Assembly: GCA_002788775.1 (NCBI GenBank) | Contig: PFRX01000013.1 | Span: 1 to 64,000, forward strand | Direction: 5' to 3' | Length of the DNA stretch: 64,000 nucleotides | From: Candidatus Peregrinibacteria bacterium CG_4_9_14_0_2_um_filter_53_11 | GTDB lineage: Bacteria > Patescibacteriota > Gracilibacteria > UBA1369 > UM-FILTER-53-11 | Part shown: positions 1 to 64,000 of the stretch, one piece after another | Position numbering within the stretch: the stretch's first letter is position 1 | How the letters are laid out: every line of letters begins with the position of its first letter | Notes under the pieces: model-generated | The model's database searches: none | What the model was told of the DNA's origin: nothing | What the model saw: only the letters and a program-made list of their open reading frames with translations | Program-made: the position numbers and the translations under genes

Positions 1-2
1 CA

Positions 3-410
3 GCGAAAAAGTTCAAAGGGAAGCTCTTGGATGAGATCGTAGACCACGTCACCAGCGACGAGAAGCTCTGGCTCGACACGATGATGCGCGAGGAGCTGGG
101 CTTTGCGGAAAAGCCGCCCCGCCCGGGACTCAACGGCCTCTTTATGGCCATCGCCTTTGTTATCGGCTCGGCGATTCCCAACCTTCCGTACTTCTTCCCC
201 CAACTTCCCCCGCTCACCGGCGGCGCCTTCCCCAACCTCTCAACAACCTTCTTCATCTCAATGGGCGTAACCTGCCTGGGCCTCCTCGCTGCAGGTGCCT
301 TTAAGACTCGCTTTACGGGCAGAAACGTCTTTACGAGCGCGCTTGAGACCCTCCTAATCGGAGTTCTCGCTGCCGGAGGAACCTACGCCGTGGGCTTGCT
401 TTTTGAGTAA
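3..410 (+). CDS. VIT1/CCC1-type metal transporter, C-terminal part (5' end outside window)
   Basis: The reading frame is open from the window edge, so only the last 135 residues are seen. The segment begins with the charged, Glu-rich stretch (EIVDHVTSDEK, then REELGF) that precedes the last membrane helices in VIT1/CCC1 iron and manganese transporters. Three hydrophobic helices follow (AIAFVIGSAIPNLPYFF, ISMGVTCLGLLAAGAF, LLIGVLAAGGTYAVGLLF). The family moves Fe2+ or Mn2+ across a membrane. The assignment rests on the C-terminal half only. An internal TTG at 27 could be misread as a start, but homologous-looking sequence continues upstream. The 3' end overlaps the -35 box of the tmRNA promoter. 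Confidence 0.75.
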   Translation, partial: AKKFKGKLLDEIVDHVTSDEKLWLDTMMREELGFAEKPPRPGLNGLFMAIAFVIGSAIPNLPYFFPQLPPLTGGAFPNLSTTFFISMGVTCLGLLAAGAFKTRFTGRNVFTSALETLLIGVLAAGGTYAVGLLFE

Positions 411-423
411 AGAATGGTATAAT
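396..423 (+). promoter_or_regulatory. tmRNA promoter
   Basis: A -35 box TTGCTT (396-401) and a perfect -10 box TATAAT (418-423) are separated by 16 nt. They lie 13 nt before the mature 5' end of the tmRNA. The -35 box sits inside the last codons of the upstream transporter gene. Confidence 0.7.
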
Positions 424-436
424 TCATCTCGACTGT

Positions 437-852
437 GGGGATGTTCCGGCATTCGACAGGGATCTTTAAAAGACATGGCTTTGCGTTCACGGCGTCGTGC
501 TGTCCGCCGTTATCCGTCCAGTGCACAATAAATGCAGATAATGCAGGAGAGTTGGAGGCTGTAGCAGCTCTGCGCACACCAGTGCCAGCGTTTGCTTAGT
601 TTTCACTCGCTACCTCCCCACATTTTGTAGGGGACGTCGGCCCGGTTGAGTCCTCATAGATCGGGTCGGCGCAACTTTTGAGGATCGGAAGGGTCGGCTC
701 GCCACCGGCACAACCTAAACAATCGGCGTACGCCGGAGTGGTTTTCCGTTCAACTTCTATCGCTCCGGTCGACAACTCAAGCTGAACTACTGAACGTAGA
801 CGGGCCATCTCTTTGTCCTTGGACGGGGGTTCGACTCCCCCCATCTCCACCA
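437..852 (+). ncRNA. ssrA: transfer-messenger RNA (tmRNA)
   Basis: The 5' end GGGGATGTTCC followed by CATTCGACAGGG is the tmRNA signature. GGGGATG (437-443) pairs with CATCTCC (842-848, one G.U pair). The discriminator is A849 and CCA is encoded (850-852). The T-arm GGGGG-TTCGACT-CCCCC is intact. This gives a one-piece RNA of 416 nt. The likely tag frame starts at GCA 534 and ends at TAG 597-599. It encodes 21 residues starting ADNAGELEAV and ending TPVPAFA. A second GCA at 543 could be the resume codon instead, giving 18 residues. The RNA rescues stalled ribosomes with SmpB. Short ORFs read antisense here are shadows. Confidence 0.93.
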
Positions 853-946
853 AATCGTAATAAATATGTGTGCTACAATAGCAAATATTTCAATCACTTA
901 TCCCATGCTACGATCGATAGTATGAAAGAGCATAATATTCGGCAAT

Positions 947-1702
947 ATGGTTAAGGCTAGATTCGTTTTGGTGTTAAGTTTTGCCCTAGCAATTCTTCTG
1001 ATCGCAGGAAGTGTTAGTGGATATTTTTTGTATATTCTTCCAAAACAGAACACCGAGCAGATGGAATTTGAGAAAATGAAGTATGAAGAAGAAAAGGTTA
1101 TCGAAGAGAAAAAGCCAGTAGAAGTTACGAACGAAGCCGTGACAAACAATATAAAAAAGACTCCTACCCCGAGGGTGAACCCGCAAATAACAGCGCCCGA
1201 AGTAACAACGACGCCTGTACCAGAAGCAGCGCCTGCCCCTGGCCCAACAACGACAGCTACATCAGTCCCTATTCCCGCACCACAAACAGTAACGGAGGAT
1301 CCAGCTTTAAAAATTGAGAAATGCAAAATATCGGCCACTGCAAGTGCACAAAATGATGCACACACAGCAATGAGTGGTTATATTTCATCAAATGCTTATA
1401 CATGTGAATCCCAAAATCTTGTTTCGGCAACTTACATGCAAAGCGTGAATGACAACATATCAAGATTAAATTACTTTAAGCAACAGCTTTCAATTGCACA
1501 ACAATACAGTCAAACAAGCCGCGCTATAGAGATGCAACTAGAGGTAACAAAAGCAAACACCGCAACGATTCAGGATCAAACATATCTATTAAATCTAAAA
1601 ACTTCCTGCCTCCAAGACCTCAAAGACGAATCAGACAGTATGGAGCAAAAGATGACCGAAAATCTTTACCAAAGTGCGTATTTAAAATGTCTTAACGAAT
1701 AA
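947..1702 (+). CDS. membrane-anchored protein with Pro/Thr-rich linker, function unknown
   Basis: A single N-terminal membrane helix (residues about 5-32) is followed by a charged Glu/Lys segment, a Pro/Thr/Ala-rich flexible linker (about 65-120) and a helical C-terminal domain of about 130 residues with four cysteines. This is the layout of a signal-anchored extracellular protein. The base composition is clearly more A+T-rich than the conserved neighbours, and the gene lies directly after ssrA, so recent gain is possible. A -10-like TAATAT (933-938) lies 8 nt before the ATG. No family was recognised. Confidence 0.6.
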   Translation: MVKARFVLVLSFALAILLIAGSVSGYFLYILPKQNTEQMEFEKMKYEEEKVIEEKKPVEVTNEAVTNNIKKTPTPRVNPQITAPEVTTTPVPEAAPAPGPTTTATSVPIPAPQTVTEDPALKIEKCKISATASAQNDAHTAMSGYISSNAYTCESQNLVSATYMQSVNDNISRLNYFKQQLSIAQQYSQTSRAIEMQLEVTKANTATIQDQTYLLNLKTSCLQDLKDESDSMEQKMTENLYQSAYLKCLNE

Positions 1703-1784
1703 AACTGAAGATTGGAAAAGCTCACAAGGACTCCTGCAGCTCCACCCGCAGAGTTTTAACTAATTGGTGGTACAATGAACACGC

Positions 1785-1928
1785 ATGATAACGCCAATCA
1801 ACATCAGCCAGCTGAATACTTCGATCTTCTTGCCGAATCCACCCATCGATGTATCGGAAACGGGGAAACCGCTAGAAGAATTAACTGACTTCTTCTGCAC
1901 AAATGAAGCGTGCGAAGCGGCGATTTAA
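1785..1928 (+). CDS. small ORF, possibly the 5' part of the following gene
   Basis: A 47-codon frame starts at ATG 1785 (MITPINISQL) and ends NEACEAAI-stop. An extended -10 box, TGG-TACAAT (1771-1776), lies 8 nt upstream, as for many leaderless genes in this window, so this ATG is the expected start of the transcription unit. The last 19 nt overlap the GTG start of the next frame. The helical sequence before this stop and the sequence just after the downstream GTG read as one continuous helix. It may be one gene split by a frameshift, or a short coupled upstream cistron. Confidence 0.45.
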   Translation: MITPINISQLNTSIFLPNPPIDVSETGKPLEELTDFFCTNEACEAAI

Positions 1929-2662
1929 CCTTAGGTGAAGGTTTAACTCGCCTTAGTAAAATAGAATATTATGTTAGCCTAGTTGAGATGAATACGTCCT
2001 CCCCGAAAGACTGCCAACCCACAGAAGCCCACCTCAAAAAGATGGTGGCTCGATGGATCCATCGTAGCGGTATCCAGTACTGTTTTGAAGAGTTCCAATT
2101 TATACGTAGGCCGGACCTTATCGCGTTTAACCCGGAACAAGGAGATGTCAGCCTATTCAATGTATTTTTACGCGTGCCGTTCGACTTCCTATCCGCATAC
2201 CACACTCGGCGTCACTTCACACCAGAAAGTATTGCGTACCAGTTCGGACGAGAACTAAAGACGTTAAAAAGAGACCTCGATCGCCTAACTAACTGGGGGT
2301 ACCTGGCGAAATCAGATCACGGGTTTAGGGTTATAAAAACAACCCCAATACTCTCAAGACTAATCACCGTTGAATGCAAGACCAAGGACTGGAGGGGAGG
2401 CTTTGAACAGGCACTATCATACAAAAAACTATTTGCCCCCAAAAGCTATCTTGCACTGCCGCTGGAAGCCGCAAAGCGAGCAGATAGAGACCCTTTTCTC
2501 GCTAATGGGATCGGTCTACTGGGGGCTACTTCTGAAGGTGATGTTACCTGCCTGGTACCAGCAAAAGACACGGTCGCTAGCCTCTATTTACACTCGGCTT
2601 CAGCGAGTATCATGCGATCTTTCTTCTCAAAGGGCCTTAAGCAGCTGCAACCATCGGCTTAA
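1910..2662 (+). CDS. winged-helix / PD-(D/E)XK nuclease-like protein
   Basis: The 250-residue protein has FEE then RRPDLIAF near residues 55-67 and VECKTKDWRGGFEQA at about 152-166. This is an E...PD...ExK order typical of restriction-endonuclease-like folds. ALSYKKLFAPKSYLALP continues the usual family pattern. Between the two halves, about residues 95-140, a helical segment (LKTLKRDLDRLTNWGYLAK, then FRVIKT) looks like a winged helix. It may cut or bind DNA as a repressor-like or defence protein. The GTG start lies inside the upstream small ORF and may not be the true start. The 3' end overlaps the convergent gene by 36 nt. The fold call is by motif only. Confidence 0.5.
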   Translation: MRSGDLTLGEGLTRLSKIEYYVSLVEMNTSSPKDCQPTEAHLKKMVARWIHRSGIQYCFEEFQFIRRPDLIAFNPEQGDVSLFNVFLRVPFDFLSAYHTRRHFTPESIAYQFGRELKTLKRDLDRLTNWGYLAKSDHGFRVIKTTPILSRLITVECKTKDWRGGFEQALSYKKLFAPKSYLALPLEAAKRADRDPFLANGIGLLGATSEGDVTCLVPAKDTVASLYLHSASASIMRSFFSKGLKQLQPSA

Positions 2663-3802
2663 GTGTGCAGAGTAATCTGGAGGGAAGGTGGCCGGCAGGC
2701 TATCCGCCAGAGCCACCCCCTGCGACAAAAAATCTCGGAGCATGGCAACTTTATCCGTTGTTCCGTTGAGCCTGTGAGCAAAGTTCTGTGTTTCTCGGGC
2801 CATTTGAACCATTGCCCCAAAATTACCTTCAGCCTCCTCTGGTGTAAGGCCAATATCCAGACGGTCCCAGACCCGAAGAGCATCCTGTATTTTAACCGTA
2901 TTAAGAAACTTGGGTGAGTAGACAAGCTTAGAACGTCGCAATGGACGGACGTCCTGCGCGGGATTTATGTTGCGAATATTGTAACTATCTCTATAAGGTA
3001 AGCCATAGGTACTTCCGATAAAAGCAGCCGGAAAAATGGCGGAGTAGAGGGCACCTAACATACCGGCTCGATAAAGAACGATGCTCCGCTCCGGAGATGC
3101 AGCAAGAAGTTTACCCATAAAGTTTTTTAGCCTGCTGAGGACCTCAACGGAGGAAGCAAAATCAATGTCCTGCATCACGAGGAAGTATCCGCTGACATTC
3201 AAGGATTTATACAAGTCTATCATCTTCAAAAAATCAGGCTGTTCCAGATTATCACTACCCAAAAATATACCCGCAAAGACCTTACGGGTGTCGCCTTTGT
3301 CTTTCATCTTAGCGAGCACGAACGCAGCAATAGAGTGGTTAAAGTGAACGTAACGGAAGTCGTGACCGCTCCGCTTGATGAAGTACGGATCATGTTGCAA
3401 CTGGGCAACGGGGACTGCCGTGTCCGCGTAAGTATCAATAACTGGGGTTATTATCGCCTCTCCCTTTGTCGGCTTCCTGAGAGCCTCAGCGATGGAACTT
3501 TCAACAATTTCCGCCCAAAAGTCGCGATGAGGCATATGCTTTATCTCGATTTTACGGCGAACTACCAACTCCCCTTGATCGTTAATGTCCTTCTGGTAAA
3601 ACATACGGGTTAGGGGGGGCTCAACGAGTAACGACTCTGCACATTTGTTAGCGTTGCCCCAGTACCCATTAGAGGTATCATGCTGAGAGATAATGCCCGT
3701 TAACCTAGGGATGTCGCCCGAGTCAACAAGTGACTTCAGCTTCTCAAGTATTTTCTTATGTCCCGTGGGGTAAATATCTGCATATAGAGTGAAGTGTCTC
3801 AT
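2627..3802 (-). CDS. conserved-looking protein of unknown function
   Basis: A 391-residue soluble protein without signal peptide or membrane helices. The middle (about residues 165-290) alternates short hydrophobic strands (VFAGIFLG, VSGYFLVMQDID, SIVLYRAGML) with amphipathic helices, which suggests an alpha/beta barrel. No catalytic motif was recognised. It converges on the nuclease-like gene with a 36-nt 3' overlap, so transcription of one runs antisense to the end of the other. It ends in TGA, rare in this window. Upstream lies a perfect 10-bp palindrome that could be its operator. A paired function with the convergent gene is inference only. Confidence 0.55.
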   Translation of the reverse strand: MRHFTLYADIYPTGHKKILEKLKSLVDSGDIPRLTGIISQHDTSNGYWGNANKCAESLLVEPPLTRMFYQKDINDQGELVVRRKIEIKHMPHRDFWAEIVESSIAEALRKPTKGEAIITPVIDTYADTAVPVAQLQHDPYFIKRSGHDFRYVHFNHSIAAFVLAKMKDKGDTRKVFAGIFLGSDNLEQPDFLKMIDLYKSLNVSGYFLVMQDIDFASSVEVLSRLKNFMGKLLAASPERSIVLYRAGMLGALYSAIFPAAFIGSTYGLPYRDSYNIRNINPAQDVRPLRRSKLVYSPKFLNTVKIQDALRVWDRLDIGLTPEEAEGNFGAMVQMARETQNFAHRLNGTTDKVAMLRDFLSQGVALADSLPATFPPDYSAHLSRWLQLLKAL

Positions 3803-3864
3803 ATAAAATTAAAGCGAAAGTAAGATGGTATAACCAAAGATTATAAGTACAGGCACAAAAAATC

Positions 3865-3889
3865 AAGTAGAAATTACTAATTTCTACTT
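3865..3889. repeat. perfect 10-bp inverted repeat, possible operator
   Basis: AAGTAGAAAT (3865-3874) and ATTTCTACTT (3880-3889) form a perfect inverted repeat around TACTA. It lies in the divergent intergenic space between the gene ending at 3802 and ogt. There is no flanking T-tract suited to an intrinsic terminator, so a protein-binding site is more likely. Confidence 0.5.
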
Positions 3890-3989
3890 CTTCCGATTCC
3901 TACATCTGCGTACTTACATCGAAGATATCTATCTATATCCCGCGGGCTACCATCTAGAAAGACCCTCTAAACTGGGCTAAAATGCCCCC

Positions 3990-4295
3990 ATGCCCTCCAT
4001 CTACAATCTTTCCGGGACTGAGTTTCAAAAGGCGGTCTGGCGTGAACTTTCGCGCATCCCCAAGGGAACTACGATCACCTACGCGGAGCTGGCTGCCCGC
4101 ATTGGCAGGCCTAAGTCTGTTCGAGCGGTCGCAAATGCTGTGGGGGCCAATCCGCTGCCTGTTACCGTACCCTGCCATAGGGTTATTCGCACTGACGGGA
4201 CACTGGGCGGCTACTCCGGGCCCGGCGGAGTCACAGAAAAGAGACGCTTGCTGAAGGCCGAGGGCGTTGACATACGCCCTAAAAATGCCCTATAG
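3990..4295 (+). CDS. ogt: methylated-DNA-protein cysteine methyltransferase, single-domain
   Basis: It repairs O6-alkylguanine by moving the alkyl group to its own cysteine. The 101-residue protein is only the C-terminal catalytic/DNA-binding domain: helix-turn-helix part GTTITYAELAARIGRP, then the active-site PCHRVI (Cys near residue 60) and GGYSGPGGV. The cysteine is present, so this is a true transferase and not an alkyltransferase-like (ATL) protein. A -10-like TAAAAT (3978-3983) lies 6 nt before the ATG. An upstream ATG at 3982 is in another frame. Confidence 0.9.
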   Translation: MPSIYNLSGTEFQKAVWRELSRIPKGTTITYAELAARIGRPKSVRAVANAVGANPLPVTVPCHRVIRTDGTLGGYSGPGGVTEKRRLLKAEGVDIRPKNAL

Positions 4296-4296
4296 T
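4267..4296 (+). promoter_or_regulatory. promoter with -10 box 7 nt from the start codon
   Basis: TTGACA (4267-4272), an 18-nt spacer and TATAGT (4291-4296). The next gene's ATG is at 4304, so transcription should start on or within a base or two of it, giving a leaderless mRNA. The promoter overlaps the last codons of ogt. Confidence 0.6.
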
Positions 4297-4303
4297 CACA
4301 CCT

Positions 4304-5140
4304 ATGACACTTACTGTCGTTGGCATGTCGGGCACGGCCAACCTGGAGGCTCTCGAACTCGAGGACTTCCTGGCGACCTGGCGGCCCGAGGCACTCATCA
4401 TCCCTGGGACAGAACGCGATAACGACCTTCAGCCGAGAGTAGTGTCGGCAGCACGCCGTGCACTTGCCGAGAGGGTGATAACGGATGATGTTCGCGCCTT
4501 CTTCAATCGACGCCTGAATGACGCGCTCTTTGTAGCGGAAGCGGCCCGGAGCCACGCCCGCACCTATGGGGCAGCGGTGCATTTTTTAGAAAACTCCATT
4601 TTTGGAGACCGGGACGACCAACTGGCCATGGAGGAAGCCGTAGAGCGGATCCTGGAACGAGCGGCGAGTCTTAATCGTCTGGGGGAAAATGGCCTCGACC
4701 GCCTGGAGCAGGCCCGGCAGACGCGCTATGCGGAAGTCTGTAGAGTCCGGCGCGACCCCGCCAGATCTCCACTCGACCCGACTACACTTCGCGGACTTCA
4801 GGAAGACCACTTCGATGGCCGCCCCGCATGCGACCTCGAAGATGAGGCGTTAACGATGATGGCGAGTTTGGAGCGGACGCTCAGTGGCGTATCTCACCAC
4901 GATCACCTGATCGCCCTCGTGCCCATCGTACAGGTGATGCCAACAACTGAACTCTGCACCGTCGCCGACTACCTGGGTGAACGCACCATCCCCATCCTGG
5001 GGCTCGATGGTCGCCCAACAAAACGCCCGGCCTCGGCGGCTCGCAGCACAGGGAGAGGCATCGATATTCACGAGCAGCTGGAGTTGGCGGAGCGGGCGGC
5101 TGCCCGACGCGCAGGCCGCGACTTGAGCACCAAGGCCTAG
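4304..5140 (+). CDS. hypothetical protein, Arg/Glu-rich and helical
   Basis: A 278-residue soluble protein without signal peptide. It starts with a short strand (MTLTVVGMSG) and is then mainly helical with many Arg, Glu and Ala residues. A hydrophobic strand (LIALVPIVQVMP) lies near residue 205. The basic C-terminus (about 240-278) looks disordered. It follows ogt by 8 nt but has its own consensus promoter and is probably leaderless. It meets mfd tail to tail after 21 nt. No family was recognised, and codon use matches its neighbours, so it is probably a long-resident lineage-specific gene. Confidence 0.6.
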   Translation: MTLTVVGMSGTANLEALELEDFLATWRPEALIIPGTERDNDLQPRVVSAARRALAERVITDDVRAFFNRRLNDALFVAEAARSHARTYGAAVHFLENSIFGDRDDQLAMEEAVERILERAASLNRLGENGLDRLEQARQTRYAEVCRVRRDPARSPLDPTTLRGLQEDHFDGRPACDLEDEALTMMASLERTLSGVSHHDHLIALVPIVQVMPTTELCTVADYLGERTIPILGLDGRPTKRPASAARSTGRGIDIHEQLELAERAAARRAGRDLSTKA

Positions 5141-5161
5141 TCCAAGGCGTCTAGCGGATAA

Positions 5162-8100
5162 CTAGATCGGGCTCTCCTCGGGCTTTTTGTGCGCCTTGCC
5201 GTTTCCATTCGTCAGCTCGTCCTTGTCGACTTTTTCGCCGAGCATCTTTACACACTCGTGGAGCTCGTCGAGCCACTGCATTCCCAGATCCTTAATGTCG
5301 ATTTTGAGCTTGGTTCCGGTAATCGTCCACTTGTCGTTGCGCTGGAGCATGTAGATGATGCTCTCCGGCTTCACCTGCTTGCCGAGCTGCAGCACGATCT
5401 GTTTGCCGGCGTTCGAGGAGGGAGCCCCCTCGGCCTTAATTAAAAGCACGCCGGCGCGTTTGGCGAGGATCTTGAGCTTGATGACCCGGAAGAGGTTCAC
5501 GACCTCGCGGGGGAGCTTTCCGTAATCTTCCACCACATCCTCCTTGAGCTCATCCAGATACTGGAGCGAGTCGGCGGCGGCCATGCGCTGGTAGACGTTG
5601 ATCTTCTCCTTTGTATTGACGATGTAGTGATCGGGAACATAGGCGGTGAGTGGGAGCTCCACTGAGATCTCCGGCTCTTCGGAGACATCAGCACTCGACT
5701 TTCCGGCCTGCAGATCCTCAACCGCACGATTGAGCATGCGGATAAAGTGGCTGACGCCGACCATGTTGATAACGCCATGTTGGTTTACGCCGAGAATATC
5801 TCCGGCTCCACGAATCTCCAGATCTTTCATGGCGATCTGGAAGCCGGCTCCCAGCTCCGAGGCCTCAACAATGGCACGCAGACGCTTCTTGGCGTCCAGA
5901 CGAAGACGCTGGCTGTGGTAGAGGAAGTAGGCGTAGGCCTGGGACTTGCTGCGTCCCACACGTCCGCGAAGCTGGTAGAGCTGAGCCAGTCCAAACTTCT
6001 CGGCGTTGTTCACAATAAGTGTGTTGGCGTTGGCCAGATCGATTCCGTTCTCAATAATCGTCGAGCTCACCAGCACGTCGAAGCGGTGTTCTTTAAAGTC
6101 CACGATCCGCTCCTCGAGCTCCTTGCTGAGCAGCTTGCCGTGGGCAACACAGAAACGCGCCTCCGGGACAAGTGCCCTCAACCGTTCCGCAATGGCATCG
6201 ATCGTCTGAACACGGTTGTGGAGGAAGTAGACCTGCCCGCCACGTTTGAGCTCACGCAGAATGGCCTCGCGGATGAGGTCGTGCGAGTAGCGGCGGACTT
6301 CAGTAATGACGGGGAGGCGGCCGGGGGGAGGCGTCGTAATGGTTGAAATGTCACGCAACTTGTTCAGACAGATGTTGAGTGTGCGAGGAATCGGCGTGGC
6401 CGTGAGGGTGAGGATATCGACCTCGGCACGGAGCTGCTTAAACTTCTCTTTTTGCTTAACGCCGAAGCGCTGCTCCTCATCTACGATAACAAGGCCCAAG
6501 TCTTTAAAAGCGACGTCCTTCTGAAGAAGACGGTGAGTACCGACCACAATGTCCACCTCCCCACGCTTCAGCTTCTCTAAAACGAGCTTCTGCTCGCGCG
6601 GACTGCGAAAGCGGGAGAGGACATCAACTCGGACGTCAAAGTCCTCCATACGCTTCTGGAATGATCGGTAGTGCTGGTCAGCGAGAATGGTTATCGGCGA
6701 GACGAGTGCCACCTGCTTTCCGTTCTGAACGGCATTGAAGGCCGCACGCATCGCCACCTCGGTCTTTCCAAAGCCCACATCACCACAGATAAGGCGATCC
6801 ATCGGCTCGGGCTTGGCCATGTCTTTCTTAACATCTTCGATCGCCTTGCGCTGGCCGGGGGTCTCTTCATAGGGGAAGCTCTCCTCGAACTTCTTCTCCC
6901 TCGGCATGTCCAGCTCGTATGAACGGCCTTTGGCACGCTTTCGCTCAGCATAGAGGAGCAACAGCTCTTGGGCGATCTCTTCCGTCTCTTTCTTTACGCG
7001 CTTGGTCATCGTGGCCCACTCGGTCGAGCCAAGACGCGTCAGCTTGGGCGCATCGTCCTCAGATCCCACAAACTTGTTGACCTTATCGGCCTGATCGATC
7101 GGAACGAACAGCTTGTCGTTTTCGGCGTAACCCAGCCTCAGATACTCACGGGTAACGTTGTCGATCATGCGCTTCTCCAGACCCTCAAAACGGGCGACCC
7201 CGTGGTTGATGTGAACAACCAAGTCGTTCGGCTTAAGGCTCGTGAGAAACTCCCAGAAAACTCGCTCGGAGACCTTCCTCTGCTTCTCTTCACGGAGGTT
7301 GGCAACATCGCGGTCAGAGATAACTAGAACATTCAGATCACCGGCCTGGAAGGAGGAGGGCGGGACCTCATCTTTCGAGAGGGGCATAAGCCGCACGGCC
7401 GGGTGCTCCTCGGTGAAGGGCCCGCTCTCAAGGGTGAAGCGCACCTTCCTATCCTTGAAAATATCGGCGACCGCCTCCATATGCTTGGTGAAGTAGATCA
7501 CGCGCCAGTCGGTGAGGTTTTTCTCCTTAAGCTCGTGGGCCATATCGAGCAGGTCTTGATACTTCAAAACCGAAAGGTAGCGCAAACTTATATGGCTCTT
7601 CGTATCTTCGGGAAAGGGGGTGAAGGCGATCAGCTTACTATCCTTATCACGGCGCTGGAACATCTCCTCCCAGGTCTCAAAAAACTCATCGGTAACCTCA
7701 AGCTCGTCATCTACAATCAGCCCGTTCTGATTCACAAAGTCAAAGAAGGTGAGCCCCTTGAGCTCGACTCCCAGCGAGGAGACGTTGAGCTTAGCGAGCT
7801 TCTTGTGGATCTCACCCGTCTCCTGGCGGTACTCGAAAATGTCCGAGACCACGTCAAACTCGAACTCAATGCGCACCGGATACTCACTGTTAACCGGGAA
7901 GATGCTCAAAACGCCCCCGTTACCAAGGTAGCTGCCCCGCTCAAGATACTCGTCATCTGAGACCTCGTACCCCTCGGCGATCAGGCGCTCGAAGAGCTCG
8001 ACAGCTGTGACGCTCTGCCCCTTCTCTATAAGGAGTTTTCGGGCTTGGAGCTGGGCGTGGTCGGGCATCTCTGCAATGAGTGTGGTGTAGGGCACCACCA

Positions 8101-8443
8101 GAATCGTCCGCTCGCCCTTCATGAAGTGTTTGAGCGTGTAGAGTATGTCGATCTTCTTCTGGCGCTCGTCGGCATGATCAAACCTCACCCTCTTTACCTC
8201 CCAGCTCGGTCCGAACCACTCTTCGCACGAGCGAGCTACATTCTCCTGCTCGGCCTGATCGTTAACAATCCACAGAATGGGCTTCTGTTTCTGTTCGCGC
8301 ATCAGGTCGGCTAAAATGAACGCCTTTGAAGCGAAGTTGCCTGCACCCGAAATGGTAATCGCCGGAAATCTCTGATAGTTCTCAGAGATCAGCGTGTTTT
8401 GGAGCTTAGGGAAAAATGTAATAAGCCCCTCTTCAAACGACAT
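5162..8443 (-). CDS. mfd: transcription-repair coupling factor Mfd
   Basis: It releases RNA polymerase stalled at DNA damage and recruits the UvrABC system. In the 1093-residue protein the RNA polymerase-interacting domain (NDLVVHINHGVARFEG) lies near residue 405, Walker A (GDVGFGKTE) near 552 and the DEEQ box (DEEQRFGV) near 650. RecG-like helicase motifs (STIIENGIDLANANT, RGRVGR) lie at about 800-835, with the UvrA-regulating C-terminal domain after 950. It is close to the usual length of about 1150, with a slightly short N-terminus. The start codon lies 9 nt before the end of dnaN's neighbour position on this strand, with no Shine-Dalgarno, so it is probably co-transcribed with dnaN. Confidence 0.97.
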   Translation of the reverse strand: MSFEEGLITFFPKLQNTLISENYQRFPAITISGAGNFASKAFILADLMREQKQKPILWIVNDQAEQENVARSCEEWFGPSWEVKRVRFDHADERQKKIDILYTLKHFMKGERTILVVPYTTLIAEMPDHAQLQARKLLIEKGQSVTAVELFERLIAEGYEVSDDEYLERGSYLGNGGVLSIFPVNSEYPVRIEFEFDVVSDIFEYRQETGEIHKKLAKLNVSSLGVELKGLTFFDFVNQNGLIVDDELEVTDEFFETWEEMFQRRDKDSKLIAFTPFPEDTKSHISLRYLSVLKYQDLLDMAHELKEKNLTDWRVIYFTKHMEAVADIFKDRKVRFTLESGPFTEEHPAVRLMPLSKDEVPPSSFQAGDLNVLVISDRDVANLREEKQRKVSERVFWEFLTSLKPNDLVVHINHGVARFEGLEKRMIDNVTREYLRLGYAENDKLFVPIDQADKVNKFVGSEDDAPKLTRLGSTEWATMTKRVKKETEEIAQELLLLYAERKRAKGRSYELDMPREKKFEESFPYEETPGQRKAIEDVKKDMAKPEPMDRLICGDVGFGKTEVAMRAAFNAVQNGKQVALVSPITILADQHYRSFQKRMEDFDVRVDVLSRFRSPREQKLVLEKLKRGEVDIVVGTHRLLQKDVAFKDLGLVIVDEEQRFGVKQKEKFKQLRAEVDILTLTATPIPRTLNICLNKLRDISTITTPPPGRLPVITEVRRYSHDLIREAILRELKRGGQVYFLHNRVQTIDAIAERLRALVPEARFCVAHGKLLSKELEERIVDFKEHRFDVLVSSTIIENGIDLANANTLIVNNAEKFGLAQLYQLRGRVGRSKSQAYAYFLYHSQRLRLDAKKRLRAIVEASELGAGFQIAMKDLEIRGAGDILGVNQHGVINMVGVSHFIRMLNRAVEDLQAGKSSADVSEEPEISVELPLTAYVPDHYIVNTKEKINVYQRMAAADSLQYLDELKEDVVEDYGKLPREVVNLFRVIKLKILAKRAGVLLIKAEGAPSSNAGKQIVLQLGKQVKPESIIYMLQRNDKWTITGTKLKIDIKDLGMQWLDELHECVKMLGEKVDKDELTNGNGKAHKKPEESPI

Positions 8444-8452
8444 AATCGATAT

Positions 8453-9559
8453 TTAAACTTTCAACGGCATAATAATGTACAGGTAGTCGTCCTTTTTTGC
8501 GGAACGCACCACCACGGGAGTGAGCTTCTCGCTCATCTCGATGGAGACATTCTCTTTAAGATGCCCCAGTACGTCAAGCAGATACTGCGAATTTATGGCG
8601 ATTTTGTTGTTCTCGCCCTCCATGGTGATCTCGACTTCGGCCTTTTCCTCTCCCACGCTCGTCTCATCCGTGGCTATCTGAAGCTTGCCGTTATTAGTCG
8701 CCGTGAGCTTGATACTGTTGTTATTCTCGCGGGCAAAAAGGCTTACACGCTTGGTGGCCTGCGTAAGCTGGTCGGAAGCAACCTGAAACTTGGTGCGCGT
8801 AGCCTTCGGAATAATCTTCTCATAGTCGGGGAACTTACCTTCAATCAGACGTGAGAGGAGCTCGATCCCGTTAGCGGAAAAGAGTATCTGGTTCTTGGCG
8901 ATGCAGACATCCAGAGCGGCCCCTGCAGGGCACGAGTTGAGAATCCTTCCGAGCTCGAGCATCGTCCGAACCGGAATAACACACTCGATCTGGCCCTCAA
9001 CCTTCTTGCTCAGCTTGAGTTTCTTCTCTGCGAGACGGAAGCTGTCGGTCGCAACCATGGTGAGCACATCCTTATCACTCTGCATGTAGACACCGGCCAG
9101 GATAGGGCGTGAGCCCCCCACAGCGGCCGAGAAGACCGTTCGGTCGATCGCCTCTGAAAAGTCTTTGGCTGGAATCGTAAACGAGGTCTCCTTTTCCACC
9201 TTTGGAATGAGTGGGAACTCATCGGGCGAGATGCCTTTAATCTTGGTCTGTGAGCTCGCGGAGGCGATATGCAGGGTCATCCCGCCTTCCACTTTCATCT
9301 CAACCTGGTCATCGGTGAGCAGCGAGATGTAGTTGGTCAGCAACTTGGCCGGAACCGTGATGCTTCCTTCGTTTTTAACATCACCGGCGACGGCATAGTT
9401 AATCGCAATCTCAAGGTTGGTTGCAGAAAAAAACAGCTTCCCCTCAGCGGCCTTTAATAAAATATTATTTAAAACGGGCAGTGTTGAAGAAGTATTAACC
9501 GCAAGACTCACTATATCAAGTGCATACTTGAGATCTTTCTGCTTACATGTAATACGCAT
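8453..9559 (-). CDS. dnaN: DNA polymerase III beta sliding clamp
   Basis: This ring clamp tethers DNA polymerase to the template. The 368 residues fit three repeated clamp domains. The N-terminus MRITCKQKDLKYALDIVSLAV and C-terminus YIIMPLKV are typical, and AINSQYLLDVL is the conserved domain III segment. It is transcribed towards mfd (9-nt gap). Upstream lies a 507-bp non-coding region with DnaA-box-like motifs and an A+T-rich stretch, and a TATAAT box about 27 nt before the start. No dnaA gene is seen in this window. Confidence 0.97.
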   Translation of the reverse strand: MRITCKQKDLKYALDIVSLAVNTSSTLPVLNNILLKAAEGKLFFSATNLEIAINYAVAGDVKNEGSITVPAKLLTNYISLLTDDQVEMKVEGGMTLHIASASSQTKIKGISPDEFPLIPKVEKETSFTIPAKDFSEAIDRTVFSAAVGGSRPILAGVYMQSDKDVLTMVATDSFRLAEKKLKLSKKVEGQIECVIPVRTMLELGRILNSCPAGAALDVCIAKNQILFSANGIELLSRLIEGKFPDYEKIIPKATRTKFQVASDQLTQATKRVSLFARENNNSIKLTATNNGKLQIATDETSVGEEKAEVEITMEGENNKIAINSQYLLDVLGHLKENVSIEMSEKLTPVVVRSAKKDDYLYIIMPLKV

Positions 9560-9585
9560 ACCTGGTTCGGTTACAAGTCGAGGTC

Positions 9586-9614
9586 ATTATACGAAATGGA
9601 GCTATTAATACAAA
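9586..9614 (-). promoter_or_regulatory. probable dnaN promoter
   Basis: On the minus strand a TTTGTA -35-like box (9614-9609) and TATAAT (9591-9586) are separated by 17 nt. Transcription would start about 20 nt before the dnaN ATG. Confidence 0.5.
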
Positions 9615-9944
9615 TAAATAGAATATAAATATTTAATAACTGTTGTTGTTTATGCAGTTTGCATGAGCGCCTTAAACGTGGGCTGGTAGCTCTTCGCCCT
9701 CACGACCGGCCGCCCACCCTTTTAGTGAGGCCCGCCGGACCAGCGGCAGCTACATTTTTTACTCACTCTCTAACCTGTAAAAATTGAGAATCGGGCAGGA
9801 GGCTTCTTATAAGCCATCACAATAAATACGGGCGAATGCAATGTGGCCGGGAAACCCTCTCTTAAAGGGCTAAAAAGGGTGCAAAAAGTGTGCTATCCAA
9901 TCTTATGAGTACGTGCAAAACCTGTGTAGAACCGGTGTGTAACA
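9592..9944. other. candidate replication origin (oriC-like region)
   Basis: In the 507 bp between dnaN and the RNase J gene, four sites match the DnaA box (TGTGNAWAA) at 8 of 9 positions, all in one orientation within 67 bp: 9878-9886, 9912-9920, 9923-9931 and 9936-9944. A strongly A+T-rich stretch at 9592-9652 could be the unwinding element. A G+C-rich hairpin lies between them. Being next to dnaN is typical for origins. No perfect box is present and dnaA is not adjacent, so this is a hypothesis. Confidence 0.4.
9682..9760 (+). other. G+C-rich structured element with two competing stems
   Basis: GTAGCT (9686-9691) pairs with AGCTAC (9748-9753), enclosing GCCCTCAC (9696-9703) with GTGAGGC (9725-9731). 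A T-run follows at 9755-9760, so on the plus strand this resembles an intrinsic terminator. GCTGGT (9682-9687) can instead pair with ACCAGC (9739-9744), and the two pairings exclude each other. It could be a small RNA, a switch or an origin-associated structure. Confidence 0.4.
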
Positions 9945-10014
9945 CCTCAACGTTTTGTGGAGTTTTCGTCGATGAGCCGGGGGGGCAGTCTAAAACTTTC
10001 GCGCTTTACGCCCC

Positions 10015-10052
10015 ACAAAAAAAGAGCCGTGCAAAAGTACTTTGACGGCTCT
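10015..10052 (-). terminator. intrinsic terminator after the RNase J gene
   Basis: On the minus strand AGAGCCGT (10052-10045) pairs with ACGGCTCT (10030-10023) and is followed by a run of T (10022-10016). It lies 14 nt beyond the RNase J stop codon. Confidence 0.85.
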
Positions 10053-10066
10053 TAACAAGTTTTGAA

Positions 10067-12073
10067 CTAAACTTCGATAATCACCGGCAATATCAACGGG
10101 TTCCGCCCAATTTTTCGGTGGGTAAATCGGTCGAGAGCGGTGCGGACATAGGCCTTTACATCACCACGTTTCCAGCCTTTAAATCGCTCCAGTGCGGCCT
10201 CATAACCCTTACGAGCACGGCTAATCGTCTCTTTGACCAGCTCCTGTGACTCGTCCATGTAGATGAACCCACGGGTGATGATCTCGGGGTCTTTTACGAG
10301 CTTTTTAGTCTTGCCATCAACCGTAAGAAGTATTGTAAGTACGCCGTTCTGGGACATAATTTGTCGATCCATGATGATCTGTGCTCCCACATCACCGATG
10401 CCTTTGCCGTCAATCATGATGTAGTTTGCACTGACTTTTTCCTTTGTTGCGCGTGCCTGGCCGTTGTGGATCTCCAAGACGTCACCGTTTTCGATCACAA
10501 TGGCATTTTCTTGGCTGAGCCCCATAGCGCGCCCAATCTCCGCATGTGCATGGCGCATGTAGATCTCGCCGTGGACGGGAACGAGGCTGCGGGGTTTTAC
10601 CAGGTTGATCATAAGCTTGAGGTCCTCACGCTGGGCGTGTCCCGAGGTGTGAACGTCCATCACCTGGTTGAAGATCACACGTGCGCCGAGGCGGACGAGG
10701 TTGTTAATAACACTGAAGACGGCCTTCTCGTTTCCCGGAATGGGCGACGAGGAGAGGATGATCGTGTCCCCGGGTTTGATCCTGATCTGTGGGTGGTCGC
10801 CGAGTCCCATACGGGCAAGTGCCGAGACGGCCTCACCCTGGGCGCCAGTTGTAAGAATGAGGGTGTCCGCATCTTTAATACGGTTGGGCATCTGCTTGAT
10901 CGAGTTTACGATACCGGGAGGAGTCTTAATAAAAGAGAGCTCCTGGGCGATCGAGATGTTGTCGGACATACTGCGGCCCGAGACGTAGACCTTTCGGCCA
11001 TGGCGCGAGGCGGCGTTAATGAGGAACTGTAGGCGTCCAATAAGAGAGGAGAAGGCAGCGATGATAATGCGACCGGGAGCCTCTGCAATAACCTTTTCAA
11101 GGTTCTCTCCAACCTGCTTCTCTGAAAGTGTGTGCCCCGCCTTGAGGGCGTTCGTACTATCTGAAAAGAGAGCGGAGATGTTCTGATTCGCGAATGAACC
11201 GATCTTGGCGAAGTCGGTTGGCTCTTGATAGACCGGCGTAAGGTCAAACTTAAAGTCTCCCGTGTGGACGATGTTCCCCGCAGGTGACTTGAGCAGAATA
11301 CCCAAGCTGTCCGGGATGCTGTGGTTGACGCGGAACCAGTCTACGCTGAAGGAGCCGAAGCGCAGCGTCTTATCGGGATCGACCACGTGCATCTGGGCCT
11401 GTTTTGTAAGGTTGAACTCGTCGAGGCGCTTCTTTACCAGTCCCATACTTAACTTCGAGCCATAGATAGGCGGGAATTTGAGTTTTGGCAGTAGGTAGGG
11501 AATCGCACCAATATGGTCGAGGTGACCGTGGGTGATAAGAATCGCTCGGATCTTGTGTTCCTTTCCTTCAAGATAGGAGATATCGGGGATGACGTAATCA
11601 ACTCCCAGCATGTCCTCTTCCGGAAACTGAAACCCCACGTCGACAATAACAATGTCATTCTCGTACTCAAAGACCATCATGTTTTTCCCGACCTCGTCGA
11701 GTCCGCCAAGCGGGATACAGCGAAGAGGTTTGCCGCTCCCATGTGGAGCCGGCTGGGTTGGTTCGTGATGAGTTGTGGGAGCACGCTGCTGGGTGTGCGG
11801 TGCCTGAGGATTCCCCTCGGAACCGGCCCGTGCGCCTCCACGTGATCCGCCGCGTGAGCGTCGTCGGGGACGTCCGCCACGTTGGCTACCTCCCCCCGGG
11901 TTAGCGCTCGGCTGTGAACCTGCCTGACGATGAGTCGGGGCGGGTCGTGCGGGATGAGGAGCTGAACTGCCTGATTGTGCTTTTTCTGCGGCTACGCTAA
12001 AGGCGATTTGTTCACCTGCGGCACCGCCAATGTTCTGGCTAAGCCAGTTTTCTAGATTATCGGTATCTTTCAT
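10067..12073 (-). CDS. rnj: ribonuclease J with Gly/Arg-rich N-terminal extension
   Basis: This metallo-beta-lactamase/beta-CASP RNase does 5'-3' exonuclease and endonuclease work in mRNA decay and rRNA maturation. Of 668 residues, the first 120 or so are low-complexity with RGG-like repeats, probably a disordered RNA-binding tail. The nuclease core begins near LRCIPLGGLDEVGKN. The metal site HGHLDHIGA lies near residue 180, GDFKFD near 270, and the beta-CASP and C-terminal parts follow. The start is ATG 12073, 6 nt from a TAGTACTA palindrome. With RNase Y (47604) the organism has a Bacillus-like decay set. Confidence 0.95.
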   Translation of the reverse strand: MKDTDNLENWLSQNIGGAAGEQIAFSVAAEKAQSGSSAPHPARPAPTHRQAGSQPSANPGGGSQRGGRPRRRSRGGSRGGARAGSEGNPQAPHTQQRAPTTHHEPTQPAPHGSGKPLRCIPLGGLDEVGKNMMVFEYENDIVIVDVGFQFPEEDMLGVDYVIPDISYLEGKEHKIRAILITHGHLDHIGAIPYLLPKLKFPPIYGSKLSMGLVKKRLDEFNLTKQAQMHVVDPDKTLRFGSFSVDWFRVNHSIPDSLGILLKSPAGNIVHTGDFKFDLTPVYQEPTDFAKIGSFANQNISALFSDSTNALKAGHTLSEKQVGENLEKVIAEAPGRIIIAAFSSLIGRLQFLINAASRHGRKVYVSGRSMSDNISIAQELSFIKTPPGIVNSIKQMPNRIKDADTLILTTGAQGEAVSALARMGLGDHPQIRIKPGDTIILSSSPIPGNEKAVFSVINNLVRLGARVIFNQVMDVHTSGHAQREDLKLMINLVKPRSLVPVHGEIYMRHAHAEIGRAMGLSQENAIVIENGDVLEIHNGQARATKEKVSANYIMIDGKGIGDVGAQIIMDRQIMSQNGVLTILLTVDGKTKKLVKDPEIITRGFIYMDESQELVKETISRARKGYEAALERFKGWKRGDVKAYVRTALDRFTHRKIGRNPLILPVIIEV

Positions 12074-12079
12074 GTTCGT

Positions 12080-12107
12080 TAGTACTACTAGTATAGTACT
12101 ACTTTCT
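12080..12107. repeat. TAGTACTA palindromes upstream of rnj (left arm of a 14-bp inverted repeat)
   Basis: TAGTACTA occurs at 12080-12087 and 12094-12101. The second copy extends to TAGTACTACTTTCT (12094-12107), an exact inverted copy of 12714-12727 beyond the next gene. It overlaps the probable rnj promoter (TATACT on the minus strand, 12095-12090), so a shared operator is one reading. Confidence 0.6.
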
Positions 12108-12126
12108 TCTTTTGCCTATGGGAGGC

Positions 12127-12699
12127 CTAGTTGTCCGACTTCTCACCGACGGCATCTTCCATGCCGGGGTGGTTGATCGAGATAACAGCACCGCTCGAGC
12201 TGACGTTGACGCTCCGTGGCTGAGCCAGGGCGCCGGCGTTAACACCTTCGGCATCGCTGGGCATACGGTAGTCGATTACGATGGAGTGATTACCACCGAG
12301 TTCTTCTGCGCGTACCGCGGTAATCTGGGCGAAGGCGGGCAGCTGTTTGGCAACGCCGGGGAAGAGCTCCGCGACTCGTTTTGCCTGCTGTTCCGGGTCC
12401 ACCCCCTGCTGTTGAGCAAGGTTGAGATCGGCGAGCGCCTGTGCGAGGCGAGCCTCAGGCTTTTCCAGGATCCCCTTCGCCTCACCCTTGTCCTCGGCGA
12501 GTCCGCTTAGGCGTGAGTCGGCGAGTCGGGCTGCCTCGGCGGCCTTGGCCAGGGCGTCGTCGGGAGTTTCCTCGGCTGAGCGTTCGGGAGCGTTTGTAGG
12601 CTGGTTCTCAACGGCCTGGAAGGCCTGGTTAAGTTGATCGTCCAATCCCTCATTACGTGGTTCTGGTGCTGCTGAGGTTGATTCCTGTGGCTTACCCAT
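12127..12699 (-). CDS. hypothetical acidic protein
   Basis: A 190-residue soluble, acidic protein. Residues 1-55 are low-complexity (Pro, Glu, Ala, Asn), 55-125 look like a long amphipathic helix or coiled coil, and 125-190 look like a small beta-rich domain (HSIVIDYRM, SVNVSSSGAVISINH). There are no membrane segments. It lies upstream of rnj on the same strand with a 53-nt gap, and a 14-bp inverted repeat flanks the gene. A consensus promoter precedes it. No family was recognised. Partnership with RNase J is only suggested by position. Confidence 0.6.
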   Translation of the reverse strand: MGKPQESTSAAPEPRNEGLDDQLNQAFQAVENQPTNAPERSAEETPDDALAKAAEAARLADSRLSGLAEDKGEAKGILEKPEARLAQALADLNLAQQQGVDPEQQAKRVAELFPGVAKQLPAFAQITAVRAEELGGNHSIVIDYRMPSDAEGVNAGALAQPRSVNVSSSGAVISINHPGMEDAVGEKSDN

Positions 12700-12713
12700 G
12701 GCGTCGTGGTTTT

Positions 12714-12727
12714 AGAAAGTAGTACTA
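12714..12727. repeat. right arm of the 14-bp inverted repeat
   Basis: AGAAAGTAGTACTA is the exact reverse complement of 12094-12107. It lies in the 5' leader of the acidic-protein gene, between its promoter and start codon. No flanking target-site duplication is visible. Confidence 0.6.
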
Positions 12728-12749
12728 GGAAATAAAAATGATTCGCATC

Positions 12750-12778
12750 ATTATAGCACGCCGGTCTCGAAAGATCAA
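12750..12778 (-). promoter_or_regulatory. consensus promoter of the acidic-protein gene (and perhaps rnj)
   Basis: On the minus strand TTGATC (12778-12773), a 17-nt spacer and a perfect TATAAT (12755-12750). The predicted transcript starts near 12743 and includes one TAGTACTA palindrome in its leader. Confidence 0.65.
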
Positions 12779-12803
12779 CCGGGGCCATGGTATTATTCAT
12801 CAT

Positions 12804-14219
12804 ATGAAGGTTGCCATCATCGGTTACGGGCGGGAAGGTAAAGCTGTTACGGAGTACTTTCGGGGCAAAAAAAGTGCAGAACTTTTCGTCTGCGACGCCA
12901 ATGCCGAACTCAGCCTATCCCCCAACAAAATAACATCCGCCGCAAAAATCCATCTTAGGACCGGCCCGGACTACCTGCGCGGACTCGCCTCCTACGACCT
13001 CATCTTCCGAAGTCCCGGCGTCCCCTACCTCACATCCGAGCTACAAGCGGTTAAAGAAAAGCTTACGAGTGGGACGCGCTACTTTTTCGAAAAAGCCCCC
13101 TGCCCGATCATCGGAGTAACCGGCACCAAGGGGAAGGGAACAACCTGCACCCTCCTCTACGAGCTGCTCAAAAAGGGCTACAAGAAAGGCCGCGTCTTTT
13201 TTGGAGGGAACATCGGAACGCCCGCCCTCGGCTTTCTGGACGAGCTCACTCCCGACGATCTGGTCATCCTCGAGCTCTCCAGTTTCCAGTTGCAAGATCT
13301 CGACCGGAGTCCGCACATCGCCGTCGTTTTAGGTGTTACGGAAGATCACCTCGATCATCATAAAAACCGCAAAGAGTACGTTGACGCGAAGCGCACAATC
13401 GCCCAGCACCAAGGCAAAAACGACATGCTCATAGTAGATGCGGACGACGCTACGGCGCTGTCTTTTCTAAAGGGAAGTAAGGCGCGACCCTTTCAGATTT
13501 CGCTCGATGCCCACACAGAGCCGGGCGCCTTCGTGAAGGTTGGAAGTCTGGTTATCAACGACGGGGAGACGGGTCTTATCTTTGGCGAGCGCGGGGCCAC
13601 CGGTCTGCAGGGCGAGCATAATCTCTACAACATCCTCTCGGCAGCGATGGCTGCCCACCTCTGCGGCGTGCCGGTCGAGGTCATTCAGAAGGCGGTACAT
13701 GACTTTAAAGGCCTTCCGCATAGGCTCCAGCTGGTGCGCGAGCTCAAGGGTGCTCGTTACTACGACGACTCAGCCTCCACCAATCCTTCCACAACCGCCG
13801 CCGCAGTTGCCGCCTTCTCCCAGCCCACGACGCTCATCGTTGGAGGCTCAGACAAGCAGGCCGACTTTGCCCCGATGGCCAAGGCGATCGTCGAACAGCT
13901 CAACGTGAAGACCGTCATCATGATGGGGCAGACGGCACCTAAAATCGAGGCGGCGCTCGAAAAGGCCGCCGCAATCCAAGCGGAAGAGGTCGTCGCACGC
14001 ATAGAGGCGACTGGCCGGGACGTCCGCCGCCGCGAGGTCCAGCTTGAGCTGGTTACCGCCGAGACCTACCAAGAAGCCTTCATGGTGGCCTACCTTACAG
14101 CCCAGCCGGGCGAGGTGGTTCTTCTCTCTCCGGGATGCGCGAGCTTCGACATGTTCGACAGTTACGAGCACCGTGGAGAGGTCTTCACCCGCTACATTGA
14201 AGGACTCGGGGAAGAGTAG
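12804..14219 (+). CDS. murD: UDP-N-acetylmuramoylalanine-D-glutamate ligase
   Basis: It adds D-Glu to UDP-MurNAc-L-Ala in cytoplasmic peptidoglycan precursor synthesis. The 471-residue product has an N-terminal nucleotide-binding strand (MKVAIIGYGREGKA), the ATP loop GVTGTKGKGTT near residues 104-114, LELSSFQL near 155, the HNLYNILSA segment and the C-terminal Mur ligase domain. ATG 12804 is preferred over an in-frame upstream start at 12738: the protein family begins here and an extended -10, TGG-TATTAT (12791-12796), lies 7 nt upstream. It converges on the flippase gene with an 8-nt gap. Confidence 0.95.
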   Translation: MKVAIIGYGREGKAVTEYFRGKKSAELFVCDANAELSLSPNKITSAAKIHLRTGPDYLRGLASYDLIFRSPGVPYLTSELQAVKEKLTSGTRYFFEKAPCPIIGVTGTKGKGTTCTLLYELLKKGYKKGRVFFGGNIGTPALGFLDELTPDDLVILELSSFQLQDLDRSPHIAVVLGVTEDHLDHHKNRKEYVDAKRTIAQHQGKNDMLIVDADDATALSFLKGSKARPFQISLDAHTEPGAFVKVGSLVINDGETGLIFGERGATGLQGEHNLYNILSAAMAAHLCGVPVEVIQKAVHDFKGLPHRLQLVRELKGARYYDDSASTNPSTTAAAVAAFSQPTTLIVGGSDKQADFAPMAKAIVEQLNVKTVIMMGQTAPKIEAALEKAAAIQAEEVVARIEATGRDVRRREVQLELVTAETYQEAFMVAYLTAQPGEVVLLSPGCASFDMFDSYEHRGEVFTRYIEGLGEE

Positions 14220-14227
14220 GGCGCTTT

Positions 14228-15760
14228 CTAGGGCGTAAGCGGAGGTGGCGGATCATCCTTGGCAGGTTCTTTCTGTATGATCAGACGAACCATCTCTTTG
14301 GAGACCGCGCGCGTCAGGATCATGCTCAGGCCGAAGACGGCGGCTCCCAGCGGCACCAGAATGAGGAGACTCTTTGTGTGGAATAGGGCGCTGAGCGGGG
14401 CAGCCGTCAACCAGAGTACGAGCCCCATCGCACCCGTTGAGACAAAGGTTTTTGCGATGAAGGGAAGGTCCCATATATTACTGAGGTAGCGTCGGGCGAG
14501 CAGGGTCAGCGTGACGAACATGACGATCTCCGTTCCCACCACACTGAGTGCCGCACCAACAAAACCATAGCGTGGAGCCAGAATCACATTAAGCAGAATG
14601 TTGATCGTGGCGCCGATCCCGTTGGCGACAAGTACCAGTTTCTGCTGTCCTTTAGCGACCAGAACATACGTGAAGACGACGTGCAAAAATGTGAAGACCA
14701 GGGCCCCAAGCAGGATTCGCAGCGCCAGATCCGAGCCATAAATAACGGCACCGTCGGCGGCTCTGTGGGTTAGGAACTCCGGGCTGCTCACGGCCGCCGT
14801 AAGCTGCCAGCTCAACATGAAACCACCCATCAGAATCGGCAGACTCAGTGTAACCATGGTGTTAAGGGCGTAACGAACGATCTTCTCAGCGCGCTGTCGG
14901 TTGACCACGATGCTCGCCGTGAGTATCGGCAGAACCGAGTTCATAAAGTAGTGTGGGACGATCTGCAGAATCTCAACAAACCGCATCGGAACGCCAAAAA
15001 GTCCCACCTGCTCCTTCTCTCCCAACAGTGAGAGGACGATCGTGCCCATGCGGAAGTAGATCGTGCCCAGCATGAGGGCTAGTCCATAGGGAAGGGCTTT
15101 AATCAGGATGTCTTTCCAGAAGTCCAACTCAAACCGGAATCGGACCACGGCGAGTTTAGAGGCGGCTCGATACGTTATGAGGACGGTGATAAGCCCCCCG
15201 ATGATCCAGGCCGTAAGTAGGTGCGGGAAACCGGCCGCGGGGTCATTCGGATAGAAGACCGTTATTGTGAGGACGATGTAGCCCACCGTGACGATCTTCC
15301 CGATAGAGAGGGCGATCGAGGTCCAGAACATCTTCAAATGATACTGCAGCAGCGAAGACATCGTGCCCGCAATGAGAGTGATGACCGTGGCGATCGAGAC
15401 GATACCCACACCCATGGGGATGGGCGTACCGCGGTAGGCGGGAATGAGGAAAGTTACAAAGAAGCCCAGGCCAAGGGCGGCAACGGCCAGAACGGTCCGG
15501 ATCGAGAGGACGTTCCCCAGAATTTTTTCGATCTTGTTGCCATGGTGGGCCATCTCTCGAACGGCGATTGTGAAGAGGCCGAAGTCGGCAATGATCGCAA
15601 AGAGAGCGGTGTAGTCGTAGATGGTGGTGTACTCACCGTAGGTCGAGCGGGAGAGGTAGTTTGTGATGAACTTAATGCTGACGATGCCCAGAACGGCAGT
15701 AATAAACTTGCCGATCACCTGCCAGGCCGTATTTGAGAATATTTTTCGCGCGAGTGACAC
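14228..15760 (-). CDS. Wzx/MOP-type polysaccharide flippase
   Basis: A 510-residue polytopic membrane protein with about 12-14 hydrophobic helices and the N-terminal pattern of O-antigen/exopolysaccharide transporters (LARKIFSNTAWQVIGKF, then STYGEYTTIYDYTALF). The family flips lipid-linked glycans outward across the membrane. The C-terminus is a short Pro-rich tail. It starts with GTG at 15760, 6 nt after a TACAAT box (minus strand, 15772-15767), so it is probably leaderless. The glycosyltransferases at 25650 and 28322 could supply the glycan, but this link is inference. Confidence 0.85.
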   Translation of the reverse strand: MSLARKIFSNTAWQVIGKFITAVLGIVSIKFITNYLSRSTYGEYTTIYDYTALFAIIADFGLFTIAVREMAHHGNKIEKILGNVLSIRTVLAVAALGLGFFVTFLIPAYRGTPIPMGVGIVSIATVITLIAGTMSSLLQYHLKMFWTSIALSIGKIVTVGYIVLTITVFYPNDPAAGFPHLLTAWIIGGLITVLITYRAASKLAVVRFRFELDFWKDILIKALPYGLALMLGTIYFRMGTIVLSLLGEKEQVGLFGVPMRFVEILQIVPHYFMNSVLPILTASIVVNRQRAEKIVRYALNTMVTLSLPILMGGFMLSWQLTAAVSSPEFLTHRAADGAVIYGSDLALRILLGALVFTFLHVVFTYVLVAKGQQKLVLVANGIGATINILLNVILAPRYGFVGAALSVVGTEIVMFVTLTLLARRYLSNIWDLPFIAKTFVSTGAMGLVLWLTAAPLSALFHTKSLLILVPLGAAVFGLSMILTRAVSKEMVRLIIQKEPAKDDPPPPLTP

Positions 15761-15826
15761 GAGCGCATTGTACTCGGAACCGGAGCCTGGTGGTAGGCGG
15801 GGTGTAAAAGGCGTATTATATAGTTA

Positions 15827-16927
15827 ATGCAAGAATTAAAACCAAAACTGGAAGAGTACTTACGTCAGTTCCAACGCGGAGTCGAGGTTCTGGACCTCCC
15901 CAAGAAAAAAGCGCGAATCGTCGAGCTCGAGAGTCTCTCATCCGAGCCGGAGTTCTGGAACGACCAGGCCCGGGCACGCAGCCTAACGCAAGAGCTCAAA
16001 CACGCTCAGGTACTTGTGAAGGACTGGGAGGATGGAGTTCGCGATGCCAACGAGCTGCTGGATCTTCTTCCCACGATTCGTCCCGAAGAAGACCCCCAGG
16101 CCGCTGCAGAGTTTCGCGGAATGGTTGAGGAGCTCGGGAAGCGCTTCGACCGTCTCAATCGTGAGTCGTTCTTTTCCGGCAAGTATGACTCCAACAACGC
16201 GATCGTCACGATCTACGCCGGTACGGGCGGTAAAGATGCCCAAGACTGGGCCGAGATGCTCCTTCGCATGTATATGCGCTACGCTGAGAGAACGGCCGAA
16301 AGTGTCGAACTCATGGACGAGACTCGCGGAGACGAGGCGGGCATCAAGAGCGCCACTATTATGATCAGCGGGATCTACTCGTACGCCTATTTAAAAGGCG
16401 AAAAAGGAGTACATCGCCTGGTTCGACTCTCACCATTCAATGCAAAAAACTCCCGTGAGACCTCGTTTGCCATGGTGGAGGTTCTCCCCGAGATCCCCGA
16501 TGTGGGAGAGATCAACCTCAATCCCGACGATATCAAGATGGACAGCTTCCGTGCGAGTGGAGCCGGTGGACAGAACGTCAACAAGGTCAGTACGGCCGTT
16601 CGCCTCACACACGAGCCCACGGGCATCGTCGTCAGCTGCCAGAGTGAGCGGTCTCAAGCTCAAAACAGGGAGCGCGCCATGGCTATCTTGGCGGCCAAGT
16701 TGGCTCACCTAAAAGAAGAACAGCACGCAAAGGAGTTGAAGGACATTAAAGGTGGGCACACCGAGACGTCGTGGGGCAACCAGATTCGCTCATACGTTCT
16801 GCACCCCTACACAATGGTAAAGGATCACCGCACCAGCTATGAGACCTCGCAGGTGGATAAGGTTCTGGATGGAGAGCTTACCGGCTTCATCGAAGCCGAA
16901 ATCGAGTGGATGAATGCCGAAAAATAG
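15827..16927 (+). CDS. prfB: peptide chain release factor 2
   Basis: RF2 ends translation at UAA and UGA. The 366-residue product carries the stop-codon tripeptide SPF (near residue 201, [10 protein letters not shown]) and the catalytic [10 protein letters not shown] (near 244-253), with the normal N-terminal coiled coil. The frame is continuous from ATG 15827. There is no in-frame TGA near codon 25, so the autoregulatory +1 frameshift found in many bacteria is absent. Its presence agrees with UGA being a stop here. A -10-like TATTAT (15814-15819) lies 7 nt upstream. def follows after 15 nt. Confidence 0.97.
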
Positions 16928-16942
16928 GGTATCTTTTGCGCG

Positions 16943-17434
16943 ATGGCGGTCCTTCCAATCGAAAAAGGTACGGAGAATAAGATCCTTCGAACGCACTCGA
17001 AAGAGGTAAAGACGATCGACAAGAAGATCAAAAAGTTCGTCAACGACATGATCGAGACGATGTTTGACGCCGATGGTATAGGCATTGCCGCACCACAAGT
17101 GGGAGTGAACCTCCGCATTTTTATCGCGCGTCTCAACTTCGACACGCCTCACGAGATGATCGTCCCAATGATCAATCCGGTTTTGGAGAACTTTTCTAAG
17201 AAGACCACCAACGTTGAAGAGGGCTGCTTAAGTATCCCCGGCCGCTTTGGAAAGGTGCGACGCTCAAGTACTGTAACCGTCCACTACACCGATATCAAAG
17301 GGAAGCGCGTCACCCTTCACCTAGAGGGACTCAACGCTCGCATTATGCAGCACGAGACCGACCACCTTGACGCAACGCTCATTGCTGATAAGATGACCTC
17401 CTCTTCTGCCGCCAAAGAGGGCAAAGACGAGTAA
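16943..17434 (+). CDS. def: peptide deformylase
   Basis: It removes the formyl group from the N-terminal Met of new proteins. All three motifs are present in 163 residues: GIGIAAPQVG (about 46-55), EGCLSIPG (about 93-100, metal-binding Cys) and QHETDHLDATL (about 136, HExxH). The third motif has Thr in place of the usual hydrophobic residue after HE. It lies 15 nt after prfB, so they may share a transcript, but it also has a -10-like TATCTT (16930-16935) 7 nt before the ATG. Confidence 0.96.
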   Translation: MAVLPIEKGTENKILRTHSKEVKTIDKKIKKFVNDMIETMFDADGIGIAAPQVGVNLRIFIARLNFDTPHEMIVPMINPVLENFSKKTTNVEEGCLSIPGRFGKVRRSSTVTVHYTDIKGKRVTLHLEGLNARIMQHETDHLDATLIADKMTSSSAAKEGKDE

Positions 17435-17466
17435 CATTTTATCGGGCGTGCGGTAGTCATTAACGT

Positions 17467-18117
17467 ATGTACGAGGCGAAAAAACCAAGCAAAAGACTAG
17501 GTGACGAGGAGTCGTTTGTCGCACCGACTTTTGCGCGTGTTCCAACTGAGGCTATGCGGCAAGCTGGCGCTACCTCTGTGCTCCGACCCCGCCCCAAGGT
17601 ATCCGAAGAGTGGAAGGAGCGCGCACGGCGTTCGAATGCCCTGGCTGATCGTTTAGAAAGGGTTCTCGCCAGCATGCCTGAGATTCCGGGGCTCAAGTCT
17701 GCTCGTCGTCTCTACGCAGCTGCACAGGCCCGCCTTGGCATGCCTGAGGTAACGGTCGATCGCGAGCTGCCGCTTCTTGATACGCGCCTACTCGTACATG
17801 TGAGTGATGCACAGCAGGCGCGCGGGGATACGCGCGACTGGGCCGATACCTATAGTCTAATGGCCGCTGTACGTGCGGAGCTCTCCGCTCCCGATGCGGA
17901 GGAGTCGGAGTTGGCTGCTGTTATGGAGAGGTACGGCATTGAGCGCGAGGTTCGTACCTGTGTGATGCGTGCTCTGAGTGAAGAAGTCTCTGCACAGGTC
18001 ACGCGTGACTGGTACATCGAGTCGACGCAGCCTGCTCAGCGCTCCCCTTGTGTCCCCGGGGCGGATGCGTTTCCGCCTCTGCCTGGGCGAGGCGCTAAGG
18101 CCGAAGGCGGTTCTTAA
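17467..18117 (+). CDS. hypothetical protein
   Basis: A 216-residue soluble, Arg/Ala/Glu-rich protein, mostly predicted helical, with a disordered Pro/Gly-rich C-terminus. No signal peptide, membrane helix or recognised motif. It lies 32 nt downstream of def in the same direction and overlaps the 3' end of the convergent femAB-like gene by 23 nt. The overlapping tail is a low-complexity segment, so the natural end of the fold is probably upstream. The codon pattern resembles the other lineage-specific genes here. Confidence 0.5.
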   Translation: MYEAKKPSKRLGDEESFVAPTFARVPTEAMRQAGATSVLRPRPKVSEEWKERARRSNALADRLERVLASMPEIPGLKSARRLYAAAQARLGMPEVTVDRELPLLDTRLLVHVSDAQQARGDTRDWADTYSLMAAVRAELSAPDAEESELAAVMERYGIEREVRTCVMRALSEEVSAQVTRDWYIESTQPAQRSPCVPGADAFPPLPGRGAKAEGGS

Positions 18118-19192
18118 GGCGGTAGAGTTTGTAGAGGAGTGGTCGGTGTACGAGTTCGACGGCTTCCGGATAGTGGATCTCCGTGCCACCAAATTTTTTC
18201 TTGAAGTCGGTGATGCCCGCCCACGGATGGTCCGGGCTGTTTGGGGGTGCGATGCCCAGAAAGTCGTAGCTGTGGAAGCCGCGGTTTTTTGCATCGAGAA
18301 TCGCCTCCCACTGGAGGAGGTAGGGGGCCATGAGTGGCCGGTGAGCCGGGGATGAGGCGCCGTAGTAGTAGGTCGCCGTTGAGCCAAAGTAGGTTGTAAT
18401 AATCCCGGCGATGACTGTCCCTGCCTCGTCGTAGGCGAGGTAGAGGGCGGCATTTGAGGAAGGCCCGAGATTTTTGAGAAGCTGCTCGTAGTAGCTGGCC
18501 GGATGGATGCCAAAGCCATCGCGCGAGCCGGTCTGTTGAAGCACTTGGTAAAAAGCCTCAAACTCCCCGGGCGCGAGTTGGTCCACGCTTGTGTAGCGCT
18601 TAACGGTCACGCCTTTGCGCTGAGCGAGGCGGATATTATAGCGGCCCTTGGGCTTCATCTGCTCGAGCAGGGCGGCCTCGCTCAAGGTGAGGTCGAGGAT
18701 GAGTGACTCCCCCGCCGTCAGGCGATGGCTGGCCGGAGCCAGGCTAAAGCGACCTTCCAGTGCGGCCGCATCGGCAGGACTCCATGATGCGGGCGGCTCT
18801 ATTCGAGTAAAGATAGCCCGCTTCTCTCTGACTACCGCCTCGAGCTGGCTGAAGAGGGCCTCGTTATAGCCCCCCAGAGGGCCGTAGGGCACCCAGAGCC
18901 AGCAGAGGCCGTAAGGAAGCTTCATCACGATGGCAAGGCAGCTCGCGGAGCCCTGGAGGCCCTCAGAGCCAAGCTCCCCCTCCGCGGCGGGCTCGCCTTT
19001 GGCTCGCACCCCCCCAGTCGCCACTCCCCTGTGGGGCCCGCAGGTCCTCGGCCCGCACTCACTGGAGAGCAGCTCAAAGGCCTCACCTCTGTAGGGAATC
19101 GTCCTCTGGAACTCAGCAAAAACCCCTGCCTGGAATATCGTCCCGGAGGGGTTCTTACTTATGAAGTCGTTGTAATGGTCTGGAAGTGACAC
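18095..19192 (-). CDS. FemA/FemB-type peptidyltransferase
   Basis: FemABX proteins use aminoacyl-tRNA to add amino acids to the lipid II stem peptide. The 365-residue protein keeps the double-GNAT pattern: the KLPYGLCWLWVPYGPLGG strand, KPKGRYNIRLAQRKGVTVKRYTS in the middle, and YLAYDEAGTVIAGIITTYFG then TATYYYGASSPAHRPLMAPYLLQWEAI in the second half. A Gly/Ala/Glu-rich, G+C-rich in-frame insertion of about 40 residues sits near residues 38-80. The GTG start at 19192 lies 6 nt after an extended -10 (TGC-TATAAT, minus strand 19204-19199), which supports this start. Confidence 0.85.
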   Translation of the reverse strand: MSLPDHYNDFISKNPSGTIFQAGVFAEFQRTIPYRGEAFELLSSECGPRTCGPHRGVATGGVRAKGEPAAEGELGSEGLQGSASCLAIVMKLPYGLCWLWVPYGPLGGYNEALFSQLEAVVREKRAIFTRIEPPASWSPADAAALEGRFSLAPASHRLTAGESLILDLTLSEAALLEQMKPKGRYNIRLAQRKGVTVKRYTSVDQLAPGEFEAFYQVLQQTGSRDGFGIHPASYYEQLLKNLGPSSNAALYLAYDEAGTVIAGIITTYFGSTATYYYGASSPAHRPLMAPYLLQWEAILDAKNRGFHSYDFLGIAPPNSPDHPWAGITDFKKKFGGTEIHYPEAVELVHRPLLYKLYRLKNRLRP

Positions 19193-19293
19193 GCCGCCAT
19201 TATAGCAAGCTGTGCCCGTTTGTAACCAAGAGTCATTTACAAAGGTTGCGTTTCCAGCAACCGGGGAAATGGTCTTGGTTACAAATACGGAAC

Positions 19294-20514
19294 CTAGCCT
19301 ACTTTGTTGCGGATGAAAGCTGGGATGTCCAACTCACTCTCCACGGCCTTCTGTGGCTGTCGTGGCTCTGACTGGATCTTGGTGTGCTCACGCTGGAAGT
19401 AGGAGCCGGCCTCGCGAGGAACATCATCAAAGCCTGTGGCGATGACGGTAACCTTGATCTCTCCCGTGTATGAGTCGTTGATAACGGCACCAAAGATGAC
19501 GGTCGCGTCCGGATCTGCGGCATCGGTAATGATGCGGGCGGCCTCATCAACCTCGAACATCGAGAGGTCGTTTCCACCGGTGACGTTGAAGAGAATACCC
19601 TTCGCACCGGCGATATCCATCTCAAGAAGTGGTGAGTCGATGGCTGCCTTGGCTGCGTCCTGAGCACGGTTCTCACCGCTGCCGTATCCGATTCCCATAA
19701 GTGCTGAACCGGAGTTCTGCATAACGGTGCGGACATCGGCGAAGTCGACGTTAATCATACCGTGAACGGTGATTATGTCGGCAATGCCCTGAACACCCTG
19801 GCGGAGGACGTCGTCCACAACGGAGAAGGCGTCCATAAGAGGAGTCTTCTTGTCAATGATCGAGAGGATTCGGTCGTTAGGGATGGTGATAAGTGTATCT
19901 ACCTTGCCCTTGAGGTTTTCTAGTCCATCGTCACCCTGCTGCTTGCGGCGCATTCCCTCAAACGAGAAGGGCTTGGTTACAACTGCAACAGTGAGGATTC
20001 CCAGCTCCCGAGCTACCTCGGCTACAACTGGAGCACCACCCGTACCGGTTCCACCACCGAGACCACAGGTAATGAAGACCATGTCGGCGCCCTGAATGGC
20101 GGCCTTGATCTCCTCTGAGCTCTCCTCGGCTGACTGACGTCCGATGTCGGGGCTGCTTCCAGCTCCGAGACCGCGAGTGGTTGCCTTACCAACATTGATC
20201 TTGTGAGGTGCCTCACAGTGGTAGAGCGCCTGAGCGTCTGTATTAAGAGCGATGAACTCGATGCCTTTGACACCGGCTTTCATCATGCGGTTGACGGCAT
20301 TGCTTCCGCCTCCGCCTATACCCACGACCTTGAGTGAGGCGACGGGAGTGATCTCCGGAGTCACCATCTCGAGATTTGGTGAGCGACGTTTGAATGACGA
20401 CTGCTTCCCACTGAAGAGGTTGCGCAGTGCATCACGCTGGGCTCCCTGTGAGGAGCTACTGTTGCCAGAGGAGCTTCCGCCCGCTGACGATGAAGAGGAT
20501 TTTTGATAATCCAT
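19294..20514 (-). CDS. ftsZ: cell division protein FtsZ
   Basis: This tubulin-like GTPase forms the division ring. The 406-residue protein has a Ser-rich disordered N-terminus (about 60 residues, longer than usual), [11 protein letters not shown] near 66-76, the tubulin signature [11 protein letters not shown] near 153-163, and the T7 loop region FADVRTVM. The conserved C-terminal peptide [10 protein letters not shown] normally binds FtsA. ftsA lies directly upstream on the same strand (31-nt gap). The leader is A/T- and pyrimidine-rich with no Shine-Dalgarno. Confidence 0.98.
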
Positions 20515-20545
20515 AAAAGGGTGAGTTATAAAGAAATAGAATTTT

Positions 20546-21784
20546 TTACGGTAGAAGTTGCTTTGCCCAGTTCTTGATGCCGCTCAAGGCTCGCTTGAAA
20601 TCGAGACCCTTAAAGCTCATAGAAAAGGGACGGCTCTCAAAACGAGAGGCCCAGATGAGTAGACCGATTGCGGTTGCATATGCCGGATCTTCAATCTTAT
20701 CAACCACTCCTTCAAAATTCTGCGGGAAGCCAATCTGAACCGGGAGGTTGAGCGTCTCGCGGGCGACGTCGATGATGCCTGGGATCTTTGATCCGGCACC
20801 GGTCAACATAACGCCGGCGGGAAGCATCCCGTCTCGGTGAATCTTGGCGAGCTCCTCTTTTACCAAGAGGAATATCTCATTATAACGGGCCTCGATGATC
20901 TCGACGAGCTGGCGCTTTGAGACCTTCTGCATGTCGATCTTGCTAAAGCTACTCAGGTCGATGATCTCACGGTCTGATACCTCGTCGGGGATGCATGAGC
21001 CATACTCAATCTTGATGCGCTCTGCAGTATCGATCGAGGTTCGGAGTCCGATGGCGATATCGTTGGTGACACTCTCTGCACCAACCGGAATGACGGCGGT
21101 GTGAAGAATCGTGCCCTCTTCAAATACGGCCATGGATGTTCCGCCGGCACCAATATCGATGACGACGACGCCCAGCTCCTTCTGCCTCTTTGAGAGGACG
21201 GCTTCAGAAGCCGCAAGGAGTCCGGGGACGATATCATCAACATCCACACCCGCCTGCAAAACCGACTTCTCGATATTGCGAACGGCCGGAACGATGCCAG
21301 TTACGATGTGTGCATCAACCTCAAGTCGGATACCGGTCATGCCGACGGGATACTTAATCCCCTTCTGCTCATCGACGGTAAATGACTTCGGAATGATTCT
21401 AAGAATGCGTCGGTTGTTTGGAATGGCGACAGCTTGTGCGGCCTCCAAAACACGGTCGAGGTCTTCCTCCGTAATCTCATTTCCCGGGTGTGAGATAGCT
21501 ACCACGCCCTTACTATTGAACGACTCAATATGGTTGCCCGAGATGCCGATGAGAACGTGGTGGATGGGTTCGCCAGCCATACGCTCCGCATCTTCAAGAG
21601 AGGCGGTTATATTACTAATAGTCTCTTCGACATCGATCACTTGACCTTTGCGAAGCCCGGTTGAGGGAGCGATTCCAACACCAATAACATTAGGCACTGT
21701 AGAGTTTTCATCCAGAGTTCCAACAACCGTTCGAATTTTAGAAGAGCCGATATCTATGACGGCTATGACGCGAACTTTTGACAT
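20546..21784 (-). CDS. ftsA: cell division protein FtsA
   Basis: This actin-like ATPase anchors FtsZ to the membrane. The 412-residue protein has the phosphate-1 motif [15 protein letters not shown] at its N-terminus, the SHS2 (1C) insertion, phosphate-2 [27 protein letters not shown], and a C-terminal amphipathic helix ([17 protein letters not shown]) for membrane binding. It is followed by ftsZ. The 490 bp before it are non-coding. Confidence 0.97.
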
Positions 21785-22274
21785 ACGATGTGATTAAAGC
21801 GTCCCAAACATAGTACAGAAAACTGGGCAACGCAAATTTTTTACTCGATTATTTGGCTTTTACAAGCCCTTCGTTCCAATTTTGTATACGCCTTTTTCCT
21901 TTATCTTGCGCCATTATCGCCCTTCGTTGACGGAATAAATAAATGCGTTATTCGAGTATCGTTTTTGGGCTTACTGGTGGGGAAAAAACCACCTAGGGGT
22001 GATCAAAAATAGTGTACGGGCGGGAATTAGAACAAAAAAGTTATACAGAAGATACGGTTGGGCCTTTATAGAGGGAAAAATCGTCCACCGCTCATTCTGC
22101 CAGCCGGGCGGCCCGTGGGCGTAAAGATCGGGCGAATAGTCAAAAATACCTGAGTGGTAGTTGAGCGGGGGTTTACCCTTTGTGCTAGCGCAAAAAGTCG
22201 TCTACACGGCCCCTAGTGGGGGTGAAATGCTGCTATGTAATATTTTCGCCCAGTAGTCAACATTAAAACGCCCT
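21785..22274. other. 490-bp non-coding region upstream of ftsA
   Basis: No convincing ORF or known RNA was found. Visible elements are two direct copies of GCCCTTCGTT (21866-21875, 21919-21928), a small GGTGG...CCACC stem (21976-21993), a CCCCTAGTGGGG palindrome near 22210, and one DnaA-box-like TTATACAGA (22041-22049). G+C-rich islands alternate with A-runs, unlike the compact spacing elsewhere. It may hold the ftsA promoter region, a structured leader or an unrecognised RNA. Confidence 0.4.
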
Positions 22275-23174
22275 CTAGAAGAGCGACTCTTGTTCTACAG
22301 GTGCGCCAAAAAGATCGTCCAGTCTTCGTACGAGTGCTCGGAAGCCGAGTGAGCCAAAGAGTTTTCGCGCACTTCCCGAGTCGAAGTCCCGCACAGTGCA
22401 GGAGTGTAGATCGAAGTCGAGGGGGATATCGACCATGAGGCGGGTAAGATCACGGCACTTGTAGGCACTCTCTTTTCCCTCGGTGAGCTTGGTTCGAACA
22501 GAGTCGCTCAGTTCGTCGAGATGTTCATAGATGCCTTCGAGCGAGTCGTATTTTGCCAGGAGGTTGACCGCGCCCTTTCCTCCTATACCTCGAACTCCCG
22601 GTATGTTGTCTGAGCTGTCGCCGGCCAGACCTTTAAAATCGGGTATCTGGTCGGGGCGCAGGCTGTACTTGGTGTAGACGGCCTCAGGATCGTACCGCTT
22701 GGCTTCTTTAAAGCCCTTCTCCGGATAGAGCACGCTGACGCGTGGACTGATCAGCTGAAAAAGATCAAAGTCACCTGTAGCCACCTCGACGGTCAGGTTT
22801 TTGACGTCGGCAGTTTTGTGAACGATGGTCGCCAGCAGGTCGTCGGCCTCAACACCATCTTGCTCAAAGAGCGGCAGATTAAAGGTATTAACCACATCTT
22901 TCACGAGTGGGATCTGGGCATACAGCTCGTCCGGCGCAGCAACTCGAGTGGCTTTGTACTCGGCATACTCCTCGTGCCTCTTGGTTGGACCTTTTCGATC
23001 GAAGGCTACGGCCAGATAGTCCGGTTTGTGCTCGTTCATGAGGGAGAGGAGCATGCTGGTGAACCCAAAAACCGCGTTGGTTTGAACGCCGTTTGGGCTG
23101 CGAAAGTAGGGCGGTATTGAGTAGAACCCTCTGAAGATCAGGCCGGTTCCATCGATCAAAATTAGTTTTTTCAT
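22275..23174 (-). CDS. stand-alone 5'-3' exonuclease / flap nuclease (PolA N-terminal-like)
   Basis: It is equivalent to the 5' nuclease domain of DNA polymerase I, which removes RNA primers and flaps. The 299 residues include LILIDGTGLIFRGFY at the N-terminus, AVFGFTSML, AVAFDRKGPTKRHEEYAEYKATR, EQDGVEADDLLATI, VATGDFDLFQL and the helix-hairpin-helix DFKGLAGDSSDNIPGVRGIGGKGA. The acidic metal ligands look intact. No polymerase domain follows within this gene. The start is 6 nt after TATGCT (minus strand 23186-23181). Confidence 0.92.
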   Translation of the reverse strand: MKKLILIDGTGLIFRGFYSIPPYFRSPNGVQTNAVFGFTSMLLSLMNEHKPDYLAVAFDRKGPTKRHEEYAEYKATRVAAPDELYAQIPLVKDVVNTFNLPLFEQDGVEADDLLATIVHKTADVKNLTVEVATGDFDLFQLISPRVSVLYPEKGFKEAKRYDPEAVYTKYSLRPDQIPDFKGLAGDSSDNIPGVRGIGGKGAVNLLAKYDSLEGIYEHLDELSDSVRTKLTEGKESAYKCRDLTRLMVDIPLDFDLHSCTVRDFDSGSARKLFGSLGFRALVRRLDDLFGAPVEQESLF

Positions 23175-23220
23175 GAGGCCAGCATACCGTATTAGAGGAG
23201 GCCGCGCTATGTATACCAGA

Positions 23221-23235
23221 CGTCTAATATAGACG
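23221..23235. repeat. small palindrome in a divergent promoter region
   Basis: CGTCTA (23221-23226) and TAGACG (23230-23235) form a 6-bp inverted repeat around ATA, between two divergent genes. It may be an operator for one or both. It is short enough to be chance. Confidence 0.3.
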
Positions 23236-23306
23236 ACCCGTCAAGAGCTGCAACCTGGAAGAGTCTTAAAGAAAGTGCTATAATAATCAGATACATAAAT
23301 AAAAAA

Positions 23307-23897
23307 ATGGCCACGAAGACTACCTCATTAAAAAAGACCGGAAAGGCCGCCGCCGCCGTAAGCGCAAGGTCAGCGGGAACGCCTCTTAATCACAAGCACC
23401 TGCTTGAGCAGAAACAGAAGCTCAAGACGCGTATGATGGGGGTTCAGTTTGCCGGACGTAAGCCGGTTTTGTTTATCGACTTTCCCAGGACGCTCAAACA
23501 AGAGGAGCTCGTTGACCTTCTTGATGGAGTGGAGGCACTTGGTGTTGCGACACTCGTTCACGGAGTCTCGTCAAAGAAGGCTCCAAAAGTCACTGAACAT
23601 ATCCGCATTGTGGACAAAGAAAAGCGCGATGAAGCCTGCAGCGCAGCTGACTTTGCCGTGCTCTTCGAACACGATCAGGTCCAGTTTGCCCGTGGCGCAG
23701 GGTGTGTTCCCGTAGCCCCCCACATCGATGACGAGGCTACCCCCGACTACAATCCGGTCATGGAAAAGGGCGATGGCTTTTACTTCAAGAATCGGACCAA
23801 GTGGGAGGTCTTTGCAGCAATTGTACGGGCACTCGAAACATACCGCTTCCCGTATGACTGGAACAATGTCGTTAAGGAGTCTGTGAAAAAGGCTTAG
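23307..23897 (+). CDS. hypothetical protein, perhaps related to the C-terminal half of GT-B glycosyltransferases
   Basis: A 196-residue protein. A basic Lys/Ala-rich N-terminus (1-45) is followed by an alpha/beta domain. The last part (GCVPVAPHIDD, then GDGFYFKNRTKWEVFAAIVRALETY) resembles the acceptor end of glycogen-synthase-like C-terminal Rossmann domains. An N-terminal sugar-binding half is lacking, so catalytic activity is doubtful. A TATAAT box (23279-23284) lies 22 nt before the ATG, and the leader is A-rich. The 3' end overlaps the convergent pilin-like gene by 4 nt. Confidence 0.5.
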   Translation: MATKTTSLKKTGKAAAAVSARSAGTPLNHKHLLEQKQKLKTRMMGVQFAGRKPVLFIDFPRTLKQEELVDLLDGVEALGVATLVHGVSSKKAPKVTEHIRIVDKEKRDEACSAADFAVLFEHDQVQFARGAGCVPVAPHIDDEATPDYNPVMEKGDGFYFKNRTKWEVFAAIVRALETYRFPYDWNNVVKESVKKA

Positions 23898-24268
23898 CGG
23901 AGTGTCTGTCCGCCGCTTCCTCCACCGCTACTTCGAATGCTATCGGAGATGTCTTGAATGATTCTTACAATCTCACTAAAGCTAATGTATTCGGTGGTGC
24001 TGATGCCAATGATATTCCCCAGCGCGTTGACGATGATGACCGCCAAGATAGTTACGATGAGGCCGATAATGGCGTAACGAATAGTTGAGACCGCCTGCTT
24101 GATCTTGTCTTCCTGTCCGCCGGAGAGGATAAATGAAATCCCGCCAATGAATATGAAGACGACCGAGAGAAAGCCCGCAACGATGATCGCATAGGCGATT
24201 CCCTTATTGATCAAATCAATAAGTTGAACGTTTTGAGTATCCGATATGAGTGTGCCTGAACGAGCCAT
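23894..24268 (-). CDS. T4SS-pilin-like small membrane protein
   Basis: A 124-residue protein with two membrane helices (about 20-48 and 62-90) around a polar turn that includes SGGQEDKIKQAVSTIRYAIIGL. This is the pattern of the VirB2/TrbC-like pilin family common in CPR genomes. A flexible Gly/Ser C-terminus follows. The family is linked to type IV secretion or pilus-like structures, but no VirB4, VirB6 or VirD4 partner is present here, so its role is open. A -10-like TAAAAT lies about 8 nt before the ATG. Confidence 0.7.
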   Translation of the reverse strand: MARSGTLISDTQNVQLIDLINKGIAYAIIVAGFLSVVFIFIGGISFILSGGQEDKIKQAVSTIRYAIIGLIVTILAVIIVNALGNIIGISTTEYISFSEIVRIIQDISDSIRSSGGGSGGQTLR

Positions 24269-24322
24269 GTGCTTCTATTTTACAGGAAAAAAGATCAAAA
24301 CCAAGCCGTGGGCAGTTCTTTA

Positions 24323-24667
24323 TTAGAGCATGTCGCTCCCTGAGCCGGACTCTTCGCTGCCAAAGTCTCCAAAATCATCACCACCAAAGCTAACTTCCTG
24401 GCCATCCGGCTCCATAATCTTGAGATTAACTCGTGCGTTGTTTTTTGAACCGATGATGCGAATGAGGATGCGGATGGCCTTTGCCGTCTGTCCACTCTTT
24501 CCGATGATTCGCCCCATGTCTTCTTTTGCCACCTTCAGGGTTAGAAGAACGCCCATCTCATCGACACTGCGGCTAACCTCAACTTCTTCAGGGCGAGTGA
24601 CTATCTGCTTGACGATGTATTCAACAAAGTCCTTATCTGGTCCTTGGGTGATGTCCGTATCCATCAT
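24323..24667 (-). CDS. khpA: KH-domain RNA-binding protein KhpA
   Basis: A small single-KH protein (114 residues). The core DFVEYIVKQIVTRPEEVEVS is followed by the GxxG loop in MGRIIGKSGQTAKAIRILIR (loop near residues 58-61), then an acidic Asp/Glu/Ser tail. KhpA proteins bind RNA and act in ribosome maturation and cell-size control, often next to rpsP as here. It follows rpsP on the same strand (54 nt), and they probably form one operon. Confidence 0.88.
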   Translation of the reverse strand: MMDTDITQGPDKDFVEYIVKQIVTRPEEVEVSRSVDEMGVLLTLKVAKEDMGRIIGKSGQTAKAIRILIRIIGSKNNARVNLKIMEPDGQEVSFGGDDFGDFGSEESGSGSDML

Positions 24668-24721
24668 GAGGAAAAGTTTAGGGTGTAAGAAAAAAGAGGT
24701 GACCGATTTTTTTGATTATTA

Positions 24722-25264
24722 CTAGGCTGCTGCCCCCTCGGAAGGTTTCTCTTCCTCGGACGGAGCCTCCTCTTCAGCCGGAGCTTCTGCCTCTGCTTTT
24801 GGAGCCTCCTCTACTGGAGTAGCCTCAACCGGGGCTTCTTCTGCCTTCGCTTCCTCTACGGGAGCCTCTGGCTCTGCCGCAGGAGCGGGGGCCTCTTCAG
24901 CCGGAGTCTCTACTGGGGCAGGAGCTGCTGCGGGTGCAGCGGGTTTTGGAGCGGGAGCCGCTTCTGGCTCGGGCTCTTTGCTGCTTTTGCGTTTCTTGTC
25001 TCGAGGCTCGAGGTACTTATCCATACCCTCAACACCATTCTTCTTGAGAAGAGCGGCAACAGAGTCTGTAGGTTGTGCACCGTGAGCGATCCAGTACTCA
25101 ATACGCTCCTTGTTGAACTCGACAACCTTTGGTGTGAGTGCGGGGAGGTAGTGTCCAACGATTTCAGTATTGCGTCCTTTGATTGGAGCGGTGTGCTCCG
25201 CAACAACGATGCGAAAACTTGGCTGGCCTTTTTTTCCGGTGCGTGAAAATCTTATTCTGAGCAT
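24722..25264 (-). CDS. rpsP: ribosomal protein bS16 with long Ala/Glu/Pro tail
   Basis: The first 80 or so residues are bS16 of the small ribosomal subunit: MLRIRFSRTGKKGQPSFRIVVAEH, then IEYWIAHGAQPTDSVAALLKK. The remaining 95 or so residues are almost only Ala, Pro and Glu with some Lys near the start, about doubling the usual length. The tail is probably disordered and solvent-exposed. The leader has no Shine-Dalgarno. khpA follows. Confidence 0.95.
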   Translation of the reverse strand: MLRIRFSRTGKKGQPSFRIVVAEHTAPIKGRNTEIVGHYLPALTPKVVEFNKERIEYWIAHGAQPTDSVAALLKKNGVEGMDKYLEPRDKKRKSSKEPEPEAAPAPKPAAPAAAPAPVETPAEEAPAPAAEPEAPVEEAKAEEAPVEATPVEEAPKAEAEAPAEEEAPSEEEKPSEGAAA

Positions 25265-25300
25265 AAAGCAACGAGATTCTATCTATTCAGTCCCATGTAG

Positions 25301-25636
25301 TCAATGTTTTTTCTTAAAAAGGGTCTGTTTTTCTTCTTCGGAGGCCAGCTGGGTGGTCACTCGCTCGATGACGAGGTCGGGAAAATCGGATCGAAGCTGC
25401 TTCATGAGTGCGACCTTTTTCTGTGCGACAAGGTGTGCCCAGGCGGCGTTTTCAACTCCCACCGTGAGGGCCTGATTGCGGTAGTACTTGGGGAAGGTGT
25501 GGGCGAGCACGTTAGGGTGGATGAGGGTGGGAGCGTGTGTGCGGTAGTGCTCACAAATAAGAGCCGCGCGGGCCTGCCTCCCCATGCCAAAGCGATTGAG
25601 AGTTGAGGGAAGAAGGTTTTTGAGAGAGGTGAACAT
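25301..25636 (-). CDS. DUF721/DciA-like protein
   Basis: A 111-residue basic protein. The central part (ALTVGVENAAWAHLVAQKKVALMKQLRSDFP) matches the DUF721 pattern seen in DciA, the ancestral loader of the replicative helicase DnaB. The N-terminus (MFTSLKNLLPSTLNRFGMG) is helical. ATG 25636 is preferred over an in-frame start at 25738, which would overlap the upstream glycosyltransferase gene. It ends in TGA. A role in replication is inferred from the family. Confidence 0.65.
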   Translation of the reverse strand: MFTSLKNLLPSTLNRFGMGRQARAALICEHYRTHAPTLIHPNVLAHTFPKYYRNQALTVGVENAAWAHLVAQKKVALMKQLRSDFPDLVIERVTTQLASEEEKQTLFKKKH

Positions 25637-25649
25637 GAGGGCGCGGGGG

Positions 25650-26825
25650 CTACGAGAGAGCTTTATTATAGATCTCCAGAACCGATCTGGCCATCGTATC
25701 CCATGAAAACTCACGGGCGCGGGCCAGTCCGCGCTCACGAAGTGTCGCCTGCAGCTGGGGGTCTTTTATGAGCGTATCGAGGGTCTCGGCGATGTTGGTT
25801 GGATCGTGAGGATCGAAAAACAGCGCGTTCCCCTCGCCACAAACTTCCGGCAGACAGGAGGTCTTTGAGGCGCAGACGGGTGTGCCGCAGGCGAAGGCCT
25901 CAAGAGCCGGCAGGCCGAATCCCTCGTAGAGCGAGGGGATGACATAGCTGAGGGCCCCGTTATAGAGCAGAATCAGGTCTTCTTCTGAGACGCGCCCGAC
26001 AAAGCGGACGTCGTCGTTGAGGCCGTAGTGGTGTACCGCCTGGGTGACTTCGGCGTAGCGCGGATCCGGCAGACCGGTGATGGCGAGGAGGCCCGGGAAG
26101 TCGTGCTTTGCCTTGAGGAGAGAAAAAGCTCGTATCAGGTTGATGAGGTTTTTGTGGCTGCGCCAGACGCCGGCGTAAAGAAGGTAGGGCTTTTTGAGGT
26201 CGAGGCGCTCGCGGAGGTCGGCGACGGCGGCCGGGTCTTCCGTGGGTTTAAACTCCTCCCCCACCCCCGGGTAGACGACGGAGATCTTCTCTTCCGGGAT
26301 GCGAAGGAAGTTTACTATGTCATGCTTGGTATTATTTGAGACGGCTATAATGTGGCGCGAGCGATGAGCCACTGAGCTGATTATGAGGTCGTAGGCCCAG
26401 CGGCGGAGTGTTCCGTTAAAGCGGCGTTCGGGGTACATGCTCAGTGTAAGGTCGTGGATGGTGACCACAGAGGGGCCGCGGTAGAGAATGGGGGCGTTAA
26501 AGTGAGTGAAATGCATCAGGTCCAGACGGGCGGCCTTGAGTTTTTTGACGAAGCTGAGCTGCTCGCGGAGGGAGTAGTGCGGGGCGTCCGCAAGCACTTT
26601 TGTGACGCCCGGACGTGAGGGGATAAACTCATCGTAGTTCGGCTGGTTCAAGAAGACGACGTACTCGTTTTCAGTATCGAGAGTCGTAACGTTCTGCACG
26701 AGCTCGTAAACGTAGCGGCCAATGCCAAAGTGGCGGCTGTAAAAACGGGCATCTATTCCAATACGTCGTGGTTTCGCGGCCTTCAAAGGAGCGGCTAAGT
26801 CTGAGTCGAGTGGAGTATGTGTCAT
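25650..26825 (-). CDS. GT4-family glycosyltransferase
   Basis: A 391-residue GT-B glycosyltransferase that moves a sugar from a nucleotide donor to a glycan or lipid. The N-terminal strand RIGIDARFYSRHFGIGRYVYEL is typical of mannosyl- and rhamnosyltransferases of the WbaZ type. HFTHFNAPILYRGPSVVTIHDL follows. The C-terminal domain has KPYLLYAGVWRSHKNL and the donor site SLYEGFGLPALEAFACGTPV (E-x7-E). It lies 15 nt after pepA and 13 nt before the DUF721 gene, in one directional run. Confidence 0.9.
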   Translation of the reverse strand: MTHTPLDSDLAAPLKAAKPRRIGIDARFYSRHFGIGRYVYELVQNVTTLDTENEYVVFLNQPNYDEFIPSRPGVTKVLADAPHYSLREQLSFVKKLKAARLDLMHFTHFNAPILYRGPSVVTIHDLTLSMYPERRFNGTLRRWAYDLIISSVAHRSRHIIAVSNNTKHDIVNFLRIPEEKISVVYPGVGEEFKPTEDPAAVADLRERLDLKKPYLLYAGVWRSHKNLINLIRAFSLLKAKHDFPGLLAITGLPDPRYAEVTQAVHHYGLNDDVRFVGRVSEEDLILLYNGALSYVIPSLYEGFGLPALEAFACGTPVCASKTSCLPEVCGEGNALFFDPHDPTNIAETLDTLIKDPQLQATLRERGLARAREFSWDTMARSVLEIYNKALS

Positions 26826-26840
26826 GAGTGAGGATGGTGG

Positions 26841-28313
26841 TTACTCGAGGTCTTCGAGGAAGCGGGCGAGTACCCTGAGGCCAAAACCGGTCGCCCCCTT
26901 GTCTTCGTGTTTCTTGGGATCGGAGGTGAAGGCCGGCCCGGCAATGTCGAGGTGGGCCCACGGGGTCTTCCCCACAAATTCTTTGAGGAAGGCGGCGCCT
27001 TTAGAGGCTCCGGCGTAGCGTGAGGTGCCCGAGTCGCTGTTGCGCAAGTCGGCATACTGCCCCTTCATCTTCTCGGCATCATCTTCGTGAATGGGCATGG
27101 GCCAGAGTAGCTCATCGACGGCTTCGCCCGCTGCTTTAAGTTTTGCGCTGAGCTCTTCGTCGTTACCAAAGAGGCCGGCGTAGCGGTAACCAAGGCCGAT
27201 CATACAGGCTCCCGTCAGCGTCGCCACATCTATTATATAGCGAGGCTTGTACTCTTTTACGGCATAGGCAAGGGCATCACAGAGGACGAGGCGGCCCTCG
27301 GCGTCGGTATTAGTTACCTCGACGGTTGTGCCGGCGTAGGTCGTAATTATCTCGGAGGGGCGCTGGGCCTTGGCGTCTATCGAGTTATCCGTGATCGGGG
27401 CCACGGCGATAACCCGGTGTTTAATGTTGAGGCGGGGAAGGAGCTCGATCAGCTCAAGAACCGTTGCCGCTCCGGACTTGTCGAGCTGCATGTCTTCAAT
27501 GTGTCCGCTGGGCTTGAGGTTGTAGCCTCCACTATCGAAGATGATCCCCTTTCCAACAAGGACAACCGGCTTCTTTTTGTCGGCTCCGCGAGGGGTGTAG
27601 TCCAAGACGGCAAGACGGGCCTCATCCACGCTGCCGCGGTTTACTCCAAGCAGTGCGCCCATTCCCATCTTGGTGAGCTGCTTCTTGTTGAAGATTGTCA
27701 CGCGGGTGCGGGACTGCTTGCCGATACGTCGCGCCTCGTGCTCCAAAAAGTGAACATCAACGTGGCTGGGCGGCCCGTTGACCCAGTCGCGGACGGTGAC
27801 AGTGGCTCCACCGATGTGAAGTCCGCGCTCGGCCTTCTTCTGAAGCTCCTTATCTTTCCCCAGCCCCACGAGCTCGACCGCGTCGATGCTCATCTCCTCC
27901 AACTTTTTGAGATTTTCGCCGGTCTTGTAAGGGTAGGCACAGCGGTAACTGGCCATGACGACCGACTCGGTGACAACTTGGGCGTATTTTTTGATCGCCG
28001 AAGGGAGGTGGATCGTGAGGTCGTGGGCCTTGTGTCCCTGGGCGGCCTTAACAGCTCCCGAGAGAGCCTTCATGAGGGACTGCTCGGTGAGCTTCTTCTC
28101 CTCACCCAAGCCCACGAAGATTATTTTCTGAGGAAGTGTTGATGCGAGGTTGAGCGCGAAGTGGAGCTCGCCGGACTTTCCTTCAAACTCGTTGCACTTT
28201 TTGAGTGCCTCAAGATGCGATTTTACTGCGCTTACAGTAGAACTTTGCCCCTGAAATACAGGGTAGATGCAGAGAGCTTTGGTGCTGAATTTTTGTGAAA
28301 ATGTGAGTTGCAT
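26841..28313 (-). CDS. pepA: leucyl (cytosol) aminopeptidase, M17 family
   Basis: This zinc/manganese aminopeptidase removes N-terminal residues from peptides. The 490-residue protein has the M17 signature NTDAEGRLVLCDAL and the metal ligands in VGKGIIFDSGGYNLKP and MQLDKSGAATVLE. The N-terminal macro-like domain is poorly conserved, as usual. ATG 28313 is preferred over an upstream frame extension to 28367, because that would overlap the neighbouring gene and the extra 18 residues do not look like the family. A TACAAT box lies about 10 nt upstream. Confidence 0.93.
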   Translation of the reverse strand: MQLTFSQKFSTKALCIYPVFQGQSSTVSAVKSHLEALKKCNEFEGKSGELHFALNLASTLPQKIIFVGLGEEKKLTEQSLMKALSGAVKAAQGHKAHDLTIHLPSAIKKYAQVVTESVVMASYRCAYPYKTGENLKKLEEMSIDAVELVGLGKDKELQKKAERGLHIGGATVTVRDWVNGPPSHVDVHFLEHEARRIGKQSRTRVTIFNKKQLTKMGMGALLGVNRGSVDEARLAVLDYTPRGADKKKPVVLVGKGIIFDSGGYNLKPSGHIEDMQLDKSGAATVLELIELLPRLNIKHRVIAVAPITDNSIDAKAQRPSEIITTYAGTTVEVTNTDAEGRLVLCDALAYAVKEYKPRYIIDVATLTGACMIGLGYRYAGLFGNDEELSAKLKAAGEAVDELLWPMPIHEDDAEKMKGQYADLRNSDSGTSRYAGASKGAAFLKEFVGKTPWAHLDIAGPAFTSDPKKHEDKGATGFGLRVLARFLEDLE

Positions 28314-28321
28314 AACGCAGC

Positions 28322-29275
28322 TCATTGTATCAGATCGGGCCAGAAATATGCCAACACACCGCGCCACTTTTTAAGCGCCGCGCCACGGGAGTAGTCGCGG
28401 ACGAGTGCGGTGGCTTCGGTGTAGCGCGGAACGAAGCCACTCAGAGCCGCACTGATCTTACCGAGATCCTCCTCCAAGTCGCCCGACTCAACTTTTACGC
28501 AGTTCTCGCCGGGCGTGAGGAAGTCGGTAACACCTCCCAGAAGGTTGCTGGCAACAAGCGCCCCGCTCGCAACAGCTTCAAGCGCCGGAAGACCAAAGCC
28601 CTCGCCGGGAAGGACGCGCCGCCAGCCGGCCTTGTGGGGCGCGGTGCAGTAGAGGAAGAGTTTTGTCCGTCGGAGGAGCTGGGCGAACTCGGCCTGTGGG
28701 ATCCACTCGCTAATGCGGCGGACATTCAGCTCGCTCATCTCTTCGAGGGCGGGGGTGAGAGTCTCCAGACAGTAGGTGTTTTGCTTGCGCTCGTGAATCA
28801 GGATGTCGATATCGCGCTCCTCTTCGGGGGAGGGTGGGGTGAAGTCGGGAGAGAGGGGTGGCGGGCAGTAGGCGAGGCCGTTGCCTTTGGAGTGGAGGGC
28901 CCACTGAGCCATCACATAGCGGCTCACGCAGACGATCGGAATGCCGCGCGGGACGTCGACGCCCCAGCCAAAGCTCTGTGCGTAGTAGAGGATGCGTGCC
29001 TCGGGAAGCGCCTTTCGGATCGTGGCGATATGCTGGCCCACAACCGGGCCCCAAGTGACGACAAAAATAGACTCCTGGAGGTTCTCACTGGCCATCTCAA
29101 AAGCGGCTTTCGGCGTCAGCGCTTCGGTACTTTCTTCGTGTGTTGTAACCAAAAAAGTCTGAGCGCAGCCCTCGTGGGATGTCTCATCGAGGAGGTCGGC
29201 CAGGTCGCGCGTTACCATCAGTCCTCCACTTTTATATCTTTCGGAAAGTCCGGGTACGAAAAAAAAGATGTTCAT
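28322..29275 (-). CDS. GT4-like glycosyltransferase
   Basis: A 317-residue protein. It begins NIFFFVPGLSERYKSGGLMVTRDLADLL (read as a Rossmann strand plus Gly loop) and carries the donor-site pattern LPGEGFGLPALEAVASGALV in the C-terminal half. The short N-domain makes it smaller than most GT4 enzymes. ATG 29275 is chosen over 29287 because a TATGCT box (minus strand 29288-29283) lies 7 nt upstream of it. It ends in TGA, 8 nt before pepA. Substrate unknown. Confidence 0.75.
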   Translation of the reverse strand: MNIFFFVPGLSERYKSGGLMVTRDLADLLDETSHEGCAQTFLVTTHEESTEALTPKAAFEMASENLQESIFVVTWGPVVGQHIATIRKALPEARILYYAQSFGWGVDVPRGIPIVCVSRYVMAQWALHSKGNGLAYCPPPLSPDFTPPSPEEERDIDILIHERKQNTYCLETLTPALEEMSELNVRRISEWIPQAEFAQLLRRTKLFLYCTAPHKAGWRRVLPGEGFGLPALEAVASGALVASNLLGGVTDFLTPGENCVKVESGDLEEDLGKISAALSGFVPRYTEATALVRDYSRGAALKKWRGVLAYFWPDLIQ

Positions 29276-29328
29276 GGAAGGAAGCATACTACGAAAAGTG
29301 GGGATGAGGCTATAGGGGGCTTGGCCTC

Positions 29329-31746
29329 CTACTCAGTGCCCACGTGTAGTTCCGCTGCTTCGGCGGCTCCTTTGCGGGCTGGCCCACTGCGATGGTGCGC
29401 CTCACGAGCCTGTGTTGCCTGCTTACTGTTATACTGTTGTGAAAGATGGAGACGCATGGCCGCGAGCTCTTTGGGAGTGATCGTAATGTCCGCCGACTGA
29501 CTGAGTATCCGCGCCATTAAATCGGCAGGAGTCTCATTCCCGTTGCCGTTGAGGGGCTCGAGGAAACAAATGGGAATGGCGACGGGGATAAGCGGACCGT
29601 GAGGGAGACGGGGGTCGACCATGAGCGCCGGGGTACACAAGGCCACATTATACGGATCGTTGGGTTGAGATACTCGTGCCTTTACGGCCTCGTAGCGTGG
29701 GTCACTCGGTTTGAGGATTGTTACCGTTGCTCCAAAAAGGTTGAATCGACTTAGGAGCCCCTCGAATGTAACTCGCTTAGTTCGGGACTCGGTAGCCTGC
29801 CTGGCAATGACCTCTCGTGCCGCCGGCGTATCGGCCTGTTCTGCCTCGACAACGGGATGGAAGACGTCCTCTGGGTATCTTTCAAAGCGATCGTCAACAC
29901 GCTCATCCGGAGTAAGGCGAGTTGTTCTACCTGGGTCCGCCGCACGCTCGTCCGCGTATGCTTGGGGGATATCAAATAGCTCAGGGGCGAGCTGGTACTC
30001 TTCACACACTGCTTGGCGCACAAGCTGCCAAAAGTGGGGACGGGTACTGGTATCTGTTCGGCTGGCCCTCAACGCACCGCGCCACTGGGCCAGGAGGGTC
30101 TTTGCGGCTTTCTCCAGAACAGGGTCTCCGTTAACGAGCGCACTGATGTGCATGGGGCCGGAGGTACCGCTCAGAGCGTCGCGAATCTGCCCGAGACGGC
30201 TCCTCATAGTCTCGGTCTGTACGAGAAAGTGGCGGATACTAGCTGCGACATCAAGTCCCGCATCAAGGTGGCGCTTAGCCATATGCCCGCTACGTCCTAC
30301 CAAGTTTGCCTCACTCCCCTTAAGAAGTTCATCGGAGAACTGCTCTAAACTCATTGGCTCGGTATGTAACGAGAGTTCGTCGAGCCGCTGCGCCAAGTGA
30401 GCACTGAAACCGGCACGGGTTTCATGAGAGGTCTTGCCAATCGTGATGCGGTTGAGACTTAGGAGCTCTCGTACTATGGTCACCCACTCTTGAGGTGACA
30501 AGCTCTTCTCTTCCTCAACGCGTCCATCGACGATGGTTACGGGCATTCCACAGGCACGACTGAGGTAGCGTGCCGCAATTGTATGTATCTCTTGGCCGAT
30601 AATCGTCCCTCTGTTTCGTAGTGCACGCCCGTGCTGTTCCATAACGTCGACGAGGCCACGAAGGGGGTGATCCGGGTGGCTCGCTTCGGTTAGGTTAAGC
30701 CAGCCGGCCTGTTTATTTAGCTCACCAAGGAGTTCGGCGACGTCGGGTCTGCTGGCGAGCATGATGCGAAACTGAATGTGGCTCAAAACCCAGGCTCGTG
30801 CACGGGTCCCCTCTTGTGTAGTAAGGTAGCCAAGCTCATCTACATTATCCGCCCGTTGGGCAAAGCGTTTAATCGGATCACAAGTCTGGGTTGTATCTAG
30901 GCGGTCGGGTGGCTTAGGAAGGCTCAAAAAGAAGCGCTTCAAGTCGCTCCTCATCCGCTCGAGCAGTGAACCCCACTCAGCCGCCGAGATCTTATAGGGC
31001 TTTGGTAGAACCGGATCAGCTAACACGGCCGCTAGCTCGGTATTCTGAATGGGGGCGTGCACATCTGCAGGAAGGGCCTCATCCCCCTCCGCCGTGATGG
31101 GAGAGTCTTCGTGAGCATTTCGTGGTCTGACATACTTTGATTCAGGCTTGGTCTTTCCGCGTTCTCCCTTCAAAAAGCTTACGGGTATCCCGGCCTCGTC
31201 GCTCAAAACGCGCATAACGTACTCTTCAAAAAAGCTGCGTCGATGTCCACCTCCACGGGCGCTCAAGGTCAGTAGGGACCTGATAAGCTTGGTCAACTTA
31301 GGTGGTACCACGTCCGGCCTGTAGCGGCCACCATTCTCCTTAAGCCGGCGTATGGCCTCTGGAAAGTCGGGGTGTGCGATGAGACGCTTCCTAATATTCA
31401 GACGGCGTGTCAACCCTGTAAAGACTGCCTGGAAACGAGGTTGGCGTCGCAACTGGTTGAATGAATCACCCCCCACCTGTGCGAGACCGGCGGTAAGAGC
31501 ATCTTCGAGCCGACCGGAGTGAGAGATCTCTCGAAGGTTTAAGCCGATTGAAAAGGTACAGTCCGCAAGTGCCACGCGCGCCTCGGCGATGACTGTCTGC
31601 CACCCCGCATCCTCGTGCTGCTCAATAACAGTGGTGTCGTTGATGAAGGCGCGGAGCTCATCGGCGCTAACGGCAAAGGGGTTCTCGGGCACCCTGCCCG
31701 TAGCCGGAGTTTGTGTATATGGAATGTCTGGGGTTTTTTGAGTCAC
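29329..31746 (-). CDS. large hypothetical protein, 805 residues
   Basis: A long soluble protein with no signal peptide, membrane helix or recognised motif. It is mainly helical and charged, with a Pro/Thr-rich N-terminus and a basic disordered C-terminus rich in Ala, Arg and His. A short strand-rich part (PLIPVAIPICFLEPL) lies near residue 735. The likely start is GTG. Codon use resembles the conserved genes, so it is probably not a recent import. It lies just upstream of tRNA-Asp in the opposite direction, which leaves its promoter in the 124-bp gap. Function unknown. Confidence 0.6.
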   Translation of the reverse strand: MTQKTPDIPYTQTPATGRVPENPFAVSADELRAFINDTTVIEQHEDAGWQTVIAEARVALADCTFSIGLNLREISHSGRLEDALTAGLAQVGGDSFNQLRRQPRFQAVFTGLTRRLNIRKRLIAHPDFPEAIRRLKENGGRYRPDVVPPKLTKLIRSLLTLSARGGGHRRSFFEEYVMRVLSDEAGIPVSFLKGERGKTKPESKYVRPRNAHEDSPITAEGDEALPADVHAPIQNTELAAVLADPVLPKPYKISAAEWGSLLERMRSDLKRFFLSLPKPPDRLDTTQTCDPIKRFAQRADNVDELGYLTTQEGTRARAWVLSHIQFRIMLASRPDVAELLGELNKQAGWLNLTEASHPDHPLRGLVDVMEQHGRALRNRGTIIGQEIHTIAARYLSRACGMPVTIVDGRVEEEKSLSPQEWVTIVRELLSLNRITIGKTSHETRAGFSAHLAQRLDELSLHTEPMSLEQFSDELLKGSEANLVGRSGHMAKRHLDAGLDVAASIRHFLVQTETMRSRLGQIRDALSGTSGPMHISALVNGDPVLEKAAKTLLAQWRGALRASRTDTSTRPHFWQLVRQAVCEEYQLAPELFDIPQAYADERAADPGRTTRLTPDERVDDRFERYPEDVFHPVVEAEQADTPAAREVIARQATESRTKRVTFEGLLSRFNLFGATVTILKPSDPRYEAVKARVSQPNDPYNVALCTPALMVDPRLPHGPLIPVAIPICFLEPLNGNGNETPADLMARILSQSADITITPKELAAMRLHLSQQYNSKQATQAREAHHRSGPARKGAAEAAELHVGTE

Positions 31747-31870
31747 TTCAGCAGGGAGTGTTGCCTAAGGCCTAAATAATTGACTGCGTAAGATTGCAAC
31801 ACTACCAAAAAATGAGAAAAAAGCAAAAAGACTATCCATGTGAGCAAAATTAGTTATACTGGGCTCGCGC

Positions 31871-31948
31871 GGTCCGGTGGTGTAGCCCGGTTAACACGCC
31901 ACACTGTCACTGTGGAGAGCGCGGGTTCAAATCCCGTCCGGACCGCCA
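31871..31948 (+). tRNA. tRNA-Asp (GTC)
   Basis: The acceptor stem GGTCCGG pairs with CCGGACC. The discriminator is G73, an AspRS identity base, and CCA is encoded (31946-31948). The anticodon stem CCACA/TGTGG carries loop CTGTCAC with anticodon GTC (31906-31908). The T-arm GCGGG-TTCAAAT-CCCGT is intact. A TATACT -10-like box lies at 31855-31860. Confidence 0.96.
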
Positions 31949-31993
31949 TCTGAAAATCATTAGCGTTCACCTCTACCGGGAGCGCTTGTTTGG

Positions 31994-32032
31994 TTGACGG
32001 GCACAGAAGGTTACGTTACGATATAATCGTAA
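31994..32032 (+). promoter_or_regulatory. promoter with overlapping palindromic operator of the toxin-antitoxin operon
   Basis: TTGACG (31994-31999) and TACGAT (32017-32022) are 17 nt apart. The perfect palindrome TTACGAT-ATA-ATCGTAA (32016-32032) covers the -10 box, where antitoxin binding would block RNA polymerase, as in type II autoregulation. Confidence 0.6.
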
Positions 32033-32048
32033 CCATTAACAGCTGTTT

Positions 32049-32264
32049 ATGAGTGTATCACGTTCTACAATCTCGTTCAGTGAGCAAAACTGGAAGAAGC
32101 TAGCCAACGCGGAAAACAAGAGTAAAACTGTGAATCTTGCTTTGAAGTTCTACTACGACTCGAAAGAATTACTTAAAGAGAAAGAAGAAGAGTTTATCCT
32201 GAATGAGCTGCAGCACTACGAAAACACGGGAGAGTCTTACGGCTTTGACGAGACTTTTAACTAG
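32049..32264 (+). CDS. type II antitoxin
   Basis: A 71-residue acidic protein. The N-terminal strand SVSRSTISFSEQNWKKL followed by a helix resembles a ribbon-helix-helix DNA-binding domain. The C-terminal helix (KELLKEKEEEFILNELQHY) would wrap the toxin. It lies 9 nt before the toxin gene and downstream of a palindromic operator. The A+T-rich composition differs from the conserved genes around it and suggests transfer. The exact antitoxin family is not certain. Confidence 0.75.
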   Translation: MSVSRSTISFSEQNWKKLANAENKSKTVNLALKFYYDSKELLKEKEEEFILNELQHYENTGESYGFDETFN

Positions 32265-32273
32265 CCTTTTTTG

Positions 32274-32540
32274 ATGGAGGTTATTTTTCTTAGACAGCCA
32301 CATAAATTTATTAAAAAAGCTGATGAGCCTTTGAAGAATAAAATTAAAGAAGAAGTTCTTACGATAAAGGAGAATCCAAAGATAGGAGCTCAGCTGGTTG
32401 GTAAGAAGTTCAAGGGGCTTAGATCTCACCATTTTGTTTTTGTTAAAGTTAATTTCAGGATCGCCTATAAGTTAGTAGGCGATTTGATTATTGTTTATCT
32501 TTCAACCAGAGAAAATTTTTATAGAGATCTTAAATGCTGA
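32274..32540 (+). CDS. RelE/ParE-superfamily toxin
   Basis: An 88-residue basic protein with the RelE/ParE fold pattern: FLRQPHKFIKKADEPLKNKIKEEVLTIKENP (two helices), then GKKFKGLRSHHFVFVKVNFRIAYKLVGDLIIVYLSTRENFY (four-stranded sheet, with the R-I-x-Y-x-V strand and an aromatic/Arg C-terminus). Members cut mRNA on the ribosome or poison gyrase, and which one cannot be told here. ATG 32274 is preferred to TTG 32271. It ends in TGA. A+T-rich like its antitoxin. Confidence 0.8.
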   Translation: MEVIFLRQPHKFIKKADEPLKNKIKEEVLTIKENPKIGAQLVGKKFKGLRSHHFVFVKVNFRIAYKLVGDLIIVYLSTRENFYRDLKC

Positions 32541-32628
32541 GAAGTCCACAGGAGTGGGAAGGTTTGACAGGAACCAATTATGCAGAGTAGTATCAACCCC
32601 GTTTATTTAAATTTTACTTATTGGAATC

Positions 32629-33165
32629 ATGACAAAATCTCCTAGCGAAGGTATAGTCGCAGCCTCAGTTGTGAAAAGAAACCCGCCACGGAAGGATTAT
32701 AATCCAACAGCCCCTGTAAACGCTCGCGAAATTATTAGGGCTGAGGTACTCGCTGCCGGTCGCGACTTTCTAAACGGAAACCCCGCGGCTGTAGCGAATC
32801 TGGCGGAAGAGGTGGCCGCAAGTCTGAGGCGCACAAAGAGTTCAGGCCAGCCGGTTCTGGGCGAGGTACTGGACGACAAAGATCCTGTCTCAGCAGTACG
32901 TCGTGAGATGATGGGCGTACTTGCCGAACCAAGCTGCCTCAACGAAGAGGGCGAGCTGCCCGAGGGGTGTGTTCGTGCAACTGTCGGGAACCGCGTTGGC
33001 AACGGACTGCTGGTCCATGTTGATAACGGCGGCAAGGCAATGACGCTCACTGGAGAGAGACTGGGCGCTCTTAAGGCCGGTGATAGCGTAGTCGTCCGCC
33101 GGGCTCGCAAGCCTCAAATCGACAGGCACGGTCGCGAGGAGGTCATGCTCAACGGCGAGGCCTAA
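32629..33165 (+). CDS. hypothetical protein
   Basis: A 178-residue soluble protein. The N-terminal 30 residues are basic and disordered, residues 30-110 are helical and acidic, and the C-terminal part (GCVRATVGNRVGNGLLVHVDNGGKAMTL, then GDSVVVRRARKPQ) looks like a small beta-barrel such as an OB or S1-like fold. RNA or DNA binding is possible but not shown. A strong bidirectional terminator follows at 33183. The leader is A/T-rich with no Shine-Dalgarno. Confidence 0.55.
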   Translation: MTKSPSEGIVAASVVKRNPPRKDYNPTAPVNAREIIRAEVLAAGRDFLNGNPAAVANLAEEVAASLRRTKSSGQPVLGEVLDDKDPVSAVRREMMGVLAEPSCLNEEGELPEGCVRATVGNRVGNGLLVHVDNGGKAMTLTGERLGALKAGDSVVVRRARKPQIDRHGREEVMLNGEA

Positions 33166-33182
33166 CTCTTGCAGCTCCTCTA

Positions 33183-33218
33183 AATAAAACCACCTGTCAG
33201 CTGATGGGTGGTTTTATT
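33183..33218 (+). terminator. intrinsic terminator (both directions possible)
   Basis: AATAAAACCACC (33183-33194) pairs perfectly with GGTGGTTTTATT (33207-33218). The G+C core is followed by a T-rich arm. It closes the gene ending at 33165 and separates it from the efflux operon. Confidence 0.85.
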
Positions 33219-33280
33219 CTTGACCTAACGAGCTTTTTTGCGCGTGAGGCGGGCATCAGAGAGTCTACTCTGCACTGTAC

Positions 33281-33309
33281 TTGACAAATACGCAATGAGC
33301 TGGTTTAAT
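33281..33309 (+). promoter_or_regulatory. promoter of the efflux operon
   Basis: Perfect TTGACA (33281-33286), a 17-nt spacer and TTTAAT (33304-33309). The start codon is at 33336. The leader is pyrimidine-rich with no Shine-Dalgarno. Confidence 0.75.
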
Positions 33310-33335
33310 GTGTCCTTCTAACTTTTCCTCTTGAT

Positions 33336-35084
33336 ATGCGTAAACGTACTATTGCTCTCGGACTCATACCTGTTGTTGTTATTGGTGTCGTGGCTTACCG
33401 CTGGTATAAGGCGAGCACTGCTCCCCTTCCTTACGAGTATATTACCATCGCTCCAACCGAACTGAGCCAGGAGGTTACGGTGACCGGGCGCGTTGAGGCT
33501 ATCGCCGACGTGGATCTTGCTTTTGAGGCGAGTGGGCGTGTTACACAGCTCAATGTTAGGGTTGGTGATCGTGTTGAGGAGGGGCAGGTTTTAGCTGCGC
33601 TGGATGACGCCTCTTTTGCCTCACGTCTTAAAGAAAACCAGGCTGCTGTTGCGGCCGCGGAAACTCAGGTAGCTCAGCAACGTGCGGGACTTCGTGCCGA
33701 GACGGCCCGTTTTGACCAGCTTCAGCGTGGGGGCAGTAGCCAGCAGATACAGTCGAGTGATTTACGTAGGGCCAACTCACAGCGAACAGTTGAGGATCGC
33801 CGTCAGGCTCTCCAGCTTGCACGCCAGAAGGCCGATCTTGACGTGGCTCAGAACTACGCCTCGGTTATCGACGTCGTAGAGAGTGCCTACAGTGCCGCCG
33901 ATCAAGCCGTTCGCCTTCAGACGGCGGAGCTTTTTACCAAGGAAGATTTTTTCAGCCGGTACAAACTTAGCTTCCAGTCGTGCAACATCAATCTCGGACA
34001 AAAGGTTATTGATCAGCGCAACGAGCTAGAGACGACACTCACTGACTGGCAGGGGCAGGTCGCAGGCGCCTCGGTCACCGAGACGTTCGAGCAGCTCGAC
34101 ACACTTCTTCAAGATGCAGCCGAAAATACGCGCTCCGTCAGGAACTTTTTGGACGAGACGACGACGCTCCTTCTCACCGAGTGTTTTGGTCGCGATCCCC
34201 TTCCCGCAACATACCGAACACAGGTTGCCGCGGCGCTCGGTGCAATCAATGGTGCACGAACTCAGTTGAACAGCCGGGCTCAGCAACTCGAGACGCAGCA
34301 GCTGACCCAGGCTTCGGCTATTCAGAGCGCGCAGGCTCAGCTTCGCGAGGCGGAAAATGCTCTCGCGACATCGAGTAGTGATGCGCAGAATACGCGCTCG
34401 TCTGCTCGCCCTGAGGAGCTTGCCGCACAGGTAGCCAAAATAGATCAAGTTAGAGCTGCAATCGGCGCTCAACAGGCGCAGGTGGTTCAGGCTCAGGCTC
34501 GTCTGGAAAATCTTCTTACCGAGCAGCGTAAGCTCGTTGTGGTCGCGCCTATTACCGGCGTCGTCTCCAAGGCTGACGTCAAGCTCGGTGAGTTCGCCTC
34601 ACCCGGCTCCCCCGTCTTCCGTGTGCTTACGCCAACGTTGCTGAAGGTCGAGATAGATGTGCCGGAGGCCGACGTCGCAAAAATTCATAACGGTGACGAG
34701 GCAGAGGTGACGTTGGACGCTTATGGATCCGATCTCGTGTTTAAGGCTTACGTGACAAGTATCGAGCCCGCTGCGAGTCTTGCTGAAGGCGTTCCCACCT
34801 ACAAAACAACAGTCATGTTTGAGTCTGCCGATCCCCGCATCAAACCGGGTATGACGGCCGACCTCGACATCTTTACCGCTCATAAGGAAGAGGTCCTTGC
34901 GGTTCCGGCCCGTGCCGTTCAGACGCGTGAAGATGGAACGGACTTTGTGCAGGTTCTTGACGCCGATGACAAGCTGCAAGAGGTTAATGTGACCACCGGG
35001 CTTCGTGGCTCGGATGGCCGTCTGGAGATCCTCAGTGGTCTGAGTGTCGGCGACCGTGTCGTCACCTTTATTGAAGAAGACTAA
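33336..35084 (+). CDS. HlyD/MacA-type efflux adaptor with long coiled coil
   Basis: A membrane-fusion adaptor of a MacAB-like export system. Of 582 residues, 5-22 form the anchor helix. A beta-barrel/lipoyl half follows (VTGRVEAIADVDLAFEASGRVTQLNVRVGDRVEEGQVLAAL). A coiled-coil hairpin about 300 residues long, rich in Gln, Ala and Arg, spans about 95-400. The second lipoyl half (VVAPITGVVSKADVKLGEFASPGSPVFRV) and the barrel and membrane-proximal domain follow. MacA is normally near 370 residues, so the hairpin is much longer. It overlaps or touches the ATPase gene that follows. Confidence 0.88.
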   Translation: MRKRTIALGLIPVVVIGVVAYRWYKASTAPLPYEYITIAPTELSQEVTVTGRVEAIADVDLAFEASGRVTQLNVRVGDRVEEGQVLAALDDASFASRLKENQAAVAAAETQVAQQRAGLRAETARFDQLQRGGSSQQIQSSDLRRANSQRTVEDRRQALQLARQKADLDVAQNYASVIDVVESAYSAADQAVRLQTAELFTKEDFFSRYKLSFQSCNINLGQKVIDQRNELETTLTDWQGQVAGASVTETFEQLDTLLQDAAENTRSVRNFLDETTTLLLTECFGRDPLPATYRTQVAAALGAINGARTQLNSRAQQLETQQLTQASAIQSAQAQLREAENALATSSSDAQNTRSSARPEELAAQVAKIDQVRAAIGAQQAQVVQAQARLENLLTEQRKLVVVAPITGVVSKADVKLGEFASPGSPVFRVLTPTLLKVEIDVPEADVAKIHNGDEAEVTLDAYGSDLVFKAYVTSIEPAASLAEGVPTYKTTVMFESADPRIKPGMTADLDIFTAHKEEVLAVPARAVQTREDGTDFVQVLDADDKLQEVNVTTGLRGSDGRLEILSGLSVGDRVVTFIEED

Positions 35085-35091
35085 ACTATCT

Positions 35092-35814
35092 ATGGCCCTT
35101 ATTGAGCTCACCAACTTGGAAAAGGTCTACCGTCAGGGCGAGGTGGAGACACGCGCACTACGCGGCGTCTCCTTTTCCGTTGAGAAGGGAGAGTTTGTGG
35201 CGATCATGGGGCCCTCCGGCTCCGGGAAGTCTACACTCCTTCATATTCTCGGCTTCCTCGATCCGCCAACAGGAGGAGAGTATCTTTTTCAGGGCCGCTC
35301 GGCCGTCTCATATGGTGAAGATGAGATCTCACACATCCGCAACCGTAAGTTGGGATTTGTCTTCCAGGCATTCAATCTGCTCCCCCGAACAACGGTGCTC
35401 GACAACGTCATGCTCCCCCTCCTCTATTCGGATGTTCCCGAGCGTGAGTGGAAGCAAAAGGCAACAAAGGCAGTTGAGGCTGTGGGCCTGAGCCATCGTA
35501 TTCATCACGAACCGGCTCAGCTCTCGGGTGGAGAGAAGCAGCGTGTGGCAATCGCCCGCGCACTTGTGACCGACCCCGAGGTTATCTTTGCCGACGAACC
35601 CACCGGTAACCTCGACTCGAAGTCGGGTAAGGCGATCATGGAGATTCTTCAGGAACTCAATGACAAGCAGGGGCATACCATCATCCTCATCACTCACGAG
35701 ACCTACACAGCCGAACACGCCGGACGCATCATCCGCATAAAAGACGGCCTGGTTGAGAGCGATCGTCTTGTTGAGGAGCGTCGTCGTGCAGACACGGATA
35801 GCCTCCTAAAATAA
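35092..35814 (+). CDS. MacB/LolD-type ABC transporter ATPase
   Basis: The ATP-driven motor of the export system. The 240 residues carry Walker [10 protein letters not shown] (about 39-47), a Q-loop, the signature LSGGEKQR, Walker [13 protein letters not shown] and the H-loop ITHE. ATG 35092 is preferred over an in-frame codon at 35044 that lies inside the adaptor gene, because [22 protein letters not shown] is the family N-terminus. The adaptor stop codon is 7 nt upstream and the permease starts 4 nt after this gene. Confidence 0.94.
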
Positions 35815-35818
35815 CCCT

Positions 35819-37057
35819 ATGTACCTCCGCTACACCTTAAAAACCGCCTTCAGTGGACTCCGTCGCAACACGGGGCGCTCACTGCTTACCATTCTTGGTA
35901 TCGTTATTGGTATCACGGCGATTATGATCGTGCTCTCTGTTGGAGAGGGAGCCGAGTCACTTATTTTGAACCAGGTGAGTGCTCTCGGAGCCCAGACGGT
36001 CATCGTCGAGCCCGGCCGTCAGCCCTCCGGGCCGGCCGACTTCGCGGAGATATTCACCGACTCACTCAAACAGCGTGAGCGCGAGGCGCTTGAGAACCCC
36101 GCAAATGTTCGCGGTGTCGACTTCGTCGTCCCCGAAGTTATTGCCGTTGCCGCTCTCTCGAACGAGTCGGAGACGACGCGCGTCAACGTGATCGGAACCG
36201 CCCCCGATATCCAGGAAATCCTGGCGATTAGTGCAAATGAAGGCACCTTCATCACGGAGGATGACGTGCGCCAAGCTGCCTCGTCGGTTGTTTTGGGAGC
36301 CACGGTTAAAGAGGATTTATTTGGAAGCGCACCCGCACTCGGTAAAAAGATAAAGATTAAGGGAAGGACCTTTCGCGTTGTCGGGCTTATCGACCCCACC
36401 GGCCAGGTTGGCTTCCTCAACGTTGATGAGATCGCCATCATCCCCTACACCACAGCTCAGCGCTATCTTCTTGGAATCGACCACTTTAACGTCCTCTGGC
36501 TCCACGCCGAGAGTGGCGAGGCCGTCTCGCGCGTTGTGCGCGACGTGGAGCTAACTCTTCGCGAGCTGCACGACATCGACGATCCCGAGAAGGACGACTT
36601 CCACGTCGTCACGCAGGAAGACGCCATTGAGAGTATTGGCATTATTACAACGGTTTTGACCGCCCTGCTCACCTCGGTAGCCGCCATCTCGCTTGTTGTT
36701 GGAGGTGTGGGAATTATGAATATCATGCTCGTCTCAGTCTCCGAGAGAACACGGGAGATCGGCTTACGTAAGGCTGTCGGTGCACGTAATGAAGACATCA
36801 TGGCTCAGTTTCTGATTGAGGCGGTGATGCTTACGGGAATCGGCGGTATTGTCGGAATCGTCCTCGGTGCCCTCTTCTCGTTCATTGCGGCGCTCATACT
36901 CGCGCAAGTTGTGGGAACCGACTGGGAGTTTATATTTTCCATCACGGCTGCGGTTGCCGGACTATTAGTGGCTTCGACGATCGGTCTGGTCTTCGGCATC
37001 TATCCCGCCCGACAGGCAGCCCAAAAAAGCCCCATCGAGGCACTGCGGTTTGAGTAA
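35819..37057 (+). CDS. MacB-type ABC transporter permease
   Basis: A 412-residue permease with the MacB/FtsX layout: first helix SLLTILGIVIGITAIMIVLSVG (about 21-43), a large extracytoplasmic domain (about 45-265), then three helices. VGGVGIMNIMLVSVSERTREIGLRKAVGAR is the diagnostic family motif. The C-terminus ends PARQAAQKSPIEALRFE. It forms a tripartite-like system with the adaptor and ATPase. In a cell that may lack a typical outer membrane the exit route is unclear. It converges on pdhC with a 14-nt gap. Confidence 0.94.
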   Translation: MYLRYTLKTAFSGLRRNTGRSLLTILGIVIGITAIMIVLSVGEGAESLILNQVSALGAQTVIVEPGRQPSGPADFAEIFTDSLKQREREALENPANVRGVDFVVPEVIAVAALSNESETTRVNVIGTAPDIQEILAISANEGTFITEDDVRQAASSVVLGATVKEDLFGSAPALGKKIKIKGRTFRVVGLIDPTGQVGFLNVDEIAIIPYTTAQRYLLGIDHFNVLWLHAESGEAVSRVVRDVELTLRELHDIDDPEKDDFHVVTQEDAIESIGIITTVLTALLTSVAAISLVVGGVGIMNIMLVSVSERTREIGLRKAVGARNEDIMAQFLIEAVMLTGIGGIVGIVLGALFSFIAALILAQVVGTDWEFIFSITAAVAGLLVASTIGLVFGIYPARQAAQKSPIEALRFE

Positions 37058-37071
37058 GGAATCCGCTTCCT

Positions 37072-38475
37072 TTAGCTGCTCTGTTTTTCCAGCTCTGCGA
37101 TGAGCGCATTCACAAAGCGGCCCGCCTGCGCCCCGTCCGCTATGCGGTGGTCGAAGGTCAGCGTCAGCGTCATCATGGGTCGAATAGCCACCTCCCCCTC
37201 CAGGGCGACGGGGCGCTCTTTCATGCGGTAGAGGCCGAGGATGGCGCTCTGTCCGTAGGGGATGATAGGTGTTGCGGTAATCCCACCGACCGAGCCGATG
37301 TTTGTTATGGTGAAGCTCGCTCCCTCCATCTCGGCTGGACTGAGCTTTCGTTCTTGCGCCTTTGCAGCAAGCTCGATGATCTCGCGTGCGATCGTGAAGA
37401 TGTCTTTGTTGGCGGCATCTTTAATCACCGGAACCATCAGTCCCTCCGGTGTGTCGACGGCGATGCCGATGTTTATATAGTCTTTGTAGACGAGCTCCTT
37501 GGTGGCGTCATCCACCGTTGCGTTTAGCGCAGGGAAGTCATGGAGGAGGCCGGCGACGGCCTGAACAAAATAGGCCAGGTAGGTGAGCTTGATACCTTTC
37601 TTTTCTGCGTCGACTTTCTGAGTTGTACGAAGTCCCACGAGTGTTGTCGCATCGAACTCGTCGGTATGCGTGACCTGCGGCATCGTCTGGACCGACTTCA
37701 CCATATGCTCGGCAATGGCCTTACGGAGGCCCTTAAGCGGCTCTCGTCGCACCACGCCAAATTTCTCGTACTCGGTTTTTGAGGAGGGAGCGGCTGCCGA
37801 AGCTGCACTCTGGGGAGACGGCATCTGAGCCAGTTCTGACTCGGCGGGCTCCATGCTGCTCGTCTTTCCTGCAGCCATCTGGACGTCCGCGATCGAGATC
37901 ATTCCGCCGGGCCCGGTACCTCTAACTTGGGTGAGGTCGACTCCAAGCTCAGCGGCCTTCTGGCGAATCATGGGGAGGACGTGTGCTGCTGCCGGGGCGG
38001 TTTTTGCGGAGTCGGGCTCGGGTTTTCGTGAGGGCAGGACGACTCCTCCACTATCGGTGGGAATTGAGCCGACGACACCGGGGGCGGCCTCTTCAGCTGC
38101 TGCCGGGGTGGCCGGTTGTGACACTGCGCCTGTCGTTATTGGCGTTGGTACAGCGGAGACACCGCCATGAGCTGTGGCCGGAGTTTGAGCTGGGGCGGCC
38201 GCTGCCGGTGTCTTTACCGATGGAGCCCAGCTCTCGCCCTTCTCTCCAATAACAGCCAGTAGGTCGCCGACGTTGATGGTCTCGCCGTCTTTTCCTTGGG
38301 TGTGAAGAATAGTTCCAGTTTTTGGGGAGGGAATTTCGACGATCGCCTTGGCCGTCTCGACCTCGATGATCGCCTGATCCTCCTTAACCTCGTCACCTTC
38401 TTTTATCAGCCAGCGAACGATCTCACCTTCATGAATACCTTCGCCAACATCCGGAAATAAAAACTCAACTGCCAT
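37072..38475 (-). CDS. pdhC: dihydrolipoamide acyltransferase, E2 of pyruvate (2-oxoacid) dehydrogenase
   Basis: It transfers the acetyl group from lipoamide to CoA. The 467-residue protein has one N-terminal lipoyl domain with the lipoylated Lys43 in ETAKA, a long Ala/Pro linker, a peripheral-subunit-binding domain (LPMIRQKAAELGVDLTQVRGTGPGG, read as two blocks, about 165-200) and a catalytic domain (about 240-467) with the active-site DHRIADG. Pyruvate rather than another 2-oxoacid is assumed. Its start is 8 nt from TACACT (minus strand 38489-38484). A small opposite-strand gene separates it from the E1 genes. Confidence 0.93.
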   Translation of the reverse strand: MAVEFLFPDVGEGIHEGEIVRWLIKEGDEVKEDQAIIEVETAKAIVEIPSPKTGTILHTQGKDGETINVGDLLAVIGEKGESWAPSVKTPAAAAPAQTPATAHGGVSAVPTPITTGAVSQPATPAAAEEAAPGVVGSIPTDSGGVVLPSRKPEPDSAKTAPAAAHVLPMIRQKAAELGVDLTQVRGTGPGGMISIADVQMAAGKTSSMEPAESELAQMPSPQSAASAAAPSSKTEYEKFGVVRREPLKGLRKAIAEHMVKSVQTMPQVTHTDEFDATTLVGLRTTQKVDAEKKGIKLTYLAYFVQAVAGLLHDFPALNATVDDATKELVYKDYINIGIAVDTPEGLMVPVIKDAANKDIFTIAREIIELAAKAQERKLSPAEMEGASFTITNIGSVGGITATPIIPYGQSAILGLYRMKERPVALEGEVAIRPMMTLTLTFDHRIADGAQAGRFVNALIAELEKQSS

Positions 38476-38545
38476 ATGTGCCCAGTGTAGTGATTATCGG
38501 GCGATGTGAAAAGTCGGAGATTGCAGAGTGCCTCCCCGTAACACA

Positions 38546-38573
38546 TTGACGAAAACAGTGCCCGTGGTACAAT
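38546..38573 (+). promoter_or_regulatory. promoter of the small gene between pdhC and pdhB
   Basis: TTGACG (38546-38551), a 16-nt spacer and TACAAT (38568-38573). The predicted leader is about 55 nt and C-rich. Confidence 0.5.
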
Positions 38574-38634
38574 TGGTCCTAAACTAGGTAGAGCTTCACG
38601 GAAAAATCCCTCCTACATCTTCACCCCCACCCCT

Positions 38635-38925
38635 ATGGAAAGGCAGCCAGAACGATCAGTAGAAAAACTAGGAGCACGCCCAGGAACAGGTGTCGCCCAG
38701 GCGCCAGGGCTACCTAAGGTAGACGGTGTCGCCACCTGGCTCGACAGGCTGGCCGCTCAGCTTCCGCCTGAGGGAGGACGCGTTGAAACTCGTCACCGCC
38801 ATGCACTTCATAATCCGGATGGCAGAGTGGGGGGCATAGACATAGATAACCACCGCCGTCTAAGCACGCCCCCGATGACAGCCAGGCCCGTCTCGGATAA
38901 GCCGGCCGCCGAAAGAGCTGAGTAG
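38635..38925 (+). CDS. small hypothetical protein
   Basis: A 96-residue Arg/Pro/Gly-rich protein, apparently disordered, with no hydrophobic core of note and no recognised motif. It lies on the opposite strand between pdhB and pdhC and has its own consensus-like promoter, which argues for transcription. It could be a real small basic protein or a non-coding transcript with a chance ORF. Confidence 0.4.
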   Translation: MERQPERSVEKLGARPGTGVAQAPGLPKVDGVATWLDRLAAQLPPEGGRVETRHRHALHNPDGRVGGIDIDNHRRLSTPPMTARPVSDKPAAERAE

Positions 38926-38989
38926 TTTTGATTCTGAAGGCCCGCGGTCTCAGCGGATCCGGTGCGTCCTTCTAACTTCCTATTGGAAC

Positions 38990-39964
38990 CTACCCCAGAA
39001 CTTTTCTGATGCCCGCCGTCAGTCGGCGCTCTTCGGGAATGTAGAGATCTTCGCCCTTGAGTAGGGGCATTATAATATCGAATCCGGTGACGCGCTCGAC
39101 GGGGGCCTGAAGGCTGAAGAGGCAGTTTTCGTTTATGAGTGCGGAGATCTCAGCCGCGACACCACCGGTTCGTGGTCCTTCTTGGAGGATGACACAGCGG
39201 CCCGTTTTCGTGACTGACTGAGTGACCGCCTCTCGGTCGAGTGGAGTGATTGAGCGCAGGTCGATAACTTCCACACTGACTCCCTCGGCGGCCAGAGCGC
39301 CCTGCACTTTGAGGGCCGTTGGGATCATCGAGCCCCAGGAGACGACGGTAACGTCTTTTCCCTCAACCATAACGCGCGCCTTGCCGAGCTCTACGGTGTA
39401 TGACTCCTCGGGGACGTCTTCTTTGAGTGAGCGGTAGAGCCTTTTGGGCTCCATAAAGACGACGGGATCGGGGTCGCGGATCGCACTGATCAGCAGGCCT
39501 TTTGCGTCGTAGGGAGTTGCGGGCGTCACGACTTTTATGCCGGGAATGTGCATGTAGAGCGCCTCCATCGCCTCGGAGTGATGCTCCAGGGCGCGAACTC
39601 CTCCGCCATAGGGAAAGCGCAGAACGAGTGGGCAGCTGAGCATCCCTCGGGAGCGGTTTCTCATACGGGCGGCGTGGCTAATCAGCTGGTCGAATGCCGG
39701 GTAGACGAAGCCGTCAAACTGCATCTCCACAACGGGACGCATGCCCGCCATGGCCAGTCCGATAGCTGTTCCCAAGATTCCGGCCTCCGCGAGCGGAGTA
39801 TCGATAACACGCTCCTCGCCGTAGACGTCGATCAGCTTATCCGTTATACGGAAGACACCACCGTCGCGTCCGACGTCTTCACCCATAATTATGACGCGCT
39901 CGTCGGCAGCCATCTCCTGGTGGAGGGCTTGGTTGAGGGCTGAGGCTATGGTCTGTGTGGCCAT
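38990..39964 (-). CDS. pdhB: pyruvate dehydrogenase E1 component, beta subunit
   Basis: With E1-alpha it decarboxylates pyruvate and loads acetyl onto lipoyl-E2. The 324 residues match the E1-beta fold: ERVIIMGEDVGRDGGVFRIT, DTPLAEAGILGTAIGLAMAGMRPVVEMQF (the cofactor-activating Glu region), RFPYGGGVRALEHHSEAMEALYMHIPGIKVVTPATPYDAKGLL and the C-terminal swivel domain. It starts 13 nt after pdhA and is clearly in one operon with it. Confidence 0.95.
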   Translation of the reverse strand: MATQTIASALNQALHQEMAADERVIIMGEDVGRDGGVFRITDKLIDVYGEERVIDTPLAEAGILGTAIGLAMAGMRPVVEMQFDGFVYPAFDQLISHAARMRNRSRGMLSCPLVLRFPYGGGVRALEHHSEAMEALYMHIPGIKVVTPATPYDAKGLLISAIRDPDPVVFMEPKRLYRSLKEDVPEESYTVELGKARVMVEGKDVTVVSWGSMIPTALKVQGALAAEGVSVEVIDLRSITPLDREAVTQSVTKTGRCVILQEGPRTGGVAAEISALINENCLFSLQAPVERVTGFDIIMPLLKGEDLYIPEERRLTAGIRKVLG

Positions 39965-39977
39965 ACGTTAGGTTGAG

Positions 39978-41063
39978 CTAGTGGGCTTCGGGATAAAATG
40001 ACTGGAGGTAGGTTTTCTGTTCGACCAGTGCGGGAGGAAGAGTCTCAAACATGTAGTCGAAGATCTCTGCCGGCGTCTGAACGGGGTGATTTTCGGCTTT
40101 CTCAACGGCCTCGGCGATTTTAGGTTCGGCGGCGGCCTGGAGCTCTTCCTCCCAGGCGGCGGTCCAGAGCCCCTTCTTTTCGAGGTACTTCTGCAGGCGG
40201 ATCATCGGATCACGGGGACGCCACTGCTCAATCTCGGCGGGGTCGCGGTACTTTTTGGCCTCGTCGGAGGTTGTGTGGTTTCCAAAGCGGTAGGCGACGG
40301 CCTCAATCAGGGTTGCTCCCTCACCGTTTCGGGCACGCTCTACGGCAAATTTGGTGACGGCGGCAACCGCGAACAGGTCCATGCCATCAACTTGAATACC
40401 TGGAATTCCCGCGGCGATGGCCTTCTGAGCGAGCGTTTTGGCGGCTGTCTGGCGGCTGCGGGGGATAGAGATCGCCCACTGGTTGTTCTGGCAGAAGAGG
40501 ATCGTGGGAATTTTAAAGACACCCGCGAAGTTGAGGGCCTCGTAGAAGTCACCTTCCGAGGTAGCTCCATCCCCAAAATAGGAGATCGTGATGTGTGATT
40601 TTTTCTGCATCTTCATCGCCCAGGCGTAACCGGCCGCGTGGAGCATGTGCGAACCGACGGGAATCGAGGGCGGGGCGACACAGGCCGAGTGGTTGCTGCC
40701 CCACTCGTTTCCCATCCAGTAGACGAGAAAGGTATCGAGAGGCATGCCGTGCACATACGAGATTCCCAGCTCACGGAAGGCGGGAAAGACCCAGTCTTTC
40801 TTGTCGAGCATCAGGCCACTACCAATCTGGCAGGCCTCCTGTCCTTCGATAGAGGCGTAAGTCCCACAACGGCCTTGCCGTTGGAGTTTGCTTATTTTCG
40901 TATCGGCCATGCGCAAAAAGACCATTGTTGCATAGGCCTCCTTGATCTGTTCGTTGCTCCAGTTGGGCATTAGCTCGGGGCGCACGACCTCGCCCTCCGG
41001 GCTAAGGACTTGAACCATCTCATCGGTCAGCGGGTTGTAGTCGTTGAGGAGTGAGGCTGTCAT
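39978..41063 (-). CDS. pdhA: pyruvate dehydrogenase E1 component, alpha subunit
   Basis: The thiamine-diphosphate-binding subunit. The 361 residues contain the TPP/Mg motif GDGATSEGDFYEALNFAGV, then ILFCQNNQWAIS. GRCGTYASIEGQEACQIGSGLML is typical of the family N-terminal half, and the phosphorylation-loop-like region YRFGNHTTSDEAKKYRDPAE is present. It lies downstream of lipA. A TATAAT box is about 14 nt before the start. No E3 (lpd) gene is in the window. Confidence 0.95.
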   Translation of the reverse strand: MTASLLNDYNPLTDEMVQVLSPEGEVVRPELMPNWSNEQIKEAYATMVFLRMADTKISKLQRQGRCGTYASIEGQEACQIGSGLMLDKKDWVFPAFRELGISYVHGMPLDTFLVYWMGNEWGSNHSACVAPPSIPVGSHMLHAAGYAWAMKMQKKSHITISYFGDGATSEGDFYEALNFAGVFKIPTILFCQNNQWAISIPRSRQTAAKTLAQKAIAAGIPGIQVDGMDLFAVAAVTKFAVERARNGEGATLIEAVAYRFGNHTTSDEAKKYRDPAEIEQWRPRDPMIRLQKYLEKKGLWTAAWEEELQAAAEPKIAEAVEKAENHPVQTPAEIFDYMFETLPPALVEQKTYLQSFYPEAH

Positions 41064-41131
41064 AAGAGTGCGCCCCGATTATAAAGAAAAGGTCGGGGGG
41101 ATGAAAGGAAGACTGCTTTTCGAGGGGGCGT

Positions 41132-42097
41132 TTAGTTGGTGGGGTGGGTTTTTGTCTTGAGGACGTTTTTTACAAAGAGCTCGCCGGCTCGGTAGGAGGA
41201 GCGGACAAAGGGGCCCGCGGCGACATAGTCGAAGCCCATCTTTTTCCCCTCTTCTTCATAAAACTTGTAGATCTCAGGTTTTACATACTCGACGACGGGG
41301 AGGTTCCAGGCAGAGGGGCGGAGGTACTGGCCCAGGGTGAGCAGGCTGACTCCGATGGCACGGAGGTCGCGCATCGCTTCGATAACCTCCTCCGGCCTCT
41401 CACCCAAGCCGACAATAATTGACGACTTGGTATACAGGTGCGGCGCCGCTTTTTTGACGTATTCAAGCACGCTGAGCGACTGTTCATAATTCGCACGCCT
41501 GTCCCTCACCGTTGACTGAAGGCGCCGCACTGTCTCGATATTGTGAGCATAGACGTGGGGGCTGGCATCGATAACTTTTTGGGCACTCTCGGTACTCCCC
41601 TGATAGTCGGAGGTCAGAATCTCAACGAAAACGTGGGGGGCCGTTGTGCGCAGGTGCTTAATGCACTCGGCAAAGTGAGCCGCCCCACCATCGGGCAGGT
41701 CGTCGCGGTCGACACAGGTAATGACGGCGTAGTCCACCCCCATCTTCCCGATCGCCTCGGCCAGGTTCTTGGGCTCATCGGGGTCGAGCTGCTGAGGTTT
41801 CCCGTGGTTCACGTTGCAAAACCGGCAGGCGCGGGTGCAGGTGTCCCCCATCAGCATAAAGGTGGCGGTTCCTCCTCCCCAGCACTCGGCGATATTGGGG
41901 CACTGGGCCTCCTCGCAGACGGTCGCCAGGTTCATCTTCTGTGCGGTCGCCCGAATCTTTCGGTAGCGCTCGTTGGGAAGGGCGACCTTCATCTTGAGCC
42001 AGTCGGGCTTGCGCAGCCGCCCGGGCACGAGCTGGATCATCGACGACTGGTTGACGCGCTGGCCACTCCTGTTTGATGGGCATCCGGCACATGACAT
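41132..42097 (-). CDS. lipA: lipoyl synthase
   Basis: This radical SAM enzyme inserts sulfur into the octanoyl group on the E2 lipoyl domain. The 321 residues contain the auxiliary-cluster cysteines CEEAQCPNIAEC, the radical SAM motif CTRACRFC, and the C-terminal RSSYRAGE serine region. An extra CAGC lies at the very N-terminus. ATG 42097 is chosen over ATG 42139 because an extended -10 (TGC-TATACT, minus strand 42109-42104) lies 6 nt upstream of it. Its place next to pdhA-pdhB fits its job of activating E2. Confidence 0.95.
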   Translation of the reverse strand: MSCAGCPSNRSGQRVNQSSMIQLVPGRLRKPDWLKMKVALPNERYRKIRATAQKMNLATVCEEAQCPNIAECWGGGTATFMLMGDTCTRACRFCNVNHGKPQQLDPDEPKNLAEAIGKMGVDYAVITCVDRDDLPDGGAAHFAECIKHLRTTAPHVFVEILTSDYQGSTESAQKVIDASPHVYAHNIETVRRLQSTVRDRRANYEQSLSVLEYVKKAAPHLYTKSSIIVGLGERPEEVIEAMRDLRAIGVSLLTLGQYLRPSAWNLPVVEYVKPEIYKFYEEEGKKMGFDYVAAGPFVRSSYRAGELFVKNVLKTKTHPTN

Positions 42098-42156
42098 GAG
42101 CTGAGTATAGCATCCCCGCGGCACTTCATGAGCAGGCAATCATCAGGCCCCAGTAA

Positions 42157-42186
42157 TTGACAAAAAAATATTTAATACTGTATATA
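42157..42186 (+). promoter_or_regulatory. promoter with -10 box 7 nt from the start codon
   Basis: TTGACA (42157-42162), an 18-nt spacer and TATATA (42181-42186). The ATG at 42194 leaves 7 nt, the same geometry as the promoter at 4267-4296, so a leaderless mRNA is expected. Confidence 0.6.
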
Positions 42187-42193
42187 TATCGCC

Positions 42194-43156
42194 ATGACTT
42201 TATCGAAAACCCCTCCCGCCGCCCCGGGGCAGACAGTTGAACCAGACCGCGACGCCAAGAAGCCGGACGTTGCTGATAGGCCACCACTTCTTCTCATCAC
42301 AGTTCACGGCGATATCGCCCGTTTTGGTGAGAGATACGATCGCAATGCTAGTCCACTCGTCAATGAACCTGCCGTTCTTGTAAACCGCAATCTGCCCCCT
42401 TCGCCGGAAACCGGAAGGGCTCACCCCGATGCGTTCAAACCCATTCGTATGGAGCTCATCAGGGCGCTGGGGATGGATTTACTAGCTGGCCAGAAGGGCG
42501 AGGGTGGGGCTGGCCGTGTAGACCTGCTTCTGGATCGTAGAATCCCGCAGGGCGAGCTCGATGAGCATACTACGGTCGCCTTTGATTTGATCGATGCGGC
42601 TGTTCTCATCGGTGGTGGAGGGCACAACCCCGCGTTGGTGGATACCATTCACGACTGCCTTGGCGGTCTCGGGGCGCGAGGTGGTGAGGTCTCGACTTGG
42701 ATATGTGATAACGTAAGCGGTGATGCCGCTCGGACGGCCCTCCTTCCTGCGTGGCTTGGGCGGATTAATGCTCTGCCTGGTACGAGGCTCGCCTTTGAGG
42801 CTCCCCAAAACATACCGGGCTCAGCCGAAGGTCAAGCCAAAGTCAAAAGAGGGGCCTGGGCAAGCTTCGCTGAGAGTTTCTTGGGTGCCTACCCGCGGTT
42901 TTCCCTACCCGCCGCTCTCAGTGCGGACACCGTCGCTCAGCTACAGGCGCCCGAGGGCCGAGCGCTCGCTTTTTCTCGTACCGCCGAGCATCTCCTAGAT
43001 GATGGAATCGCCCATCTCGCACGCCTCCAGTGTATTGAGCAACTTCTCGGTCTCGACATCGCCGCCATGCCCTCGTGTAGAGCAAAAGAGCTCCTCGATG
43101 GCGTGAGACATTCAACTACGCCCGCCTGTCGCCGGGCTGGAATGAGGCTGGTCTAG
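42194..43156 (+). CDS. hypothetical protein
   Basis: A 320-residue soluble protein with a Pro-rich disordered N-terminus (1-28). It then has alternating strands and helices: PLLLITVHGDIARFGERY, IDAAVLIGGGGHNPALVDTIH, WICDN. A Gly-rich GGGG turn after a hydrophobic strand could be a nucleotide-binding loop, but no family was recognised. It has its own TTGACA promoter and is probably leaderless. It meets corA tail to tail after 10 nt. Composition is like the surrounding genes. Confidence 0.6.
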   Translation: MTLSKTPPAAPGQTVEPDRDAKKPDVADRPPLLLITVHGDIARFGERYDRNASPLVNEPAVLVNRNLPPSPETGRAHPDAFKPIRMELIRALGMDLLAGQKGEGGAGRVDLLLDRRIPQGELDEHTTVAFDLIDAAVLIGGGGHNPALVDTIHDCLGGLGARGGEVSTWICDNVSGDAARTALLPAWLGRINALPGTRLAFEAPQNIPGSAEGQAKVKRGAWASFAESFLGAYPRFSLPAALSADTVAQLQAPEGRALAFSRTAEHLLDDGIAHLARLQCIEQLLGLDIAAMPSCRAKELLDGVRHSTTPACRRAGMRLV

Positions 43157-43166
43157 CAGCCGATGG

Positions 43167-44132
43167 TTACATCCAGTCCTTCTTTTGGAAGTACCAGTAC
43201 AAAATGGCCACCGAGAAAATCATGGTTGCAAGGGTAGCCTGGACGCCGTACTCCCAGTCAAAAATGGGCATGTGCGTGAAGTTCATGCCGAAGAAGCCGG
43301 TAATGAGTGTCGGGATCAGAATGATCGCACCCCAGCCGGTGACCCTTTTAACGGTCTGGTTCAGGTTGTATGAGATTGCCGTGAGGTAGAGCTCCATCGA
43401 GGTGTTCAGGATCTCGCGGTAGGTGGCATTGACCTCGATTAACTGGTTGAACGAGGAAGATAGGGACTGAAATCGATCCAGCATTGAGACGTCGATAAAG
43501 TCGAAGTGCTCATGTTCGATCTTCAGCAGAATGTCGCGGTGGAGGACGAGTGCTCGGTGAAAGTAGATGATGCTTTTTTTGATTGCGTGCGAGCGAGCCA
43601 GGATCGTGTCGTCCACATGAGGAGCCAGGGCGTTATTCTCTACCGTTTGAACGGCCTCGTTGACTGTGTCCATCGCCTCGTGAAACGTATCGACGATCTC
43701 GCCCAGCAGGGCGTGGAGGAGCGCCGTCGCCCCACGTCTGAAGAGCTCGGTAAAGTGCTGTGGCGAGTAGCTGTTTATCTCGTCAATTGGTGGGAGCGGG
43801 TGGTGGTGGATCGTTATGAACTCACTTCGCTCGTGTGAAATAAGAACGGTGCAGTTGAGCATATCGTAAAGTGTTTTCTTGCGATGTCCCGTGTGAACGG
43901 GCACCTGGAGGCGCATAATTGAGTGGCTGCCGAGATTAGCCCCGCCCAGCCTTTTTCCTCCGTTAATCCAGCCGCCCAGTGTCTCGCGATCTATGCCCAC
44001 GTGCGAGCAGACCTCCGCAAGTTCATCTTCAGTTGGCTCAGTCAGGTCGAGCCAGATCGTCCCTTGTTTTTTGAGTGAGGTGAAGGTGCCTTTTCTCACG
44101 GCCTCATCCTCAAAATAATGTATTGCGTGCAT
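43167..44132 (-). CDS. corA: CorA-type Mg2+ channel
   Basis: A pentameric magnesium/cobalt channel of the cytoplasmic membrane. The 321 residues have an N-terminal alpha/beta cytoplasmic domain, a long stalk helix, then two C-terminal membrane helices. The selectivity motif GMN lies in GFFGMNFTHMP and the C-terminus is basic (FQKKDWM). Start choice: ATG 44132 lies 6 nt after an extended -10 (TGG-TATAAT, minus strand 44144-44139), while the in-frame ATGs at 44138 and 44150 overlap that promoter. Confidence 0.95.
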   Translation of the reverse strand: MHAIHYFEDEAVRKGTFTSLKKQGTIWLDLTEPTEDELAEVCSHVGIDRETLGGWINGGKRLGGANLGSHSIMRLQVPVHTGHRKKTLYDMLNCTVLISHERSEFITIHHHPLPPIDEINSYSPQHFTELFRRGATALLHALLGEIVDTFHEAMDTVNEAVQTVENNALAPHVDDTILARSHAIKKSIIYFHRALVLHRDILLKIEHEHFDFIDVSMLDRFQSLSSSFNQLIEVNATYREILNTSMELYLTAISYNLNQTVKRVTGWGAIILIPTLITGFFGMNFTHMPIFDWEYGVQATLATMIFSVAILYWYFQKKDWM

Positions 44133-44198
44133 CCGCATATTATACCACAAACACTAAGCGCATGCTACACTACAGCCACTATTTCTTCGTAACTTGCT

Positions 44199-45203
44199 AT
44201 GTTCAAAAACCTCAAACGGCTTGCACTTTCTCTCATCGGTCTGGCACTCCCTCTCACAACTTTCGCTCATGAGCAGTGGTTTGTGTCGCCTTTTTTGCAG
44301 GATCCGGAGAAGCCTCTTCTCTTCCGTGAGTGGAGCGTGGTAAACGCCGCGATGCTTGTCGCCGCCGTTATCGGGGTTGTTGTGGCTTTGGTCCTTCACC
44401 GTCTTCTCTCAAAAAATAGCCGGGTGAAGGCAGTCAAAAAGTGGTTGGATGATTACTCCCCATGGGCCTCGATCGTTTTGAGGGGAAGTATGGGGGTACT
44501 GCTTCTGGTTGGATCCGGAGCGGGCTTTCTCTTTGCGCCCGATCTCATGGTGCAGCCCACACTCGCCGGTGCCTGGTTGCTTGCACTGGAGTTTTTTACC
44601 GGCCTCGCTCTGGTTCTAGGTATCTACCCTCGCCTTGCCTCCTTGGTGGGCCTGGGCCTCTATCTGGCCGTCCTCGTTATCTTCCCGGTACAACCAGTTG
44701 CAAGTTACCTCGCCTTCGCCGGGGTCTTCGTTTATCTCATTATGAAGGGAGACCCGACCCTCCCCGTTGCCAAGAAGTGGGCCTTCCACAGCTGGGGACA
44801 GAAACTCGTCGCCCCCCTCTCCCCCTATGCAACCTCGCTTCTCCGCATCCTCACCGGCCTCTGTTTTGCGCTCGCGGGCTTCCTCTACAAGATCCTCACT
44901 CCCTGGTACTCCCTTGAGATTCTCAAGACACACCCGCTCAACTTTATGCCCTCGCTCGGTTTTGCCAACTTCGGCGACGAGATGTTTGTCCTCGCTGCCG
45001 GACTTGTGGAACTAACCCTGGGCATTCTCCTTATGTTGGGTGTACTCCCTCGGCTAATCTCACTGGTCGTCTTCGGCCTCTTCTTAAGCACTCTGGCGAT
45101 CTTTGGGCCAACCGAGCTGATCGGCCACCTTCCCCTCTTCGCCATCCTCTTCGTCATTATCGTAGCCGGGCCGGGAAAGAAGTGGACGGTTATGGAAAAC
45201 TAG
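44199..45203 (+). CDS. DoxX-like polytopic membrane protein
   Basis: A 334-residue membrane protein. An N-terminal helix with signal-peptide character (ALSLIGLALPLTTFAHEQW) is followed by about eight helices. The four-helix DoxX/SURF4-like pattern (RGSMGVLLLVGSGAGFLFAPDLM, LLALEFFTGLALVLGIYPRLASLVGLGLY) seems to occur twice, the second starting near LLRILTGLCFALAGFLYKILTPW. It may act in redox or thiol homeostasis, but function is uncertain. An extended -10-like TGCTACACT lies at 44164-44172. Confidence 0.65.
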   Translation: MFKNLKRLALSLIGLALPLTTFAHEQWFVSPFLQDPEKPLLFREWSVVNAAMLVAAVIGVVVALVLHRLLSKNSRVKAVKKWLDDYSPWASIVLRGSMGVLLLVGSGAGFLFAPDLMVQPTLAGAWLLALEFFTGLALVLGIYPRLASLVGLGLYLAVLVIFPVQPVASYLAFAGVFVYLIMKGDPTLPVAKKWAFHSWGQKLVAPLSPYATSLLRILTGLCFALAGFLYKILTPWYSLEILKTHPLNFMPSLGFANFGDEMFVLAAGLVELTLGILLMLGVLPRLISLVVFGLFLSTLAIFGPTELIGHLPLFAILFVIIVAGPGKKWTVMEN

Positions 45204-45245
45204 GCGGATCCAGCTCCGCCGTTAAGGTAGTCGGGTGTCCGCTCT

Positions 45246-46178
45246 CTAAATATCAAGGTGCGGTAGTTTTTTTCTCCTGAGCCAGTAGATCGGCAGTGCG
45301 ATACTCACAAGGAGCGCCTCGACAATAATCGTCCAGAGGCGGCTCACCAGGGCGAAAATAAGTGCGATGTGAGGTCTTACGAGCGATCTCAGGGCAAAGA
45401 CCCAGATACCTTCACGAACCCCCAGGCCACTCGGCGTGAAGAAGGCCAAGATGCTGGCCACATAAGAAAACGCGCCGATACTGATGAGGACCGGGAGCGC
45501 CCCTAGGGGGATGGCGACAAAGGATTTCAAGAAGAGAACCTGCGAGAGGCCAATTCCCAGGAGTGCGACGATATAGATGAGCTGAAGGCTCAGAAGTCGA
45601 CCAAAGCTCACCTGCTGACTCCGAACAATCAAAGGGCGTTTAACCAGTTTGAGGTAGGTATTTACGCAGAAGTAGAAGATTTTCGGGATGAGCAAGAGGA
45701 AGCCGGCGATCAGGATCAGCCCAATGCCAATTCGCGAGAAGCGATGCAGAAGAGGAGTATAGATAAGGCCCAGAAGTCCTATGTAGGTTCCCGCCAGAAT
45801 CTCCATAACACCCTCGAGCCCCGTTGTCAGAAAGGTGACCGAGTGGGGCACCCCGTGGCGCCGACAAAACTTACCTCTCCCTACCGCAAGCCAGATCTTC
45901 CCGGGGATGTACTTGCAGGGTTGGGTAATAAAAAAATAGAGCATCGCCTCGAGCATGGGGATCGGGTAGTGGAGGTCTTGCAGGATCAGGTGCCAGCCGA
46001 AACCCAGTCCGAAAAAGCTCAGTGCATAGAGGAGGGAGGCCAGTGATAGGAGGGGGAGGTCGAAGTTGAACTCGTAGGTGCTTATCTTTTCCCAACTTGC
46101 CACAAGCTCGTTGCCCAGAAAGTAGGCAACGGCGATGAAGAGGATCAGGGAGAGTAAGTTGAGTGCGTTTCGTTTCAT
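45246..46178 (-). CDS. LPG-synthase/UPF0104-type flippase-like membrane protein
   Basis: A 310-residue integral membrane protein with about eight helices. KYIPGKIWLAVGRG near residue 90 and the Gly-rich LGVREGIWVFALRSL near the C-terminus match the lysylphosphatidylglycerol synthase transmembrane family (flippase-like domain). Members are linked to lipid or glycolipid translocation. There is no aminoacyl-transferase domain. ATG 46178 is preferred over the in-frame GTG at 46190. It is divergent from iscS. Confidence 0.75.
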   Translation of the reverse strand: MKRNALNLLSLILFIAVAYFLGNELVASWEKISTYEFNFDLPLLSLASLLYALSFFGLGFGWHLILQDLHYPIPMLEAMLYFFITQPCKYIPGKIWLAVGRGKFCRRHGVPHSVTFLTTGLEGVMEILAGTYIGLLGLIYTPLLHRFSRIGIGLILIAGFLLLIPKIFYFCVNTYLKLVKRPLIVRSQQVSFGRLLSLQLIYIVALLGIGLSQVLFLKSFVAIPLGALPVLISIGAFSYVASILAFFTPSGLGVREGIWVFALRSLVRPHIALIFALVSRLWTIIVEALLVSIALPIYWLRRKKLPHLDI

Positions 46179-46281
46179 GGAGAAGCCCACTTCGCGGCGG
46201 ACCTGTTCATGCTACACTCTCCCGGGGGAAAATTCCACGCCCGTAGCCAGAGCGCGGCGCTGGTGCTAGACTGTGCCCACA

Positions 46282-47487
46282 ATGGAACCGTCAGTCGATA
46301 AGCCGATTTATCTCGACCATGCCGCCACAACTTCCGTGGATGAGCGCGTCCTTGCGGCGATGCTCCCCTATTTTTCAGTGGAGTATGGCAATCCCTCAAG
46401 TCTCTACCAGCTCGGGCAGCGCGCTCGTCGGGGAATTGACGAGGCGCGGGATCAGATCGCCGGCATTTTGGGTGTCGCTCGGCGCGAACTGATATTTACG
46501 AGCGGAGGAACGGAGAGTAATAACCTTCTAATTTTTGGAGTTGCAGAGGTGATGCAGCCTCACGGCCGGCATATAATCCTCAGTTCGATTGAGCATGACT
46601 CGGTCCTCGAGCCCGTCCGTCATCTTGAGGAGCGAGGCTTTGAGGTGAGCCTTCTTCCGGTGGGAGAAGATGGCTTAGTTGAGCCGGCCGACCTTGCCGC
46701 GGCACTGCGGCCCGATACGATCTTGGTAAGCATCCTGTACGCCAATAACGAGATTGGCACGATCCAGCCCATTCGGGAGCTGGCTGAGGTGGTTAAAAAA
46801 TTTAGGGCAGATCAGCCTCCTGCGAGCGCGGGCCGCCCGCCTCTCCTTCCCTACTTTCATACTGATGCCTGCCAGGCGGCGCCCTACCTTTCTCTGAAAG
46901 TGGAGGAGCTCGGGGTGGATGCGATGACGCTTAACGGGGGGAAGATTTACGGCCCCAAGGGAGTTGGGGTTTTGTACCTCCGCGAGGGCGTTAAACTCAT
47001 GCCACAGAGCTGGGGCGGTGGCCAAGAGTACCGTATCCGAGCGGGTACGGAGAACGTTCCCGGCATCGTCGGCATGGGGCTGGCCCTTGAGCTCGTGCAG
47101 GCAGTGCGTGAGGAAGAGTCCGCGCGTCTGATTCCCCTTCGCGACCGCCTCATCGAGGGGCTTCTGAAAATTCCCGAGACGCGTCTCAACGGGCATCCCA
47201 CGAGACGTCTTCCCAACAACGTGAACGTCTCATTCCGCGGCCTTGAGGGGGAGACCATCTTAATGCGGCTCGATATGCTCAATATCGCCGCCTCCTCGGG
47301 CTCGGCCTGTTCCTCGGGCTCTCTCGACCCCTCTCACGTGATTCGTGCCCTCGGCTTGGAGCACGAGTGGAGCCACTCGTCGACGCGTTTTTCATTCGGA
47401 CACGGAAGCAGTGACGAAGAGGTGAGCTTCGTTCTGAAGCACCTCCCCGGGGTTATCCGTGAGCTCCGTGAGCTCAGTCCTTTTTAG
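46282..47487 (+). CDS. iscS: cysteine desulfurase (IscS/NifS type)
   Basis: A PLP enzyme that frees sulfur from cysteine for Fe-S clusters and thio-tRNA. The 401 residues include PIYLDHAATTSVDERV, FTSGGTESNNL, SSIEHDSV (PLP-stacking His), the PLP lysine in NGGKIYGPKGVGVLY and the active Cys in SSGSACSSGSLDPSHV. The usual SxHK before the lysine reads NGGK, so the phosphate-binding Ser and the His are replaced. A small Pro-rich insertion (QPPASAGRPPLLP) precedes FHTDACQ. ATG 46282 is preferred to GTG 46273, given a TAGACT box at 46267-46272. Confidence 0.93.
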   Translation: MEPSVDKPIYLDHAATTSVDERVLAAMLPYFSVEYGNPSSLYQLGQRARRGIDEARDQIAGILGVARRELIFTSGGTESNNLLIFGVAEVMQPHGRHIILSSIEHDSVLEPVRHLEERGFEVSLLPVGEDGLVEPADLAAALRPDTILVSILYANNEIGTIQPIRELAEVVKKFRADQPPASAGRPPLLPYFHTDACQAAPYLSLKVEELGVDAMTLNGGKIYGPKGVGVLYLREGVKLMPQSWGGGQEYRIRAGTENVPGIVGMGLALELVQAVREEESARLIPLRDRLIEGLLKIPETRLNGHPTRRLPNNVNVSFRGLEGETILMRLDMLNIAASSGSACSSGSLDPSHVIRALGLEHEWSHSSTRFSFGHGSSDEEVSFVLKHLPGVIRELRELSPF

Positions 47488-47603
47488 GGCGTCGCCTCAA
47501 AATCTTGATCCCCCTTGTCCCGCCTCATTCTCCGGGCCTTCAGGCCCCTGTGAAAAACCTATCAAAGCTATTTCTCGAGCCTTTTTCGTGCTACACTGCG
47601 CTC

Positions 47604-49154
47604 ATGTCATTTTTGGACATCATTTTCGTCTTGATCGGGCTCGCTGTAGGCGTTGGTGTAGGCGCTTTTGTTCTGAAGCCCGGTGCCTATAATGAAGAGT
47701 CGCGCAAGAGACGTGCCAAAGAGCTTCTTCAGGAAACTGAGAAGGAGGCTGCCACGATTTTGGAGTCGGCAAAACAACACGTTGTTGAGCTTGCAGAGCA
47801 GTTTAAGTCCGAGGAGGCGGAGTTTGGCGCACAAGTTGAAACTATGGAGAAGGTCGTCGCACTCAAAGAGGCTTCCGCAGAGCGTTGGGGCGAGCGTCTC
47901 AGCGGGCTGAAGGCTACCTCCCAGAAACATGAGGATGAGCTCAAGTCACTCCGGGAGGAGGCGCGGGAGCTCTCACAAAAAATGACGGCGGAGCTCATGA
48001 ACAAGGCGGCCTTCACGCTTGAGCGAGCTCACGAAGAGCTCATCCAGAAATACGAGCAGGAGTTTTCTCACGAAGCTGAGTTGCGTCTACAGCGTTATGT
48101 GGAGTGGGTCGAAGAAGTGGCTCTCCGCGAGGCTCGCAACGCACTTACGGAGGTTATCTGCCGCTACAGCGCTCCCGCCTCACGCGAACCTAATATGACA
48201 AAGTTGGAGGTCTCCCAAGATGCGGTAAAGGGACGTATTGTGGGCCGTGGAGGTCGCATGATCAGCTTCTTTGAAGAGCTCTTCGGTGTCGACGTCATCT
48301 TCAACGACGAGCCCAACACGATAATAATCAGCTGTTTCAACCTGGTTCAGGAGCAGACGGCTAAACTGGCGATGCAGCGTCTGATGCGCGAGCGTATTAT
48401 CACTGAAAATGTGATTCTCGAGATGAAGGCCCGCGCCGATGCCGATATGGAAAAGGTCTTGAGGAAGGAGGGCGCCCGCGTTCTTGAGATGATCGGCCTT
48501 AAAAATCTCCCGGAAGAGCTGGTTCGCCTGGTTGGTCGTCTTAACTTCCGCACAAGTTACGGCCAGAACGTCATGCGCCACTCGCTCGAGGTGGGTTACT
48601 TCTCACGCATGCTTGCCGCTATGATCGGTGCCGATGAAAAGGTCGCTTTTTACGGCGGTTTCTTCCACGATATTGGAAAGGCGATCGATCAAGAGGTTGG
48701 CGGCTCTCACGACGCCCTCACTAAAGAGATTTTGGAGAAGTATGAGTTCTCTTGGGAGGTTACTCATGCCGCCTGGACTCACCACAACGCGATCCCTCCG
48801 GAGACCGTTGAGGCCAAGATCGTGCAGGCTGCCGATGCGATCTCTGCCGGTCGTCCCGGAGCCCGTGCCGAGTCGCTCGAGCGGTATGTTGAGCGCATGA
48901 AAGAGCTTCAGGGAATGGCCCTCTCATTTGAAGGAGTCCGGAAGGCCTTTGCCATCAATGCGGGCCGCGAGGTTCGCGCGATTGTCGACTCAGATCGTGT
49001 CGACGACAAGAAGGTTGTAGATATTGCCGTTGATATCGCCAAAATGGTTGAAGCAAAGGGAGGTTATCCCGGAAAAATTAAGATCATCACTATTCGCTCA
49101 ACGCGCACCGCCACGACGACAAAGGGACGGGGAGGTCCACAGTTGCAGCCGTAG
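47604..49154 (+). CDS. rny: ribonuclease Y
   Basis: This membrane-anchored endoribonuclease starts mRNA decay. The 516 residues have an N-terminal membrane helix (FLDIIFVLIGLAVGVGVGAFVL), a coiled coil (about 30-190), a KH domain (GRIVGRGGRMISFFEELFGVD, with GRGG in place of the usual GREG) and an HD domain (RHSLEVGYFSRMLA, FFHDIGKAID). ATG 47604 is chosen over an in-frame upstream start at 47505: the family begins here and an extended -10, TGC-TACACT (47592-47597), lies 6 nt upstream. Confidence 0.96.
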   Translation: MSFLDIIFVLIGLAVGVGVGAFVLKPGAYNEESRKRRAKELLQETEKEAATILESAKQHVVELAEQFKSEEAEFGAQVETMEKVVALKEASAERWGERLSGLKATSQKHEDELKSLREEARELSQKMTAELMNKAAFTLERAHEELIQKYEQEFSHEAELRLQRYVEWVEEVALREARNALTEVICRYSAPASREPNMTKLEVSQDAVKGRIVGRGGRMISFFEELFGVDVIFNDEPNTIIISCFNLVQEQTAKLAMQRLMRERIITENVILEMKARADADMEKVLRKEGARVLEMIGLKNLPEELVRLVGRLNFRTSYGQNVMRHSLEVGYFSRMLAAMIGADEKVAFYGGFFHDIGKAIDQEVGGSHDALTKEILEKYEFSWEVTHAAWTHHNAIPPETVEAKIVQAADAISAGRPGARAESLERYVERMKELQGMALSFEGVRKAFAINAGREVRAIVDSDRVDDKKVVDIAVDIAKMVEAKGGYPGKIKIITIRSTRTATTTKGRGGPQLQP

Positions 49155-49180
49155 TATCCTTACTTTTGTCTCGCTGACTC

Positions 49181-50104
49181 ATGCATGATGTTGTCATTAT
49201 AGGTGCTGGCCCCGCTGGATTTACAGCGGCTCTTTACACGGCTAGGGCCGGTTTAAAGACGGCACTTTTTGGGATTACCAAAAACTCAAACGCCTACAAA
49301 GCTCACCTTATAGAAAACTACTTTGGCCTGGAGAGTATCTCCGGCCCCGATCTGATGGCTCGTGGTCTTGCCCAAGCCCAGCGTTTCGGTACCGAGTTCG
49401 TCGAACGGGAAATTCTTGATATGAAGATAGCCGAGGACGGTACCTTTGAAGTCAGGGACAGTGAGCTTGTGGATTATAAGTCAAAGGCCCTGATCATCGC
49501 CTCCGGCCTGGGCTTTAAGCCCTCGGGAATTCGCAATGAGCAGAAGTTTCTGGGGAAGGGTGTCTCGTTCTGTGTCACCTGCGACGGCTTCTTTTTTAAG
49601 GGCAAGAGTGTCGCACTGCTGGGCTCGACAAACTACGCCGGCGAGGAGGCGCTGCAGATGCTCTCATACACTCCACACGTTACTGTTCTCAGCCACGGAA
49701 AAGAGTTTAGCTTCACCCCGGCTGTTCGTACCGCTTTGGAGGAGCGGGGCGTGTTCCTTCAAGAGACTCCGCGGATCACTACCTTTGATGGGGGTGATTC
49801 GCTCGAGAAGCTGATCTTTGCCGACGGTTCCGAGCGCTCGTTTGATGGTGTCTTCATGGCTCTGGGAGTTGCCAGTGCCGGAGATTTTGCCACCAAGCTG
49901 GGGCTGGAGCGCACCGGTCCACAAAATGCCTTTATCGTGGCCGACCCTCGAACGGGTGAGACGGCAATCCCGGGCATCTATGCCGCCGGCGACTGTACCG
50001 GAGGCAACGCTCAGGCCTCGAAAAGCAGTGGAGAGGGATGTAATGCGGCCATGAGTGTGATTAAGTTTGTTAAGGGTGTTGCAGCCTATGTTGACTACGC
50101 CTGA
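49181..50104 (+). CDS. trxB: thioredoxin reductase
   Basis: An FAD/NAD(P)H flavoenzyme that reduces thioredoxin. The 307 residues contain the FAD loop GAGPAGFTAALYTARAG, the redox pair in CVTCDGFFF (near residue 132), the NADPH-side loop GSTNYAGEEAL (Gly-Ser-Thr instead of the usual GGGNSA, so cofactor preference may differ) and the C-terminal FAD site GIYAAGDCTGGNAQ. It ends in TGA. It stands alone 26 nt after rny. Confidence 0.93.
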   Translation: MHDVVIIGAGPAGFTAALYTARAGLKTALFGITKNSNAYKAHLIENYFGLESISGPDLMARGLAQAQRFGTEFVEREILDMKIAEDGTFEVRDSELVDYKSKALIIASGLGFKPSGIRNEQKFLGKGVSFCVTCDGFFFKGKSVALLGSTNYAGEEALQMLSYTPHVTVLSHGKEFSFTPAVRTALEERGVFLQETPRITTFDGGDSLEKLIFADGSERSFDGVFMALGVASAGDFATKLGLERTGPQNAFIVADPRTGETAIPGIYAAGDCTGGNAQASKSSGEGCNAAMSVIKFVKGVAAYVDYA

Positions 50105-50191
50105 GCTCTCATGTGCTTGTATCGTAGGCCGCACTGTAATAGAGTGAGATAAAGACTCTCTAAATTTTAAAATCTTAAACCAACCTTCCTT

Positions 50192-50563
50192 ATGGCGGAC
50201 GAGAAGAACCCACAAAAGATCACGAAAAAACTCGATAACATCGTCATGGGAGTGATACTCGGTGGTGCTATCGGTTCTGTTCTGGGACTTACTTTGGCAC
50301 CTCGGAAGGGCAAGGAGACGCGCGAGATTATTAAGCAGAAGAGCGGCGAGATGATCGAAAAGGGAAAGGATATGGTTGAACGAGGTCGCGACCTCTCCGA
50401 GCAGTTTGTAAAAGATCATCACGAGACTATCGAAAGCGCAAAGTTCCACCTGAAGAAGAGGAAAGGTTTCTTCCGCTGGTTAAAGAGCCTTCTTTGGGGA
50501 AGCAAGACGACGGCTGGTAAGTCGGATAAGCCGGTTCCCGATGAGTCTGATGGCGAAAAGTAG
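50192..50563 (+). CDS. YtxH-domain protein
   Basis: A 123-residue protein with one N-terminal membrane helix, typical of the YtxH family (MGVILGGAIGSVLGLTLAPRKGKETRE), followed by an amphipathic Lys/Glu-rich helix and a basic tail. Bacillus relatives are general-stress proteins with no known reaction. The leader is A/T-rich and ends in a pyrimidine run (CCTTCCTT) directly before the ATG, with no Shine-Dalgarno. Confidence 0.7.
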   Translation: MADEKNPQKITKKLDNIVMGVILGGAIGSVLGLTLAPRKGKETREIIKQKSGEMIEKGKDMVERGRDLSEQFVKDHHETIESAKFHLKKRKGFFRWLKSLLWGSKTTAGKSDKPVPDESDGEK

Positions 50564-50596
50564 CGTTTTCTACGCATTCTGTTATCCTTCTAAGCC

Positions 50597-52453
50597 ATGA
50601 GGGCTCTCCTCCGCTTTATCCTCTTCGCCACACTTGTAACCGGACTTACCTTCGGTGCCAGTGTTTTGCAGGCGTATAGAGAAAGTGGTCGTATCGTCCC
50701 CCGCACTACTCTGGGGCCGTTGAACCTGGGTGGCCTTACTCGGGAAGAGGCGCGAAGCCTCCTGAAACAAGAAGTGGAGGCGTATCGTACCGAGCCAGTT
50801 ACGATTGCCGCACGAGGTGAGGTTTCAACCTTCACTCTTGAGGAACTGGGTGTTGTTTTCGACTTGGATGAGACCGTGGCCCAGCTTCCCGTCGCCTCTG
50901 AACTCAATAACGGCCTGCTTGTCGTACAGAGCATTGGTGGCAGCCGTATCGTGCCGGTTTTTTCTCTATCCGAGGTGGGCCTCCTGAAGCTTATTAACGA
51001 AAAGTTTCCCACGGTTCCCAAAACGAAAAACGCTTCGCTCGCTTTGGAGAAAGGTGGGCTGGTTATCGTCCCTGAAGAAAACGGTGTGAGGCCCGTTGTA
51101 GAAGAGGCGCTTGCTCAGCTGAGAGGAAACATCTCGTTTCTTGAGAAGAGTGCGCTGTTGATCTCATTTAATGAAGAATTCGCAACGGTCATCGAGTCCG
51201 ACCTACAGGCTCACCTTTCCGAGATCGAGGAACATCTGCCCGAGAAACTCACACTTGAGCACGGAGAGGAGTCATGGACGGTGAACTTCAAGCAGCATCC
51301 GGACTGGCTCTCATTCAAACCCGCCACCTCACCTTTTGCCCTGCCTGGGAATAGTTCTCAGGGGGTCGAAGTGACTGGGGAGGCCGATGGGGCTGAAGAG
51401 GTTGAAGCGGAGGCTAAACCCTTGCCCCTTACGATGGAGTGGAACCCCCTCTTCTTCGGAACCTTTGTGCAGGATGAGCTCTCGCCGACGGTCGAGGTTC
51501 CCGCTGAAGATGTCGTTATGCGCGGGAGTGAGACAGAGCCGGTTGTGATTGAGGGAAAGGGGAAAGACGGGCGAGCTGTTGAGCGAGATAAGCTCTTAAC
51601 TCAAGTTAACGTGGCTCTGGCTCAGGGGATCACCTCACTCGAGATACCCGTCAGTACCGTAGCGGCGCGTCTGGACATCGACTCTCGCCTTCAGGCTTTG
51701 GGTATAAAAGAGCTCTATGCCTTGGGCTATACGCGCTACGATGGCTCTCCGGCCAATCGTCAGCATAATATCGCCGTGGGAGTCGCGCGTTACGACGGCC
51801 TGCTCATCAAGCCGGGTGAGACTTTTTCCTTTAACGACAACTTGGGGCCGGTTGATGCCAGCACGGGGTACCGCCGGGAGCTTGTTATAAAGCCCGAGGG
51901 AACTATCCCCGAATTCGGCGGTGGACTGTGCCAGGTCTCGACTACACTTTACCGTGCGGCTATCTATGGGGGTCTGCCCATGGCAGAACGCTCGCCACAC
52001 TCGTATGCGGTCTCGTACTACTCTCAAGTTGGTGGGCATGGCCTCGATGCTACAATCTATCCTCCCTTAAAAGATCTGAAGTTTGTAAATGACACCGGTA
52101 ACTACCTTCTCATCCATTCTTATGTGGATGGAACTTCTGCCTCATTTCAGCTTTATGGTACTAAAGATGGTCGAGAGGTGGCGCTTGAAGGCCCGATGAT
52201 CTTCAACCGCCAGTCGGCACCGGCCGAGCCCGTTCTTGTCTATGACCCAAGCTTGGGAAGTGGTAAGAAAAAGCAGGTTGAAAAGGCCCACAACGGCTTT
52301 TCAACGCTCTGGTATCGAACGGTAGTTAAAGATGGAGAGGTGAGAAAAGAAGAGATCAGAAGCACCTATAGGGCCGTACCGAACAAGTACCTGGTTGGTG
52401 ACGAGGTGGCTCCGGCTAAAAATGCTGCTGATGAGGTGAACCCGTTCGAGTAG
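50597..52453 (+). CDS. VanW-family cell-surface protein
   Basis: A 618-residue exported protein. An N-terminal membrane anchor (about 4-24) is followed by a peptidoglycan-binding-like repeat domain (GPLNLGGLTREEARSLLKQEVEAY, about 35-120), a second similar region with an acidic low-complexity insert near 255-280, and a VanW domain (about 390-530) with GYTRYDGSPANRQHNI, KPGETFSFNDNLGPV, GGGLCQVSTTLYRAA and SPHSYAVSYY. VanW proteins are cell-wall-associated with no proven reaction. A TATCCT box lies 8 nt before the ATG. Confidence 0.85.
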   Translation: MRALLRFILFATLVTGLTFGASVLQAYRESGRIVPRTTLGPLNLGGLTREEARSLLKQEVEAYRTEPVTIAARGEVSTFTLEELGVVFDLDETVAQLPVASELNNGLLVVQSIGGSRIVPVFSLSEVGLLKLINEKFPTVPKTKNASLALEKGGLVIVPEENGVRPVVEEALAQLRGNISFLEKSALLISFNEEFATVIESDLQAHLSEIEEHLPEKLTLEHGEESWTVNFKQHPDWLSFKPATSPFALPGNSSQGVEVTGEADGAEEVEAEAKPLPLTMEWNPLFFGTFVQDELSPTVEVPAEDVVMRGSETEPVVIEGKGKDGRAVERDKLLTQVNVALAQGITSLEIPVSTVAARLDIDSRLQALGIKELYALGYTRYDGSPANRQHNIAVGVARYDGLLIKPGETFSFNDNLGPVDASTGYRRELVIKPEGTIPEFGGGLCQVSTTLYRAAIYGGLPMAERSPHSYAVSYYSQVGGHGLDATIYPPLKDLKFVNDTGNYLLIHSYVDGTSASFQLYGTKDGREVALEGPMIFNRQSAPAEPVLVYDPSLGSGKKKQVEKAHNGFSTLWYRTVVKDGEVRKEEIRSTYRAVPNKYLVGDEVAPAKNAADEVNPFE

Positions 52454-52487
52454 AGCTCTGAGCTCTAGTAAAACACGTCATCGGTTG

Positions 52488-53687
52488 CTAGGCGGTGGCC
52501 TCTTCGTTGAGCGCCTCCGCGACTTCCGGTTGTGGCTCCTCGGGTGGTATCTCGCCGCGCTTGATGGCGAGCGCCCGTTTGAAGCGTCGCTGGATATCCT
52601 TATCATAAGGGTTGATCTCGGCCATCTTTTTGAGGGTCTTGTAGTTGAGCATCATATCGTCTGTACGCTCGGCGAGTTCCGCAACGAGTGTGAGATACTC
52701 AGGATTGTACGAATCGAGCGCTAAGGCCCGTTGGAAGGCCGCCAGTGCCATTGCAAACTCCTCCATCTCGTAGTAGATTTGTCCGACACTGATAAAACGC
52801 GAGGGCTTGTTCCCGTCGAGCTCTATCGCACGCTGGTAAGACTCAAGAGCCTCGGTATGCCTTCCCAAACTGTAGAGGCAGCGTCCGTAGTTGGCAAAGT
52901 AGGTGGGCTCCTTCTGATTAGTGCTAAAGAGTTTTTTATAGAGAAGCTCCGCACGCTTGTGGTTGCCCTGCGTGATATAGATAACACCCAAACGGTTGAG
53001 GCTTTCCGCGTGGAACTCATGGTATGAGAGAGCCTTGATAAACCATTTTTCCGCCTCTGCAAAGTTACCCTGGGCAAACTGTTTGTCTCCGGTGCGGAAG
53101 GCCTTGTTGATCTCGTAGTAGTTGAGGAGGTCGGCTCGTGTGGGGGGCTTTTGCGCGGGGGCCTCTTGGGTCGCCTCTCCTTCAGGTAGTGGGGCGGGGG
53201 TCTTTTTCTTAAGCAGGTGGCGAGCACGTCTCTCTCGTCCGACGGGGTTTTTGTTCTCGGGCTCTTCACTGGTTGGTTCTGAGCTTTTCGCCTCGGTAGT
53301 TTCTTCTTTCGGGGAAGAGCCGTTATCCGGTGCCAGCTCCGCCTCGTGCGATATCTCAGCTGATTCCGTTGTCTCAGTCGAGTCGATGGGGGGGATCTCC
53401 CCGCTGTCTTCTGGGGTCCGGGCATTTAGCTCTTCAGACGTTTCTTCAACTGCCAGCTCAACCTCCTGCTCTTCTTTCGAACTAACTTGAGAAAGAGGTG
53501 GTAGTGGTTCCACCACTAAGGGGTTGTCTGCAGGGGTGGCCCGGTCCACAAAAAGAGGCTGCTCGTCCGTCTCCCCGGCATGGTGTGTCGTGAGTTCAAC
53601 GGCGCGTTTTGTGCGCATAACTTGAGCCTGCTTCTTGAAGATCGAGAAGAGGAGGTAGGCAGCGGCGGCGGCGATAACTAGTTCCAT
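52488..53687 (-). CDS. membrane-anchored TPR protein
   Basis: A 399-residue protein with an N-terminal membrane helix (LVIAAAAAYLLFSIF), a long acidic low-complexity region (about 40-190, rich in Glu, Ser, Thr, Pro) and four or five tetratricopeptide repeats (about 200-350, for example WFIKALSYHEFHAESLNRLGVIYITQGNHKRAELLYKKL read as two helices). TPRs bind partner proteins. It starts 9 nt after a TATAAT box and 10 nt beyond the holB stop codon on the same strand. Confidence 0.8.
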   Translation of the reverse strand: MELVIAAAAAYLLFSIFKKQAQVMRTKRAVELTTHHAGETDEQPLFVDRATPADNPLVVEPLPPLSQVSSKEEQEVELAVEETSEELNARTPEDSGEIPPIDSTETTESAEISHEAELAPDNGSSPKEETTEAKSSEPTSEEPENKNPVGRERRARHLLKKKTPAPLPEGEATQEAPAQKPPTRADLLNYYEINKAFRTGDKQFAQGNFAEAEKWFIKALSYHEFHAESLNRLGVIYITQGNHKRAELLYKKLFSTNQKEPTYFANYGRCLYSLGRHTEALESYQRAIELDGNKPSRFISVGQIYYEMEEFAMALAAFQRALALDSYNPEYLTLVAELAERTDDMMLNYKTLKKMAEINPYDKDIQRRFKRALAIKRGEIPPEEPQPEVAEALNEEATA

Positions 53688-53697
53688 AGCGGCTCCA

Positions 53698-54609
53698 TTA
53701 TATAGTAATCATCAGCTCTTCGAGTAAAAGTCGTGGATTTACATTGCGTTCAAGGAGGTGATTAACCCTGTGTGTAGCCTCGAGCAGGGTTATGACGTGG
53801 GCTTGGGCCGCCGGATCGCCGGACGTTCCGTGGAGCTGCTGGTGAAGGTAGGTTGTGAAGAGGTCGAGAAAGTTCCGGAGGCGCTGGGGGTCTTTTGCTA
53901 GCTCCTGAATCTGCGTCATGCGCTTGGCCGTTGTGGCGGAGGTGTAGAGAAAATTAATCTCTTCGTAGAGGTCCTTGATCTCAAGGAGATGGTCCTGATC
54001 TTCGAGAAGTTCGATGGCGCGCCCACTCATGCCAAGTGAGAGACCGATGACGCGGATAAGTGTGTCCTCATCAACCTCCGGAAAACGCTGGCGTAGACCC
54101 GCTTCCAGTTCTTCACTCGTGGGTTTTTGAAAGTGCACGAGTCTCATGCGGGAGGTGATGGTGGGGAGGATGGTGCGAAGGTAGGTTGCCGTGAAGAGGA
54201 AGATCGTCTTGCCGGTGGGCTCTTCGAGTGTTTTTAGGAGGGCGTTGGCGGCCTCGGGCGTGAATCGGTCGACGTTCTCGATGAGAATAACTTTGTAGTT
54301 ACTCTGTGAGGTACGGGAGAGGCGGTCTATGACATCGCGCATTGCCGCAACTTTGATAGTACTTCCGTCGTCGGCGATGAGGATCGTGTCGAGATGTGAG
54401 TTTTTTTTGATCTGGGCACAGGTGGAGCAGGTGTGACAGTAGTTATTCTGGCACTGGACGATCGAGGCAAACGTCTTCGCTATACTGAACTTACCTATCT
54501 TCTCGGGACCGACAAAAAGATAGGCATGATGAGGAGTGCCAGTGCGGAGCTCCTGCTCGAGGTAGCTGAGCTGCTTTGTGTGGCCGATACTATTCCAGTC
54601 GTAGATCAT
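53698..54609 (-). CDS. holB: DNA polymerase III delta' subunit
   Basis: A clamp-loader subunit that helps place the dnaN clamp. The 303-residue AAA+ protein starts with GHTKQLSYLEQELRTGTPHHAYLFVGPEKIGK, a P-loop lacking the final KT, as is normal for delta'. It has the zinc-type cysteines CQNNYCHTCSTC and the segment ENVDRFTPEAANALLKTLEEP, followed by the sensor part TSRMRLVHF. It lies downstream of the MurF-like gene (35-nt gap). Confidence 0.9.
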   Translation of the reverse strand: MIYDWNSIGHTKQLSYLEQELRTGTPHHAYLFVGPEKIGKFSIAKTFASIVQCQNNYCHTCSTCAQIKKNSHLDTILIADDGSTIKVAAMRDVIDRLSRTSQSNYKVILIENVDRFTPEAANALLKTLEEPTGKTIFLFTATYLRTILPTITSRMRLVHFQKPTSEELEAGLRQRFPEVDEDTLIRVIGLSLGMSGRAIELLEDQDHLLEIKDLYEEINFLYTSATTAKRMTQIQELAKDPQRLRNFLDLFTTYLHQQLHGTSGDPAAQAHVITLLEATHRVNHLLERNVNPRLLLEELMITI

Positions 54610-54644
54610 AGCTGTTTGGGGCGATTAACTCAGTCTGCGTGGCG

Positions 54645-55919
54645 TCAGATTTTTTCCTGCCAGGCCGCTTCCTGTCGACACAGGAGCGCGGCCGCCTGTT
54701 CTGGATGGGCCATAATAATCTTTACGGCTCGTTCCAGTCTCACCTTGTTCTGTGAGCCTTTCACGAGTACGACGTCGCCTTGGGAAAGAGGGACAGTTTT
54801 TAGAAACTCCCCCGCCTCTTCCGCTGTGGCGAAGGTCTTTATATTAGCTTTCGCGAAGCCATTTTTCAAGGATGTTTCCGCGACAACTTCCCCTCCTTCA
54901 CCAACGCCGATGAGCATGTCGAGCCAGTCTCCACAGGCACGGCCCACCTCGCTGTGCTTCTCTACACTATACTTCCCGAGCTCGTTCATCGTCCCGAGGA
55001 CGGCGATGCGGCGGGTCGCGGGGAAGTCGCGGAGGACTTGGAGTGTGCCGATGACCGTCTCCGGCGAGGCGTTGTAGCTGCTGTCCAAGATAAGCGACCC
55101 GCCGCTCCCCTCGATCAAGGAAAGGCGGCCTGGGGGGAGGCGGAACTCTTGTAGGGCCTCGATGCCCGACTGGAGTGAGACGCGGCAGAGCCGTCCCACC
55201 AGGAGAGCGGCAAGAATTACATCCATATGGTGGGTGCCGGGAATGGCGAAGTGTGCGCGCACTGACTCCTCCTCACTCTTGATCGTGCCGCTAATACCGG
55301 TCCGCTCCTGGCGTACCTCTACAGCCTGCAGCTCGTTGTCGTTGAACAGGTGGAGCTCTCCGTGAATCTCTGCGCCAATGGTCTTAAGGAGCTCGTCTCC
55401 CCCGTTGAGAACAACCTTACCTCTTCGGCCCACCGCAAGGGCGAGCTTCTTCTTCTCTTCAAGGACCTCGTGCTCATTTTCGAACTGCCCCTCGGCCTGA
55501 TGCCCCAGGCCGATCTTGGTCATCACTGCAATATCCGGTTTTACGATGGCCAGGAGTGAGTCCATGTCCCCGGGCTTATCGACGCCGTATTCCAAGACGA
55601 TGTACTCATAGCCACGGCCAAAAAATGAGTTGAGTGTTGCCCGCATGAGGATAGCGCCCCAACTGACAGCCGAGCGAAAACCCGACTTCTGTTCCAAAAT
55701 TGTCAGGCACATACCCAGGTCTGTATTATAGCTTTTTGCGCTTCTGTAGCTGCGCCACCGTGTCTGGAGAACCCTAAAAATCGCCTCTTTCGTGCTCGTT
55801 TTCCCGTAGGAGCCGGTAACGCCGATAACGGTTGGTCGAGTCCTCCAGAGTTTGAACCGAGCAAGAAGGCGCAAGTACTCACTAATAAGCTTTTTCATCA
55901 TCTTTAATGTAGTATTCAA
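54645..55919 (-). CDS. murF: MurF-like Mur ligase without the N-terminal UDP-sugar domain
   Basis: MurF joins D-Ala-D-Ala to the UDP-MurNAc-tripeptide. The 424-residue protein has the ATP loop GVTGSYGKTSTKEAI at residues 33-47, then KSYNTDLGMCLTIL, the GVDKPGDMDSLLAIVKPDIAVMTKIGLGH segment and the C-terminal Mur domain (DSSYNASPETVIGTLQVL). The ATP loop normally lies near residue 110, so the first domain is missing and replaced by a short basic amphipathic helix. It may be a true MurF with an altered substrate site or a relative. It starts at TTG 55919 or ATG 55901, and ends in TGA. Confidence 0.8.
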   Translation of the reverse strand: MNTTLKMMKKLISEYLRLLARFKLWRTRPTVIGVTGSYGKTSTKEAIFRVLQTRWRSYRSAKSYNTDLGMCLTILEQKSGFRSAVSWGAILMRATLNSFFGRGYEYIVLEYGVDKPGDMDSLLAIVKPDIAVMTKIGLGHQAEGQFENEHEVLEEKKKLALAVGRRGKVVLNGGDELLKTIGAEIHGELHLFNDNELQAVEVRQERTGISGTIKSEEESVRAHFAIPGTHHMDVILAALLVGRLCRVSLQSGIEALQEFRLPPGRLSLIEGSGGSLILDSSYNASPETVIGTLQVLRDFPATRRIAVLGTMNELGKYSVEKHSEVGRACGDWLDMLIGVGEGGEVVAETSLKNGFAKANIKTFATAEEAGEFLKTVPLSQGDVVLVKGSQNKVRLERAVKIIMAHPEQAAALLCRQEAAWQEKI

Positions 55920-56026
55920 CTCGCCTCGGTAAATGTCAAAAAAATGCTAATCCGGACCGTTTTTTTGACTCACTGTCGAGACTCTGATATCTCTTTGAAG
56001 CACCTATTGTCTAACTTCTTCTTTTT

Positions 56027-56665
56027 ATGAAAAGCACAGTTATTAGAAAGAGCGCGGGTATGATCACCCTCCTTCTCCTCTCGGGTCTCCTTCTGGCGGC
56101 CTGCTCAAAAGCACCAGCAACTACTAACACCCCCACAACTATGAGTGAGACCGACCAGACGCAGGCTCCACAGGCAGGCGAACAAATTGCAGTTTTGACC
56201 ACGAATAAGGGCACGATCAAGCTCAAGTTCTTCCCCAAAGAGGCTCCTGAGACGACGAAAAACTTTATTGAGCTCTCAAAAAAAGGTTTTTATGATGGTT
56301 TAACCTTCCACCGAGTTATCCCCGGCTTCATGATCCAAGGAGGAGACCCCAAGGGTGATGGTACCGGCGGTGAGACCTACAAGGGCCCGGGGACCATGCT
56401 CCCCGGTGAGGTTAGCCCTGATCTCCATCATATTCACGGTGCCGTAGCTATGGCCAACCGAGCCGACCCAAATACGGCAACGAGCCAGTTCTACATCGTG
56501 CAGAATGGCGACGGTGCGGGTTTTCTTGACGGCGGGTACACGATCTTCGGACAGGCCTACGAAGGTCTCGACGTCGTTGACTCAATCGCGAATACCGAGC
56601 GTGATGCAAGCGACAAACCTCTTGAGCCGGTTATCATCGAGAAGGTCTCGATTGAGACACTCTAA
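56027..56665 (+). CDS. lipoprotein cyclophilin-type peptidyl-prolyl isomerase
   Basis: It catalyses cis-trans isomerisation of X-Pro bonds in exported proteins. The 212 residues have a lipoprotein signal with lipobox LLAAC (Cys about 26), a Thr/Pro-rich linker and a cyclophilin domain (about 55-210): LTFHRVIPGFMIQGGDPKGDGTGG, AVAMANRADPNTATSQFYIV and IFGQAYEGLDVVDSI. The catalytic Arg and the QFYI and MANR segments are present. The protein should sit on the outer face of the membrane. The leader is pyrimidine-rich, without Shine-Dalgarno. A strong terminator follows. Confidence 0.93.
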   Translation: MKSTVIRKSAGMITLLLLSGLLLAACSKAPATTNTPTTMSETDQTQAPQAGEQIAVLTTNKGTIKLKFFPKEAPETTKNFIELSKKGFYDGLTFHRVIPGFMIQGGDPKGDGTGGETYKGPGTMLPGEVSPDLHHIHGAVAMANRADPNTATSQFYIVQNGDGAGFLDGGYTIFGQAYEGLDVVDSIANTERDASDKPLEPVIIEKVSIETL

Positions 56666-56701
56666 AAAGCACCCGTTTTATTCCGACTTCCTAGAAACAT
56701 A

Positions 56702-56731
56702 AAAAACCACCCCCGTACGGGGGTGGTTTTT
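56702..56731 (+). terminator. bidirectional intrinsic terminator
   Basis: AAAAACCACCCCC (56702-56714) and GGGGGTGGTTTTT (56719-56731) pair perfectly around GTAC, with T-runs on both strands. It serves the cyclophilin gene and, in reverse, the secreted-protein gene at 56780. Confidence 0.9.
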
Positions 56732-56779
56732 GGTTGTGATCTCTCTCGGTCATACAGAGTACTATGTGGGTGGGCCTCC

Positions 56780-58210
56780 CTAGATGATGGGTCGTTGTGA
56801 AGCGCGGATGCCGAAGTAGAGGGCGCTAACAACGAGGAGTCCGATCAGTGTGTAAAGGACTATCTCGCCTACCGCCGACTCGCTCTCGCTGCCGACCTTA
56901 GCTTCATCCTCCTCAAGGAGGTTGAGCTCGCTCGCCAACTCACGATCCTCATCACTCAGGCCACGTGACTCGAGCTGGCCATTGGTCTGTTGCTCAATGG
57001 TGTAGCCGTCGTTTGTGGTGCTCGAACCTGCTCCGACTGCCGCCTCTTCTTCGGCAGCACGTTGGGCTTCGTACTCGGCAAGGTTAGAACCGGCCGTGCC
57101 GACCTCGTCGCTCTTTGAACCTGTTGAGTTATCTACGGCAACGCTTCCACCCTCAGCCGGAGCGGCAAACGCTACAGTCGAGCAGTCGATACCGCCCAGT
57201 GTGGCGTTAACTACGTAGATATTATCACCGGCTTTCGGTGTGAAGGTGAATCGGAAGCCAACTCCATCTCCGGCCAAGATAGTTCCCGAGCGGTTGAGTG
57301 TGGCCTTCTTGTCCCCTGTATACTTGGTGACTGTGCCAACGGGATCACTATTATAGAATCCGCGGATAACGTAGGGGTAGGTTCCGGGGTTGAGATCCTC
57401 ATAGCTGATCGCCGCACCGACAGTTACTGACTTGTCATCATTGATTCTGGCTGCTGCGATAACCTTACAGCTCTGGTCCTCTTGTGCAAGGACTGAGTCG
57501 GAGACGGGAGGATTGCTGTTGGCGTCGGATGGATCAACCTGTCCCGCTCGAATGGCGGCCTCTGCTGCGGCTTCTGCCTCCGGTGAGAGGGTCGGCTGGC
57601 CGGCATTGGGGTCGGCGGGTTGGACCTGCGCACCATCATTCTCTTGCTGTGCTGCAGCTCCGGATGTGGTGCCACCGTTAAGAGTTGTCTGGCCCGATGC
57701 TGGCTCCTGTATGGTAAAGTTTGGATTTGTTGTGAACTCGGTGGTTCCTTTTACACCCGTTGGTGGCTTAGGCAGAACGGTTGCTACTGTTGCGGAGGTG
57801 CAGCGGACCCCACCGAGAATAGCCTGAAGGCTCACCTCCGAGTTATCTTTGATAGGGTAAGTGAAGCTGTTCTCGTAAGCTCCTTTATGGAAGACGCGAC
57901 CGTCACCGGCGAAGTAAAGGGTACTTCCTCCGGCCGTGTAGAGAAGTGCCTCGGGGCCGGCTGCCTGTAGGGAGTAGGTGGCATTCCAGTTGGCGCTGCT
58001 ACTCTCATAGTTAATACTGTAAGTGAGCTCATTTTTACCCACCTCTGTTAGCTTGGTTGTTGCGCTAATCCAACAGCTGAGCTGGGTTCCCTCGGTACTA
58101 CCCGAAACGGAGTTACTTGAGGTGGGCGCCGCGAGCCCCGTAACTGGAAGAACAAGAAGAGCCGTCGTTAATGTAGCTGCCGCGAGGCGGCGGAGAATTG
58201 AGTTGTGCAT
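56780..58210 (-). CDS. secreted, membrane-anchored protein with two related domains
   Basis: A 476-residue surface protein. The signal peptide (about 1-28, RRLAAATLTTALLVLPVTGLAA) starts at ATG 58210, preferred over a start 57 nt upstream. Two domains of about 100 residues follow, each opening with a Cys strand (SCWISATTKL; SCKVIAAARI) and closing with GG-(V/I)-x-C (ILGGVRCTSATVA; TLGGIDCSTVAFA). They are probably Ig-like folds with one disulfide each. Low-complexity Gln/Pro/Ala linkers separate them. A C-terminal membrane helix (IVLYTLIGLLVVSALYFGI) anchors the protein. Family unknown. Confidence 0.65.
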   Translation of the reverse strand: MHNSILRRLAAATLTTALLVLPVTGLAAPTSSNSVSGSTEGTQLSCWISATTKLTEVGKNELTYSINYESSSANWNATYSLQAAGPEALLYTAGGSTLYFAGDGRVFHKGAYENSFTYPIKDNSEVSLQAILGGVRCTSATVATVLPKPPTGVKGTTEFTTNPNFTIQEPASGQTTLNGGTTSGAAAQQENDGAQVQPADPNAGQPTLSPEAEAAAEAAIRAGQVDPSDANSNPPVSDSVLAQEDQSCKVIAAARINDDKSVTVGAAISYEDLNPGTYPYVIRGFYNSDPVGTVTKYTGDKKATLNRSGTILAGDGVGFRFTFTPKAGDNIYVVNATLGGIDCSTVAFAAPAEGGSVAVDNSTGSKSDEVGTAGSNLAEYEAQRAAEEEAAVGAGSSTTNDGYTIEQQTNGQLESRGLSDEDRELASELNLLEEDEAKVGSESESAVGEIVLYTLIGLLVVSALYFGIRASQRPII

Positions 58211-58252
58211 TGTAAGAGTGGTTAAGAGGTGTCTTAGTGCGGTGATTAATAC

Positions 58253-58289
58253 AAAAAAAGGTGACAATGTGTTACATCATCACCTTTTT
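58253..58289 (-). terminator. terminator of the infC-rpmI-rplT operon
   Basis: On the minus strand AAAAAGGTGA (58289-58280) pairs with TCACCTTTTT (58264-58255) and a T-run continues. It lies 26 nt after the rplT stop codon. Confidence 0.85.
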
Positions 58290-58315
58290 AGTTGTTAGGG
58301 AATGGGCCGGGAGCT

Positions 58316-58663
58316 CTAGTTCTTAGCGGCCTTGACTACGTCCTCAAAGACGGACGGCTCATTAATGGCGAGCTCTGAGAGCATCTTCCGATTAACAATG
58401 ATCTGCTTACGCGTAAGAGCATAGATAAAGCGGCTGTAGCTCATCTCGAAAGGCTTCAAAGCTGCTGATAGGCGTCCAATCCATAGGGTGCGGAAGTCTC
58501 GTTTCTTTATCTTGCGTCCGATGTAAGCGTGTTGGCCCGCTTTGAGAACGGCTCGCTTGGCAAGTTTGTAGACATTATGGCTTCGATCACGGAAACCTTT
58601 GGCTTTCTTGAGAATTTTCTTGTGGCGCTGTTTTGTCGTTACGCCTCCTTTAACGCGTGGCAT
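58316..58663 (-). CDS. rplT: ribosomal protein bL20
   Basis: This large-subunit assembly protein binds 23S rRNA. The 115 residues begin MPRVKGGVTTKQRHKKILKKAKGF, the classical L20 start, with RDFRTLWIGRLSAALKPFEMSYSRFI following. Full length and highly basic. It is the last gene of the infC-rpmI-rplT operon, 33 nt after rpmI. In many bacteria L20 represses this operon, but no binding structure could be identified here. Confidence 0.97.
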   Translation of the reverse strand: MPRVKGGVTTKQRHKKILKKAKGFRDRSHNVYKLAKRAVLKAGQHAYIGRKIKKRDFRTLWIGRLSAALKPFEMSYSRFIYALTRKQIIVNRKMLSELAINEPSVFEDVVKAAKN

Positions 58664-58696
58664 GGTAGTAAGTGGTTATTAGTCGGGGGTTTGAAT

Positions 58697-58891
58697 CTAC
58701 TTTCCTGGCAGCATTTTTGCAACATTTTTTGCATCTGCTGCATGGATGCCGAGTGGATTCGTGTCGAGCTTCTTCTGGCGCTTGCTCTTATTGATGAGGA
58801 GGTGACGCTTTGAGGCCTTCTGGTACATGAACTTTCCTGTTCCAGTAACGCGAATGCGCTTCTTCATTCCTGAGTGAGTTTTCGCTTTCAT
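58697..58891 (-). CDS. rpmI: ribosomal protein bL35
   Basis: A small basic large-subunit protein of 64 residues: MKAKTHSGMKKRIRVTGTGKF, then ASKRHLLINKSKRQKK. Standard length. The start is 2 nt after the infC stop codon. The leader TAACCCACTCTAACA resembles that of the secreted-protein gene at 58210 and lacks a Shine-Dalgarno. Confidence 0.97.
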   Translation of the reverse strand: MKAKTHSGMKKRIRVTGTGKFMYQKASKRHLLINKSKRQKKLDTNPLGIHAADAKNVAKMLPGK

Positions 58892-58893
58892 TG

Positions 58894-59400
58894 TTAGAGT
58901 GGGTTAATCAGCATGATAATCGTGTTTCCTTGGCTTTTGGGGCCCTCCTGGACGGTTCCTTTGTCTTTGAGCATTTCTGCAAAGGCTTTCATCTGGTCGA
59001 ATGCGAGTTCTTTATGAGCGCGCTCTCGGCCACGGAGTACGAGCGAGATCTTAACAATATTGCGCTTAGAAAGGAAGTTCGCGATCTTTTTTGCCTTGAC
59101 CTCAAGATCGTGGAGGTCGGTTCTCATACCGATACGGATGGCCTTCACTTCAGTCTGTTTCTGAGCCTTTTTCTGCTTCTGGTCCTGCTTTTTCTGGCGG
59201 TAGAGAAACTTTCCGAAGTCTAGAATCTTGCAGACCGGAGGTGTCGCATTTGGCGAGACCTCAACGAGATCCATCTCACGTTCACGAGCGAGTTCGATCG
59301 CCTTTTCAATGGCCATAATTCCCACCTGCTCGTCCTGATCGTCGATCAGGCGAACCGTCCGAGAACGAATTCGATCGTTGACGCGAAAGTATTTAGGTAT
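58894..59400 (-). CDS. infC: translation initiation factor IF-3 with a non-canonical start codon
   Basis: IF-3 keeps ribosomal subunits apart and checks the start codon. The conserved part has AIELAREREMDLVEVSPNATPPVCKILDFGKFLYRQ (read as the end of the N-domain) and the C-domain RIGMRTDLHDLEVKAKKIANFL, then SLVLRGRERAHKE. The first canonical start is GTG 59325, but that would remove the conserved IF-3 N-terminus. The frame remains open upstream and encodes KYFRVNDRIRSRTVRLIDD. Between the in-frame TAA (59421-59419) and that segment there is no ATG, GTG or TTG, only ATC (59412) and ATA (59400). The start is set at ATA 59400 (168 residues), as infC often uses AUU-type starts. Confidence 0.9.
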   Translation of the reverse strand: MPKYFRVNDRIRSRTVRLIDDQDEQVGIMAIEKAIELAREREMDLVEVSPNATPPVCKILDFGKFLYRQKKQDQKQKKAQKQTEVKAIRIGMRTDLHDLEVKAKKIANFLSKRNIVKISLVLRGRERAHKELAFDQMKAFAEMLKDKGTVQEGPKSQGNTIIMLINPL

Positions 59401-59532
59401 ACAAGAAAAGATTAAGAATTACAAGCAGAGGAATTTTATGTCATAGAAGGCAAATAGTAAAGAGAAAGTGTGTGTTTTATGCTCTAAACGGCCCTTTTCT
59501 TTGCCGGGACTCCACGTTAAGCTTGTCGGTGC

Positions 59533-60732
59533 ATGAACCAACGTAAAACCGAACAGGTTATGATCGGCTCGGTACCTGTGGGGGGAGGTGCTCCGATCGC
59601 CATCCAGTCGATGACAAACACCGACACCGCCGATACTAAGGCGACCGCCTCGCAAATTAAGGAACTTGTGGCCGCCGGGGCGGAGATCGTGCGCGTGACG
59701 GTGAATAACGAAGAGGCCGCCGCTGCCGTTTCCCCCTTGGTCGACTCCCTGAGAGCTGAGGGCTGTACAGCCCCGATTATTGGAGATTTTCACTTCAACG
59801 GCCATATCTTACTTGAGGCTTTTCCGGCGTGCGCCCGGGCTCTGGACAAGTACCGAATAAACCCGGGGAATGTGGGGCGTGGAGCTCTGCATGACGAGAA
59901 CTTCGCCACGATGATACGGTGTGCTCTCCGATACGACAAACCGGTGAGAATTGGTGTAAATGCAGGCTCCCTCGATCCCGATCTACTGACTCGACACATG
60001 GTCGAGAATGCCCGGCTCAAAGTCCCCCGTTCCGACTCAGAAGTTGTCTGCGGAGCTCTGGTGGCCAGCGCGCTCGACTCGGCTGCCGCTGCCGAAGAGT
60101 TGGGACTTCCTCGAAACAAGATCATTTTAAGCGTAAAAGTCTCTGAGCTTCCGGTGGTTGTGGCCGCAAATAAGGCGCTGGCTGGCTCTCCCTATCCGCT
60201 CCACCTGGGCCTTACGGAGGCGGGTATGGGCGATCAAGGCGTCGTTGCGAGTAGTGCCGCTCTGGCGGTTTTGTTGAGTCAGGGCATTGGCGATACGATT
60301 CGGATCTCTCTGACTCCTCGTCCCGGCGAGCCACGTGCCCGTGAGGTAGAGCTCTGCCGCTGGTTACTCCAGAGTATGGGGCTGAGGAGCTTTCGCCCCT
60401 CTATCACCAGCTGCCCGGGCTGTGGACGGACGACAAACGAGCGCTACCAACGGCTCGCCGAGTCTGTAACTACCTATATCGATGAGCGCCTCCCCCTCTG
60501 GGAGGTGGCAGGCAAGAAGGTCGACACGCTGAAGATTGCGGTGATGGGCTGTGTTGTCAACGGGCCCGGAGAGGCGCGCAATGCCGACCTGGGCATCAGT
60601 CTGCCCGGCAAGAGTGAGGAGCCACTCGCAGTCATCTTTAAACGGGGAGCGGTCTACAAGACGGTACGTGGCGAGTCACTTGAAGAGGCTTTTCTCCTTA
60701 TTCTGGAGGAGTTCGTGCAGGACGAGTGTTAG
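59533..60732 (+). CDS. ispG: 4-hydroxy-3-methylbut-2-enyl diphosphate synthase
   Basis: This 4Fe-4S enzyme makes HMBPP from MEcPP, late in the MEP isoprenoid pathway. The 399 residues match the short bacterial form: VMIGSVPVGGGAPIAIQSMTNTDT (in two parts), IGDFHFNG, YRINPGNVG, and the three cluster cysteines in SCPGCGRT and GCVVNGPGEA. It opens the ispG-dxr-ispDF-ispE cluster and lies 31 nt before dxr. ispH and dxs are not in the window. Confidence 0.96.
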   Translation: MNQRKTEQVMIGSVPVGGGAPIAIQSMTNTDTADTKATASQIKELVAAGAEIVRVTVNNEEAAAAVSPLVDSLRAEGCTAPIIGDFHFNGHILLEAFPACARALDKYRINPGNVGRGALHDENFATMIRCALRYDKPVRIGVNAGSLDPDLLTRHMVENARLKVPRSDSEVVCGALVASALDSAAAAEELGLPRNKIILSVKVSELPVVVAANKALAGSPYPLHLGLTEAGMGDQGVVASSAALAVLLSQGIGDTIRISLTPRPGEPRAREVELCRWLLQSMGLRSFRPSITSCPGCGRTTNERYQRLAESVTTYIDERLPLWEVAGKKVDTLKIAVMGCVVNGPGEARNADLGISLPGKSEEPLAVIFKRGAVYKTVRGESLEEAFLLILEEFVQDEC

Positions 60733-60763
60733 TTTGCGTCCGCTTCCTGTACACTGGGACCTT

Positions 60764-61855
60764 ATGAAGCGCATAGTCATTCTCGGCTCCACCGGCTCGA
60801 TCGGGACTCAGGTACTGGACGTGGTGCGGGCTCATCCCGACGCTTTTGAAGTTATCGGAATCTCAGCTTACGAGGACAGCGCTCTACTTGAACGGCAGAA
60901 CCAGGAGTTTAAGCCTCGCTATGTTGTGCAGGCCGGAATAAGTGAGAATCCCACGCAGGTTTTGTCGACTCTGGCGGCCGTTGAGGAGGCGGATATTATC
61001 GTTAACGCCATCGCAGGCTCAGCCGGTCTTTTCCCCACTCTTGCCGCTGTTCAGGCGGGGAAGACGGTTGCCCTGGCCAACAAGGAGTCACTGGTTATGG
61101 CCGGTGAGCTCGTGATGCAGACGGCGCGGCGGATGGGGGGGCGGATACTCCCCATTGATTCAGAGCCATCAGCAATCTGGCAGGCTCTCCTGGCTCGCAG
61201 CGAGGCCGTTTCCGAGCCAACTATCGATGGAGTTGAGAAGGTAATTCTTACTGCTTCGGGAGGGCCCTTCTGGCGGTGGAATCGCCAAAATCTCGAGCAC
61301 GTGACCTTGGAAGAGGCGCTCAAGCATCCCACCTGGCAGATGGGTGAGAAGATCTCCGTCGATAGTGCGACCCTCATGAACAAGGCCTTTGAGATAATCG
61401 AAACCAAGCAGCTTTTCGGTCTGCAAGCCGAGAAGATCGACGTGACTATCCATCGTCAGAGTTTGGTGCACTCATTTGTTCAGTATGATGATGGAAACAT
61501 GCATGCGGTCTTGGCCCCGACCGATATGCGTATCCCCACTCACTACGCACTTTTTTATCCCAACCGCCAGAAAAACTCTCTGCCGCGTATCGACCTTTCT
61601 CAGCTTACGCTCACCTTTGAGGCTCCTGACTACTCAATCTTTGAGGGCCCCAAGCTGGCCTACGAGGTTATCAAGGCGGGTGGCCTTATGCCTGCCATCT
61701 TCTGCCTTGCGGATGAGCGGGCGGTCCGACGTTTTTGTGACGGCGAGATCGGTTTCTTGGATATTTACGACGAGATAAAACGAGCACTCGACGAGGCGCG
61801 TAATGAGGAGCTTACTCTCGACTCACTCCGCGAGCTCATAAGCCGTATGGTATAG
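60764..61855 (+). CDS. dxr: 1-deoxy-D-xylulose 5-phosphate reductoisomerase
   Basis: It converts DXP to MEP with NADPH. The 363 residues have the nucleotide loop ILGSTGSIGTQVLDVV, ALANKESLVMAGE, the substrate-site segment DSEPSAIWQAL (Pro where most have His), VDSATLMNKAFEIIE and IHRQSLVHSFVQYDDG. ATG 60764 is chosen over an in-frame upstream codon at 60551, which lies inside ispG. A TACACT box (60750-60755) lies 8 nt upstream, so it may also be transcribed on its own. Confidence 0.95.
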   Translation: MKRIVILGSTGSIGTQVLDVVRAHPDAFEVIGISAYEDSALLERQNQEFKPRYVVQAGISENPTQVLSTLAAVEEADIIVNAIAGSAGLFPTLAAVQAGKTVALANKESLVMAGELVMQTARRMGGRILPIDSEPSAIWQALLARSEAVSEPTIDGVEKVILTASGGPFWRWNRQNLEHVTLEEALKHPTWQMGEKISVDSATLMNKAFEIIETKQLFGLQAEKIDVTIHRQSLVHSFVQYDDGNMHAVLAPTDMRIPTHYALFYPNRQKNSLPRIDLSQLTLTFEAPDYSIFEGPKLAYEVIKAGGLMPAIFCLADERAVRRFCDGEIGFLDIYDEIKRALDEARNEELTLDSLRELISRMV

Positions 61856-61890
61856 TGTGGGCCTTTTAAAAAGGCCTGAGTAGGCCAACT

Positions 61891-63174
61891 ATGAACAGAG
61901 TTTTTCTTCTGGCTGCGGGGAGTGGTAAAAGATTTGGCGGTGATAAGCTACGTCTCAGCCTTGGTGGCCAGCCGGTTTTTGCTCATGCGCTGGAGGTCTT
62001 TGAGAAGCTGGATGAGGTGGATGAGATTTATATCGCCGTTCGTGAAGGGGAGCAGCCAGAGTTTGAGGCCTTCGTGCAAACTGCGGGTTGGCACAAAGTA
62101 TGTGGAGTTTTTGCAGGTGGAGAGGGTCGCTTGGAGTCGGTTCAACGTCTCGTCTCGGCTGTTGGGCCGAGCTATCAAGACCATGACTATTTGATTATCC
62201 ATAACGCTGCAAATCCCTTTGCGGAGGGGGATGAGGTGAGGCGGGCCCTAGCCGCGTGCAGGCCACCGGTTCGAGGTGTTGCCGTGGGGCGACCGGTCCA
62301 AAATACGATCAAGCGGCTGGGAGCTGAGGGAAGGGTTGAGGAGACCGTGGCTCGTGAGCAGTTGTGGGAGGTGGAGACGCCTCAGGTGGTTCATGCACTG
62401 AGTTTTACTCAGGCGCTGCGTCGACTGGGGCCGCTCGTGACTTCCACTCCCGAGCGGCTTACGGATGACCTTTCAGTTCTTGAGGCTGCGGGTTTTGAGA
62501 CTCGGGTTGTTGAGGTTGGCTCAATCTGGAATAGGAAGCTGACAACTCATTTTGAGCTGGCCGCCTTCCGCTGGAAAGGTGGAGAGCCGAGTGAGGCCCA
62601 GAGTGTCGGGATTGGCGAGGATGGACATGCCTACGGAGGATTAGTCGCGGCGGAAGTTTCTGCTCTTCCTCTGCCGGGCGGATTGCCGGTTGAGATGTCG
62701 GGCTCGGGTGGTGTACTGGCCGGAGTCAGATTTGAGGAGGTGCCCGCGGTTGAGGCTGAGTCGGATGGAGATGTTATCCTTCATGCCCTCTGCAACGCCC
62801 TCTCATCCTCAATAGGCGAGTGCTCGCTCGGGGGCTATGCGACACCGCTCTGCCGAAACGGCGTTACCGATAGCCGTGAGTACCTGGCCCTCATTCTTCA
62901 AAAAGTTGCCGCTGCGGGCCTCTCACTGATCCACTGTTCACTCTCAATCGAGGCTCTTCATCCTAAAATAGACCCACTCGTGCCCGCCCTAAAAAACTCG
63001 CTCTCTCAGCTGCTGGGTCTCTCCCTGGAGCGTATTGGTATAACCGCAACAACCGGAGGTGGGACACGCTTTATTAAAGGGAATGATGGGATATACTGTC
63101 GTGTAGTCGTCCTCCTAGCGCGTTCGTGTTTTTTTCCCCCTTATGCTGAAAATACAGGCACACGCCAAAGTTAA
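61891..63174 (+). CDS. ispDF: bifunctional IspD-IspF fusion with divergent IspF half
   Basis: IspD forms CDP-ME, and IspF cyclises CDP-MEP to MEcPP. Residues 1-225 are IspD: VFLLAAGSGKRFGGDK, the HNAANPF segment (HDAARP in most) and ETPQVV. Residues about 235-415 are IspF: GIGEDGHAY (metal Asp and His), ESDGDVILHALCNAL (the second metal His kept, the usual first His of HSDGD replaced by Glu) and DSREYL. The usual GDIGxxFPDTD loop reads GECSLGGYATP and the KATTTE motif reads TATTGG, so nucleotide and metal contacts are altered. The last 32 nt overlap ispE. Confidence 0.88.
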   Translation: MNRVFLLAAGSGKRFGGDKLRLSLGGQPVFAHALEVFEKLDEVDEIYIAVREGEQPEFEAFVQTAGWHKVCGVFAGGEGRLESVQRLVSAVGPSYQDHDYLIIHNAANPFAEGDEVRRALAACRPPVRGVAVGRPVQNTIKRLGAEGRVEETVAREQLWEVETPQVVHALSFTQALRRLGPLVTSTPERLTDDLSVLEAAGFETRVVEVGSIWNRKLTTHFELAAFRWKGGEPSEAQSVGIGEDGHAYGGLVAAEVSALPLPGGLPVEMSGSGGVLAGVRFEEVPAVEAESDGDVILHALCNALSSSIGECSLGGYATPLCRNGVTDSREYLALILQKVAAAGLSLIHCSLSIEALHPKIDPLVPALKNSLSQLLGLSLERIGITATTGGGTRFIKGNDGIYCRVVVLLARSCFFPPYAENTGTRQS

Positions 63175-63967
63175 CCTGACCCTCGACGTATTTGAGGCCG
63201 AGGCATCCGGCTATCATAAGATGCAGAGCCTCCTCTACGAACTGCCCGACCTTTTCGATGAGCTCACCATTGAAGAGTCAGGGGAGCTCCCTCCCGGCTC
63301 GATCGAGCTCGTCTGTGAGACTCCCGGAGTTCCAACTCATCGTGAGGGCTCCCCGCTCCTCAGGGCGGCTCACGAGCTTCGCGAACTCACTCAGGGGGCT
63401 CGCCCCATTCGCCTGACTCTCAAGAAAAAAATCCCCATCGCCGCCGGCCTTGGTGGAGGTTCTTCCGACACCGCCGCGGCACTTCGCGGGCTGGCTCAGC
63501 TGTGGAGTATTCCTTGCTGTTCACTCGCCTCTCCGCTCGCTCGCCCACACGATCCCGACTGTCTCTTGGTGAAGATCGCCGCTCGACACGGTATGGATGC
63601 TCCCTTCTTTCTTGTCGGGGGGGCGGCTCTGGCTACTCACTATGGGGAAGAGGTTATGCCCCTTTCCTCAGACCTCCACGGCCTTAAAATTCGAGTAGTC
63701 GAGACGGGTCTGGCTAGCCCAACCGCCGAGGCCTACCGACTCCTTGATGGTCTGCCCCATGGGCGCGAGGCCTCTTCCACTGAGGCTGCACTGGCGGCTC
63801 TCAAAGCGGGCGATCGGGAATCTCTCAAGCACTCTCTTCATAACGACTTCGAACCGGCCATCTTCGCCGCCTTCCCCGCACTTGAGTATAGGAAAAAGGA
63901 GCTCGAGAGAGGTGGAGCGATCGTTATGCTTGCCGGCTCGGGGGGTGCTCTGCTGGTTATCGATTAG
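63143..63967 (+). CDS. ispE: 4-diphosphocytidyl-2-C-methyl-D-erythritol kinase
   Basis: This GHMP kinase phosphorylates CDP-ME, the substrate step between the two activities of IspDF. The 274 residues have the N-terminal AKVNLTLDV and GYHKMQSLLYEL, the ATP loop IPIAAGLGGGSSDTAAALRG and the C-terminal MLAGSGGALLVI (usual form MSGSGS). A short insertion (SLASPLARPHD) follows the ATP-loop helix. The start lies 32 nt inside ispDF, suggesting translational coupling. Full length. Confidence 0.93.
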   Translation: MLKIQAHAKVNLTLDVFEAEASGYHKMQSLLYELPDLFDELTIEESGELPPGSIELVCETPGVPTHREGSPLLRAAHELRELTQGARPIRLTLKKKIPIAAGLGGGSSDTAAALRGLAQLWSIPCCSLASPLARPHDPDCLLVKIAARHGMDAPFFLVGGAALATHYGEEVMPLSSDLHGLKIRVVETGLASPTAEAYRLLDGLPHGREASSTEAALAALKAGDRESLKHSLHNDFEPAIFAAFPALEYRKKELERGGAIVMLAGSGGALLVID

Positions 63968-64000
63968 CCGCTCGCCGCCACTCGGGTAAGTCACCGCTCG

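Follow-up and report, generated by a model that had tools for sequence, protein, structure and literature searches.

The ssrA-side locus and its gene content

The window, by which we mean the whole 64,000-nucleotide stretch analysed here, covers positions 1 to 64,000 of contig PFRX01000013.1 from Candidatus Peregrinibacteria bacterium CG_4_9_14_0_2_um_filter_53_11 (assembly GCA_002788775.1). Near its start, the tmRNA gene ssrA is followed by a gene for an anchored protein and then by two genes, P0002 and P0001, that run towards each other and overlap at their tails. P0002 is predicted to encode a PD-(D/E)XK nuclease, and P0001 a divergent member of a new family with the predicted fold of tRNA-guanine transglycosylases (TGTs). 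The features of the locus are as follows.

437-852, plus strand: ssrA, the tmRNA gene, ahead of the genes listed below
947-1702, plus strand: anchored protein gene, 251 aa, whose sequence shows a single hydrophobic segment at the N-terminus
1910-2662, plus strand: P0002, predicted PD-(D/E)XK nuclease gene, 250 aa, with a winged-helix-like insert between D69 and ExK and the residues E155, K157 and Q167
2627-3802, minus strand: P0001, divergent member of the new, predicted TGT-fold family, 391 aa, with the zinc cysteines lost and EP replacing the common DP motif
2627-2662, no strand: tail-to-tail overlap of the P0002 and P0001 coding sequences, 36 nt
3865-3889, no strand: perfect palindrome of 25 bp (12-bp arms and one central base) upstream of the P0001 gene

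Several of these features had been predicted from the sequence beforehand. The 36-nt convergent overlap was confirmed at 2627-2662, and the A+T-rich anchored protein expected behind ssrA was found at 947-1702, where GC falls to about 40-44% from 56-61% on both sides. The palindrome upstream of the 391-residue gene is present and perfect, as predicted, but it is larger than the 10 bp originally given; it matches once in the window and in none of 100 shuffles, and is possibly an operator or a hairpin. For P0002, an internal ATG at 1988 would give a protein of 224 aa, and in the alignment this alternative fits the starts of its relatives better.

P0001 and P0002 each occur in one of the 192 genomes of the class, namely the window's own, and are absent from the 191 others searched. 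Additionally, neither these two genes nor the anchored protein gene gave a tblastn match in the ssrA stretches of five family relatives, where gene content varies (mfd is found in four of the five stretches, and a VIT1 gene in four of the five). Since they are missing from the class genomes and from the relatives' ssrA stretches searched, we regard the window genes as accessory. Integration of an island at ssrA is a candidate reading: the pair is absent and the gene content differs in the relatives' ssrA stretches, but no integrase or repeat was found; in particular, a search with the DNA of ssrA gave no further match on its own contig at E <= 0.001, in line with the earlier observation that the tmRNA 3' end is not repeated at the far side. 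In the other loci inspected, the anchored protein did not accompany the pair, and it is probably not part of the module described below.

The nuclease and its neighbour recur together across phyla

Direct look-ups returned little for either protein. P0001 and P0002 have no Pfam, NCBIfam or PADLOC family above cut-off (for P0002, no Pfam nuclease), and P0001, P0002 and P0003 have no PADLOC match at E <= 1. P0001 gave a single PHROGs match at E 0.36, chance rows among PDB sequences, and none in genome contigs, viral contigs, or plasmid and phage collections.

The entry point was a single tblastn match of P0002 in a plasmid of Kocuria rosea, whose nuclease shares 29% identity with P0002 (E 1e-6). 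In this plasmid, 6 bases separate the end of the Kocuria nuclease gene from that of a convergent gene, whose product joins a kinase to a domain of 400 aa. Used as query, this nuclease led to plasmids of Priestia, Natribaculum (an archaeon), Kineococcus and Arthrobacter, and in each of them a kinase and the 400-aa domain adjoin the nuclease. Scanning genome contigs for a nuclease pattern yielded 14 loci, and two scans of viral contigs three more.

We then counted carriers with a nuclease profile (A6). Within the window's phylum it detected the nuclease in 4 of 286 genomes (E <= 1e-5), and within the phyla of three other loci in 8 of 346, 5 of 296 and 9 of 299 (E <= 1e-10); going by the names of the organisms behind the seed loci, we take these three phyla to be Actinomycetota, Bacteroidota and Bacillota. 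Altogether the nuclease is present in 26 of the 1,227 genomes of these four phyla, and a TGT-like gene adjoins it in 24 of the 26; without the four carriers known beforehand (G000, G456, G459 and G460), 20 of 22 nuclease genomes are paired. In both unpaired genomes, G770 and G1330, the nuclease lies within 600 bases of a contig end.

The locus set comprised 50 loci (49 fetched, plus the window) with 51 nuclease hits. A TGT-like gene stands beside the nuclease in 41 of the 50, among which the window locus was entered by hand on its profile-profile score of 36.3. Of the nine loci without a TGT-like gene, four (L032, L034, L074 and L099) are on short contigs or near a contig end. The other five (L024-L028) are haloarchaeal plasmids in which a related nuclease has different neighbours, methyltransferase genes among them. 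The original prediction had named independent occurrence of the two genes as what would speak against a module: 24 of the 26 nuclease genomes are paired, yet these five plasmids have a related nuclease alone, and the nuclease therefore also works elsewhere.

The two families and their genetic linkage, in several phyla and an archaeon, are observations in which we have high confidence. That the gene pair is a recurrent, widespread and apparently undescribed module is well supported; no description of a nuclease combined with a TGT-fold protein was found in the open-access journal literature searched. This agrees with the earlier suggestion of an undescribed module, for which the proposed check was whether the pair co-occurs and keeps its convergent overlap elsewhere; it does both, across phyla.

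P0002 belongs to a nuclease family with a variable insert

The ExK nuclease-like feature noticed at the outset proved to be a family trait: E155 and K157, together with Q167, are invariant in all 39 aligned nucleases, W161 is kept in 37 of the 39, and D69 is conserved in all 27 that have a letter at that position. This is the pattern of D ... E-x-K, followed in many families by a conserved Gln, and as judged from its sequence P0002 is a PD-(D/E)XK nuclease.

A winged helix had been predicted for the same protein. Between D69 and ExK, P0002 shows a weak match to the archaeal HVO_A0114 model (E 0.067, below its cut-off), and we read this segment, in P0002 and in many relatives, as winged-helix-like. 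The segment is missing in the nucleases of L029, L033, L035, L036, L037 and L039, and in some nucleases lacking it a separate gene precedes the nuclease. The gene ahead of the L043 nuclease is SocA/Panacea-like (E 5.5e-4, below the Pfam cut-off), Panacea being presented as an antitoxin domain in excerpts of PMC10440598; its counterpart in L035 has no Pfam match. Two relatives show a weak Rrf2-like match. In the nuclease tree P0002 falls beside L093 on a long branch with weak support (0.685), and we therefore conclude nothing from its placement.

P0001 joins the partner family by profile comparison

P0001 was first tied to the partner family by position and by eye, and only afterwards by profile comparison. 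BLASTP of P0001 against the Kocuria partner gave no match, a profile of 12 partners excluding P0001 did not retrieve it, and a profile of four other partners ranked it at E 0.12. In profile-profile comparison, P0001 scored 36.3 against the 12-member profile lacking it, while 30 shuffles reached at most 20.2. Against a 37-member profile, again lacking P0001, the score rose to 81.5 (E 1.5e-11 over 244 columns), while none of the remaining 34 window ORFs with a length of 300 aa or more exceeded 18.8, which is noise. Two subgroups of the partner family match each other with 98.7% probability.

The partner family has a predicted TGT fold and a likely altered active site

We examined the fold with structure models. 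The model of the L035 partner, built with 14 sequences, is of good quality (pLDDT 87, pTM 0.87), and VIA-align placed it with archaeosine TGT at Z 21.6 and rmsd 3.4 over 309 residues; the best 50 entries of a longer list were all TGTs. Barrel folds as a class score highly with this model, 936 of 1000 chains attaining Z 8. Foldseek alone also ranked TGT first (E 3.6e-4), with other barrels close behind, and the viral structure library gave no match at E <= 0.001. For P0001 itself the model is of low quality (pLDDT 47); STAS domains rank first (Z 8.4, aligned over 92-97 residues), followed by TGT (Z 7.4 over 207 residues). According to the modelling, then, the partner family has the TGT fold, in which we include P0001 via its profile match to the family.

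Sequence profiles of the partner family gave no significant score against true TGTs, so the link between the two is one of structure and not of sequence. The Pfam TGT family (PF01702) likewise matched neither P0001 nor the five relatives scanned.

Turning to the active site, the Asp of a D-P motif that aligns with the acid-base Asp motif of TGTs is kept in 33 of 38 aligned partner members and is Glu in P0001. In TGTs the nucleophilic Asp is located on the eighth strand. The stretch of the partners aligned to it holds no conserved Asp or other acid in 38 rows, the register being our own and not a structural superposition. Of the TGT zinc site, CxCxxC...H, the CxCxxC motif is found in 18 of the 38 members and absent in 20, P0001 among the latter, and this motif matches archaeosine TGT at E 0.036. 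Judging from the alignment, the TGT-like partners have likely lost the nucleophile. Canonical TGT is absent from the window's genome, which is 99% complete, and present in three other genomes tested.

These results bear on a minimal form of Dpd-like modification and restriction, in which the TGT-like protein would put 7-deazaguanine into host DNA and the nuclease would cut DNA lacking this base. The TGT fold of the partners would suit such a scheme, and excerpts of PMC6884629 and PMC12839542 describe DpdA, a TGT paralogue, as modifying DNA in Dpd restriction systems. With no conserved Asp where the TGT nucleophile aligns in our register, the zinc site lost in 20 of 38 members and a window genome devoid of canonical TGT, we nevertheless consider this explanation very unlikely.

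A variable third component and a mobile, defence-type setting

The third component varies among loci and is a Ser/Thr kinase, a PIN domain or a SIR2-like protein. Pfam confirmed the kinase domain in all four cases tested (Kocuria, Priestia, L031 and L089), a kinase is annotated in the Kineococcus and Arthrobacter records, and the size and place of an ORF suggest one in further loci. PIN was confirmed in both loci tested (L050 and L090) and SIR2 in one of two (L037, just over cut-off; L072 gave none). The window locus has no third-component gene, and a kinase elsewhere in the same genome (contig 22) has no module gene nearby.

Plasmids carry the module in Kocuria, Priestia, Kineococcus, Arthrobacter and Natribaculum, those of Kocuria, Priestia and Arthrobacter being typed as mobilizable or conjugative. 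Three IMG/VR viral contigs also carry it, and in one of them we read two ORFs upstream as recombinase-like. In a biased sample of neighbours picked by eye (10 proteins from 6 loci), PADLOC matched 7 of the 10, and defence or restriction genes adjoin the module in 5 of the 6 loci. The matches were to DruE/helicase and DrmMI, type III and type I methyltransferases, type IIG/DrmMI, Ppl and a type I restriction enzyme.

Tail-to-tail overlap in convergent loci

Among the 41 paired loci, the two genes are directly convergent in 19, convergent with a PIN gene between them in three (L050, L051 and L090), and co-directional in 19; L029 and L030 differ so little that they do not count as independent. 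The overlaps in the 19 directly convergent loci, whose lengths are set by stop codons only and are independent of start choice, are -6, 36, 77, 4, 44, 42, 45, 25, 23, 36, 12, 35, 12, 37, -2, 53, 11, 6 and 36 nt, with a median of 35. They measure at least 4 nt in 17 of the 19 loci and at least 10 nt in 15. In the three PIN loci, it is the PIN gene that overlaps the nuclease, by 11, 27 and 38 nt. In contrast, only one of 12 annotated convergent neighbours overlaps (by 67 nt) in 99 kb of two carrier plasmids; at the 4-nt threshold, 17 of 19 module pairs against 1 of 12 control pairs gives a Fisher p of 1e-5, for a control that is small, limited to two plasmids, counted by eye and based on an incomplete gene table. 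Since 19 of the 41 paired loci are co-directional, tail overlap is not required.

Proposed function and alternatives

Judging from its genomic context, the pair is probably the core of a small mobile module with a role in defence or another mobile-element conflict. The original prediction of a defence module is favoured by the same context, which is the whole of its support. We further consider it reasonably likely that such a role would be exerted by recognizing and cutting nucleic acid: recognition and cutting, not modification, are suggested by the likely loss of the nucleophile together with the invariance of the nuclease residues.

In the mechanism we propose, the TGT-fold protein would be the recognition part, its base-binding barrel holding a flipped-out purine of foreign DNA (or RNA) without exchange, and the nuclease with its winged helix would be the cutting part. 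That the TGT-fold protein senses a modified, guanine-like DNA base is conceivable, but we hold it to be less likely than not. The third gene, exchangeable between kinase, PIN and SIR2-like forms, would regulate the core or contribute a second toxic activity; its being swappable suits a regulator as well as a second effector. Excerpts of PMC13373217 describe immune operons under kinase control and a kinase together with a VapC-like PIN nuclease, the kinases there being of another family. In convergent loci, transcripts would be antisense at their 3' ends, by which nuclease and partner may be expressed in balance. At the window locus, without a third gene, the bare two-gene form would be expected to work, or else the activity of P0001 may have been lost. 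Taken to its full extent, the proposal is a new class of immune module: a TGT-fold reader of flipped or modified guanine-type bases that has abandoned base exchange would license a PD-(D/E)XK nuclease, the third part being interchangeable (kinase, PIN or SIR2-like) and a tail-to-tail antisense overlap serving across phyla as a built-in expression switch. This larger picture is speculative, and we hold it to be doubtful rather than probable.

An alternative is that the module acts on RNA, as a toxin-antitoxin or abortive infection system: the TGT-fold protein would, like TGTs, bind tRNA, and killing or arrest of the infected cell would fall to the nuclease or to the PIN or SIR2-like partner. 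The PIN and SIR2-like partners and the SocA/Panacea-like gene before the L043 nuclease are in its favour, yet the L035 counterpart of that gene has no Pfam match, PD-(D/E)XK enzymes are mostly DNases, and nuclease and partner do not form one operon in the convergent loci; we regard it as unlikely. A regulator pair outside defence, for instance in plasmid or chromosome maintenance with the winged helix as repressor on the palindrome, is highly improbable given the invariant nuclease residues, despite the palindrome upstream of P0001 and the weak Rrf2-like match in two relatives.

Relation to known systems

The partner family shares its fold with bacterial and archaeosine TGTs (PF01702) along some 309 residues, and 18 of its 38 members also have the CxCxxC motif. 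It differs in that the members tested lack a Pfam TGT match, the presumed nucleophile position is non-acidic, the gene stands beside a nuclease, and P0001 lacks the cysteines. Dpd 7-deazaguanine restriction systems resemble the module in that nucleases accompany a TGT-fold protein and the setting is mobile and of defence type, but PADLOC models, including those for Dpd, match neither core protein. The module also has two to four genes, whereas the bacterial dpdA cluster has over ten according to excerpts of PMC6884629. BREX-related capture (BRC) systems hold a TGT homologue inside a defence locus; of the PglZ, DUF6079, STAND NTPase, DUF4007 and HerA/FtsK that excerpts of PMC12839542 assign to BRC, we noticed none in the module itself. 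DpdA of Dpd and the TGT of BRC appear to be the nearest precedents for a TGT-fold protein in defence, as far as the excerpts of these two reports go (PMC6884629, PMC12839542).

If the proposal is correct, a widespread module would be added to the known prokaryotic conflict systems and the TGT fold would gain a role beyond base exchange. A rare convergent coding overlap would prove to be kept between distant phyla, and the role of such overlaps would become testable. In addition, two protein families are named that had no above-cut-off Pfam, NCBIfam or PADLOC match. Whereas the TGT-fold part lies outside such models, those for PD-T4-6 and other Ser/Thr kinase defence proteins in PADLOC do match the fused Kocuria and Priestia proteins, the match being limited to their kinase domain.

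Gene neighbourhood of the nuclease/TGT-like module

No canonical TGT (PF01702) was detected in the whole genome carrying the window (99% complete), covering window positions 1-12000 together with the rest of the genome, yet the divergent TGT-fold gene is present in that same genome. Two further window genes were noted:

947-1702, +, anchored protein behind ssrA with a Pro/Thr-rich stretch
4304-5140, +, 278-aa protein flanked by an O6-methylguanine methyltransferase-like gene and mfd

The anchored protein gave only weak matches of the low-complexity type, and at the other loci inspected it did not accompany the module. The 278-aa protein matched nothing in Pfam or NCBIfam and had no match in the ssrA stretches of five relatives.

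Gene order was read at two loci elsewhere:

L094, 5915-6625 and 6669-6929, -, two tandem nuclease-family ORFs
L043, 3993-6365, +, locus on a viral contig

At L094 the nuclease-family pair is followed by an ORF of kinase size and by a TGT-like gene. At L043 ORFs that we read as recombinase-like precede a SocA/Panacea-like gene (E 5.5e-4, below the Pfam cut-off), the nuclease and the TGT-like gene, in that order. Beside the related PD-(D/E)XK nucleases of haloarchaeal plasmids (L024-L028) the TGT-like partner is missing; two of these loci, L024 and L025, have a gene for a site-specific DNA methyltransferase near the nuclease.
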